A DNA stretch of 64,000 bases, from the NCBI GenBank assembly GCA_033439265.1, contig JAVTVX010000030.1, forward strand, positions 746,501 through 810,500, read 5' to 3'. Below are positions 1 to 64,000 of this stretch, piece by piece. Position numbers and translations under genes: made by a program. This DNA is from Dillenia suffruticosa. Taxonomy: Eukaryota > Streptophyta > Magnoliopsida > Dilleniales > Dilleniaceae. The notes below the pieces were generated by a model that saw only the letters and a program-made list of their open reading frames with translations, did no database searches and was not told the DNA's origin. Every line of letters begins with the position of its first letter. Position 1 is the stretch's first letter.

Positions 1-1285
1 TTGCATGCAGGTGGCTCCAAAGAAAATTTATTTTAATTATTACAATTTGCCGAGGACAGGAAGAGTTTTTGTAATTAGGTGTAACTTGTACCAGAGGGAA
101 TACAGGAATGACCTCTTGCATTATAGGTGGAAATGTTCAAGATAAGGGAATGGCCCCTCTTTCAGTTGGGCGAACCAGTAGCAGGCTTGCCAATTTATAA
201 GGATAGGAAGATGTTTTCTTCCATGTACTTCATGTACAAAGGACAAAAGAACTGTGTATAGATGTTTTTCCTGGACTAAAGCTCATTGATTTTTCTTAGA
301 TGAGAGGAGAATTGTGTTTATACATTGGTAAGACTCCTTGTTTCTAGTATCAGAAATTGCATCCTGAGTGCAATATAATGAACTTTATATCTGTGTGGTA
401 AAAGCAAACCGCAACCATTGCACATGCAAGTTTAAGAACCATTAATTGCTCTGTCATTCTTTTGATAGGTAGAATGCATTTTTTTTCTCCTTTCTTTTTG
501 GGTTTGGAGTGGGGGTTGGGAGCTCCAGACCATCCACAAGTTCAATCTCCAAATTTCTGTCCACTTGGCCAAAGGCTTAGAAAATTCTCACTACCATCAC
601 CAGGATACCTTTAAAAGGAATGAACAAAACCTAACAGTGCATTTGAGAAATCATCAACTGGGATTTTTTTTTTCTAGTTCAAATTGTCTTTAGCTAGGAA
701 GCCATAAGCACCACCTCCAAAGGGATGAATTTAGGAATTTTCACCTTCCAATTTTTCCTTATAAGAATGGAGGATTCCCCACCCAAAACATGCATAAAGG
801 AGCTGCAGGATTTTCACCCAGAGAAAACCTACTACTGGATTTCTCCATCTAATTGAGCCCTCCATGCATGCCGTCTCGGCACTAACCATGCGCATCTCAC
901 ACGTGGCTCCATTGCAAAACACTTTAATTTTCCACCATGCAGGGAGTTAAGGTGAACACAGATGATTGCTCAAAGCCCAAAGGATGATAGGCTCATAACT
1001 TAATTTTTTACTACAAAATGTAATTATACGGATAGAATTAAATTTATCCAACAATGGCAAACAAATTGCTTTAAAGACTATTTGAGGTTGTAATAAGTTG
1101 TGGCCCCAGTTCAGAAGGTAACACAGTAATTGATGCTAGAACCTACCATAGCAAGTATACTTTATCAGGAGCTCTATCCACTAGGTTTCTTAAGGTATAG
1201 AAGTAAGTACTGGATGTTTTTCTGATCAAAGAAGTAACTCCTAGAAGCTAAATCCAAAAGTAAAATATACAGAAACAGATCATAC
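1..1285 (-). other. HUB1 intron sequence at left edge
   Basis: No exon of the remaining HUB1 C-terminal half could be recognised here. A 63-codon open frame at 731-922 (minus) has no family resemblance and sits in AT-rich intronic sequence. Confidence 0.5.
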
Positions 1286-4200
1286 CACTGCTTGCAATTT
1301 CTTAAGTTCAGAAACTTGTTCAGCAGATCTCGCCAATAAAGTCTCCAACTCCGTAGTCTGTTTGGGAGAAAAAAAGTTTAAAGCTCTTTAACTGCATCCA
1401 AATAGGTGACTGCCCTTACACATGCAATCATGCATATATACAATTACACATCGATAGATATATTCAGCACAAACCTTTCTGTCAAGAATACTCGCAAAAG
1501 ACTGCATGTCAGCCCGGAGGGAGTGGATATCAGCCGCAGCCTCCTTGTATTTACTCAGTTGACTTTGCATACCACCCATATCATCAGGAAATGAAGAAAC
1601 CAGCAACTTGAATTTCCCAATTATATCTTTTCTTCCTAAGAGCACAAGATCGCCACCAAAATTATCATCCACCACAAAGAAGTCAGACTTCCCGTATTTT
1701 TATGAACATAGAACTGGGAATAAAATAAAATAAAATAAATTTGAGATTTTCATACTTGGTTCTCTTGAGGCCTCCTCCAGCTTAGCCTCAATTAAATTTC
1801 TTTCATTAATATGTTTCTTTATCTCCGATTCTAGTTCAGTTATTCTGGACTCGGCAACTGCAGATGATCTTCGGAACACATCAAGTAAATCACTTTTCAT
1901 ATTCATCTGTCTCTCACGCCAGGCAAGATTTTCTTTCTCAACCTACAAGAGTGTTCAAATGACAACTGTCAGCAATACATCAAAATTATTCTAACTAATT
2001 GACACAAAAAGGCAAAATTGAACTACCGACCAGTAACAACCTGTAGTTTCTCGTATGATGCCTGATACTGAATGACTTGTGACCTTGACTTTGCAAGTTG
2101 ATCCTTTACCAGTAAATATGCTTGGGAAGAGAAAATGCTCTTCACATTCTTCAAAGAATTCTGTAAACCAAATGTCATCAGGTGAATAGTGAGCAAAATT
2201 CACAACTGAAATTGTTTTTTAGTTGATTCAATAATTACAATATATATTAACCTCCAAAATTATTTGGAAAAGGCAAGCAACTTTGATCACAACCTAAAAG
2301 AAATTTTAACACACTGCACTCAAGCTAAAATATGTTGCGGAAAATCAATTTGTGACTTCAAAGAAAACCATAATTAACTCATTCATCACCGTTTAGGTCT
2401 AGATATAATGTCAAAATCAAACAATTTGTACAAAGACCATGCTCAGATTTTTAATGAGGATTTTTTACCTTCAATTGCTACAAAAGTTTCAGAGAACTAA
2501 TTAACTTTCATGGGACGAACAAATAAGGAATTACGTATATTGACATTGTAAAAGCTCAAATCCAAGCGAACATGGAATTCAAATCTAGCAACCAACCTGC
2601 AAAGTAGACAATTTCCGCAATATTTCTATCCTTTCCTCATGCAAGCGCCTGAGTTCTACCAACCGGCTGGAGGATTGGTCCTGTGCAGACACTTAAATCA
2701 ATTCACTAAAACCATCTCCTTCAGGAATTCCAAGAAACATGTGGAGCAAACTATTACCAACAAATCCTTAAGCACAGACTCCATGTCTTGCAAATCTTTT
2801 TGTTTATCTCTAGCCCGATCACCAGTGACTTGCTTATTCCCCAAGCTTAAAACAGGGAACACTGCATTGTTTGCTGCATCACTCTCCGATTTAAGAGCCG
2901 CAAGCTTTTGGTTAGATTCCTCTAACTCTACTATAGTACTTTCAAATTCCCCTGTAGTAGTCCAAGCATAAAATAACAAGGAATTGCATATTACCTAAAT
3001 CAGGATGCATTCACATAATAACTCCAAGAAAAGAAAGAAATGATCATGCACACACCCTACAGACGAACACCTCAAGGACAATGAAAAATTGTTCAGATAA
3101 AGAAAAAGAACATGGATACCTACAGATTCCATTAAAAAAAAGTCGGTGTTTAGCATTGCACATCAAGATTAAACCATGGTCTAAAGGCAATATCTGAATC
3201 CAGTATAAAGTAAAGCATATACAGAAGGATCAAGCACAAGTCTATAAGTATCATATAAAACATCCTGCAGAAAAAATAAACAAAAAAACTCAAGACGGTA
3301 AAACGGGAAGGGAAAACACATTTGCTGAATTACACATATACCATAGTAACAAGGAAACAACAGAGATGGATTCTGGAACTAGGCTGTGCTACCAGTAAAG
3401 TGACAAAACCTACAGAGCAACTTTTGTAACTCAGTTTTTTGGTCACTACTACAAGCTTTGCAACTAGCTGATGAAATTGACTGTTAAAAAGATCTATTCC
3501 TCCCAAATGGCAAGAATATATAACCTTAGTATCTCTTACTTAAACAACTTCATTAACCAAAGAAAACCTATTAAGACGTAGCTAAAATCCTGGATTTTTG
3601 CTGCAAGAATACTTAAACAGCCTGATACCAAAGATGGAACTATTTTTGTACATATATACAGATAGGCACACATATAAATAGAAAAATATGCAACTCGATC
3701 ATGACACACACATCAGCTATCAGATGATTCCATAACTATTTGCTCATGAGAACAGACTGAGGTGCCATTGCTCGCAAGGAAGATAGATCATCATTAGTAA
3801 CCTAGCCATCAACCCGTGGTTAAGGAAAAACTTGCTATCTCATTTGCAAAGGATAGATACCATCAAAAGTATGCTGTTACCTCGCAAAGTTTCAAGTTCA
3901 GCTTTATTCTTTGCATCGGCATCTCGATGGTTCTGCAACTCCTTTGCAAGCTCTTTGTACTTCAAACGTAAATTGGAAAATTGTAGTCTCAAGTTTCTAA
4001 CTTCAGACTCCAGATTTAATGTTTTTTGTCTGCACAAATCTAGAAAAAAAAAAAAAAAAAGGTTCCAATATGTCAGCAAAACTCAAGGAAACGAACATAA
4101 AAGGACAGAACTATAAGGAAATAATCCACCAGTAACAAATATTACGAAGTCCATGCACCGCATACCATCTTCTGGAACTGCCTTTAGCACCACAGCACAG

Positions 4201-7200
4201 AGGTGATCCTTCAAACTGCACAAGGAATCAAGGACAGCAACAATTCTGGACAGAGCATTCTTGGTCTTTCCACTTTCTGTTTGAGCATCTTCTGCCCACT
4301 GTCCAGGGCTGCAAGAGCGACTTTCAGTTGCACCTGTTTCTGTCAACCGACTTGTGTAAGCATCATCAAATGCTGATGAAGAGCCACCTGAGAAATAATA
4401 ACAAAGACAGTACTCATCAAAACCATACCTTTACAATGAGGCCCTCTCAAAGATAAAACTTAAGACATGAAAAGTTCAGACTTCTTCAATCAGAAAAGAT
4501 GGAAAGAAAGGTAATGCTCAGTATTAAACAGACACAAGGAGACATGATCCTTCCAACAGTACATATAAAGCAAATTTAAGAGGATTAGTGCAGTATTAAT
4601 CATGCTTCTAAGTTCAGCAAGAGGTGACAATGCCAGAAGCCACTTCTAGTGACAAATAAATTACATCCTACCATAAGCACAACTGATGTTGCTTCCAGTG
4701 TATATATGTATATGTATATGTAATATAACCATGTCAAATATCCATTAAAAAGTTTCTTTACACTTTATATTCTTAAATGAATTTAAAGGAAAAAAATAAC
4801 ACTTCAAAATCCTAGCTACTTTAAAGTCAATTATCAAAAAAATAAAAAAATAAAAATTATCGGTTCTATTCATTGACTATGATAAAAACTCCCATGTTTT
4901 CATTGTTGCGAAACAAGGTATAGCTTGGTTTTTCCCATATTTCTTTTTTCTAATAATAAATTTGCACGTCAATCCATGCTATTCAATTGGACAATTTCAC
5001 ACCACCAATAACTCATCTTATTCTTTTAGGCAAACCAGAAAGTAAGAGATAACTCATGTATCTGCAATCACCTACCATAACCAAAATTGTCTGCGCATAT
5101 ACAATACCCCCTATCGAGTAATGAGTATATACAAAGTATGCCTGAATCACAAGTGACAAATATACAAGACACAATTACCTGATAAAAGAAAGAGAGACAC
5201 ACAATTGCTATCTTAGGTACTCGATTCTCACCATCCACTGCCATTAGAGATTCGGCATCTCGTCCACTGCTTGCAGAGTTCCTCGCATTGATTGAAGATG
5301 ATTCAAAGTCATCAACGAGCTACTTGAAAAACAAAAACCAAGAATGGAAAAGGCAGGGGAATTAGCCACAAGGTGTTATATACAACATGGACAATTAACA
5401 AATGAGAAAAAAAAGGTGAAATTAAAAGAAAAGGCATGACAAAGGATAAGGAAAGACAAAAGGCACCGCATTTCATTACCTCCTTCCAATGATTTTTTAC
5501 CACTGTTAATGTGGTATTGTACAACATTTGCTTCTCCTTTAGCTGACTGACTTTGTTTTCAAGAACATGACTTTCAACCTTCTGAGCTTCTAATTTCTGA
5601 ACAAGCTTTTGATTTTGGAATTGAAGCACAGCAGTGTCAATCTACAAAAAATGTAAAGAGAAACAGTATCAGAAATTTCCCTTTTTATTGGCAATGAAAA
5701 ATCCATTTCGCAAAACCCAGGGGTGCAACCCACAACAACGGAGGTGTGAAGAAAGTCAAAAAAGTAATTACAAGGAACAAACTCTATACAACAACAACAA
5801 CAACAAACTGAGCATCCCAATATTTGGGGTCAACCATTTGAGAGACAAATTGGAAAAAGGAACAAACTCTATAAGGTCCAAAAAAACATACAAGACGAAT
5901 AAAATGTGGGCATAACCAAAAACTTTTGTAATTTTTGAACAAAGAATAAATAATCAGCAAATGGCAAAAAGAAAAAGCAGTCATCAGACACACAATGGTT
6001 CAGACGGATAATTATCAGTATCAAACAAGCTTGTAGGACCAAAAGGACCAGCAATCGATAGTATGCCATTAAGCAAAGACCCTTAAAAGTCACAAAAAGC
6101 CTCTTTCCACAAATTAGAGATAAAAGGAAAGCTTTAACTTTATCTTTATGCTCTTTCCATTTGTTTCATTCTCCTTTCTACAATTAAATGACATATCATG
6201 TCAAGTTGCCAACCTTCAAGTAAGAAAAGGGAAATTTTAATAAAAGAAGAAGGATCAACATCGGAACAAATCTCTCTATTGAGAAATCAGATAAGTACAA
6301 AAGGTGGATAAGAGGTTCTCCTAAAGTTATGAAAATAAAAACAATAACAACAATAAAAATAAAAGAAGCAAGCAAAAGACCAAACAGGTGATGCTCTTCT
6401 CGCTGCCCTCTTATTCTCTAACCCATAGGGCCTCCTCCACTTTCTGCCATAATTTGAGAGGATGAATTGAGGCAGGTAAGGTACAAGAAGAAATGGCCGC
6501 ACCTGCCCTAGAACAATATGTGATACATAGTTTTTTTGGTCAAAGAACCAACAAAATATCAGCAAAGAGGAAAACTTAAAATTCAGGTCATTCCAAACGA
6601 CCCCCCTATAGCAGTAACAGGTGTAGTTATAGAAATAGAAAGTGGCACTTACATGGAAGGTCCAAACAGGTAGAAATAAACTATACATGTCAATCTAAAG
6701 TGATCAATGGCATAGCTGGTGGTTCAAGGATAAACTGTTATCAACAGGGCAACATGGATACCACATTCCTTGAATCTAGACCTAATCCTTTATCCAAAAT
6801 TAACTTAGTGGTACACATGGAATTAAAAATCTGACAATAAAAGCTCGGGCATCCTTCAACCTTGTTCACCAGCACTGCGAGACCGCAGCCAATGTGGCTC
6901 ACGACTTGGCACAGCCCAATCGCAACCACCCCACAATGTGGAGAAACCTTTTTATCCAAGATGAGAATTTTTCGATATATTACACCCCACGGCTAATGAC
7001 ATTATAGCCAAGAATGCATCCACAACATGACTGATATTTATACTGCGCATGGGAGAGGGAAACTATATGCATGCAAGAAGTACCTACCAAGCATATTAAG
7101 AACATATATATATCTAGCATATGAAGCGTATGTTAAGTCTGAAAAAGAAGCATCCAAGCCACACAACCAAGCGCACCCTTACAAAAGTCATTATCAAGAT

Positions 7201-10200
7201 CATGTTCACTTTTGGAATAGTCGGCTAAATTGAGAAACAAAAGGTTTTGTAAAGCATCTATGGAGCATGAATATTTTAGGATAAAAACTACTAGAACAAC
7301 AATGGTAGAAACGAAACACCTGGAAAGCATAGGAAAAAGAGAGACATTTACGCAATTCGGATGAGGACCCTACCTCTGCCAAGGCAAAGGGGAGCAAATT
7401 TCACTATAATCAATGAGAGATACAAAGATGCAGAAGAACTCTCACAAACCCTAGCCACAAAAGTAAACCATAACTCTAACAATAAATTCGGCCACCCACA
7501 AACAATAGATATATGCTAGTCAGGTACTACAGAAATAAATGAAGCGGGTTGGGTCCATAGCATGGGTTGGGTCCATAGCATCCCCGAGATCTCTCCTTTG
7601 GTATTGGGCTCCAAAATGGGCCAAGAGACAAAAACACAAGAAGAACCATCTCCATAAGCAATACAATGATTATCAAATAATAGGTGTTTAATACTCAACT
7701 AGGCATATCAAATGCCGTCTTTCGTTAAACACTATATATTTTCCATATACTCATCAAAATAATCAAGGGGCTACCAAATGCAAGCTCTTCCTTCTAGCAT
7801 AGACTTCTTGTATAGCACAAACAATGGGTATGTGTGTATATATTAGATGAAGATCTGATAAATGAATAAGGAAGGAAGATATAAAATCAGACTCTCTCCA
7901 TGCAGAGAAAAATACTTATTCCAATCTCACCAGATGAAAGATGTATCAAATCTGTATCAGATACCAAAAAAAAAAAAGAATAATCACCTAACACTCGTCT
8001 AATACATGGTGCATTCAATTATTTAGACATCAAATGCTTCATGAAAGCTTCTCCAATACCTTTTCTACAGGCCAAAGAGAAAAAAAATGTTCGAAACTGC
8101 ACAACATTTCTATTTCAGCTTGCAGTTAAACCCACTAGTAGCATAAAGAAGTGCTTATATACACATTGATGGTACAAAACTATATTAGGAAACGATGTCT
8201 TCCTAAGCTGCCAAAACTATATTAGGATACCAGGATAGCTCACTTGATGAGTCCCCTAGTACTCAAATAATAGATAAAAAATTGTACACACTCAAGGTTG
8301 ATATCCTCACTTGGAAGAGCCGTGTTATGAAAAATAGCTTTTATGAGAACGGCACACAGCACGCACGTCTAAATAATCTCTCAGCAACTTCAAAAGATCT
8401 GCACCTAATAGCATGTATAGATTTCTTTGACATTATCTGAAGTCTACAGGTGATCCCCCCCCCCAAAAAAAAATAAAGAAGGCTTCTAGTAGAGCAGTTA
8501 ATAAATAGATACAAAGGAGCGTGTATCTCTTGATATAGCTGGTGATTTTCTCTTAACTTAATTAACCAGATTGTCACACTGAAAAGGGAAATCAAGAATA
8601 CTTAATATGGGGGAAAAGATTTCAATTAAATGCTTCTCCATATAGTATATAAGTTAAAAAAAAATATCATTTCACCATTCACTAGATCAAACACTATTCT
8701 TCATAGTAATCACTTACAAATCATGCAAATCGAATTGTAGATGAGTTTATAATATTTACACAAATATAATTTCCCATTTGTACGATACCTATTTTCAAGA
8801 ATTTGTTGAATCACCTCACGGCATCTCCATACCCCATGTTTTGTATGTAAGCTTCATAGCAAGACAGTTTACACTTGTATAGACTTCAACCATGAAGCAA
8901 AATATTTGTTGAATATTTGGGAATATTAACAGTTTCAAGTTGCAAGATGCAATGATGACTAGAGCAAAAAATAGACAAAGTGAGCCAAAAGTGACGATGT
9001 TCAAACTCCTTTTTTTGTTTTTCCCCTTCTCAATGAATTGAGCCAAATTGAGGATCCCTACAAATGAGTATAAAAATCTTGTTCAAACTTGATTAACTAG
9101 CCTATCCATGTAATAAGGCTAAATACTATGCTCAAGCTCATAAGTATGAAACTGTGTTGATGCTAAGCTTGCTAAACTTCAAGAGAGAGCCGAGCTGAAC
9201 CAGACCAAAACATTTACAAGCTGTGTTAGTTAAGTTATTTGTAGCCTTAAATAATGATTTGCACCTTACACGGTTCAGGCTTCAGAGATGGAAACAAAGA
9301 GATTGGAAACATGAAATTAAGATTAGTGACATGGGGAGGGAGGGGAGGAGGGAGGGCCCATCAGTAATTAATCAGTTCTTATATATCCTCAACCACAAAA
9401 AGGATCTGAACAGCTGCTAGCCTAGAAGTACAAAATAAATTTAGCCAAATTGCGACAAAGATTTTCCAGTTCATCGATGTATGTTAAACACGCGTCACTA
9501 TTTTGGAAAGGCGAAGCATTTGATACACTTTTCAATTTCTTTTACAGTTTGAACAAAATCCTTTCCATTTGGCATCCTGTCCAAATTTAAAAGACATGTT
9601 CTGATACCTGTGTACATTTCAGTCATTACATCAAAAGTAAAGTCTTATTCATAAAACCTAAATACAAACAAATAACTCTCTCATTTCCTCTAAACAAAGT
9701 AATAGCGCCACGCACACAAATTACACTTACTGCTTCAAAAAGTCCTGCCACAAGATACTAAACCCATAAAAAATGGAATCATTTCGTCTACACCTTACCA
9801 TGCATGACAAGTTTGCTAAACTAAATGAAAGAGCCAACTTGAGCCAAACCAACCCTTGAACAAGCTGTGTTAGTTAATTTATTTGTAGCCTTAGTGATGA
9901 TTTGCATCTTATACGGTTCATGATTCAGAGATGGAAACAAAGAGATTGGAAAGATTCAAAGTGAAATAAAGATAAGTGACACCAGAGGGGGGGAGAGAGA
10001 GAGAGAGAGAGAACTCATCCATAATTAATCATTTCTTATATCTCAACCAAAAAAAAGAATTTGAATTTGTGATAACCTGAAAGTACTAATGATAGGTTTA
10101 TCTTGTAAAATTGCAACAAAGATTTTCTGGTTTTGTCAATCTTTGTTACACACGTATTGCTATTTTTGTAGGCAAAGCATTTGATAAACTTTCTTTAATT

Positions 10201-10846
10201 GCTTCTACAATTTGAACAAATCATTTCCATTTGGCTTTTTGTCCTAGATTAAAAGACATCCTTCCGCCACCTGAGGACACTTCATTTATTACATCAAAAC
10301 TAAAGACTTATTCGCACACCTTGAATACAAACATCTACCTCTCTCATTTCCTCTAAAAAGATTAATAGCACGACTAACTCACACTAATTACGATTACTAC
10401 TTCAAGCAGTCCTGCCACAAGATGCTAAACCCATCAAAACTAGGATCATTAGTCAAATTATGAAAGAGAACATAAATATTACCTATCCTCACTGAAAATA
10501 ATACGAGGAAAACAAGTGTCACGGCATGAAAACTATAAAAGATCTGATCTTTACCCTACTTCAAATAAAACAAGTCAGTGGGTGAAAATTGAACAAATCC
10601 CGATCCAGAAGCCTTAAACCCACAATTTCAACCATGCAAAAAGTGCAGCTAAAACACGAATTAGATTACAGAGAACAATCAAACAAATTTTCATACACTA
10701 AAAAATCGAAGAGATTATGAAAATGATTAGACCTTTTTGTCTTCAGAAGAAGGACAAAACGGTTGCTTCTTAGCAGCAGCAGCAGCCGTAGGAGAGATTG
10801 AGCTAAAGTGACGCCTTTTCCGATCTGGCTCGCCTGTGCTACCCAT
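1286..10846 (-). CDS. HUB1: HUB1-type histone H2B mono-ubiquitination E3 ligase, 5' part (partial)
   Basis: Plant Bre1-like RING E3 ligase that mono-ubiquitinates histone H2B in the nucleus. Eleven exons are visible: 10733-10846, 5480-5641, 5232-5319, 4166-4387, 3881-4039, 2758-2951, 2597-2680, 2041-2160, 1756-1942, 1475-1635 and 1286-1357. They sum to 1563 nt (521 codons) in continuous phase. The N-terminus MGSTGEPDRKRRHFSSISP is nearly the Arabidopsis HUB1 start. Coiled-coil blocks LQFQNQKLVQKLEAQ, HRDADAK, VFPVLSLGNK, KDLQDMESVLKDL and IHSLRADMQSF match HUB1 rather than HUB2. Arabidopsis HUB1 is about 878 residues, so the C-terminal coiled coil and RING finger lie left of position 1. Positions 1-1285 show no further exon and are read as intron. 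Intron 1 is unusually long (5642-10732) and carries the repeats listed separately. The call is sure; single splice sites may be off by a few bases. Confidence 0.93.
5787..5860 (-). mobile_element. Short 3'-end relic of an RTE-type LINE
   Basis: A (CAA)n run followed by a segment ending in CATTTGAGAGACAAATTGG matches the 3' end of the larger RTE fragment at about 17358-17435. The (CAA)n run is the complement of the RTE 3' tail, so the relic lies on the minus strand. Only about 75 bp remain, a heavily 5'-truncated insertion in HUB1 intron 1. Confidence 0.65.
9163..10440. repeat. Diverged ~620-bp tandem duplication in HUB1 intron 1
   Basis: Copy A (about 9163-9770) and copy B (about 9808-10440) are collinear. 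Shared landmarks in order are CTGTGTTAGTTAA, GGAAACAAAGAGATTGGAAA, CAAAGATTTTC, GCGAAGCATTTGATA or its variant, TCTCTCATTTCCTCTAAA, and TCCTGCCACAAGAT near the end. The offset grows from about 644 to 667 bp because of small indels. No coding content is seen. Both copies start near GAGCC/GAGCT-rich sequence. Confidence 0.85.
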
Positions 10847-10849
10847 TTG

Positions 10850-11100
10850 GAAACCCTAGACCCTACTGCATCACTATAAAACTCTGTCCCCAACCCTAAC
10901 CCTAATAATTAGGATTGTCTTATTCACCAATTCGTAACACAACCCTCACAAACCCTAGAAAAAATAACATCAGAATAACTGTTCTTCACTGACGAAAGCC
11001 CTAGTCTTTGTAAGCTTTGGAAAACCTAATTCTCTCTCTCTCTCGCTAAACACTAAAAGTCTCTCTCTCTCTCTCTCTCTCAACGCAGCGGTCGTCTCTG
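10850..11100 (-). promoter_or_regulatory. HUB1 5' leader/promoter with telo-box motifs and CT/GA tracts
   Basis: Directly upstream of the HUB1 ATG (10846) the plus strand carries AAACCCTAGA (10851), AACCCTAACCCTAA (about 10893) and AAACCCTAG (about 10951). On the transcribed strand these are AGGGTTT-type telo-boxes, common near start sites of plant housekeeping and translation-related genes. Two CT-rich microsatellites follow (11032-11044 and 11059-11081). The transcription start was not located. Confidence 0.5.
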
Positions 11101-11299
11101 TTCGTGTTTTTGGGAGGAGAGAGAATGAAGTTTAGAATATCAAGGAGAGGAGAGAAATTTGGGCGCAGTATGGAGGGTATGCTCGGAAAATCCAAGGCAC
11201 GTGGACTACGTCCCGCGGGGATGATAGAACATAGAACCGGGACTATGAATGCGATTGGGCGTCGGTGTAAAATGACTTTAATATCCTCGTTTTAACTCG

Positions 11300-13399
11300 A
11301 GTCTATGCCGACAGCGTATTATTGGGTCTGGCACTGTGGTAATTTTATTATTTTCATTTTCTTTTTTTTTTTTTTAAGTGGTGCCCTACGTGCTAAGCGC
11401 ACTTGAACCAAATTTGTGAAATTTTTCTTTTTATCCTTAGAAAAGTGAGGAATTTTGTATTTTTAATTTACCTGTATTTATTATCATTGAGATCACCCGT
11501 CAATGTTATCGTAGTAATAATTTAATTTGAAAAATAATAATACATAATAATAATTAAAATTTGATGATTACCGGTTTATTATAATCTATTATTGAATATG
11601 AGATGGTTATTGTAATTATATCATAATTATAATATTATTATAATACTTTTAATAATATATAAAAAAAGGTTTGTTAATATGTGCGATGATTGAATTTTGA
11701 ATATAATATTTCATTTTGATTAGTTATTATTGGTATTATCATTATAATTTAATTTGAAAGTAATATTATACAATAAAATTATAATTTAAAATGTAAAACA
11801 AATCTTGTTAATATGTGGGATGATCAAATTTTGAAATTTAATATTCAATAGCTTCGAGGGGTTATTATTTAATTTTGAATGATTTCAATTAAAAAGTTAC
11901 ACTTTATGGAGTCATCAACGCAAATGAATTATTTACATTTCGAATCTTAAAAATTGTTATCGGAGATAACAATCTAAAATATTAATCGCATATTTATTTT
12001 CTATTAAAGAGAAAAAACTGATATTTTTTTTTATTTTTGATTCTTCGATAAACTTCTTTCAAATGTAGTATTTCTTAGCTCTCCTTTTAGGCTAGAATGC
12101 AAGTTTTGCGAGAGATGGTGAGGGTGACGTGAGTGAGTTGCCAACTCTGGCAAGTGATGGGCGAGGGGTGACAAGTATGGTGGGCTGGTGTGATTGCAAA
12201 GAGTATTGGGATGATGTGTTTAGCAACACCAAGAAAGGTGATAGCATCCCATACCAATAGGGACGTTCTAGGCTTCCCTTCTCCCTTCTCCGCATCAGCC
12301 AATGAAGGATTGCAAAAAGCTAATTCAAGAAAAAGTGAAAGTGTTGTCCCTAACATGTGTATGAGGGTCCGACTCTTGTGCTAATTGCCTTACTAATCAA
12401 GACCACAATGGTGTGATAAGCTTTACTTAGCATGGTGCTCCTTGGACGCCCCTCAGGATGTGCTAGACTTTTGTTCTTTTTTTTTTTTTTTTTTTTTTTT
12501 TGTTTATGGTTTCCTCCGGGCTATGCCCCCTGGATAAGAGGTATAACTCTCAGACAGCTTCGTTTTGGTGGGCTTGGCTGCCACTCCATGATAATACTGC
12601 ATGCTAAAAGAAATATTTCATAATGTTTAAACTGTGAAGCCCCAAAGAATTGTAGGGACACCAAAAAGTTATTTTAGTGTATTTTATTTCCCCAACTTTG
12701 TTGTATTGTTCTTCCTTGTTTCTTTTGTTACAAATGAGGACATTGTTACAAATGATCTATTGATATAACGATAGAATACAAAATTTTAAGTTCAAATTTT
12801 AAAAATAAAATAATAGATGTCAAACAACCCTTAAATTGATTTGTAGCTGTTCAAATCGAATTAGTTGGATTTTTAAATTACCTAAATTTTTAAATATTAA
12901 TAGTCAAGTACAAACAAAAAAAGAGTGCATTGCTCATAGAAAAGAGAAAATAAGAATTCGAATTTAAAAAACGAGAATAAAAGGCATTTTGTACCATTGA
13001 ATTCGAAGGGCTTAGTTTGGTTCCATTGTTCCATGTATCTCAAACATTTCTATTGTATTGCATCAATTTATGTCCATGCTAAGCTTGGAGCAAGGTCATG
13101 TGTAGTCCAAGGCGACAAATCATGGACAGGCAAGAACTCGAAAATTTCTGTTGTAGTTTTATTATTTGGAATCTTTGTACATTCTTCCATATTTCTAATA
13201 AAAAAAGAACAAGAAAACTACCATAGGTCCAATTTGTTACAAACTACACGTACGCAAAAGAACAAAAAAAATCTTTCACTCATTTTCATCACCTTATTCC
13301 GGGACAAAAAGGGAAAGGTAAGATTAACTATACAAAGAAATTGGAACAAAATTTACGACAGCAAAAGATCACGGCAAGATCCTGACAAGTCATTCTATC
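11300..13399. other. Intergenic: very AT-rich, with a compositionally distinct GC-richer island
   Basis: Positions 11300-12080 are AT-rich with internal direct similarity (see the repeat at 11665-11853). Positions 12090-12620 are clearly GC-richer, include a T25 tract at about 12477-12501 and short open frames on both strands, and are followed by AT-rich sequence again. I recognise no gene. It looks like an old inserted fragment. Positions 12990-13399 hold a 140-codon plus-strand frame with low-complexity content that is probably chance. Confidence 0.45.
11665..11853. repeat. Direct repeat in AT-rich spacer
   Basis: The segment around GTTTGTTAATATGTGCGATG (11670) recurs at about 11808 as CTTGTTAATATGTGGGATG, each followed by a similar ATTTTGAA...TTAATATT stretch, an offset of about 138 bp. 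A second pair, TAATTTAATTTGAAA, occurs at about 11518 and 11745. Probably an old local duplication or a decayed element. Confidence 0.5.
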
Positions 13400-15899
13400 T
13401 CATTCATCTTTCTTGGTGAGTTCATGTCTCTTCTTCTGCCCAACCTCCATAAGCAAAGTCAGAAGAGCTTCACACACTTGAGAAGGACTGGCTGCTGAAG
13501 GGTCATCTTTCAATAAGGAGTAAACCATCCAGGCGTGGTCCAGTTTCTGTTTCGGTCTTACCACTACTGAGCCAGGGACTTCAGCATCACGGCAGGTGAC
13601 CAGACCATCACTCTTCTCACCATACCTGATTTGGAGAAGCTGTGCGCATGCAGCCATGGCGGCCCCGAGAGGCACCACCACTGGGACTTTGGTGAGCTCG
13701 CCTGTTAATAGTGGTGTTGGTAGTTCTGCATGAGCAACATGAGATAGTGTAGATAGAACTGCAGGACTGATGCTGGCTTCTGTATGGAATGAAACAACAG
13801 GGAGTTCCTTAGGCAAAGGATACTTCCTCAAGAACTCCTTCCTCCTCTCGTAGGTCAAGTCTTCTAGAGCTTGCAAGTCACCCTTTAAAACCGAGATAAT
13901 TAGAAGCAAGAGTCAAAATTTCACACTTGATATGACAGTAAAATTGTTAATCAAGCTAGAAAAATAGAATTTAATTAGTAGGGGAACAAGAACAAATTAG
14001 TAGGGGAAAGAACAAGTCGTGGAGGGGACTCCACCATCTAGGCACGCTGTGGGCAACATAAGGATGTCAGATTCAAGATAAGTTGCGAAAATAACATTTG
14101 ATGTCAAACTCAACTCACGAAAATCTCAGTAGAAATCAGACACAAGAAAACATCAAACAAAGCTAATCCATTGGGAAAGTGTGGTGAATGATACATCAAT
14201 TTCCAACCCAAAAGGATACCTACTATTGCACAGAGACAAAATGGAACAAAGTAAGCTGTTGTACCTTGACAACTTTACAAAACAGATACTCCATCATTTT
14301 CCGTACATTGACATAATCACCAAGCTGTCCTTCTCGCAAGATATCTGAAGCAATTGGACTACCACCATACGGACTCTGGGCTAATGCTAACCCAGCAACT
14401 TTATCATTCAGTTCAGGCCAGTACATTGATAAAGCAGCAGCAGAATCCACTCCCCCTTTACTATGTCCAAGAAGCAACACACGCTTATTGGATCCCCAGT
14501 AAATTTCTTCGATATAATCCTTTATCACGTTTGCATTTTTCTCAACTGAAGCCTGAATATTTAACATCTAAATAAGCAAGATCCATACAAAGCAGCAGAA
14601 GAGCTGTGGATGTAACGATAAAAATTACCTCACTGTGAATCTTAGCAATATGACAAGCCAAACCCATTTTTGAGAAACTTGTTTTTGTACTAACAAAATA
14701 CTGTGAGCCATGATTGCTGAAAAGACCTGCAAAGTACAACACATAATTTAGGAACTGGATCTGAACTTCTGAAGAAAACAATCAACTCATCCTCTGTGTT
14801 TAATTTTATTTTTTTATTGGAGATAAAAGAGAATGACAAGCTTTGAGGGTATTACATCCACAAGGCAGATCATGAAAAGGAAAGAAGACATAAAAAGCCT
14901 AAAGGGAGAAAAAATGGATGAATAAACTCAAAACCATCTAAAAAGGATTGTAATATAAGGTTTTTCTCAGTATACAGCAATGGTGGACAAATGGGGGGAG
15001 CTAAGGGACCACTTTAGTTTAAAAGGTTCTAAAATCCCAATCTGCCACTGTAAAGTGCAACACGACCCTTATGTACGGAGTCCGTTTTGGACCGCTCAAT
15101 CCTTACATTCTTCTACAACAGAAAAATGTGTAAGGAAGTTTTAACAAAGCTCACGGATGGCAAAAGGCATACAAATTCAAGCTCAATGGTCTCAGATTAT
15201 CAAACATTACACTTCTGTAAAGCTAAAGGTTTTTAATCACATTTGCAACATTATAAAATGGGAAAGAAGAGCCCCATATCATATTCCACACCCAAGACTG
15301 ACAACAATAACTACCCTTATTGTTATGAACTTCTATTTTCCTCAAATTTGTTGAAAGATAGAAACACATATCATACCTGGAACCAACAAGTAAACCACTG
15401 AATCTGGCAACTTATGTACACCATGTCTGGGAAAGGAAAGCTACCAAATCAACAATGGAAATCCCTAACCAAGTATTTATATATATTTCGGCTGCAGAAA
15501 GCAGCAAAAGGTGCACAATACCTGATGTGGTCAAGAATTTCCATGAACCTTTCAGTACCATCCTCAACTGGAGGCATTTCAGATGCACGTTTCAGCCAAC
15601 CAATATCATCAGCAGAACCACGAACAGTCTTCCGAGCACGCTCAATAATGCTATAAGTGATTGGTAGTATAATACAATAAGTACAAGAAAGTGGAAAAAA
15701 AAAAATATATATATATATATATATACACATGTATATATTCCCCAAAAAAAAAAATCAAAAGTTGTGAGGCTTAACAACTCCCATGACGATATAATCCCAT
15801 TGTGATTCAAAAAGAATATAAAATTAGTAAAATCTGAAAAGTGAACTGAGCAATATATCAAATAAGACACAATGCAGATACTGTCTTAGAGAGTGCTCT

Positions 15900-15937
<38 letters not shown>

Positions 15938-18900
15938 GATTAAGGTGCTATGACCAACTCTTGATCTGATAATCCAAATAAACATCATTGTATTGCACAA
16001 TACAGCATCAGAAAAATGGTAAAGCCGTTTAGATCCTCAAATTTATAAGTCAATACGATAACATCCATAGGTAACCAAGAAGCATCACCAGCGTTCCTTG
16101 AGAAGAAGGTGATCTAGCAATACCTTTAAGCATGGCTACTTTGTTATGACTTCACTCTATGGACCAGTCAGTAGCCCTACCTTTGGCAATGGGGGCCAAC
16201 ACTCAATATATTTAAGATTTTGATGCTCAAGGCTTATAACTCCTTGAAAATTATTTAATGTGAAATTGGAATTTCTAACATGGAGTTTCATTCTTCCGCA
16301 GATTGGCATGGTTCACAAAAGTTTTTCGAAGATTAGGAAACTCACCGAAGTAATCCCTAAAACAAACTGGAGTAATTTCTAAAACAACCTAGGGGTATTG
16401 CCATGTTCAGTAGTGAAGAGGTCTTGCAAAAGGTCTTTGTTGCATATTATGCCACAATTTTATTACTTATAGAACTTTTGATAGAGCCTACTCAATGTTC
16501 TGACCATAGCAAGATGAACAAAGGAAATAGTTTTCATACCCTTGGAAGAGGGAAACGCCATTTTGAACAGTAGGAGATGGTTCTGCGGATGCACCAGCAC
16601 TTTGGGGTTCTGCGGATGCACCAGCACTTTGTGGTTCTGCGGATGCACCAGCATTTTGGGATGACTCTCCACTTGAGCTCCGAAATATCCCCTCATGTAT
16701 GGGAGGAGCAGCAGTCACTGTACTCAATAGTCTGGAAAAGGCAGAATAATTTCCATTTGAAGACACACGATCATTAGCCTCAGTTTGTTCGGAAGCAAAT
16801 GTCACCATTTCCTGCTCATCAGGAGTAGCTCTAGCACTTCCAAATGCAATTCCTTCAGCAACAATGGCAAGGAGTTCTAGTCAGGTTCTCCAACTCATGG
16901 TATATAGGAACGTAAACTCAATGGGTATAAAAATGCCCTAATAGTGAACTATAATCTACTCTCCAAATTCCAAACTCAGACCAAATGCACAGGTGGAGAA
17001 GGCATGGGACCATGAGAAAATTCAATGATGTAGATTTGACTACAGATACAAATTCACTATGCAAAATGTCCATATTTTGGTCCATTTCATGGGAAAAAAG
17101 TGCACAGCTTTTCAAAAATCAACGCACTGCTAGTTCTATCTAATGGGACAAGATCACTTTTTATGCTTCTTTGTGGTCATTTGTGATCTGGGTGTTTGAC
17201 AAATACTATTGGAAAATATAAAAGGGGCCAGAGAACTCTCTTCTTTAGTGGCTGCCTTCTTAACTTTTTGATGCTTTTGTCTTCTCCTCTTTTTTCTTTG
17301 TTCTTTTCTGAGAGAGGATTCTAATCCCCTTCCTTGTAAATTATTCTCTCTTTATCATCAACAACAACAACAAAAAACTGCGCCTTAATCTCAATATTTG
17401 AAGTCGGCCATTTGAGAGACAAATTGAAAAAAGGTAGAGAAAAGAAAAATGAAATAAAATATATATATATATAAATAAAAAGAAAAATAAAAAGAGCAAT
17501 GAATAAATAAATCAATAGATAAATATCTCGAATATATTGATTTAATTTGTACGGATTCTTTTACGCCATCCATTACTATCCAAAACCATTTTCTCTTCTA
17601 AATCTTTAACTTCCATATCTTTATGGATAATTTGCATCCAAATTTTCAACGGTTTACCTCTATATTTTATTAGATCTCCTATATTTAAGTTCTCGGTTCT
17701 CCGAACTGGTGTATCTTTGGGTCTTCTTTGCACATACCTGAATCACCTCAAACGATATTCTCGCATTTTATCCATAATTAAACTAACTCTCAACTTATTA
17801 CGAAACTCTTTATTTCTAATTCTATTTTTTCTAATTTTTTCACACATCCACTTAAGTATCTTTATTTCTGCTACAACCATTATTTTGTTCTTGTTATTGT
17901 TTAATAGTCTAACACTTAGTATTATACAATAGTGTAGGTCTAACTGCAATTCTATAAAATTTTTCCTTCAAATGCAATAGTATTGTGCGATCGCAAAGAA
18001 CTCCGGATGCTCTTCTCTATTTCATCCAACTCGCTTGAATCTTATGATTCACATTTCTATCTATATTGTCATCATTTTGAATGATGGAATCGAGATATCT
18101 AAATAGTCCATTTTTGGGTACATCTTGCCTATCTAATCTAATCATTTTTTCATCATTCCTATAGTTGTCGCTAGACCTACATTTCATATATTCAGTTTTC
18201 GATCTACTCAATATAAACTCTCTGGATTCCGGTGTGAGTCTCCATAACTCTAGTTTAATACTAACACTCTCTCTAGTTTCATCAACTAGCACTATATTAT
18301 TTACGAAAAGTATAAATTCTTTTTCTATTAAAAATACGAATTCAAATTTATCCCTATACTGCAAATGGACAACAAACATATCAATTAAAAACAATAACAC
18401 ACTATGCAATGGCATCGTACAAAATAAACATTTTTAATTCAAAAAATAATAATAAAGATAACCAATCTCCCTTAAAGTAGTTGCTCCTGCTTTAGAAAGT
18501 AGAGGGGAAGATGAACTTTCATTTGGCTACATGTGAGGATGATAATCCTTCTGAGGTAAGGAAGAGCAAAAGATATTGGTTGAGTTGGGAGGCAGGGTGT
18601 AGTACTAGTGGAACTGTAGAAACTTCTTATTTGAGAGACAGGTCCATGAAAGGCGAAAAAAAAGGACAGCACTGGAAATAATGTCAATACAATCAGAACT
18701 AAATGCATGGCATGAATTGTATTAACATCACAGTTTATGCAGCCAAACTTCGAACCTATTTCCGTTACAATTTGTATACAATTTAAACAAAGGCTCACAG
18801 GATTAGGATCCACTAAAGCTTGGCAAGGTATGCCAAATACAAGATAAGCTGAGAAGACAAACATGCACGGTATAAGAGGGGGGAGAGGCAGGGGATAATG

Positions 18901-20749
18901 AGCTGCTTAAATTGTTCAAAAACAAAATTGCAGAAGGCTCATTAAAAGAGTGATAAAAAGAAATTGTTTGTAAATATTTTTCGACACAAAGAGTTGGCAA
19001 AGGAAAGATCTATCAGTAATTATGTTTATAATAATTCTTGCCCATTGCTTTTGCATTCAAAGTCCTCAAAAATATCGCATTACATTTCAAGTTTCACCTT
19101 TTTAGCTTATAAGAGAATATTAGCTAAGGTTAAATTTACTTAGAAAGATGTTTTGACCATGACTGGGACATCATAATGCTGCACTATTCAATGAGTAGAA
19201 AGGGCACAATTGGCCATTTCTTTCCAATCCATAATTGATATTCAACAATAACACCAGAGATATAACTAAGGTTTTACTCAATAAAATTCCTAAGTCATGG
19301 ACTTGTACTATGATGCCTATGTCCTATGTTGCTAAAAACAACAGGAATTGGATAGTGGCAATGCTGCACCAGCATAATCGAGAATTCCAAAACAAAATGA
19401 ATCATGCACTTCATAATACTTGTATACACCAGAGGAGAAGAAGGAATGGGCTAAAAAAGAAAAGAAGCTTACCTGGAGAATCAGAGAAACACTGTGTAAT
19501 GTAAGATGTTGTTTCAGCAAGGTAAGACACAGCTTCATCAAGTGAAGGAACAGAGTTAAATAGCTGTGGGACTTGCCCATTGCTTCTGGATCTACCATTC
19601 TAGTCCCAAAAAGAATAACAGCAGTGTCAGATCATAACAGAAGTTTCAATTGGAAAGAAGGGGGGAAGGTGGAGATTAAAATAAGGAGGTATAACTGATG
19701 GAGCTGGTAAATTATGACAACTGCAGCTCTACTATCCAATGGCTTATTTCTGAGCAGAGCCAAATAAGGGCATCAGAAGAGCAGGCAGTTTTCAAATAAG
19801 ATATTGTATTCATAAAATCAGGTGCCTGTAGATTTAAATGGTGTTAAAAGAATCCACAGATTCTTTCCGCTATCCAAATCAATAAATGCAAACAGCCTAC
19901 AAACAAGTACGTTGATTAATTTCCATAGCCAGTTTGGATAGATAGATTTTGGATGGAAAATAGGTAACAAGATAATAAATGATATGTGAGTTAACTTAAT
20001 GCACCCAATACAGATACCTCATGCTGGCACCATCTAGCATTATAGGAGTTCAATATACTAGTATGTAATAGAGTTCCTTAAAGAATTCGACATCATTAGT
20101 AATGTAAAAGAGCCAAGATTACATCTTGTACTGCATTAGGGCCTGATAGTCTTTTTTTTTTTTTATAATATAAGTCTTTTAGGTTTGCGGCAAATATGTA
20201 TAAATCACTATGGGTCTCAAAGATCAGACTGAAAGGAGCACCATGTACATTTCAAATGTACAAATCAGGGTAGAATAGATTGCAAATAGTGTTTTTATAG
20301 ATTAAATATTTGGATAGCACAATTCGAAGTGGTGTTTGGGCATAATGTCAGCCAGTATCTAGAAAGATAATTATGATGTCATATCGCCAAAAACTAAGTC
20401 TCTAGCCTCTTCATGAACACCCACTACACGCATCAGATAAGCACATTCTTTTCAAATCAGATTTCCAGGAGCTCACATATGGTAATTCTATTTTCCAACC
20501 AGACTAAGGTTCCATCTTGAGCTTATCCAAACCATCCCCCCTTTCCTACCACAAAAAGAAAAGGAAATGCTTTGATACAGAATTGACATCACAGTGGTCA
20601 ATGCAAAACTTTGATTTAGACATAGCAGAAGAGGATAGTCTCATGCCTTAGATATCAAGACTCGGAAGAGAAATTTGGAATTTCAAAAGGAAAGGAAACC
20701 AAAGAATGCATTCTCAGAATTATTCACACAGGCTTACCATTGACGGCAT
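13400..20749 (-). CDS. Alpha/beta-hydrolase fold protein (At2g44970-like)
   Basis: Eight coding exons: 20738-20749, 19473-19599, 16540-16876, 15522-15650, 15377-15426, 14629-14726, 14265-14552 and 13400-13882, 1524 nt, 507 residues, phase-consistent. The C-terminal two thirds is the fold: a beta strand then the nucleophile elbow LLLGHSKGG (Ser about 282), followed by LALAQSPYGGSP. The conserved blocks ERARKTVRGSADDIGWL and DAEVPGSVVVRPK mark a plant family with no substrate known to me. Residues about 48-160 are Ser-rich, low in conservation, and contain a 9-residue tandem repeat. I chose the ATG at 20749 (MPSMNGRSRSNG) because the first ATG of the exon (20786) is out of frame. The gene lies in a conserved Arabidopsis chromosome 2 block. 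An RTE fragment sits in the intron 16877-19472 in sense orientation. The family call is strong; the biochemical role is unknown. Confidence 0.88.
15700..15934. repeat. AT and GA microsatellites in hydrolase intron
   Basis: A(n)/(TA)n at about 15696-15726 and (GA)15 or so at 15904-15934, both in the intron 15651-16539. Confidence 0.85.
16579..16659 (-). repeat. Coding tandem repeat, 3 x 27 bp
   Basis: Three nearly identical 27-bp units, differing at one or two bases, lie in frame inside the third coding exon of the hydrolase. Each encodes the 9-residue unit SAGASAEPQ or a variant. They lie in the poorly conserved linker before the catalytic domain. Confidence 0.9.
17350..18430 (-). mobile_element. 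RTE-clade LINE fragment (reverse transcriptase C-terminal part), broken
   Basis: Three minus-strand segments in different frames make up the RT C-terminal region: 18017-18415 ([13 protein letters not shown], from the FADDIVL RT motif; RYLDSIIQNDDNIDRNVNHKI), 17743-17949 (LKWMCEKIRKNRIRN, DKMREYRLR) and 17542-17733 (RRPKDTPVRR). The RT catalytic pair is degraded (NN for DD). The 3' end is marked by (CAA)n on the plus strand at about 17358-17375. The endonuclease and most of the RT are missing. It lies in sense orientation inside a hydrolase intron. This architecture is typical of plant RTE elements; the clade is named from remembered motif similarity. Confidence 0.85.
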
Positions 20750-20786
20750 TCTTGTTTGACCACCACTCCGATTTCCAGCTTCCATG
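19592..20786 (-). promoter_or_regulatory. Upstream ORF overlapping the hydrolase start (spliced)
   Basis: The first ATG in the leader (20786) has a good context, with A at -3 and G at +4. It opens an 18-codon frame (MEAGNRSGGSNKNAVNEW) that crosses the 20737/19600 splice junction and stops at 19592-19594. It overlaps the main ATG (20749) in another frame, so main-frame translation would need leaky scanning or an alternative transcript. Confidence 0.55.
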
Positions 20787-21840
20787 ATCAAAATGTAATT
20801 TCTAATCGATGATACACAAGTCACCACAGCTGCAGCTGGTTAAAATATGAAAAGAAAAAATTGAGAAAATAAACACTTCCTGTCGCATTGAAATCAAAAA
20901 CAACTATTAAGAAGCCAATAAATTGATGTAAACTAGAGCTCATGGACATTAAAATTGCAAAAATTCAGTCATCCGCAGAACCTACTTGATAGAATTAGAT
21001 CTCAATTACCAACAACCCCATCTCCTTAACGCAACATCTCGACTAGATTACATTAATTACCTCTTTGTTTGGCTTAATCAATTTGGTTTCAACTAAGTAA
21101 CCCAAAATTGACAAAGACTTGACATCTCAGCGAAACAAATACCAACAACAGAAGCAGATGTATTTGGCATTTTGGGGGGGGGGCCCATCGCCACTATCCC
21201 ATTTAAATTTTCAACACTTTTAGATCACAATGACAACAACCGAGAAGTGGAATAAGGATTCCAATGATTCAAACAATTGCACAGCAATCATTCTATTGGG
21301 ATTTTTCACCATATAATTCATCTAACGAAATCCCATGACTTCCGAGTGGAGCAAAAAAAGATTTTGGCTCTCTCCCTCTCTCAACTCATGGGTATTCATA
21401 AGCTTCAAAAAAACAATGCTATAATAATAATTTGGTCTCTCTCTATCTCCCTCCCAACCTTGCAGTCGAAATGGGATTTTGCAGACAAGGGCAGAGATAA
21501 AAGACATGTTGTGGAAATAATGGGCATGTGCTTGTGTGGATCTCTCTCTCTCTAACTCAAAAGTAGGCAAATTATTCACTTGTGAGATGAAGAGAGAGAT
21601 TTATTACCTGAGCAAATCAGAGAGAGAGAGAGTCTGATCAAATTTAGGGATCAAGGGGATTTCTGATCCAAAACACAATTCCGCAAAAATTAACGAATTT
21701 TGAGAATTAAAATTACAATTCGAATTGGACGATAATTCAAAATAACAAAACCCTAAACTTTCAGATTTGAATGATTTGGTGAATAAGAATTTGAAAAAAG
21801 AAACCCTTCGTTGCAAGTAATGAAGGTTGAGAGTTGGCAG
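20787..21840 (-). other. 5' UTR of the hydrolase gene, with a leader intron
   Basis: A non-coding first exon is inferred at about 21608-21840. It ends in CTCAG followed by GTAATAA. A matching acceptor, CAGCTGCAG, lies at about 20830, so a leader intron of about 780 bp separates the two UTR exons. No ATG was seen in the first exon. The upstream boundary is a guess from the change of composition. Confidence 0.5.
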
Positions 21841-21859
21841 ACGCGAGAGAGACTCTTCT

Positions 21860-22334
21860 TAACAAACGAGTTAAAATTAAAACGACGTCGTCTCGCAGTT
21901 CCTCAACCGTCATGTAATCTCTCTCCTGCCTTTTATTGTCTTTTGCCCTTATTCCTATTCCTAACAAGATCTTGACTAATCAATTTTTTTTTTAATAAAT
22001 ACATACATACACACTGTTCATATATCTATTACTCTATATTTACCGATTAATATATTTAATTTAAAAATTAAAATATATATATGATAAAAATAAATTTTTA
22101 TTTAGGTTTACTAATACGATCAAAACATGAGAAAAATTATCTGAATTTCATTTTATAACAGTTTTTGTTTGATCATGTATAGGAAGAACATGTGACATTT
22201 TCCTTAAAAGAACGGGAGTCTTGCTTTGAACCTCAACAAAGACCGGCGGTGGAAGTGTGATTGGTTTGAATGCTTAAGGTGTTGTTCATCCCCTGGTGGA
22301 GAGTTTTGGAGCCTGTGGCATGGTCTCAACTCGG
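21860..22334. other. Intergenic spacer between hydrolase promoter and U2-headed retroposon
   Basis: AT-rich to about 22150, then of more mixed composition. No gene or RNA recognised. The last 15 bases (22320-22334) form the left copy of the duplicated target site of the element that follows. Confidence 0.5.
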
Positions 22335-22529
22335 ATACCTTTCTCAACCTTTTGGCTATGATCAAGTATAGTATTTATTTTTTTCAGTTTAATATCTAAT
22401 ATGTAGGTTATTAGCCCACAGATATTAAATTAATTTTTTCATGGGGAAGGCCCTTTGAGTAGCTTGCTGCTTGGGCCTTCGCATGTCACCTTTGCGTTGC
22501 ACCACTGCATGGCCCTGGCGCACCCATCA
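22335..22529 (+). pseudogene. U2 spliceosomal snRNA pseudogene (head of the retroposon)
   Basis: About 195 nt collinear with plant U2. It begins ATACCTTTCTC, keeps CCTTTTGGCTATGATCAAGT, AGTTTAATATCTAATATG, the Sm-site region AAATTAATTTTTTC, and the 3' end GCGTTGCACCACTGCATGG...CTGGCGCACCC. Many changes are C to T or G to A, for example CAACC for CGGCC and the branch-site recognition element GTAGTA read as ATAGTA. The upstream sequence shows neither the plant snRNA USE (GTCCCACATCG type) nor a TATA box near -30, so it is unlikely to be transcribed as U2. Confidence 0.88.
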
Positions 22530-22753
22530 AAAAAAGAATCAACGTGGGTTGACTTAATTGGATGTGAGGTTGAATTCTCTTAAACATGACCGAATTTCGA
22601 CTATCGTTGAGAATATTGGACTCTCATGTGTATAGAATTTTTCCCGTTAGGAGACCTACCATTCAAAAAAGAACCACTGTAGTGATCAGTCCGGATTAGT
22701 CAGGACGAAACCCATGATACCGGATAGTGTCCAAGATATGGGACCAAAAAAAA
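22335..22753 (+). mobile_element. Composite retroposon: full-length U2 snRNA head joined to a SINE-like body
   Basis: The 15-mer ATGGTCTCAACTCGG occurs at 22320-22334 and again at 22753-22767. The first copy ends exactly where U2 similarity begins (22335). The second follows directly after an A8 run (22746-22753). The insert therefore has a precise U2 5' end, an A-rich junction at about 22529-22535, a body of about 210 bp, a poly(A) tail and a single target-site duplication, the signature of one LINE-assisted insertion. The body carries CCGGATTAGTCAGGACGAAA (about 22691), resembling the conserved 3' domain of many plant SINEs and aligning partly with the SINE at 40615-40810. Possible degraded pol III boxes occur at about 22548-22560 and 22567-22578. 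Whether this is a SINE family or a one-off chimera cannot be decided here. Confidence 0.7.
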
Positions 22754-22767
22754 TGGTCTCAACTCGG

Positions 22768-23558
22768 GCCGGGACCTCAACATTTCAAATCTTTTTGGTG
22801 CACAATGGACTATCTCCTGAAGTAAGATCATCATATGGTTGCTTCCCCTTTCAACCTTAACTTGGGCAGGAACACGTTTCATGAAATGCAGAAAGTTGCC
22901 CCGGGAGGGCCGGAACTATAAGGTGGTGTATATAGATAAGCTAGCTAGTCTAGCTCCGGTCAAGTATGGGACTGTTCTCCTTGCTTCTCAAAGATAGCCA
23001 AGTAGATATTTATTTATTTATTTATTTTTATTACAAAGTCTCAAATTCGAAAACTCTAAAATAAAGAAAACGATACCAATTGAACTATAATTCATCAGCA
23101 CCAACACCGATATGCTATTTATTAAAAAGCTCTCTAGTGTACTAGTTGATTAGCTTTTAAAGTACACCAGCTCCGGTCAAATACAATCGTTGTTGATCCC
23201 CACACCCCGGCCTCCGGTCTCTGGTGGGATTGTTCTCTAGCAAACTTCAGGAGAGATTAACCTGTAGTTGGGCTTTGACCCTTTGCCTTTTTGTTATGGT
23301 CGAGCTGCTGGTCCCTTCAAACCAGAAAATAATAATCAAATAATAATAAATAGAAAAATAAACAAATGACATCATAAACGTTTCTTTTGCAATGGACAAG
23401 TTCGTAGAATAATCATGAATAATAGTGAACAATCTTAAAAGCATATGATCCAGACCCAGAAGAAAAATCAAGGATCATAGTTTACTACTCTGAACCAGCC
23501 TTTGTGAAGATCAATTTCAAGTACAACCTTAAAACATTTCACCCTGGATGCTAAATGG
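22768..23558. other. Intergenic spacer between retroposon and PKSA
   Basis: Mixed composition. AGCTCCGGTCAA occurs twice (about 22953 and 23169). No gene recognised; a 74-codon minus frame at 23247-23471 lacks any family feature. The 3' UTR of PKSA should occupy the right end. Confidence 0.45.
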
Positions 23559-24964
23559 TTACAGACTGCGAAGGAGGATGCCTTCGAATGTAATTCCTGG
23601 TCCAAATGCTAAGGCAAGCCCCCATTCTTCACCTTCTCTTTTCAGTTCCTCCTTCATGTACTCCATGACGTAAAAGATCGTGTTACTACTGACATTTCCG
23701 AAGTCCATTAATGCCCTTCTGCTGCACTCAAGTTTTGTGGCTTTTAAGTTAAGAGAGCTCTCCAATCGATTGAGAATTGCAGGTCCGCCAGGATGCACGG
23801 CCCAGAATAATTCATTGAACTCGTTTAAACCAGCCTTTGCCATGAGCTTTTTGCAAAACTCTTCAATGTGGTCTTCAATCTTTTGAGGGAGATCTCTACC
23901 GAGTCTGAAGTTAATGCCCTCTTCTGAGAGACGGCCATCGATTACATTTTGTGTTCCTGGGAGGAACTGTTGAACTGCATAGTTTAGTTCCATGAAAGGA
24001 CATTCTTTACCAGGTACAGGGTCAGCGCCAATGATAACAGCTGCTGCCCCATCTCCAAAAAGTGCCGCACCCACAAGGTCATATGGACGGTCCTTGTTTG
24101 GAGGACGAAAACCAAGGATGGTGGTTTCAGATGTTGTTACTAGAACTCGGCTTCCAGGGTTGTTTTCTGCTATATCCTTGGCAACCCGAAGGCCGGTAAC
24201 ACCACCATAACAGCCAAGAAAATATAGCATCACACGACCAACATCACTCCTCAAGCCAAGCTGACTGGCAAGGTAGAGGTCACCACCAGGTAATCGTATC
24301 TCACTTGAAGAGACATAAACAATATGAGTAATGTCTTCTGCTGGCCTACCCCATTCTGTAATACAAGCAAGGCTTGCCTCCATTGCCATAGCAATTACTG
24401 CTGGATTTGCAATCTCCAGCCTTTGTTTAATTGTTGGGGAGCCCTCAGTTGCCAGCTCAGGATACTTGTCTAGGATCTCTCTAGACATGACTGTGTACCT
24501 CGTCTTCACAGTTGTTGTTTTACCTAGCAAAGTAAAACCAAAAAAGAAAAGAAAAAAGTGAGTCCAGTTCATATCTATCGAAGAGTGTAACTTTGCTCGA
24601 TGGAGTTCAGCATCCATAAGATACCAAGTATGACCAATAGAGTAAATTCTCTTCATAGGGTCCAACAGTTTCACCTCAATTATTCTATGTTTCAGTAAAA
24701 AGTATCAAGAACAAAATTAACCAATCAAATATCAAGAAGTTCAGAAAAACAGTTTTGCTTACACAGGCGCTCCAACTTTTCCTTGATGGCCAAGTCCTCA
24801 CACTTGGTGTCACGAAAATACCCCTCCACTAAACAATCTTGTGGTATGACTTGGCTGGGGAATGCTTTGCCAATTGCAAGCACTGTTGCCTTCCCTGGAT
24901 TAGGTACTCGTTTGGTAGTGGCATGGTGGTGCTTGGAAGTGCCCTTCCTATGAGTTTCCGACAT
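23559..24964 (-). CDS. LAP6: Anther-specific type III polyketide synthase (PKSA/LAP6)
   Basis: Chalcone-synthase-like enzyme that condenses fatty acyl-CoA starters with malonyl-CoA to alkylpyrones, precursors of sporopollenin in tapetum and pollen exine. Two exons: 24763-24964 and 23559-24523, giving 388 residues; Arabidopsis LAP6 is about 395. The intron splits a Cys codon (T|GT), the position conserved across the CHS superfamily. The catalytic triad is present: Cys about 172 in YFLGCYGGVTG, His in WAVHPGGPAIL, Asn in GNVSSN. The C-terminal loop AFGPGITFEG is intact. TEGSPTIKQRLEIAN and SSSEIRLPGGDLY favour PKSA/LAP6 over PKSB/LAP5. In-frame Met codons at 24967 and 24991 could extend the start. 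No orthologue is expected at this locus in Arabidopsis, where LAP6 is on chromosome 1. Confidence 0.93.
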
Positions 24965-24991
24965 CATCAAGAGAGCCCAATGACAAGACAC

Positions 24992-25438
24992 TTAGGCACA
25001 GCAAAAACCTTAATGGGGAATCTTCGTGAGGGTGGAGCAGTATAAAAGGAAGGTTGGCTTGTTCTTGGAGAAAGTTTGGTGTCAAGGAGGACTTGCATGA
25101 AGATGTGAAAAAGGATTTCTTTTTAAGAGTTTGGTTAACTTTGGTTAATAGTTGAAAGTGTAAAGATTATGGTACAGAAAAAACTTTTTCTTATTTTAGT
25201 CCTTTCTGTAGTGAGAGAAACCCAATTCCAACCGACCTCCTTTCCTTCCATATTATCATGCAACAAAGCAACTGTAAGTTCTAGGTCACATTTGCAGCAG
25301 CCTATCCTTTTATCAGTTTTCCATTTAAATTTGCAATCTCAGACCACTCACATGTGCACAGGAGGCTAAACATTATAAGAGTAACTTAATCAATAATGAC
25401 TGACATAGCTGGCAACATGCTTGTTTGTTGATGGTTGA
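24992..25438. other. Spacer between PKSA start and PPR pseudogene
   Basis: Should contain the PKSA promoter on the minus strand. TATAAAAG is present at about 25041 but on the plus strand, so it is not an obvious PKSA TATA box. Nothing else recognised. Confidence 0.4.
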
Positions 25439-27525
25439 TCACCAATAATCGTTGCAAGAGCATACCTTCTCCTTGGAAGTGATGAAAACGGTTTGAATCT
25501 CTAATAATAATCTCCCTTTGAATCAAACCCGATACCAATTTCATGAAGTTGTGGCAATCTACAAAGTCGAATGTTCTTCATTATCCTAATCGCACCCCCA
25601 TTATAATCCAACTTATCAGCATTCATTACAGCAAATGCCAGCGCAAGCTTCTCATCTCGCTGTGAAAATACAATAGCTCCTCTTTGTGCTCTTCTTCAAT
25701 CTCACACAATGCCAAGCTTGTCTCAGGCACATATCCTATTTCCTTTAGTTGAATTACCATTTCTTTGAGTCTGACAAATATGGCATCTGTTTGGGGATGA
25801 CGTTGGCCCCAGAGACAAACTCATGCACTTGATTTGAGACCTCAATCCAGCTTAGGCCAGGTCCCTTTCTTACTCCATTCCCCCTCCATCTTCATCCTAA
25901 CCATATCTGCCTCATCAAAGCCGCCCCCATGCAGTACATACTTGATATTTGTACATATCCTAAAGAACTTTTAGGATCCAACCCCTTCAACTTCGTTGCT
26001 GCAAATTGTGCTAATCGAATTTCACCATGTCTCCTGCAAGCTCCGAGGAGTGCACTCCATAGTACAGAATCAAGCTCCAACGGCATTTTGCTTATAATGT
26101 CCTTGGTCTCAGATATCTTCCCAGCTTACCCAAGCATGTCAACCATGCAAGCATAATGATCAAGTTGCAGAAGAAAACCATGGTTCTCGTGCATGACACT
26201 AAAGATCCTATATCCTTCTTCAGCCACTCCAGCATTGCTACAAGCATAGGATAGCAAGGAAGGTGGCAGAATCAGGTCTCATATCCATTTCTGAAAAGAG
26301 CTGTAAGGCCTCCTTGGCAGTTCCATGAACTGCACAATGCCTTAATCATCGAGTTCCAAGATACAATGTCACGAAGTTTTATTTCAGTAAAATCTTGCTC
26401 TGACAAAGCAATGGAACCGCACCTTCCAAAAGCATATATCAAAGCATTTCCAAGCACAACTTCATCCTTAAATCCAACTCTTATGATTTGTGCATGGACA
26501 GACAGAGCATGCCGCTCAGTTGCAAAGCCTGAACAAGCCTTTAAGATGATAAAGTATAACATTCAGGAGATAACCCCTCTTGGTACAAACAACAAAATAG
26601 AACTAATGCCTCTTCAGGTTCCTGTTCTACAAACACAGTCATAAACCCAGCATGAGACAATGTCACGCTGATTGCTTGTCTCCAAGAAAAGCCCTTTGTA
26701 ATCCGCCATCACACCCCCAAGATTGGAGTAAGCTTTCACCAACGCGGTCACCACTTCAATCTGCAACAGAAATCCAGTTTTGATTGTAAGACCGTGCGGC
26801 ACATGACACCACTTGAGAGCCATATCAACGCAGTACTCAGTTCCCTTACACAATGCAGACAAGATGCTAAGAAGTGTGGCACGGTAAAACCGTATTCCCA
26901 GGAGGAGCATTTCAGAAACTGCATGAAGAACATCACTCACAAGTCCACGGATCTCAAGCCCCGCAATTAAGCAATTCCAAATAATTGGATTACGAAACAC
27001 CGAGGTCCCAAAAACCATCCAAGCCTCATCTGTGTCATCACAATACCCACCATACTCACTCCTCTTACAATACATTATAATGAGCACATTCCCAACATAA
27101 GCACAAGCATCCAACGACATCTTCGATGCCACGGCATGAACTTGCCTACCACGACCATGCTTACCACCACACGAACTAAGCACACTAGCAAATGCAAACT
27201 CGGTAGGCCCACAATGTGTATCTCCCAACAGTAATCTGAACAAATCAACACTTATCATCCTTCCCATGCTTATTATACCCCGAAATAAGCGCCGTCCACG
27301 AGACAACATTCCTTTGATGCATTTCATCGAACAAGGTATATGCCAAGTCCAATTCGCCTTTCCATACAAGCTATTCATATGGCTCGTCGCAAACATGTCA
27401 TTGGCATAACTGGGGTTGTGTTTGAGCATGTGGCTATGCAAGTTTTGGCCTTGTTGGAGGGGATTGTGAAGGGGCACAAGCGTGGAAAAAAGTGGCATAA
27501 GATTGTTAGGAATGAGAAACAACAT
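25439..27525 (-). pseudogene. PPR-DYW editing-factor pseudogene (At1g71420-like)
   Basis: Pieces in several frames follow the order of an organelle PPR-E-DYW protein. 26614-27525 holds GQNLHSHMLKHNPSYANDMF, the ASVLSSCGG region and KAYSNLGG. 26272-26562 holds QIIRVGFKDEVVLGNALIYA and LRDIVSWNSMIKA. About 26110-26240 holds LDHYACMVDM. 25892-26086 holds DSVLWSALLGACRRHGEI. About 25500-25800 holds the DYW part ([28 protein letters not shown]). The DYW zinc/catalytic HSE is followed by a 5-nt insertion near 25652, another indel before the CHN motif, and a shift between HHF and the terminal CSCNDYW stop (25439-25441). The gene cannot give a full protein. Such proteins bind organelle RNA and edit C to U. 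Intron-less layout fits the family. Confidence 0.85.
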
Positions 27526-27683
27526 TTTGGAGCGCTAGTGAGAGAGAGAGATTGCGGGATTCTCTGTGGATGTCAGTGCACAGAGCTCGAGTGAAGATTC
27601 TTAAGCTCATTCATGGAGTTGGTGATCTAGCTTCTCAGTGACTCTTGTACAGAGTAAATATTCTATTAATAAAGATCTCAAAA

Positions 27684-27756
27684 GCGCCTGTAGCTCAGTG
27701 GATAGAGCGTCTGTTTCCTAAGCAGAAGGTCGTAGGTTCGACCCCTACCTGGCGCG
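27684..27756 (+). tRNA. tRNA-Arg (anticodon CCT)
   Basis: 73 nt, no intron. D-arm GCTC...GAGC with AGTGGATA loop, anticodon stem TCTGT/GCAGA with loop TTCCTAA (anticodon CCT, reads AGG), T-arm GTAGG-TTCGACC-CCTAC, acceptor GCGCCTG paired with CTGGCGC (one T-T mismatch at the sixth pair) and discriminator G. The internal A box (TAGCTCAGTGG) and B box (GGTTCGACCCC) are intact. A CAA motif lies just upstream and T-runs just downstream, as in active plant tRNA genes. Confidence 0.97.
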
Positions 27757-27760
27757 TATA

Positions 27761-27771
27761 TTTTCCTTTTT
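27761..27771 (+). terminator. RNA polymerase III terminator of tRNA-Arg
   Basis: TTTT at 27761-27764 and TTTTT at 27767-27771, starting 5 nt after the tRNA 3' end. Confidence 0.85.
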
Positions 27772-27954
27772 AATTTTGTTTAAAAAAAATGATGGTAATA
27801 ATAAACAAAATATGAATAACTCAAGTTTTTAAGACTTGATAGATTTTTTTTCTTTACTCGACCCAAATCTTCACTGGGTCAAAATGAGCTTGGCATGTTG
27901 TAATTGAATTTCATTTTTAAGTTCCAACGACTAATCAAAGAGCACAATAAATAT

Positions 27955-28003
27955 AGTCTCTTTCTCAACCAAAAAATGGTAGGTTCAACCCTACCTCGAG
28001 TGC
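27955..28003 (+). pseudogene. Possible tRNA 3'-half relic
   Basis: About 270 bp after tRNA-Arg the sequence GGTAGGTTCAACCCTACC (27978-27995) forms a perfect T-arm with a B box, preceded by a GTCTCTTTCTC stretch similar to the anticodon arm and followed by TCGAGTGCC, like the acceptor end. No recognisable D-arm. Probably a decayed duplicate of the neighbouring tRNA. Confidence 0.4.
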
Positions 28004-28377
28004 CATCAACTCTAATTTACTTTGAAATTTTATTTGAGACATACCATAAAGGGGCAAGGAGTGCGGCACATATGCTTTTACAATGTTCCTTCAAATATAC
28101 AGCTGCAACTCAAAATTGAGGTCACTGTGTGTGTTAGCAGGACCCTCCAGCATAAGGGTTCAAATTAGCTTAAGCAAAATTCTTCTCGAGGGCATCCTCA
28201 TTGCCATATCCAAAGCAGCGAAAGTAAGGGTAACTCCCATGCAATGAAAAATCTCAAGATGCACGTCGAAAATAATACCTGCACCAAGCTTTTATGGAAT
28301 CAGAGATTATGGAATGACAAGATTTTTTTTTTCCTCATTTTGACTCACGCATGAAAGAGAGAGGTCGATAGGAGAAA

Positions 28378-31300
28378 TTACACATATATCTTTATTCCAA
28401 ATATAGAAGCATATTTTCGAAGCAGACGCTCAACACTATACCACTCGGAGCGATTTGACCCATCTTGATACCCAATCCGTGGCATGTGTATTGAAGCTTT
28501 TGAAACAGATCAAAAGCAATAATATCAGATGGTTGACATGAGAAGAAGAAAATAGATGCCAATTCAAACTTAACAGCAAATCTCCTCAACGAGTAGATGA
28601 ATAATGTTCACTTGTGATCTAACTAATTAACGGAACCAAAAGGAGATGACAATCATTATCAAAACAGCATCGCAGGTGTAGGAGGAAATTTATTTAAATA
28701 AAAATCTAAATACCAGAATTTTGAGCTGCGGAGAATGCAGCCTTTGCTAAACAACACTCCAAGTCCGGAATAGAAATATCACTGCGAGGAAGTTTGCGCC
28801 TGGGGTTATATGATTGCACAACAGCCAACCCCACCCATTGAGAAACATTACAATCATTGTCCACTGCAGGGCAACAGATGAAAGAAATTAGTTAGTGAAC
28901 AGGAATGGAAAAGAAAAGCTCCTGCTAGAATGGTTCCATATAGATTAGGTGTAGCCTCGTCTGTCAAGTAAATTTTCATGTGAAAGGTATGCCATATGAG
29001 TTACATGTACATCACTGAATCTGGAGATAGCAGCAGGTACTCAGAGATAACTGAGCTAACCTTTGATCTTTATCAAATGGAGATCACCAAGATGGAGGTC
29101 CTTAAACTCGGAAGCTTGTTGATATGCATCAGGGATGCTTGCAGAAAGTCTGGAAAGTGCATCAAACATTCCTCCATGACCCCATTTTCCAGAATTGTCA
29201 ACACAACTATCAAAGAAACATATAGTTTTCTTTATTAGGTACAAATTGTAAAAATAAACATACATTAGATAGTTCATACAACATCGCGATAAAAGAAACC
29301 GGAACGTAATTTTATTTTATTGATATACACAAAATTATAGAGATGGACAAAAGAACATAGCAAATTACACATAACAATCAAAAGATCCCAATGGATATGC
29401 AAACTAAGATCCAAAAATTTAAGTCAGTAAAAGAAGACAATGGGTAACTTCACTATACACATGAAACAACTGCAGACAAGCATTTTGTTCATTCAAACTA
29501 ATTCAGGTGGGAATCTTAGTTTATGTCCCCTCTCAAAAGATGCCGCCTAATTAGGAGCTCCTACCCTTCTTTAAGCTTTGCAGGGAAAAGAAATGATATG
29601 GTATTCCTCCTCAAAGTCCAAGTATGACAAAATGGCAATACATTTTGACATCACAAAATACCTCAATCCAAGCTGTCATATCCTCCTAATTTCTTAAATC
29701 AACACCTTGAACAGGTGATTAATTAAGCTACAAAAGATTACAAGACCAGTCTCACTCAGGCATCAGAAAGCAAATGATCCAATTTAATATTTCTTTCATG
29801 TCAAACCAAGCGATCACAACCCAAAATTTAATCATCACAGCAAAAGCAAAAACAGTCCATCTTAAACCCAACAAACGGACCATCAGATTGAAAACAGTCC
29901 ATCAAAGAGAAGGACGATAACAGACAGACCCAAAAAAAAAAAAAAGTTTCGTCCACCTGAAACCCTACAGATGATTATCCAACCCATGCCATAGGGTGTG
30001 GTGCCATATGGTGCTCAGTTCCCCACCCCATACTTGCCTATGATAACTTCTCTCCACGAGTTATCCCCTGAAGTATCAACTTCTGGAGCAGCTTCCTTAA
30101 AGGAGCCCTGTTTAAGAGGTGAAGAAATCTAATTCAGGAATCCCCTTTACAACCCAGCAATTCATATGTTTCCATTTAACCCTCTTATGTTCATCACTGT
30201 TCCTCCCTAGGTCACCTATAAAAATAACGGCATAAAGTAGAGTGTAAGATATTTACAGCAAGGGGAAGGAGATGGGAGCTCACCTGAATATAATAGTCAC
30301 TTCAGATGCACAAACTGCAGAGGGATTTGTACAATCACCGTAAACATACTGGACAGAACCAGAGTCTGACATCACATCTCCATCCTCAGGGAATATAGGA
30401 TCTTTAACAGATGTGGACTGATATCCAAGAGCTTCCCACCTAGCCAACTTCTTTTCCTCTGCCTTCTTTTTCACAGCCTCTAGTCTTCGATGCTTCTCAT
30501 TAAGTAAGCTTTTCCTATTGTCCAATTCGATGCCAGAGTTATCACTCGAGTGAGATAATACCTTGAACTTCTCAACCCATGAAAGATATGCAGCCTCATC
30601 CAAGCCAGGATCAAGAATCGCAGATGCAGCAGCTCTTTCACTTGGAAGCTGGAATCCACTTGTGAGGTCCTCTGGATTGATCTCAAACTTCCTATCATTC
30701 TTGTTAGCCTTTCGCTCTTGACGCATTTCAATGATTTTGTCAGTCATAGCACTTAATTCAAGCATATTGGTTTCACCTGATTTTTCATCACTGACCTCTG
30801 CCGGATCAAACATGTGTAACCCAAAAATGACAGATCGTATGTCACCAGTGTTGACTCCTGGCATCTCTTTCCCATCTCTGCCCGTGTTAACCTCTCCTAT
30901 AACATTACAGCTAAGTAGCAATTTCCTCTCTGCTCTCCGCATGATAATCTGATAATGTAAGCTAAACCAATGTGACAATTATTTCAATTAATCTCACTCC
31001 CTTCTCTATAGAATCATCATTTTTACATGCATTTACAATCATGACAATTGAAAGACTATTGCCATTGCAACATAAGGAAGAGAGAACTTTAATAGATCTA
31101 ACCTCCTCCACTGAACGTCGGGTAACAAGATTTATTGACAAAACATGATTCATCTGACCAATTCGGTGTGCCCTTTGTAGAGCCTGCTTGTCCACCTGAG
31201 GATTCCAATCTTGCTCATAGAATATCACCTATAAATAGGAAACCAAATTAGCAACTAGCAGATATTCAGTAATCCAAATGCAATATTACATGGGTGGAAA

Positions 31301-32328
31301 GGGTGCGTACAGTACAACGAATAAATGAAACACCACTTCTAACACGCATAGTAACAGGGATGCAATACAAACAAGCACATAGAAACCTCAGTCAGAAGAA
31401 AGCAATAATGGCGGTTTCAGTAGTTCAATGAACTTTTTAAATGAATACATAAAAAAGCACATTAGAACGTGTCCTTTTCTGCATGACAACTCCATTTTTA
31501 ATTCCATTTCTATCCTTGATATTGCATCAAGATGTCCATGCATCATTCCTAAAACAAGCAACCATTTTAGCAGACAAACTCACAGTATCAGCAGCAACAA
31601 GATTCAATCCAACACCTCCGGCCCTTGTAGAGATCATAAAGACAAATGCACTAGGTTGGCCAACTTGCCCATTCATTTCATCTTGCACCACTTGCTTACT
31701 AAAACTTCTTATGGCAGCAAACCGTTCCTCGGCCCGAATGGATCCATCAAGACGTTCATAGGAGTATTTACGCAACTCCATGAAATCCTGCAATACATGT
31801 AAGATACAATCACTGAAGAAGTTCAAGATGCTCCATGTTTCTAATCAGGCTGAAAGTGCTCTATTTCACTAACCTGTAAGATATCAAGTGTATGCGTCAT
31901 CTGAGCAAATAGGAGGACACGATGACTGGAACTATGTAGTTTCTGCAATAATTGGTCCAAGACTATAAGCTTACCACTAGCCTGTAGACAGTGAAAAGTA
32001 AGGAGAATCGATTATCACAACCGACTTATGGAAAGCAAACAAATACAGGCAACAAAAAGAAAATCATAAGAAGCCTTGTCATGATTCTTGTGCAAGATGA
32101 AGGTCATACCTGAACCAGATGTTCACCCTCTTTATATGGTTCTGGTTCAATACCAGGGAAGAGGTAGGGATGGCTGCATGCTTTCCTAAGCTGTATTACC
32201 TAAACACAAGAGGCAATGCCCAGTTGATAAAGGATGGAAGAGCTGACTAAACAATTAAGCATTACCATTCAAAAGCTATTGAACCTGCCTACTATCACAC
32301 CATCTTCCTAGTTTCTTAAGCTGAGAGA

Positions 32329-32362
<34 letters not shown>

Positions 32363-35300
32363 AATGTTGAACAGATAGTTCATTACTCAAGAGGCAAATC
32401 AACTTTGAATATTTTCTGCTAAGCTAGAACTTAAAAGATCAAAATACTGAAGCATTCAAAACTAGACTAGTCACCTGCAAGTAACATTTCCCATCCAAAC
32501 ATGACAAAGACACAGACACACAGCACACATATGTATACAGAGAGAAAAGCCATCAAAAGGAAATGTTTTATCTTTTAAATATATGACACTAGCAATTCAT
32601 GAAATTTCATCCAGTCTGGCGTGAATAAATATGGCATAATATTGGCATGAAACAAAACAGGGTAGGTGCTCAGAGCAAAAAGAAAACAAAAAAAAAATGA
32701 TAATAATAATAATAATAAGATCAGCTTACAATGTTCTGCAAGGATTGATGACTAGACACTCCAGATGATACAGCAAGGAGTTTAGGAAGCTCCCTCCTTA
32801 AAATTGACATATAAACTTTCTTTTGCAATGTCACCATAGGTGCCATTCTGGTAAGAAAAAATTCTCTGTAAGTTTCTCAACATCATCTGAAATTCTAATA
32901 GTTTTTGCAGACTTAACAATGAAGTTTGATTGAGAAAAAAAAAGTGTTTCAAAGATTTGACAACTGAAAGGAAACTGACACGGTAATCTCAGTAAGAGGG
33001 GCCAAAACAAGCGTTCCAGATTCAATTAGCTTGGATTTTATCCGTCGGAGCATAAATGCTCCCAGTACATACTTCAAAACTTTGAATTGTTCCTTTGCAT
33101 TTTGTGCATTATGACCTGAAAGGGACAAATTCTTCTATCAAGGAAAATCTACTGTGCGGTAACTAAATTTCAAATAATTTAAAATACGCAGAATATGGGA
33201 ATTGGAAAGAAAAAAGGAGGCAGACAAACTTCAAGAAGAAAACATTATGTCAATTAATACCAGAATAAAACCAGATATGCACATATTTGGTGGGAGAACA
33301 GCACACAGACAGTAGTAGCCATACAATAGCTACAACCTTTAGCATGCCTCAAACCTATAAAGGGAGTGAGAAGGAGAGAGATGGAGACTTCTTGTGAACA
33401 TACGTGAGGTGCAATCACGTTACACATCTCCAGACAACAACAATTAAGTGCTCCCAGTCATCCTAAAAAAGTGTCAAAGTTACAACTACAAATCATAATA
33501 CGGCTAAGTTAACAATAGTTGCTTTATTAATCTTGATTGCTGAGAAAAAATAAAATTAGGTAGGCGAAAAAACACTTGGAACAAAAATTGAAATGTTGAG
33601 GACAAAGCATCAAGGGATTAATTAAGCATTGCTAGAAAGGTGGCCAAGACTTGGAGCACAAAGGGTGCAAGCAGCAGGACAAATCTACCTGATAGAGGAT
33701 CTCCAGCATCCTTGAAGGTGGAAAGAAATTCCTCTAATGTTCCAAAGACCAAAGGCAAACAGAAATGCATCAAAGCCCAAAGTTCAGTAAGATTATTCTG
33801 AATGGGTGTACCAGTCATTAACAATCGCCTTGGCATGACATAGCGCTCACTAAGAACATTATATAATACCTGAAAATGTTCAAATCTTTAGCTAAATCAA
33901 TTAAAAAAAAAAGGTCCTTAGATAATAGTACATGGTTTGGAATTTTCTATTCCATTTAGGCTTCCTTTAGATCTATTATTATGTAAAATCACAACAACAT
34001 TAGTAAAATAAAATCTTGGGCTAAACGCAACTACTTTCAGAAGTATTAGGCTTCATCCATTTGGAAACAAAATTAATTCAGGGATTGCCTTGCTGTGTTG
34101 CTTCAAAAACAGAACAAATGAACTGTATCCCAAGAACAGCTAAAAGATATTTATAATCTTGATATATCCTAAAGGATTGTTACATGCGAAAACAACTGGG
34201 TTTTTTTTTTTTTTTTTTTTTTTTTGAAGTTTCTAAATTGAACAAAAATCATGTAAATATGTAATTTCTTATTCTAGGAATTTTCTTCATTTTCTAAAAT
34301 ATCCCGGACAAAGATGCCAATTGCATGGTAAAAATCAAATATGTTAATCTGCCGCAATCTGTAGAGTTCTTGCCACTTCAGGAATTACTAAATGAACATA
34401 TAATAAACAATGCAATTTCAGAATCAAAGCCATACACTGGAAGGGTTTTTAAGTCTCTGAGCTTCATCTATAATTGAATATTGCCAAGGAACTTGAGAAA
34501 GAAAATCTTGATCGATCAAAGCTATGTCGTATGTTGTCAACAGCACATCAAAAGGCAAAAATAATCCCTGTAAACAAATAAGACTAAGCCATTTCTGGAA
34601 GCAAAGATTGCAAGCAACCACAGGTATCATCTATTGTATCGGAGATTAGCCCATGCAAGATACAAACGACGAAATCCAACAACACCAAAGAATCCATCCA
34701 AGACAAAGTCATAACCCACAATCAGAAACTTACTTCAGACGACGAGGACTGTGCTTTGACATGCTCATGGATTGTTCTACGCTGACCACGTCGATGTTCC
34801 TTCTCACCAACATATCTTAGGACTCTTAATTTTGGAGCATGGTTGGTGATCTCTGATACCCAACCATCTATCACACTTAAAGGGCATAATACCACTGTAG
34901 AAAATCACAAATATAAAAAATGAAACATCACCACCCAATATGACAATAAAATAATGAGTTCAATCAAACAAATAGTGAAGATTGACATTTCAATCTTTTC
35001 ACACAGTGAGGGAATTAGACCGCGAAAACTGCTAACTTACAAAATGGCCCAGGTGACTTCTGACAAACTTTCAAGTAGCTTAAAAGAGTAATGGCTTGCA
35101 AGGTCTTCCCCAGTCCCATCTGACAATAACTTGTTTAGGTCTAATCCCAATAGTAAACACAGTTTTCATGGCATTGAATCTCTCACTTTCAACATAAAGG
35201 GGGGAAGGGAAGAAATGATACCTCGTCTCCTGCAATTCAAAGAAAGACTGTCAGAACAACAATAATAAGCCTTTATCCCACTAAGTAAGGTTGGTTATAT

Positions 35301-37206
35301 GGATCATTTTACACCATTGTACTCTATTGTATATCGCATGTTCACCTATATGATTGTTTTCTTTATACGACAACAATAATCGTACTTTTATTCTACTAGG
35401 TAAAGTCAGCAATATTGATACTTTATACCATTATATTCTATTTTATATAATATTTTCATTTATATTTAAATAATTCATATCATATTTTATTGGCATAATC
35501 CAAACCTTTTTAGATTTTTCTTTCTCTCGTTTAATATGAATGCTTGTAATCGTCTCACACCACCTAATTAGAGTCTCTATCGGTCGCCTATGTACGTGTC
35601 CATACCAACTTAATCGTGTCTTCCTCAATTTTTTCTCGATTCACCAACTTTCTCCCTAATATACTTATTTCTTATCTTGTCTATCCTTCTGTGTTTGTAC
35701 ATCCACCTTAATATCCTCATCTCCGCAACTCCCAACTTCTACTCATAATTTAAATTTATTGCCCAACATTCAAATCCATAAAATAAAAAAAAGTTTAATC
35801 GGCATCCTGTAAAATTTCCTTTAAGTTTTCGAGATACTTGTCAATCACATAGGATACCCGATACTTCCAACTATTCTGTTTGTATTCTATGTGATACATC
35901 TCTATTAATTCTTCCAACTTTTTTATAAAATTAATCCTATATATTTAAAACTCTCACTTACAGATAATTTATCATCTTCTATCTTAACAATTGTCTCACT
36001 AACGCTAGTATTGTTAAGCTTAAATTCCATGTATTCTATTTTTATCCTACCAAATTTAAATCGTTTCACTGTTAATATTTTCCTCCAAAATTCAAGTTTA
36101 GTATTTACTTCTTCAGGTGTCTCATCCACCAAGACAATGTTATTTGCAAATAAAATACATAATGGTACCTTGTCTAGGATGTGTGGTGAGTTCATCCATA
36201 ACTCGTGTAAAAAAAATAGGGACTTCGCTAATCCTTGATGTAGCCCCATTTTTATTGGAAAATTTTCGGTTAATCCGCCTAATGTCTTTACTTTTGTCAC
36301 CACATCCCTGTACATGTTCTTAATCATTCCAGCATACACTACTTTTACACATTTTTTTTTCTAAAATTCTTCACATAATTTCTTTAGAGATTCTATCATA
36401 CACCATTTTTAGGTCTATGAACATCCTGGTATTAGTGGCAAATCTCCGTTATCATGAAAGGATCTCCCCACCAGGTTTGGTGGGGGTCTATCCAAACATA
36501 AACTGGTGTGACATGAGACCAAGGTTCCCAACCAACACTTAAAAGTTCAAAAACACATAGACCTTCCAGAAAAATGAAAAAAAAAAAAAAAGAACATAAA
36601 TCAAAATTGGTTTTCGTCCAATAATATAGTTCTATCCAAAAACAGAAAGAAACCCCGGTAAGATTCAACACCACAAATACCTTCCCCCCCCCCAAAAAAA
36701 AGGAAGAACAAGAACAAGGCCTCTGGGTTTTTCATCTAGAAAAGGCCAATTGATTCTGTTATACGTAGAATTTCCATCGTTGGTACTATTCGTCTCATGT
36801 ATGAATTATATAATTTACTGTAAAGTTCAGATACAAGATATCAGTGTCAGGTTCTGATTCTAGAATTAAATATAAACCCTAAGCCGAATACCAATTTTAT
36901 TCTTCCACGTAAAAGAATCAAAACCAACTTAACAAAGCTCAACTTCCAAATGATCATAAATGAACCCAATGTTTCCAATTAAATAAATCCGGAGAGAGAG
37001 AGAAACCAAAACGTACCCAGAAGAACGTTGACGCCGAGAAGGTATCTCCGAATGAGCCAAGAAATGCCTTCTACTTGGTGAGGTTTCAGAGTCGCCGTTA
37101 TTCCGAGTTCGGCGCAGCTCGGCGGAGGCGCGTCGCCGACACGCGCATCTTCCGTGATCACGAGCCTCGCCGCTGCTATTAGCCTCTGCTCGTACTTCAT
37201 CTCCAT
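28378..37206 (-). CDS. CHR10: SNF2-family chromatin-remodelling ATPase CHR10/ASG3 (ALC1-like, macro-like C-terminus)
   Basis: Sixteen exons: 37017-37206, 35222-35229, 35041-35119, 34734-34894, 34436-34567, 33689-33869, 32980-33115, 32730-32847, 32110-32199, 31874-31981, 31584-31787, 31103-31228, 30284-30948, 29061-29206, 28714-28863 and 28378-28496. Total 2613 nt, 870 residues (Arabidopsis CHR10 about 851). ATPase motifs in order: [12 protein letters not shown], Walker A GDEMGLGKT (about residue 64), [16 protein letters not shown] in [75 protein letters not shown]. The C-terminus ([47 protein letters not shown]) is the macro-like domain of ALC1-type remodellers. It should act in the nucleus on nucleosomes. 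Intron 1 (35230-37016) carries an RTE fragment; exon 2 is an 8-nt microexon. Divergently oriented to CCD7, about 4 kb away. Confidence 0.95.
32331..32363. repeat. GT/GA microsatellite in CHR10 intron
   Basis: (GT)n followed by (GA)n in the intron between exons 32730-32847 and 32110-32199. Confidence 0.9.
34201..34225. repeat. T25 homopolymer in CHR10 intron
   Basis: Uninterrupted T run of about 25 between exons 33689-33869 and 34436-34567. No adjacent element boundary recognised. Confidence 0.8.
35252..36425 (-). mobile_element. RTE-clade LINE fragment in CHR10 intron 1, broken
   Basis: Minus-strand RT pieces: [17 protein letters not shown] near 36365-36425 (the LEKAYDRVPRE region), 35923-36339 ([58 protein letters not shown]) and 35443-35628 ([12 protein letters not shown]). 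The catalytic DD is NN here too. The 3' end, seen on the plus strand as CAACAATAATAAGCC (about 35257) then ATCCCACTAAGTAAGG, is the standard RTE tail. A second diverged copy of this 3' end starts at about 35371. Endonuclease and N-terminal RT are missing. Sense orientation with respect to CHR10. Confidence 0.85.
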
Positions 37207-40200
37207 CTTTCTCTCTCTCTCGAATCCAATACCGTTTACTTCGAATGTTGATAAGTTGACGGAGACAGAGGGTGTCGCTCAAAATGACGAAAGTAGCCTC
37301 CATTGTTTCATACACTCCCCAATGACGAAGGGCGTAGTTGTCAATCAAGCTTCACAGGTGTCACTTTTAAAATGCTTTTTAAATTTCCCGTGGCGCGTAA
37401 GCTGGTGGGAAACCGGTGACAATTAGGGGGAGCACGCCAAGTTGATTTGGATTAATGTAAATTATTAAATCATAGCTACTAAATATTTATTATAAAAAAA
37501 TTATTAAAGAATTATTATTAAAATACTATACAATGAAAAAAAAAGATAATATAAAGCATAATATTTAAAATGATATCTACAAAATATACAATTTCAATAA
37601 GGGTATAGAATTTAAATTCGTATTGCGTTGAGTACTTATAAGTACATATTTAAAATAATATGAGAGAAAAAAATATATAATTATGAAACTAAAAATCTAT
37701 AATATAACAAAGATGTATATAATTATAATTTACAAATTAAGAAAAATATAACAAAAATTATATATAAATGTGACGAATAAATCGAATTGAAATTACAATT
37801 CCATCTAATATAAGTAATTTATAAAATTTTGAATTATCACGAATTATATAATACTATAAATTAATGATTTATCGGGAGTCAAGTTGTGAATTTATGTGCA
37901 CCCTTACTCACCATGGTGCACTCGGCTTGACCCACTTGGGCCTAACTCATTGATCCTGAATTGTAAGGTAAGTCATAACAAGTTCTAGATATCGGTTTAT
38001 TAATTGAATATTTCTATCAAATATTTGCGTGTCAATTTATATGTAAATATATTTTGATTATTATTTTTATTCAGCAAAAAGAATGGATATGTTTTCTATT
38101 CCGATCTTTAGACCCACATTTTTGTTTTTTTTTTTTAATGTTTGTATTTTCACTCTTTTTCTATTCAATTTTCTTTTCCTAATTCATGTTTATTTTTTAA
38201 TTTCTTTATCCTCGGCTTTCTTTTCGAAAAGTAATGAGGCAAATGCTTAATGCATCGAATTTCATATGGCAGTTTATTTTGCCATATTTTAAATAATTTT
38301 TAATTTAAAATATACTTTAATCAATTAAAAATTACTTAAATTTTTATTTTGTCTAATGCATAGGTATAATGTTTTCTTTTTAATTTCTTATTACTATTTT
38401 TTTAACTTTTCTTTTTTTCATTAATGTTTTTAATATAATAAAAAAAAAGCTTTATCATTTTCACCTATCATTTAAAAAGAATCCCACATTTTTACTACCT
38501 TTCTCTGAAATTAAAAATGCCAACATGATAATATAATTTAATGGAAATTTAAAATTAAAAAAAAAATGGAATTAACATTCTTAGTGTGCTTGTCCATAAT
38601 CTAAACTTCGTTTTGTAATCCAATCATTAATACAACTCTATTTCAGATTGTTAAAAGATATATTGATTTTAATTTATAATATATATTTTTTCATATTTTA
38701 TCGAACTTAATATGATATAATAAAAATTATTTAAATTTAAAAAAAATGAATATATCTATACATACACAAAATATAATTATTCACATTCAAATGGGTATAT
38801 TAGATTATGCATCAATTTAGACGTGAAAATAAATAGTTCGACCTATAAATTTACATCTAATATTCTTATGCAGATAACAACGGTAGTAGTTCATATAGTT
38901 ATATTTTATTCAAAAAAAAATAAAAAAAAATTATATCCTACGGATACAGAGATGATCGAGGTCTTGATAATTCTCATATAAAATGTTAATATAATCTTAA
39001 TTAAAAAAGTATCAAGATTTTGAATCATTATATATAAGACCCTATTATTCATGCAATATAGGATGCACTGCGAATTGCTTCAATGGTGGGTGGGCTTGCC
39101 ATGGCAATTTGCAATTAGGTCCAAACGTAGAAAAATGGTTGGATTGAAAAAAAAGAGGTCCGATGGCGTAAGCAGATTCCGCTATAGGCGGCCGGGGAGT
39201 CGGCAAGCTGTGATTGTGGCTCGTGCGTGGGGGCCGTCTTGTCATTATGCCGGCGGTATCGCACCAACCACTCTCCTGGGAATCAAAATTCACCAACAAA
39301 CAAACGCTGAATTATCGTTGTTGTCTTATGTATTGTGAATGTGTAGTACCTTAATTTTTATATTCATTTTTTTTACTTTCCTAAAATAGCCCTTTCTTAT
39401 CAAAGAGCCACAAAAATGCCACTTTGAAGGGACTATTATTCGAAACTGGATTTTTCAATTAGTTGAGATGGTATAATTGAATTGAAAATTTAAGGACAGT
39501 TTTGCCCTTTTTCCTTGGCAGGGGTGGAAGAAACTCAAAATCTTTAGTGTCTATAAAGATTTAGCGTCATTTGTTTGAACATAAATTCTCGGTATTTGAA
39601 AATAAAATTCGATATACCATAAGTTTGACAATTTTATCATATGCTCCTAAGATATTTACAGTAATTAAAAGGATCTATAAAATGTCGTAAATAGTTGTAC
39701 TTCATTTTCGACATTTGAAAATTCATTAAGTATGTTGAATTGGTATTTTACATAAATTAAGAGTTTATATGGCTTATTACCGGAAAAATACTCAACAATA
39801 TTTAAGTCGGATTTAGCTCTCATTCATACACCCCCCCAAATGAAAATAATTCTCATGAAAGTAATGAAACTATGATAATGTATTTGCCTCTTTTCATTTT
39901 TCTAATTTGAGATGAAAATTGTGTGTAAATTAATGGTTTTTTTTTTTTTGAAGTGATTAAGGAAAAATCGTGGGATAGTCTGTGAATTTTAACCCATGTA
40001 TTGAGGAACCTTGGTGACATCGTTGAAAAGACTAAAATGAAAACATTCTAACAAATGGCAAACATATGACCTTGTTGCCAATCATTAATAAATAATAAAA
40101 AAAAAAATCCAAGTGGGTTGCACCCATTAGAGTCCTGTTAACACCAAAATTTGAAACAAAATGTCTGCCATTGAATGTGCAAATTTCTACTCTGTCTACC

Positions 40201-40596
40201 ATTGTTAAATTGAGACTTTGATGGGTGGAGGGTCCATCACCATCTCAATGCATGTAATGAATGCGATATATACCCCACCCATGAATGAACAAAACTATGA
40301 TTCTATGATATATATATATATATATATTTTTTTTTTTTGTTATATAAAAATCACGAAAGTTACTAAAATTTACGCGTTTACGAAAATTCAAACACTCAAT
40401 TTTAGGGAAAACAATTAAACAAGAACTCTTACCACACAGATGTCCCTACAAAGACATAATATTATCATATTTAAATCTCAGTCTAATCTAATCATAGAAA
40501 ATATAACTCATTAATGAATATCCAAAATTTATTTTTTAATAATTATATTTTAGATAAATTATAGATTCCACTTATAAATTTACTCAACATGTAGTA
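37207..40596. other. Intergenic region between divergent CHR10 and CCD7
   Basis: 37207-37440 is the CHR10 leader/promoter. 37440-39040 is extremely AT-rich without recognisable coding content. 39050-39300 is a GC-richer island with short frames on both strands that I cannot assign. 39350-40596 is AT-rich with a (TA)n/T tract at 40307-40340. Confidence 0.5.
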
Positions 40597-40828
40597 CACA
40601 TAATAGATGACTTTTTTTTTTATACCATAGCTAGACCACCGACCTAATATCCAGAATTTCGATCCGATTAATCTGGATCGACCTCTTGTAGGGTCTAATT
40701 GAGGGGGCATGTCTCTCAGCGCTGATTTTTTCGTTCCTATGGGGGATCGAAATCCTGACAATGGTTAAGGGACGTCAATTTTCGAACCAACTGAACTATC
40801 AAACGTTGGTCACATAATAGATGACTTT
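40597..40828 (-). mobile_element. tRNA-type SINE with intact target-site duplication
   Basis: CACATAATAGATGACTTT occurs at 40597-40614 and 40811-40828, an 18-bp direct repeat flanking a ~196-bp element. Read on the minus strand the element begins ACCAACG and has the pol III A box TAGTTCAGTTGG (perfect to consensus). A B-box-like GATTTCGATCCCC follows about 35 nt on. Near its 3' end is AGATTAATCGGATCGAAA, related to the conserved 3' domain of many angiosperm SINEs. It ends in a poly(A) run (T run on the plus strand at 40612-40621). It lies about 300 bp upstream of the CCD7 TATA box. Confidence 0.88.
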
Positions 40829-41124
40829 GGTACAAGTAGGTTACGATAATTTTTGTATTAAAAATAATTCTGAATTTTTAAAATATTTATGATATATTTA
40901 GTAATTATGTCAGAATTCTATCTTTATTTTGTAGTTAGTCAATGCATTTTTAATAAATCAAAAATATATGTATGATAGGAATATTGCATTATCTTCGTAT
41001 CCACCAACTTTTACTATTAATAGAGAATCAAAACCTAATAATGGCATCAACATTCAACCTATGACAAATTGCAAATCCGTAATTTTCCCAATCATCCAAG
41101 GCCATTAAGCATATGCCTAGACCA

Positions 41125-41137
41125 CTATATATATAAG
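41125..41137 (+). promoter_or_regulatory. Probable CCD7 TATA box
   Basis: CTATATATATAAG about 70-80 bp upstream of the CCD7 ATG (41205), the expected position for a transcription start near 41160. Confidence 0.65.
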
Positions 41138-41204
41138 CCAACAAGTCCTTCTCCAACTACCCCCCCTCGAGACAACTCGACAAGCATAAGAAAAAGAAAA
41201 GAAT

Positions 41205-42069
41205 ATGCAGGCCAGACTCCATAGTTTCATCCCCATCAATCCTCCTTCTGTATCCAAGTTACATCCTACGTCGATCCAAAACCACAGATTGCTTGGAAAA
41301 ACATGTCGGGCCGTCACCATTTCCCCACCAACCAACCCTCAAGGCTCATATCCGGTGATCGAAGAATCCGTCGAGGCATTTTGGGATTACCAATTTTTAT
41401 TTGTTTCACAAAGGTCCGAAACATTTGAACCGGTGAGTCTTAGAGTAGTGGAGGGCTCAATTCCAAGAGATTTTCCTTCGGGTACATACTACTTAGTCGG
41501 GCCCGGGCTGTTCACGGATGATCATGGGTCTACGGTGCACCCACTTGATGGACACGGGTATTTACGGGCCTTTATCATTGATGGGCCTGCGGGCCAAGCT
41601 GGGTTTACAGCTAGGTACATTAAGACTGAGGCCCAGGTGGAGGAGCGTGACCCGGTAACAGGCCGGTGGCGGTTTACCCATCGCGGCCCGTTTTCGGTAT
41701 TAAAAGGGGGACACAAAGTTGGCAATACCAAGGTCATGAAAAATGTGGCAAATACTAGTGTTTTGAGATGGGGTGGACGGTTGTTATGCCTTTGGGAAGG
41801 AGGGGATCCATACGAGATTGAATCAGGGACGTTAGATACAGTCGGGAAGTTTAATATGATCGACAGCTGTGATTCGTCAGTGCCGGCCAAGGGGTTTAAT
41901 ATTGATGCTTTGGATTTAGCTGCAAGGTTGTTGAAGCCAATCTTGTACGGTAAGCAACGTTGCCGATAATTTTTATTTAATAACAAATATGTCCACTTCA
42001 TACTTCAAAACAAGTCATGTCCGTTTTGGACATGCTTTCTAACTCAAAATCCAGAAATTGAAAATAATA

Positions 42070-42100
<31 letters not shown>

Positions 42101-44151
42101 TCATAATTTATTATATAATTATATTTATGTGGGGTTGTGTCTATAATAAACAAAATGATACACATAAATTCATAAAAAATAATTCACAAATATTTCATAT
42201 AAACATTTTTAATTCTGTGATTATTTATAATTTTGATAGAATTATAATGATAGATTCATTTAATCGACAGTAATTACAGGTCAAAATGAATATTTTGTAA
42301 TAAATAAAAAGGTAAAAATAATAGTAATATTAGTCATCCATAAAAGTAAAACCTTTTGTGTGGTGAATGATGAATTAAGGCATGGGTAAGCCGTGGGGTT
42401 TTTGAAAATATATGGTCAGCTTTGGGTAAAAGCAACAAGGGGCATATTTCAAGGTACATAAACAACAATGGACGAGCAAGAAGTCGACAAAGAAAAGCAT
42501 TGCGAGCAAGGTAGGTATTTGGTAGGTTTGAAAACGTTTTACACAATTTTAGAAATAGAGAAATGCAGATAACTATGTGTATTTGCATGATAAGTTAGAC
42601 TCTAATTAATATTTTGATAAAATCATAATAAAATATTTTTAAAAATCTATAAATTTAGACGAACATCCTCCGAAATGATTAATTATGCTTGTATTAGTCG
42701 CTTAATTTTAATTTGTTATCTGGTGAATAAAACAAGAAAATTTTTCATAATTCCATTCTCCGATCTAATAGATTTTTTTTGGGATTATTATTTTTATAAC
42801 CGACATCTTATATAATTATCCGATCTGATCAATTTTTCGATATAATTAAAGGGAATTTAGAAAATAGGAAAAAAGTTGTCATCGAGGATGAGTTTTGTTC
42901 TCGCTCTCTTAACATAATTTTGTGGGTTAATTTGAGCAGGTGTGTTTAAGATGCCTCCAAAGAGATTGCTCTCTCATTACAAGATTGATGCAAAGAGGGA
43001 CAGACTTCTAATAGCATCATGTAACGCCGAGGACATGCTATTACCCAGAAGCAATTTTACCTTTTATGGTAAAAATCACATAATGCATATATTAAAATCT
43101 CAAAAATTTGTCTTATTTAGTTTATTTTACTATTTTAGCAATTCTATTTCGATCAAATAAATTAAAAATTAAATAAATCAAATTCAAAGTTACTAAGAGT
43201 GAGTAATATTGAATCGGTAAGAATACATTTTAAATTAAAAATTAAAAATATACTAAAATATACTATTGTTCTTGTATTTTGCAGAATACGACTCTAAATT
43301 CAATTTGCTGCAAAAGCAAGAGTTCGAAATCCCCGATCATCTAATGATCCATGATTGGGCCTTCACAGATTCTCATTACATTCTTTTTGCCAATCGCATC
43401 AAGCTTGATGTTCTAGGTAACCCAAGTAACCCTAATATATATATATACATTTAATCCAAACGTTCCAACTTTCGAATACTTAATAACAAATCGAAGTAAA
43501 TTTAATCGTCTGATTTGATAATTTATGATAACCGAATATTATTAAGTGACCCATAATCAAATTATCAATATATTGTTAAAAATTAGTCAAAACGTGACGT
43601 AAATTGTCAAATAAGATTTAATATGTGTATTATTAATAAAATAAATGGATTTGAAGCAAAAATTAGAATGATTTTTTGTTTGGATGATGTTATTATAGGA
43701 TCAATGACAGCAGTGTGTGGCATATCACCAATGATATCAGCATTGTCATTGAATCCAAGCAAGCCAACGACTCCAATCTATATGTTACCAAGATGTCCCA
43801 GCAAATGTAGTACAAGTGGTAGAGATTGGAGAAAATCCATTGAGGCTCCTTCACAGCTTTGGTTGATGCACGTTGGTAATGCTTATGAGGCGACAAATGA
43901 GAATGGAAATTCAGAGGTCCACATACAAGCCTGTGCTTGCGCTTATAGGTGGTTCACTTTCCACAAAATGTTTGGTAAGTGAATTTGCGACTACTACATG
44001 ACATAATAATATGCTCCTCCTGTTTTTTATGAAGTCAAATTCTTTTTTTTTTTTTAAATCAGGTTATAATTGGCGGAGTGGTAAACTGGACCCTTCCATC
44101 ATGAACACAGGTGAAAGTGAAGAGAAGATGTTACCCCACCTAGTCGAGGTC

Positions 44152-44188
<37 letters not shown>

Positions 44189-45683
44189 TATCCTGTTGGG
44201 GGCACTGAGACACATGAGCAAATGCATAGATTATTGGAAGTTATATTAAAATGGATGCTTATATCACATCGGTTAAATATAGTTGTAAGTGGTGCATATG
44301 TAGTGATGTAACACTGAAGTGATGCCAGTATGGTCAGTCAAACACTTTTAATCGAAAATAATTTGAAAGTTATCTCATATAGTAAATTAATTAAAATTTA
44401 ACCGCATAATATCGGAGATAATTTTGGATGAACAGAAGGATTAGAGGAATAAGTCTGACCCAGCTTTTGCATCGGGCCCATACAAAATACCCGTCTTCGT
44501 ATATTTTTTTTTATATTTAATCTATCGGTATTCAAAATCATACTATAACTAATCTATATTGAGTTATTGTTAAATTTTCTACAGAGAAAAGTTTTTCCAA
44601 CATAAATTTTTTTTATTCTTAAAATTTGTATACAAATCTTGATCAAAAGATCAATATCATTCCTATTAAATCAATTGTTGTTTGGTATCAATTCCTCATA
44701 TTCAATTGGCTGGTTGAGGGGAGTGAGAGGCTATTATTTGGAACACTAATGTAGGCCAGGCCTGGTTAGGATAAAAGGCATGCTATTTGAACAAAAGCTG
44801 AATCCACGTGATGAAATCCTGCCAAGTTGGTGCAAGTGTAGTAGAAGTTGTTTTGATATTTTATATAATGAATGACACTGTATTTCTATCGTTGCAGGTG
44901 TCTATAAGTTTGGATTCCACAGAAGACTCCAGCAATTGCTCTGTGAAGTCTTTAAAACAATGGAACAAAGCAACAGACTTCCCTGTCATCAACCCAAAAT
45001 TTTCTGGCAGCAAGAATACATACACTTATGCAGCAACTTGTTTGGGCTCGCGCCAAACGCTGCCTCATTTTCCGTTTGACACTGTGGTGAAGGTAAATGC
45101 CCCGAACAGGTCAGCAAAAACTTGGTCTGTTGGAAGTAGAAGATTCATTGGCGAGCCAATTTTTGTCCCCAGAGGAGTAGAAGAGGATGATGGCTACCTT
45201 CTTGTGGTTGAGGTGAGCGATCAATTTTCATAATACCTATTTTCCAAAAGTATGAGCATAAATCAGTATCGAACTACTTGAATGGACAGTTGAATTAATA
45301 GATAAGAATGTTAGCTTCCCCTAATCAAGTATTGAATTCAAAATTTAAAAATAAAAAAAATTATATTGAGAAAATTCTTCCTTTAAATCAGGTCTAACAA
45401 AGATCGAATCGAATTAATCAAAATATTTCTTTAAATAACGATTTGTTTAAAAAAAAATAGTATCAACTGCACCTATCAGTTCATAATTAATAATTTGCTC
45501 TCTAAGTTGTAATTTTCTTTTGGAATTTTGCAGTATGCAGTTGCAATTCAAAGATGCTTCTTGAACATTTTAGACCCAAGAAAGATCGGGGAAGCTGATG
45601 CGCTTGTAGCAAAGCTTGAAGTGCCAAGACACTTGAACTTTCCAATGGGCTTCCATGGTTTTTGGGCTCAAGGAGATATGTGA
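41205..45683 (+). CDS. CCD7: Carotenoid cleavage dioxygenase 7 (strigolactone biosynthesis)
   Basis: Plastid non-heme-iron enzyme that cleaves 9-cis-beta-carotene at the 9',10' bond on the way to carlactone and strigolactones, controlling shoot branching and symbiotic signalling. Seven exons: 41205-41949, 42940-43068, 43285-43416, 43699-43974, 44063-44148, 44898-45212 and 45534-45683; 1833 nt, 610 residues (Arabidopsis MAX3 about 618). Residues 1-45 are Ser/Thr/Pro-rich and basic, as expected of a transit peptide. Family blocks: FVSQRSETFEPV, GTYYLVGPGLFTDDHGSTVH, THRGPFSVLKGG, NVANTSVLRWGGRLLCLWEGG, SCNAEDMLLPRSNFTF. Candidate iron-ligand His: about 261 (LSHYK), 314 (MIHDWAFT), 393 (LMHVGNAYE) and 602 (GFHGFW). 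No break seen. Introns carry AT and CT/CA microsatellites. CHR10 lies divergently upstream, NUP62 codirectionally downstream. Confidence 0.96.
42067..42101. repeat. (AT)n-T tract in CCD7 intron 1
   Basis: About 13 AT units followed by nine T in CCD7 intron 1. Confidence 0.9.
44152..44188. repeat. (CT)n(CA)n microsatellite right after a CCD7 donor site
   Basis: The compound dinucleotide tract begins within about 5 nt of the donor at 44149 (GAG|GTCCCT), a non-consensus donor whose +3 to +6 bases may be affected by repeat length. Confidence 0.85.
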
Positions 45684-47133
45684 AGCATGAACTTGGTGGG
45701 CTTGAATAAATCCTTTTGTGTTCTTAATTGTACCGCACTACCATTTCAATGGACGCCTTAGGTTTGCCAAGTGGCTCCAAGCAATACAGGGAAGGTGTAC
45801 TACTCTGGTGATTACAATTCCTTTTCCTCCGATGTGATAATTTCATATTCAAATTTATTTTGATTAATTGGACTAATCAGCAACTAAATACAGAGTATAA
45901 AAGAAATATTGACGAAATACAATTGGGAAGAACTTTTATTTGAATTAAAAACAATTTTTAATTATTTAGATTTTCTCTTCAATTTTGTTCATAAATTTCT
46001 TTCGATTTGTCATTAATTTTCAAGGATTTTTTAATTGATCTTCAAAGATGCAGTCTTCTTTTGTTCTACAAAATTATAAATTATACGAGTCACAACTACA
46101 GCAATGTTTATTTTTTATTTTCTAAATTAGAAAAAAATTATAAATTACAAACAATCAACAGTGCAGAGTAGATTTATAAAATCCTGCTAAAATGATCAAC
46201 TAACGACACACTCTTAAGTGAAATTCGTAACGAAGTAAAAATAACTCTAAAGTCAATTTATCATTTTTAAAAATATTAATAGTTAGAGCTTTGCAGAGTG
46301 GGGCAAAATACTCTATTCTATGTCTTGATTTCAAAACTTTTATAAAATCTAAAGTTTGAAAAACTACTAATGACTATAGTTAATATAATGTGAGTCCCAA
46401 TTAATCTAAAAGGACAACCTTCTTAAAAATTTAGAATTTGTTAACTTATTATGAAAAATCTTATATATTTCATTATAACCTATTAATTATTAGAAATTAA
46501 ATCAAACAAAATTTTGATGGATATATTCTTTTTTTTTGTTCATAATGAGATTCGAACTTGAACCTATTATAAAGGAAGGGAGATTGATGTCACTTGAGCT
46601 GAAACAACATAGTTCATACTTGATTTAATTTTATTTTATTGATAATAATATAGAAACAACGCATTGATACAAAACATATGAAAATTTATAAAAAAATCCT
46701 TGTATTGTTTTTATTTTTAAATTATTTTATGTGATACCAAAATTGATAAACTATCATACGAAATTAACACGTTTCGTGGGTTACCTTTTGATGCGGTATT
46801 TTACCCTATATAGGTTTTTTAATTTTATTTTTATTTTTTAAGTCTTGCTATTAATTTTTATTCATGTGAAGTTGAGAGATAACAAGTGGAAAAAATAAAA
46901 AATAAAAAATATTTTTTCCACCACCTTTTTTTTTTATTCCTTCGTCTTCTTCACAATACCGGTTCAAGTCGGAAACAAACTCCGGTTCAATCAATCGATC
47001 CGCGTAGCAGAAAAATAAGCGCCTCCTTAAGCCCTCTGTCAATTTTCAAAAACAAACCCTTCGAAAAATTAGGCTCCTCTCCTCACCCAAATTCACGGCT
47101 AGAGAGAGAGAGAGAGAGAGAGAGCAAGCAAAG
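45684..47133. other. Intergenic region CCD7 to NUP62
   Basis: CCD7 3' UTR at the left, then very AT-rich sequence without recognised genes. The NUP62 leader at the right ends in a (GA)12 tract (47101-47124) 9 bp before the ATG. Confidence 0.5.
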
Positions 47134-47173
47134 ATGTCAGGCTTTAGCGTCTCCATCAACCCGCCGTCGTCGT

Positions 47174-47204
<31 letters not shown>

Positions 47205-50200
47205 ATCATCGTCATCGTCATCCCCTGTTTTCGGATTCCCCTCTTTATCTCAATCTTCTTCAACACCTTCCTTCTCTTTTGCAAACCTTAATTCCTCCTC
47301 CTCCTCCTCTTCTTCTTCCTCTCTCTTCTCTTCAACTTCTTCAAAACCTTTCTCTTTTGACACAACCCCATCTTCTTCACATTCTTTTTCCTCCCCCTTT
47401 TCCTTATCCAACCCTAATCCTTCTTCTTCTTCTTCCTCTTCCTCTTCTTTTGCCTCTGCTCCCTCCTCCGGTTTTGGTTTAGGTTTTTCCTCGTCTACAT
47501 CATCATCTTCTTCAGCGGCCCCATCTCTCTCTTTGGGGTTCGGAGCCGGTTCATCTGGATCCACCTCCTCTCTGTTCGGAGCATCTTCTTCATCTCCATT
47601 GTTCGGCTCATCTTCCTCTTCAGCTTCGGCTCCTACGGCAGCTTCTTCGGCTTCGGCTTCGGCTTCGGCTTCGACTCCGTTTTCGGGTTTTTCAGCTCCA
47701 TCAACCAATATTTTTGGACCAAGTTCTAGCTCGGCTTCTTCTACGCCGGCATTTTTAATTCCGGCTTTGGGGAAGACTGCGACTACTTCAACTTCTTCTT
47801 CCGAGACTTCTGGGTCTTCATCGTCGTCGAGTTTTTCGTTCGGGACACCGTCGTCTTCTTCACCATTTCAATCTTCTTTCAGTGGTTTCAGCAATGCAGC
47901 TTCTTCTTCTGCTAGTCTGGCTCCTGTCTCTGTAGTTTCAATTACGCCTCCTGCAACTTCCAAACCGGCATTTTCGGGTTTCGGGACATCAACTGTACCA
48001 CTGTTTTCTACTGTCACAACAACTGTAGGTTCAACTCCGGCAGCCACGGTTTCAACTTCATCTTCTTCATCTTCTGCTGCTGATGCCGCATCCACTCCAG
48101 CATTCAGCTTTGGCAGTGCAGCAGCTGCACCAAGTTTTCGTGTGACTGCTGGTTCTGCTTCTTCAGGGACTGTGACTTCGTTTCCGAGTTTCTCTCTGTC
48201 TACAAAAGGAGCTTCATCTTCCGCTTCCCAATCACAGACAAGTACTGCTACTTCTCTCTTTGCTGCAGCTTCTGCTCCGACCTCGCAGTCGCAGTCGCAG
48301 TCGACTACTACAACTCCAGTATTTGGGCAAGCGCAGTCCACCGCTAATTCTACTACAACTCCCCTATGTGGGGCAGCTTTTGCTTCATCCTCGCAAACAC
48401 AGTCTGCCGTTGCTGCTACTACTACGACTACGACTACTGCCACCACTCCACTTTTTGGTGCGACTGCAGCCTCGTCATCCCAAGCACAGTCAACTGCTAC
48501 TACTCCTGTGTTTGGTGAGTTTGTTAAGGCTTTTTTTTTAAGGTTTAAATTCAGTTGTTATTTGATGAAGAATTGAACCAAAACTTGTGGGGTTAATCCA
48601 AAGTTCTAATATAAGAGCACTAATTCTTGAATTCATACTGCCAATGTTCACTTTGTTCACTAGGGAATTTAAGCGGCTGATACTTGACTTGAGATTAAGA
48701 GGGGTGGTAGTGATCAGGTCTCATTGTTGATGATATTGGCATTGGAGGAATGGCCAATGTTTAAATTACTCTCTAGTTTCTCTGGATACCATAAAGGAAC
48801 ATTTCACGGGTATTCCATTATGTCTCTCTGGCTGCCTTAGGTATGAGCAGGGAAGAGATTAACTATGTGGTTTGGAGAAGGGAATAGTGAGGGACAATGC
48901 AGATATAGTTTGGATATAGAGGCTACAGTTGTGTCTGCTAAAGGGTCTGTTTCTTCGGGTTTAAATGGCAACCTTTGAAGCGAAACTTTCTTAATTCCAG
49001 TACCTAGGACCTAAATGAATATTAGAAGCCCCATGGTTGACACTCTTCTAGCTGGGTATAACATTGAAGCTATCCTGACTACAGAAAAAGCCATAAGCTA
49101 CCAAAAACAGCTACCACCTATGAATCTGTCTTGTATAACATACACACTATGTGGGTTCTGCATTTACTATTTATGTTATGTATATGGCTGTAATCAGCGG
49201 AAAGTTCCTGTGTCTTTTCTTTGAATTTCTTAACTCCCCTAGGATCCAAATGAATAGTAGAACCCCCATAACTGACACTCTTCTAGCTCGGTGTGAGATT
49301 GGGGCTATCCTGACTGCAGAAAATTAAAGAGCCATAAGCTACCAAAAACACCCATCACCTACACACTATGTGGGTGGTGCATTCACTTTTTATCATCTTA
49401 TATGTGGCTGTAAACACCGGAAAGATCCCATGTCTTAACTTGTGGGTTTGTTGTAGTGAGTTTACTACTCTTTGCGTGCTATTATTATGTAATGGTCACT
49501 ATGCTGGGCACCACATCTTATATGTCATTGCATGATTGGCCAGTAGAGATTAATGTAAGGAACAGTTACCCACTACCTTACCTCACATCGTTTTTGCTAT
49601 TTTAACACAATTAACCAAGATTTCATGTGTATTATCATATACTTTTTCTAGGTGTTTCTACTTCAGCTTCCACACCTGCAACAACTGTTACCGCTGGCAC
49701 TGCAACTCAAACATCAGCTGTGCTTGCTGTAGCTTCTAGTAGCGGGTTTGTAATCTTTAATTTGGAAATTTTTCTTTTTGGAGGACAAGTAACAAGCTGT
49801 TTTTGTCAAGATATATATAATATGTATGCCTGCAAAATATTGGTATCCTAAATGCCATCTGAAAGTGAGATATGGGGAGCCATTATCTGATGCAAAGTTA
49901 TAGATCTCATGATGAAATGAGATGTTTTGTATTCTAAATTCTTAATATTTTTAGCACATCGTTTGTGAAATGTCTAAAATAAGTTGTCATTGTTATCAAT
50001 CTTAACATGTTATGGTGAACAGTTCTTTGATGCTACGAGACATTGACATCCTCTGGCCTTCTGTTATATAGGGCTGCATCAACAGCTGCTGCAGCATCAC
50101 CAAAATTACCATCTGAGATCACAGGAAAAACAGTTGAAGAGGTATTTGCACCTTTTCCCCTCCAGACATGGTTGGGCTTATTTTCATATTCTCTTCTTAA

Positions 50201-53200
50201 TTTTTAATTTCAGTCTTGGCAATCTTTAAGAGCAACTTCATTGTCTCTGTCCTGATTTATGCATGCTTTGAGCTCTTCCTAACATTTATGTTTCCCACAT
50301 TCATTTGATATTCTCCAAGTGCCTTTCAAATGGCTTGTTCATTGCCTTTCAAGTGGCTTGTTCATTTGATTAAGAAATATCTTTATTTTTGATTAAATTT
50401 CTTCCCCCAACTTCTTGTCCTTTAATACATTTTCATTTTCTGATAAAGATCATTAAGGAGTGGAACACAGAGTTACAAGAACGAACAGGGAAATTTCGAA
50501 AGCAGGCTAATGCAATTGCTGAATGGGACAAGAGAATTTTGCAGAATCGTGATGTCCTCCTTAAACTTGAGGTAGTTCATTTCAAATTTAAGAAAGATTA
50601 TGGAAAATGTACTGATACATCTGAGTTGTTTGCAATCTTGCTAGGCCATCCTTGACTGGTGCTGTTCTCTGTGAATAAAGTTATATAGCCTTTGCACTTT
50701 CTTGTGGTATCATATGACGTATGTTAACTTTGCAAAACCTCCTTCAGAGTTTCCAAGATCAGGATTCTGCAGTATGATGCATTTGGATTGGTGTTTTTCT
50801 CATTCCTGATTATTTACACGTTCATGTTCATGTTCATGTTCATTGAGTTTATGATCAGTGGTGTGTGGCTCTGGATGGAGTTAGATTTATAAACCTCTTG
50901 CACTATGGCATGTTTTATTTGATTTGATTTTTTTTCATTTTTATTTGTTTTTTAAGATCTATGAGACCTCCTTCTAGCTTAAGTGGTTTAGTTTAATTGT
51001 TCGTAATTTGTTTGTCAGATTGAGGTGGCAAAAGTAGTGGAGACACAATCAAAGTTGGAGCGGCAGTTAGAGTTGATTGAAACTCATCAACAGGAAGTAT
51101 GTTGTCGTTCTTATTGGCTTTTCCCTGGTTTGGCCCAAACATACTTGATCAGTTTTAACTTCTTAAGAAAAAATTGGGGCAGGATAAATGTTGTTTTAGG
51201 CTTTTTGTCTATGTGAAGACAGGCTGCTCTTCAAGGTTAATCATGGTTTTATCATTGTTTTGGGGCCTGCTACTTTCGGGCACAATTCTTCTGTTCATTT
51301 CAAGCATGTTACTGTTTGGGAGTCTATTTGTGTTTTCAGCCCTCGGTGGAGCCATATTGCAGTTGCTACCATGTTGTACTATACCCCTTTTGGAAGATAG
51401 ATCCCACCTTTTGGACCCATTTATAGCCTCCAATTCATAGATCATTTCTCTTGGCTGACTGAAATCGTAGAATCAAGTATGGATCTTGGAAATAGAAAAA
51501 GCTAAATGAGACTGGGGACTTATTTTATGTTTATTTAGTGTTTGGTTGTATAAAATGGCAAACACCCAAAGTGTTGAGTTCTGATTATATCTTCTGGACT
51601 CTTTTTTTCTTTTCTTGTGCGTGTTTCATGGGGAAACCTGCATTTTGAACTTTATGCTAAATTCTTGCCTTTGTACTTGATTGATCAAATTCAAATGTTG
51701 ATATTAGGTCGACAAAGCTTTGCAAAGTATTGAAGAAGAGGCGGAGTGTATTTACAAGGATGAACGTGGACTACTTCTTGATGATGAAGCTGCCTCCACC
51801 AGAGATGCAATGTAAGTTTTTTGCAGCAACATGATATCTATTGATCATAATGTGCATTATTACTCAAGCTTGTAGATTAGGTTGATTCGGGATGGGTGGC
51901 CTTTCCATATCATATTACTTTTAAATATTTAGTTTTTCCAATTATTCACTGGTTGGAAGGGGCTATTGATGGAGTGCCACTGCATGTTTGGGTCTTTTAG
52001 AGTTGTTTTTGAGGAAACTTTGCTTTGCTTCTGATTTGGCTTGAAATCTGCTATCACCATAGTTCAAATAGAACAAAGTACTTTCCTGCATTTACATGTA
52101 GCAAAATTTTGTCTTCATTGCTGTTCATTGTTGAGCAATTTCACTTTACATCTTCATGGTGTAACTGAAGAGTAGTTGGGCTGATACTGGTTTTATACAA
52201 TGGGCTAAGTTCTTGCATTTGTGACAATGAGCGAAATTGGTTCTGACATGCTATTACTCTGGTTACTGAGGAAATTACCTGCAACATTCTTGGCAACATT
52301 CTGCTACTAGCACACACGTGTAATTTATCAAAGAAGTGCTTATCTGAGAGTCAAAGTTGGCTTTATTCCTCCCTTCTACTTTCTTGATTTCTTCTATGTT
52401 TTCCTCCATGTAAGTGTTGTGCGTGGTGATATCTAATGGAATCTTTTTTCATTATCCTCTTGGGAGGATATCAGGTATGAGCAGGCTGAATTCATAGAAA
52501 GGGAAATGGAACAGATGGTAGAGCAGATTAAATCAATTATACAGACTCTTAATGCCCACCAAGTAAAACCTTCAACTTGAAGAATTTCACTTCTTCCCTT
52601 GGCTCTCTACCTTATGATTTTTTTTACTTACCTACTCTTTATTCAGGGTGGAGAGCTAAACACAATTGATGGGATGACTCCTTGGGATGCTGTTGTTCGG
52701 ATATTGAACAATCAACTAAGTTCATTAATGTGGATTGATGAAAAGGTTTGTATCTTGGGTGTTCTTTTTTAATTAATTAATTATTTATTTTTCCATCAAC
52801 TCAGATACTTAACGGAAATCAAGAGGCAATATGTTGAATGCAAATTACATGATTGATGATTTTGTACATGTACTGCATTTAGGTTGTTGAGCAAGCACTG
52901 CATAGAATGCCTATTGTGAATTCATTATTAGTCTTGGTCATTTCAACATCTCTGCAGTCCAAAGCTCCCATTTTGTCTATGCTTCTGTATTTCCTTAAGG
53001 CATTCAAGCCTTGTTACAAGTGTGGAATCTGCTGAACAAGTTGCATTTCCATCTTGGTCATCTCAAGTACTTCCTATTGCTAGTTTACTGAGTTCCATTT
53101 ATATTATCAGGCTGAAGAGTTCTCCTCTCGCATTCAAAAGGTTGCAAACCAAGGGTCTGCGGCAGATCGAGAATTGATGGGTTCAAAGTTGTGGAGGATG

Positions 53201-53203
53201 TAA
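47134..53203 (+). CDS. NUP62: Nuclear pore central-channel nucleoporin NUP62
   Basis: FG nucleoporin of the central transport channel (with NUP54 and NUP58). Nine exons: 47134-48514, 49652-49745, 50072-50141, 50449-50571, 51019-51096, 51708-51811, 52475-52562, 52647-52745 and 53111-53203; 2130 nt, 709 residues (Arabidopsis about 739). Residues 1-460 are Ser/Thr/Ala-rich with scattered FG dipeptides (SLFGAS, NIFGPS, SFGTP, PVFGQ, PLFGAT, PVFG). A run of more than 20 Ser near residue 12 comes from a TCG/TCA array. Residues about 480-709 are the conserved Nsp1/Nup62 coiled coil (IIKEWNTELQERTGKF, WDKRILQNRDVLLKLE, MTPWDAVVRILNNQLSSLMWID) ending GSKLWRM. Antisense open frames over the Ser-rich exon are composition artefacts. 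The Arabidopsis orthologue is essential for embryos (EMB2766). Confidence 0.96.
47163..47222 (+). repeat. (TCG/TCA)n trinucleotide array coding poly-Ser in NUP62
   Basis: About 20 consecutive TCG or TCA codons in the first exon. The interruption pattern (G/A third bases) suggests an old but length-variable coding microsatellite. Confidence 0.9.
48987..49440 (+). repeat. Diverged ~230-bp tandem duplication in NUP62 intron 1
   Basis: Copy A (48987-49224) and copy B (49226-49440) share, in order, TTTCTTAA, CTAGGA, AAATGAATA, TGACACTCTTCTAGCT, GCTATCCTGACT, GCCATAAGCTACCAAAAACA, CTACACACTATGTGGG or its variant, and CGGAAAG. The offset is about 239 bp. No coding content. Confidence 0.9.
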
Positions 53204-53533
53204 GCACTGGACTTCAGTATCTTACCTAATGGACCTGCATATGAAGACTTCTCCTTAGTTGTAGCATGGAATCCTTTTGAGGTGGATGACAAGACTGATT
53301 GTTTAACTCTTGAGATAAATTTTCTTTTGAGGCTTTTCCGTTGGAAGTTGGAAAATGCAGCCGGATTTTTTTTCACAAGTAAATACAATGAGTGGCTTCA
53401 TCTCATTTTGATTGTTTGATTATGAACACTGTTTAAAGGTTTTGCCCTAGCAATGACAACCAACGCACCTGGTAGATTTACTGAACTAAGTGGTGTAAAA
53501 AGCTGTCCATTCTACTGATTAATATACAACAGA

Positions 53534-55569
53534 CTATGCCATTTGAGCCCTAGACACCACTACTACAAGAAGGATCACGATGGATAGAAGAACCGATGAT
53601 CTAAGGTTTTCGTCCAAATGATCTGCGCGCTCCGATGTTGGCACTCCCCTTTGATTATCAGGAAGATGAAATATTGCATTAACTAGGCTGATGAAACTAT
53701 CAATCAGTTCCATTATTTTGGCTTTGACAAAGTCCAGAATCAGCCTCATGATGTGCATGGCTAAGTCTGGTTCATCACTAGAAGAGTTTTGATCTTGAGG
53801 CTTTTCATCATCAGCTGCATTGATTGCATGCATAACCAAGACTTTTTGAGCTGATCATCAATGTTAATTTATCATAGAATGAATTCTGCACACATTACCT
53901 CTGTAAAGTGATTGCTTTAGCTTCTGAACCACCTCATTGTTCAACACAGCATCCCAAACGGCCTTATCAGATGCTAGTGAAACCACTATTCTCTGCAGGG
54001 AAATTAAGTATTGAAAACATAAATTAGAAGGGTTTTGTAGCATTACATAAACACAACGAAACAGCGGAGTCACCTGAATACAAGGGTCTCTCTGGAGCAA
54101 GCACAAGGCATCACGAACTCTAGTTAGACCGGGAGATTGCAGTACTCTGGGATCATACCGGGACAACATTGTCTGAAGCCAATGAGACCCTGATCCTGAT
54201 GATGAAAGACCGAGTATGACACTATATTGGAATGAGAAAAATGTGTCAAAATTCATCAATTGTCGAGCAAACCTCTTTAAAAAGTATGTAAAATTTGATG
54301 CTCATGCGAGTTTGCATATGAACACAGTTCTCCCCAAACGAGTTGGGCCTCAACTCAACAAGAGCTCAGCTCAGGCTCATCTTTTTGGTAAAGGAGCCTG
54401 GCTCAAGCTTCACCTTCAAGCTCATTCAATAAAACAGTCGAGTTTAAACACTTCAGAGCTGAACTCAAAAACGCACCCACAAATATAATAGTATATCAAT
54501 CAATTGAGTAGAGTAGGGTACAATAATACATTACAAAGATAAAAGAAGTTAAAAATAAGCCTATTTTATTATTTATTAATAAAAAATTAAAGGTTTTAAA
54601 AATAGATATTTTACGATTACTAATAATTTTGAGTTTATTTAGACATAAAGTCAAGTTCAATTAATAAACATATCCATATTTACTCTAAATTATTCAAAAA
54701 ATAAATAAATCAAATAAAAACTCCAAAGTTTGATTTGGTTGGACTTATTTGGGACCCTAGTGATTCCTTAAATAATATAAGACTATTTCAAATATTTCCT
54801 TATATAGCCCTGTGTACATACATATATACATACATACATATATATAACCAAGGTTGTAATTGTACTATTTCCTCATCTGACCTTAAAATACTCCGGCATC
54901 TTTTTCTCTCTTCGTATATATAGGTTTTTTGTATAGCTTAGACAAGAAATGAAATGAACATTTTATTTCATCCGAATCATTTTTATATTTTTGAATTTTA
55001 ACATGACTTGAAGTATATCTATGACATGACCTTTTTTTTTTGGCTTAGTAATAGTTATGATATGACCTGTGATGACCAATTCTAGCCTTAAAAATTAGAA
55101 TCTGCAGTCAAGTCAAGTGATAGTTGAAAAAGTGAAGGAAATTTGAAGCAAATATATGTGGAACAAAGAGTAAACCAATAACCATTACAGTTTATTACCT
55201 TTGAATGGCAGCTAAAGCATTTTCAACTTCAGTTGTAGAAGGAACTTGACCAAAAACAAAATTATAGAGACACCCACTTGCCCTTTCATCCTCAAATCCA
55301 TCAGAAGATGATCGTCTTGGAGAAACAACATGATGGTTGGCCGAGACAGGAAGGTTTAGAGAATTGAGAGCGGTAGTAGAAGAAGAAGAAGAAGAGAAGG
55401 AGGAGAGAGAAAGATAGTTGGAATTGGAAGCAGAGGGTTTGTGGGTTTTGAGGATTAAAGGGTCAGTTGTCGCAGACCCGACCATAGAGTTTGTGATTGA
55501 TTTTAGTGGCATAGCTCCTCCTCCCATCTCCCTCCCTCCTTCCTTTCCTCTGCCTTCGACTCTATCCAA
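53534..55569 (-). CDS. Uncharacterised plant protein with C-terminal membrane anchor
   Basis: Four exons: 55199-55569, 54074-54221, 53899-53992 and 53534-53850; 930 nt, 309 residues from the ATG at 55569. The ATG at 55512 (MPLKSITNSMVG) is an equally likely start giving 290. I know no function. N-terminal about 110 residues are Ser-rich (a run of SSSSSS near residue 60). A conserved-looking core follows: CLYNFVFGQVPSTTEVENAL, then SGSGSHWLQTMLSRYDPRVL, GLTRVRDALCLLQRDPCIQ and SDKAVWDAVLNNEVVQKL. After an acidic linker comes an amphipathic helical stretch and the final hydrophobic segment SSVLLSIVILLVVVVSRA, seven residues of which face a very short tail, consistent with a tail-anchored protein. 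Tail-to-tail with NUP62 (330 bp), head-to-head with the PLAC8 gene (about 630 bp). Confidence 0.82.
54280..55198 (-). other. First intron of the uncharacterised gene (54222-55198), repeat-bearing
   Basis: Contains a GAGCTC/GAGCT-rich stretch at about 54335-54470 similar in style to sequence at 9100-9215, and AT-rich sequence with ATACAT microsatellite at about 54815-54846. No exon recognised. Confidence 0.5.
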
Positions 55570-56198
55570 ATTCTCGCAGGGGGGTTCTTTTGTTTGGCCT
55601 GTAATTCACTTTTTTTTTTTTGGGAATTTGGGCCAAATATAGGAAATAACATGTTGACTAATAGGGCTAAGTATTTAAGATGCAAATAATAATGTAAGTT
55701 AAAACCATTTTAAAAAGTGTAGATTGGGAATTTGGAATTTTGAAAAATTATTAATTAATACATTAAAGTTTCAAATAAAAGTGTTCCAAAGGGTGTTTTT
55801 TTTTAAGGGTATATTTGGTAAAGACATTTTGTTAAGGAAAGAAAAGAAAAGAAAAAGGAAACTTTGAAGTTAACCAAAAAAAAAAAAAAAAATTGGAAAA
55901 ATACGATGTCATCAGCACGTCATCGTCCTTGCCTTGCAAACGGCATTTCTGCCTTCGCGCATTGCATTTGATCTCTCATCCACGCTCTCTCTCTCTCTCT
56001 CTCTCTCTCCAGATTTGGAGGATATTTTCTCCAAATATCTTCTCCAATCAATCCCAAATTCAGCTTATTTAATTCTCTCCTCAGCGTAAGATCTTCATCA
56101 CATTGCTCCATTTCAAGGTCTCCTCTCTCTCTCTCTCTCTATATATATTTTAATTGTTTCTCTCTCTGTTTCTTGGGTGTTGGATATATAGATAGATA
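55570..56198. promoter_or_regulatory. Bidirectional promoter region (uncharacterised gene / PLAC8)
   Basis: About 630 bp between two divergent starts, AT-rich on the left, with (CT)n microsatellites at 55985-56009 and 56123-56140 in the PLAC8 leader. No discrete TATA box chosen. Confidence 0.5.
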
Positions 56199-59100
56199 AT
56201 GTCAGGAGGACATTCGCAATCGCATTACGTGAAATTGACAAAGGATCAAGCCGCTGTCGATGATATAACCCCTGGTGAACTCAATCAACCTATCGAAGTC
56301 CCTCAGGTCTTCTTCTTCAACCCCTTTTCTTTGTTTCTTTTTTCTTTTTCTTTTTTTTTTCAGCATTGTCTGTGCATTCACTCTAGTTGAAATTCATTAC
56401 CCCCACGATAATTTTTTTTTGAGATTTTAAATATCTGAATTATTGTGTTTATTCTTGATTTAATATCCGGTTACTTTGAAAATTTTAAAGCCTACACTGG
56501 AGATGTTCTATGGATTATAAATGAGACTGCTCCAATGGGGGTGACTTATTCATTGAAACCTTTAACCATGATTTTGTCAAGTCCAGCTTAATATTTTTTA
56601 AAAGAAGAAAAAAAAACGTGGGTTTAAGATAAAGAGGAAAGACATGGGCTCGGTGGTAAAGTGCTTCAGCCCAACAAAGAAGCAAGTTGGGTGGCAGGGT
56701 TTGAAGAAAGAGAGAAAAACTGAAATGAGGTTTTTCCTGAAAGCAAGATCTGACAAACACAAAACTAGTTGTGAAATCAACTCCTGAGAGCTAGTTTTCT
56801 TTTGAGCAAAGTAAAAATTAATACGTAAAATAAATTAAAAAAAAAAATTCAAGCTTTACTATGTGTGTCTGTGTGTTGGACTAACAAAGAAGAGAGGAAA
56901 AATAAAATGGTGTTTTGTCATTCAAGAGTAGAAAGAAAAGAGGTGGTTTCAAGATGCAAACTAGAAAAATATACATGAAACAATTTGTGGAAGAAAAGCA
57001 TTTCCTGCCATGCACACAATGTATCTATGATCACTGTGAGCAACATGTTCATCCATATTGGAAATTTCACGTTGCTTGTGTGGAGTTTTTGATGTTGTAT
57101 CTTAAGAAGTCACCTTCCCATCCACCTTAACTCATGGGATCAACGGTTAGCAATACCCAGATAGTTTTACCTTATTTTTATTAAGAATTATTTTGAGAAG
57201 AGTTCTTGGAAGAATTGAACCTGGGACATCAAACAAAGATGCCTTGTCCTATCCTTAGTTGTAAACATAATAATAGCAAGGACCATGGTCGACCATGGTG
57301 TCCTCTGTACTCAATGTATTGGTTTTCTCTGTTCTATCTGCTGATATTTGTGTCATTGGATAGTTGGCTGTTCATAGATGTCCTGAATGTGGGCAACCTC
57401 TACCAGAAAGTTATTCACCCCCTGGTGATGAAGCTTGGACAACTGGCATATGTGGGTGTGCTGAAGATCCAGAGAGTTGTAAGTTTTCACATTGATTTTC
57501 AAGAATCTTAAGTCTGATCTTCAAAGTTTATTTATTTGAGGTTCATGCTATATGTTTCCCTTGTCTAAGTTTTATTTAGAACTAGGTCAGCAGCTCCTCA
57601 GTCCAAGCTCTGAAAATAAGTGCAGGGTGCATAAGATTGAGGCCACTGCCACAACAAATTGTGACATAGGGGTGTTTTTTTTTGGGTGGACGGTAGAACT
57701 TATATCTGAAGGTGAATATGCTGATGCAGCGATAATTGCTTATTGATCCATATCAGCAGGACGATATGGAACATAAGAAATTCCATACATGACTTATCAC
57801 CTTGCCAGTAGCTTTGTGCTTTCTGGTCTACTTGTGGTTGAACTAGCAGGAGACCTCTTCTCAGCAATTTAGATGTTTTTTCTTTGTGGCTTTTTACTGA
57901 ACAGCAGAAAAGTGTTTTTCACCACTTTGACCGAAAAGTTTATTTCATAAGCTCACTTTGGTTCTTGACCCCGTTTTGGTGGTGGATGTTCACATTAGAT
58001 TTTTTGTAATGGCCTTGTTAAAGCAGTTCTCAAGTGCTCAGTGTGCACATGAACATAGGGTATATGGTATAGCTTGGAGGACAAGAGAGTGCTTTAACTG
58101 GTAGTGTAAGGAGAGTTGCATGAAGATTGAGAACTGCACCAGTTAAAAAAAGGCAATAAATTTCAACTGGTTCAGCTATGACCATTGGAATTTGAATGGA
58201 AGTCAGAATGTGTTTCAAATAGGCTACACTTTTGTCGGCTTTTGTCATATGCGGTCTATCTGATTGGTATTTCTTCTTATACCACTGCACATTATTTTTG
58301 ATAGTTTCAGAGGTGGATCTCATCACAATAAAGCTTACGTGGCAATGATGAACACTGCTTTTGACCTTGCCATGCAAAAATGAAAATAATTGTTGGCTGT
58401 TCAGTAGTTAAATGATAGTAACATCATCATGGCTGTGAATATGCCTTTTTAATGAATTGTTTTTTCTGCATCTAAAGTTTTATTTTTGGGTAGCAATTCT
58501 ACCTACAGATTACCATATCCTTCATGAGCGTTTTGTTCATCAATTTGAGCATTATGACTTGTCACTGTTTATTCTATTAACTTTTGCTAATTTCACAGGC
58601 TGGACTGGATTGTTCTGTCCATGTGTGCTGTTTGGGCGTAATGTTGCAACCTTGAGAGATGATATTCCTTGGACGAATGCATGTGTTTGTCATGCCATAT
58701 GTGTTGAAGGCGGAATTGCACTTGCAACAGCAGCATCACTTTTTAATGGAATTGATCCAAACACATCATTTCTCATCTTTGAGGGTCTATTGTTTTCGTG
58801 GTGGATGTGTGGCATCTATACTGGCATGATACGACAATCATTGCAGAAGAAGTATCATCTTAAAGTCAGTTCAATTTTGCCCTTGTGAATCCTAGTGTAA
58901 AGAAACTAATTGACTCCAGGAAAAAAAAAAAAAAGATATGGAATTTTTCACCTGAAGATAAAGAGCTTTTGTACATTCTTATGTGCATTTAATCAAATTC
59001 ATGTACTCATTTGAGAACATCTGCTGCATTGCCTATTAGAAAAGAAAACCTTTTAAGTTTACTGCATTTTGTTTTCTAACATATTGAAGCATTTATCTGC

Positions 59101-59638
59101 AGATTGTAGGGGACATGTTGAACCTTGTTTTCATGAGACAATTTAGTCTTCAAAAATGAATCTTTATGATCCCATTGGCAGCCGTAAGGCATCTAAAATT
59201 GTATTGAACAACTCCATAATGCACGTGGCTTGCATATGGTCTATGTTTCACATTTCAGGCAGCTGGTTGTCATTTTCATTCAAATCATAGAAAATCCTCT
59301 TCTATCCAAGAAGTTTTGAGCTCTTTAGTTTAAGCTGGAAAAAATACCCACACAAAATAGGCACCCGGAAGACAAATAATTGTTTCTTTCTTTAATTCAC
59401 CTTTTACCCACTACTGATCTGTTCCCATGTCGTGATCATGCAGAACTCACCATGTGATCCGTGCATGGTGCATTGCTGTATGCACCAGTGTGCATTGTGC
59501 CAGGAGCACAGGGAGATGAAGGGGCATCTATCAGATGAATGTGACATGGCCATGACTGTCGTGAAGCCACCGCCAGCTCAGGAGATGAATGCTGGTGAAA
59601 ACCGGGAGTCCACTACTTCTACAAACAACTCTTCTTAG
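56199..59638 (+). CDS. PLAC8/cell-number-regulator family protein (At2g45010-like)
   Basis: Four exons: 56199-56306, 57364-57478, 58599-58864 and 59444-59638; 684 nt, 227 residues. Start [20 protein letters not shown] is the typical CNR6-type N-terminus. Cys-rich PLAC8 core: [39 protein letters not shown], then [15 protein letters not shown] and a hydrophobic stretch with [22 protein letters not shown]. It ends with [22 protein letters not shown] and a polar tail. Family members are plasma-membrane proteins implicated in organ size, cadmium or calcium handling; the role of this one is not known. Head-to-head with the uncharacterised gene and tail-to-tail with mitochondrial EF-G, as expected from the conserved block. 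Confidence 0.94.
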
Positions 59639-61022
59639 TATGTTGATGTGGAAATGGAGCTTTTAGGATTTACTCTCTGCTACATGAAGAGACCATACAG
59701 TTACTTTTAGTTTTTGGACATTTGCATTCCGCTACATGAAGGAGCCCTAGAGTTTCTTCAGTTCTTTAACTTTATACAGTTCTCGGAGTAATGTTATTTG
59801 GAGTGCCGAAGTAATGCCGAAAACGACAATCTCCTGCGGCCTTACTTGGGCTGAAAGATTCTCAAGACCTGGTGAGTAAAGAAATTGTTCTGCAGCCATA
59901 TTTGGTCATTAACATATTCAATTGCACTTAATGTTGCTCAGTTACTTATCCCCTTACAATCTGAACAAATTGTAAGAATCTTTAGACAACTGCCCGGCAT
60001 CAAAAGTGCTATATGACAAAAACGTGCGGGGTGCTTTGTTTTGTCATGTTTCTGGATGAATCATAATCAGCTTAGAAACTTGTGATTTAGATTATGAATT
60101 AATGGAACATATTATATCCGTTTTTTGGCAGCAGCGGAGTCTAATGACCTATTTACATTGCACATCTGCAATATTTGGCTTCTTGATTCATTTATAAAGT
60201 AATACAAAAGAAGTGCACTTCTGGGCTCTACTGTTCCCCAGCAAGCCATCCAGGTTAAAATGAGGAGAAAACCAAAAAGGCTCGCAACGCCAGTTCTTGA
60301 GCAGGGCAAGCAAACATGTTTTACTCTGGTCACCTTTGTGACCCTTGAACCAAGGCATCAAGTCCCAAAAAAGAAGTTTGTACTACATTAATCCCAGAGA
60401 CACAAGGGACAGAGGGAGGACCTTTTCCTCCACTCACCCATGAAACCGTTAGACAAAGTGGGTTCATCATGGACGCCATGCAAGGTGCCAAAATAAAAAA
60501 CAAAAAAGGTGCTTTGCATGGAACCCCTAGGCACCCATCTGATGTCTTGGTCTGGCACTGGATATGACCAGCTTTGCTCATCCCTTTCAAGTGATAGCAC
60601 CATTAAACATATATTTTGCACCACTCGCACGTCATGGAAAAACTGTCAAGATACCAAAGTGCGTCTAATACTTTCCACTCTTAGCCGAGCCTGGCCCGGC
60701 TCAAACCCAAGTACACCATGGAGTCATGCTTCATTAAGAGTGATGCTCTACTCATTCATTATTTTTTAACAAGAAAAATGGTTAAATTACATTATTTGCT
60801 TGTTTTTCTTCCAAAATCTAATGGCCATAACACATTTGAATTTTGGCCTCAACCAATAGATTATACCATATGTTTTCCTCCAAAATTTAATGGCCACAAT
60901 TGAAGCTTAATTCTTAGGCCTATGCTAGTATAAAAACTTTAAGTGAAAAACGAGTACAATGAAGTAGCACATGTAGCTTGCGCAGGGATTTACAAGGATA
61001 CCACCTTGTGTGAAGAATAGGA
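59639..61022. other. Intergenic region PLAC8 to mEF-G (convergent 3' ends)
   Basis: Holds the 3' UTRs of both genes. Positions 60780-60905 contain a short direct repeat (TTTTCTTCCAAAATCTAATG at about 60806 and TTTTCCTCCAAAATTTAATG at about 60873). Short open frames at 60112-60770 show no family features. Confidence 0.5.
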
Positions 61023-63776
61023 TTATTCGGTTCCCTTGGTGGCCTTGTATGTGTTTATTAATTGCATCTGCACCTCCTGAGAAACGGGCATATGTTCCTT
61101 ATATTCCATAGTGAATTCACCTTTTCCCTGCATTAATTTATGAAAATAGCTCAGACATAAGAAACTCGCTAGAGAGTTTCTACGCAAAGCATAGAATATT
61201 TTCTCATTGAACAGGAAGGAATCCAGAGAATAAGCAAGCAATTTTTCGATGCAACTCCTCACCTGTGTCATGGAACGGAGAGCAGTCGAGTAGCCAAACA
61301 TATTATTTAGAGGAACCTGGGATGCCAAAAAAAGAGATATTCAGAAACATGTGACATATTCAAACTGGAACCAAGTAGGCCAGATAAGATTTTGGATCAA
61401 ATATCTGCACAAAAAGGTATATCCCAGTAGTTTAGACCATTCAATTAGATCAGTAAGTTCAAGAAATCAATCATTCATGAACGGAGAGTGATCTGTAGTA
61501 ATATCAGTTAACTAGATGTGCATTGATGGGCACATGCTTTTATGACAGAGAAATAGCCAGTAAAACTTGTTTTACTCTAGGTCTACAAATTCTGAACATG
61601 TTTAAAGACCAGATCAACTGAAAAGGCAAATAACCCATCAATTAGAAGATAATCTACAAAGTATAAAAGAGCAAACAGATCTACATGAAAGTTCTTGCCC
61701 TTAAAAATTCAGGTTTCGAACAGAATCAAGGAAGATAATAAACATCATACGACAAAGTGAAAAAGATGGAAAAATGCTTACATGAGCAGTAATTATGCAG
61801 TCGTCTCCATCCTGGTCATTTCCAACAATCAACCCTTTTCTCCTGTGACATGACAAATTAACAAACACTATTTAAGTTACACAACCCAGTATGCAAGCCA
61901 AAATACCATGATGATGAAGGGCAACACAACTCACTTGTTGATATCACCAGTAACAGATCCCTGGAACTCTGTTGGAGCTTTCAACTCTACAAGCATTACA
62001 GGTTCCAGTATAACAGGTTTAGCTGCAGCATAGCACTGCACAAAGAAGCAAATCAAAATTAATTGAATAATAGCAAATGTAGTAAAAGCATCATATCTCA
62101 GATGTCTGCCACTAGTTAAGTACTCTGCCAAAGATAAAAGGACAGAACCTGTCTAAAGGCATATATTGCAGCCAACTTAAATGCAAGTTCACTGGAATCC
62201 ACAGCATGGGATGCACCATCCGTTAAAACAACACGAAGATTTTCAACTGGATACCCAATCAATGAACCTCTAAAAGATAGGAGCGAAACAGACTCAGTGG
62301 CGATAACTAAAATGAGGACACAGCTTAGGTAAAATGTGAGGAATAATAACCACAATAATAGGTAATTACATTATTGCCAAAGATAAGAAAGAACCACTCA
62401 CGAATTTACCGCTTCTTTAAAACCTTTCTCAATGGCGGGGATAAAATTTGAAGGGATAGCTTGTCCAATGATCATGTTTTCAAATTCAAATTTAGTTGCA
62501 GATCCCAGTGGTAGTGGCTCTATATACCTGCAATGAAGGAGATAGAAAGTTGGATCAATCACAAACAATGGAGAAAGAGGGCAATAGGGATCAATGCCAT
62601 GACAATGAATATAAGCTACTTCAACTTCAATAAATTTCATTCTTTTGGAACCAAGCATTACCTGAAAAGCCTTGGCATATTTGTGAGGAGCAAATGATGT
62701 ATATAAAATGTAAAACACAACCTATGCAGTTCATGATTTTTATCCCTCATATTTCTCATGCATACACTTTTTTTCCCTTTCAAATATTAAGCTGAAGACC
62801 ACAAGAGTAAAAATACCACTAAAGTTTTGTTTTCTTTTCAATTAGCCAACACTGAAATTGCATGTTCTAGCATGGGTTTGCTACCCAAGAAAACCCAAAA
62901 AAAAAAAAAAAATGAAGAAGGGAGAAAAGAAGCATGAAGTGGATGTAGCCCTTATGACCGAATTTACAAATTAGCAGCATAAAAATCACTGGTAAAAAAA
63001 TATTCCTAAGAATGAAAACAAAAAGTTGACCTTAGAACCACTGCACAACAAAAAGGGCCTTCAATCCCCCCCCCAAAAAAAAAAAACCCTAAAAAAGAAA
63101 AATTGGTGGGGGGATGAAGAAGCTCACCCACATACACGACCATATTGACCTTGTCCACCACTCTGCTTCTTGTGTAAATAATCAAACTCAGCACGTTGAG
63201 TAATTGTCTCCCTGAAATTGACACGAGGCTTTCCAACTGTCGCATCAACCTTCGAATTTCCCCAAATCAGAATAGAATTACTTATAGAAGAGGATGATAA
63301 TTACTTCATATAGCAGTGATCAGAATATCAAATTTAGATTTTTGATCTAAGATGGAATCACTGGGCACCTTATACTCCCTGCGGATGCGTTCAACATATA
63401 TGTCCAAATGCAGCTCTCCCATTCCAGATATAATTGTCTGCTCACAAAAAAGAAGCATTATGGTAAAGCTAGTGAAAGCTAAACAAAAGCAAAAATACAA
63501 ATGTAATCAAGCACACCTGTCCACTTTCAGCATCCAAACCAACACGAAAAGTGGGGTCCTCTTTCTGAAAGCGATTTAAAGCCTTTGAAAACTGCGAACA
63601 AGGAAAAAAAAAAAATTAATCGAACTAAGCATGGAGCAATAAAACTTTTCAAATGAACCTGCTTACCTGTCCCCCAGAGTCTTTCGAAACCGGTTGAACA
63701 GCGAGTGACATCACTGGTTCAGGAACATTCATTGAAGTCATGGTATATCTCACCGAGCCATCAGTGAAAGTATCTC
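61023..63776 (-). CDS. Mitochondrial translation elongation factor G, C-terminal half (partial)
   Basis: GTPase that drives ribosomal translocation in mitochondria. Ten exons are visible: 63667-63776, 63517-63591, 63369-63437, 63128-63249, 62402-62527, 62149-62269, 61935-62035, 61782-61842, 61263-61316 and 61023-61127, phase-consistent throughout. They carry the domain II/III part ([67 protein letters not shown]), domain IV ([47 protein letters not shown]) and domain V ([54 protein letters not shown]). The N-terminal presequence and GTPase domain lie right of position 64000. Matches At2g45030-type mEF-G, continuing the conserved block. Confidence 0.95.
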
Positions 63777-64000
63777 CTGATGACACAAGTTATTATACAC
63801 CAAACCAAGATATTATTGTTTAAGATTCAGTGACATAATACAATGACACCAAAAAAGAGCATCATATCATCCACTCTTTATGCTCATTGACCCCGATATA
63901 ATAATATAACAGATGTCACTTTAATGTGTATCCACATCATCCAAACTAACCCCACTTGGGCAGTCATTGAACACCTTGACTAGGCCTTATGAAGTAATTG

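Follow-up and report, generated by a model that had tools for sequence, protein, structure and literature searches.

Introduction

Chimeras of a small nuclear RNA (snRNA) with a retroelement, snRNA::L1 and snRNA::Alu, are known products of the LINE machinery (PMC4476161, PMC13174262). In the first of these accounts, template switching mostly concerns U6 and U6atac, U5 being involved in three cases, and the choice between one and two events is named as ambiguous for tripartite chimeras; one U6atac/Alu joint that lacks a target-site duplication (TSD) has an additional adenine, which is taken there as a hint of two events (PMC4476161). Template switching was also the explanation given for WEIRD::Mg-SINE (PMC2104539), and snRNA-derived heads of SINEs are mentioned in two papers (PMC7245038, PMC13174262). 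Among angiosperm SINEs a conserved 3' Angio-domain of 37 bp has been described (PMC9033089). Among the papers listed by searches of the open-licence literature, with most subscription journals outside it, we found no plant snRNA::SINE chimera. Crocodilian SINEs with snRNA-derived heads, reportedly described by Kojima in 2015, are said to form multicopy families.

Here we describe a locus of Dillenia suffruticosa at which a U2 snRNA copy precedes a SINE. The window, that is, the whole stretch of DNA that was analysed, comprises 64,000 nucleotides of contig JAVTVX010000030.1 (positions 746,501 to 810,500, forward strand), and coordinates given without a locus or contig name refer to it.

Sequence searches and samples

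The assembly searched comprises 596 Mb in 37 contigs. The SINE queries returned 1020 to 1729 first-look candidates per search, and the best 40 were scored in each; the 83 other SINE copies read are the best matches to the window copy, to its joint or to L048, and are a non-random sample. Fifty U2-like loci were read, the window's own included, a set that leaves out seven of the 46 RF00004 matches and ten matches in a tandem array; in one U2 search of the genome the best 40 of 103 candidates were scored. For the TSD screen, the sequence behind the A-tail was compared with that preceding the SINE in 84 copies. General background was provided by the consensus of the A and B boxes of internal Pol III promoters, the latter GWTCRANNC, by the motif of the plant snRNA upstream element (USE), used for the promoter check, and by the letter sequence of the Angio-domain.

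Structure of the insertion

The insertion lies on the plus strand at 22320-22767. The preliminary description had placed a full-length U2 directly behind a 15-mer that recurs at the far end, and both observations were borne out: ATGGTCTCAACTCGG stands at 22320-22334 and again, as an exact direct repeat, at 22753-22767, the two copies being identical, 433 bp apart and on the outside of U2 and SINE, and the U2 retrocopy (22335-22528) corresponds to the Rfam model RF00004 from its first to its last position (1-192; 121.9 bits, E 3.5e-24). An A-tail-like junction, A7GA (22529-22537), leads from the 3' end of U2 to the 5' end of a tRNA-type SINE of 208 bp (22538-22745; the start may be set at 22538 or 22539), and both U2 and SINE are complete at both ends. 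Behind the SINE follows an A7 tail (22746-22752). The A-rich junction had already been recognised in the preliminary description, whereas the A8 tail given there shortens to seven A because the 3' repeat itself begins with the eighth. The piece CCGGATTAGTCAGGACGAAA of the SINE 3' domain (22691-22710, plus strand) occurs nowhere else in the window, even when three mismatches are allowed.

In the neighbourhood, an ORF with chalcone/stilbene synthase domains lies on the minus strand at 23559-24674, about 800 bp from the chimera, and a tRNA match (Rfam) on the plus strand at 27684-27756.

The U2 part and other U2-like loci

The full-length U2 part carries no gene promoter pattern, as would be expected of an RNA copy; the 215 bp upstream of it contain neither the USE pattern nor TATAAA. 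Among the 50 U2-like loci the USE pattern occurs within 110 bp upstream in eight, a count that is to be read against 110 clean upstream bases in just 26 of them. The reading of the locus as a genuine U2 gene followed by a SINE was rejected, there being no USE or TATAAA upstream and a TSD at U2 +1.

Seven other U2 loci (L034, L086, L090, L096, L097, L099 and L100) have TSDs above the null, whose maximum was 10.5 in 297 mismatched pairings. The supposed TSD of L090, a TA repeat, is possibly spurious; the other six are U2 retropseudogenes with TSDs, and three of them (L034, L086 and L100) have plain A-tails as well. Because A-tailed, TSD-flanked U2 retropseudogenes are present here, the LINE machinery of the same genome seems to accept adenylated U2 RNA as a substrate. 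Among the loci read, L011 is nearest to the window U2, with 10 differences in 121 positions of the comparable part.

A tandem array of U2-like copies lies on contig C30 at about 13183483-13195601, with a spacing of mostly 1199 bp. The U1 search gave 42 matches, mostly in tandem (C11, about 3425485-3471991, spacing often about 1.56 kb), and the U6 search of the assembly at least 48.

The SINE body and its family

The SINE body belongs to a dispersed, multicopy family whose members have TSDs and A-tails. Its consensus contains both boxes of an internal Pol III promoter, namely an A box, TGGCTCAACTG, at position 11 and a B-box-like ATTCGACTC at position 56 with one mismatch to the B-box consensus, and it ends in GGTACC followed by the A-tail. 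In the window SINE the boxes are degraded (A box near 22550, TTCGA core of the B box near 22596). Other copies begin with (A)TCAACGTGGG or ACCAACGTGGG immediately behind their own TSD, which in 68 of the 73 copies that reach a TSD score of at least 9 ends 0-3 nt upstream of CAACGTGGG, and the window SINE starts at the same point. Since the TSDs of the other copies abut the start of the SINE, the body is a complete, independent high-copy tRNA-type SINE that normally lacks a U2 part.

Among the 83 aligned copies the window SINE stands farthest from the consensus (20.2%); its changes are mostly C-to-T and G-to-A, and its divergence at AT sites (2/87) is near the family median. The concern that a perfect TSD does not suit a SINE that has diverged by 20% was dropped because, among the copies that have a TSD, seven of the 15 most decayed keep it exact and because the window copy is so ordinary at AT sites.

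The preliminary description had likened the body to a SINE at 40615-40810. The likeness holds for the 3' domain, for which consensus positions 142-213 align with 40686-40614 at 72.6% (E 2e-5); the rest does not align, and the match is on the minus strand. The element at 40614-40810 (minus) is a member of another SINE family that has the 3' domain in common with the SINE of the chimera. At another locus, L141, GTCCCACATTGG and a TATA-like A-run (294-365), which resemble a plant snRNA promoter, lie directly upstream of a SINE copy that begins at 366.

An adjacent TSD (score at least 9, within 60 bp) was found in 73 of the 83 other copies, the null being seven of 487 mismatched pairings. With a lenient score of at least 7 (null 95% point 7, maximum 9.5) it was found in 75 of the 84 copies, and when the TSD was allowed into the A-run in 74 of the 83 others, the null then being 28 of 487 mismatched pairings. 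The misses include script errors: L040 gave a partial match, and in L045 a TSD is seen by eye behind an interrupted tail. The TSD is 14-17 nt long in 45 of 74 copies, which makes the 15 nt of the window copy usual; the whole range, 10-23 nt in these 74, is partly a product of the score limit of 9, which hides shorter TSDs. The A-runs are 4-33 long across the 84 copies.

One insertion event or two

The layout is probably the result of one insertion in which a chimeric cDNA was placed by target priming and LINE machinery. The preliminary description had drawn joint insertion of the two parts from the single TSD, and it keeps its place as the best-supported reading, though not as a necessary one, insertion of the SINE into the A-tail of U2 being a possible alternative. 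The TSD of the window copy is exact and stands at the outer ends, at the 5' end of U2, 205 bp farther out than the SINE start; its score is 15, whereas none of the 249 mismatched flank pairings that served as the null for such far TSDs, searched up to 500 bp, scored above 12.0. No adjacent TSD was found at the U2/SINE joint, where most other copies have theirs, so that a single TSD surrounds both parts with none between them, an A-only TSD at the joint being conceivable. There is, further, a single 3' A-run of 8, counting the first TSD base. As the A-run is 8 or shorter in 20 of the 84 copies, such a run is usual for one tail, and two tails would need shrinkage. Tail and joint thus favour one event; against it, an A-rich joint would also be expected from a SINE inserted into the A-tail of U2.

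According to that second reading, which we regard as unlikely though the most serious of the alternatives, a U2 retropseudogene with an A-tail came first and the SINE later entered this tail with an A-only TSD. The A-tailed U2 retropseudogenes with TSDs described above would provide the first step and the A-rich joint would follow from the second. That nesting happens is evident from L039, where a SINE (1498-1740) sits in the A-run of another SINE. This natural control for a nested insertion has A-runs of 11 and about 23, and an A-only TSD plus one C after the A-run on both sides. At the window locus, by contrast, the A7GA of the joint is not repeated downstream of the SINE, and the 3' A-run of 8 would have to hold both the tail of the SINE and a copy of the A-only TSD. 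Such a TSD, at most 7-9 nt, would also be short against the family range, a weak argument because the score limit partly makes that range. On tail and joint, nesting therefore fits less well than one event.

The divergence of the two parts does not decide between one event and nesting, as its outcome depends on the U2 source that is assumed. With L011 as the source, which covers the 3' part of U2, changes at AT sites are 5/104 in U2 and 2/87 in the SINE (p 0.46); against L013, L023, L004 or the U2 consensus they amount to 10-12 of 105-109 in U2 (p 0.02-0.07). With four of five assumed sources U2 therefore has more AT-site changes than the SINE, as nesting would predict, and the higher count could mean an older U2 or merely a different source variant of U2. 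Transitions at GC sites run the opposite way, the SINE having no fewer of them than U2, which speaks against nesting: U2 has 15/92 and the SINE 36/126 (p 0.037 with L011, 0.05-0.11 with the other assumed sources), in a comparison that methylation, which acts on SINEs, may affect. Equal divergence as proof of one event was dropped, since it holds with L011 as the U2 source only.

A joined transcript could also have existed before retroposition, as a read-through from a donor locus with a SINE just behind a U2 gene; this would likewise leave one TSD and an A-rich joint. We consider it very unlikely, as no such donor occurs among the 50 U2-like loci, a set outside which stand the seven RF00004 and ten array places mentioned above. 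The nearest sense SINE piece behind a U2 at these loci is a 63-bp fragment at L022, about 270 bp downstream.

Least probable of all is a multicopy U2-headed SINE family in the same genome, although the combination of a small-RNA head with a SINE body is that of the crocodilian snRNA-headed SINEs. U2 is directly joined to this SINE at only one of the 50 U2-like loci read, that of the window. Of the 15 candidates found with the joint (22500-22575) as query, all 14 besides the window copy begin downstream of U2; among the best 40 matches scored with the 419-bp query for the whole insert, none of the other 39 covers both parts. Eight further SINE copies lack an adjacent TSD, and no far TSD above the null occurs in them either, the comparison covering only about 350 bp upstream for some; an Rfam scan of these eight loci and of L075 found no family. 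Further copies with the same head-body joint and separate TSDs are thus absent among the matches listed. The preliminary description had proposed searches of this kind and had left two outcomes, a new class of plant U2-headed SINEs if multicopy and a one-off chimera if single; among the 50 U2-like loci and the matches listed, no second joint appeared, and it is the one-off chimera that agrees with the result. Finally, insertion of U2 upstream of a finished SINE was rejected because the 15-mer would then stand between the two parts, where there is none.

Mechanism

Under the favoured reading of a single insertion, L1-type machinery would have primed on the A-tail of the SINE RNA by target-primed reverse transcription, and the cDNA would have run to the normal 5' end of the SINE. 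There the enzyme would have jumped end to end to an oligoadenylated U2 snRNA, entering it at its 3' end, with U2 then copied to +1 and the insertion closed. The order was probably this one, the SINE first and then the jump to oligoadenylated U2 RNA; an alternative is that the two RNAs were ligated before reverse transcription, which would give an identical product. RNA ligation has been named for U6/L1 and Alu/L1 (PMC13174262). Within the same SINE family, L075 (1478-1711 in SINE orientation) may record a further template jump: within its TSD, on the 5' side, about the first 21-23 nt of the SINE occur a second time.

U2 genes have external promoter elements only. In the 215 bp upstream the insert has no U2 promoter pattern, and its own Pol III start, that of the SINE, should lie downstream of U2; for both reasons it should not multiply in U2-headed form. 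Pol III transcription of the insert would begin at the SINE and lose the U2 head, which would explain the single copy.

It is possible, if rather improbable, that such end-to-end jumps in plants time and again place adenylated U2, and other small RNAs, before SINEs through the LINE machinery; the window copy would then belong to a class of plant snRNA::SINE chimeras and represent a step from which a new snRNA-headed SINE could arise.

Comparison with known systems

If one event produced the insertion, the LINE machinery of plants, like that of animals and fungi, can link a SINE with a spliceosomal RNA in a single step, the partner here being U2 where U6 is usual. The locus would then represent an early, raw stage in a possible exchange of SINE heads, and it would suggest why this copy did not spread, since U2 brings no internal promoter.

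The SINE body itself is like the tRNA-derived SINEs of angiosperms, with an A/B-box-like head, a conserved 3' domain that may correspond to the Angio-domain, an A-tail, TSDs and many copies, and the window copy differs from them in its extra 5' U2 part. It shares with the crocodilian snRNA-headed SINEs an snRNA before the SINE body; those are multicopy, whereas one copy of the window chimera was found. The fungal WEIRD::Mg-SINE of Magnaporthe grisea likewise has a non-coding RNA and a SINE within one TSD (12 bp), but its SINE is 5'-truncated and its head is another RNA (PMC2104539). In the mammalian U6/L1, U5/L1 and U6atac/Alu chimeras the arrangement is that of the window: the snRNA is 5' and in sense orientation, an A-tailed retroelement is 3', and one TSD surrounds both (PMC4476161, PMC13174262). 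The chimera described here differs from these in its plant host, in U2 in place of mostly U6, in a tRNA-type SINE where those have L1 or Alu, and in having both parts at full length with an A-rich joint between them.
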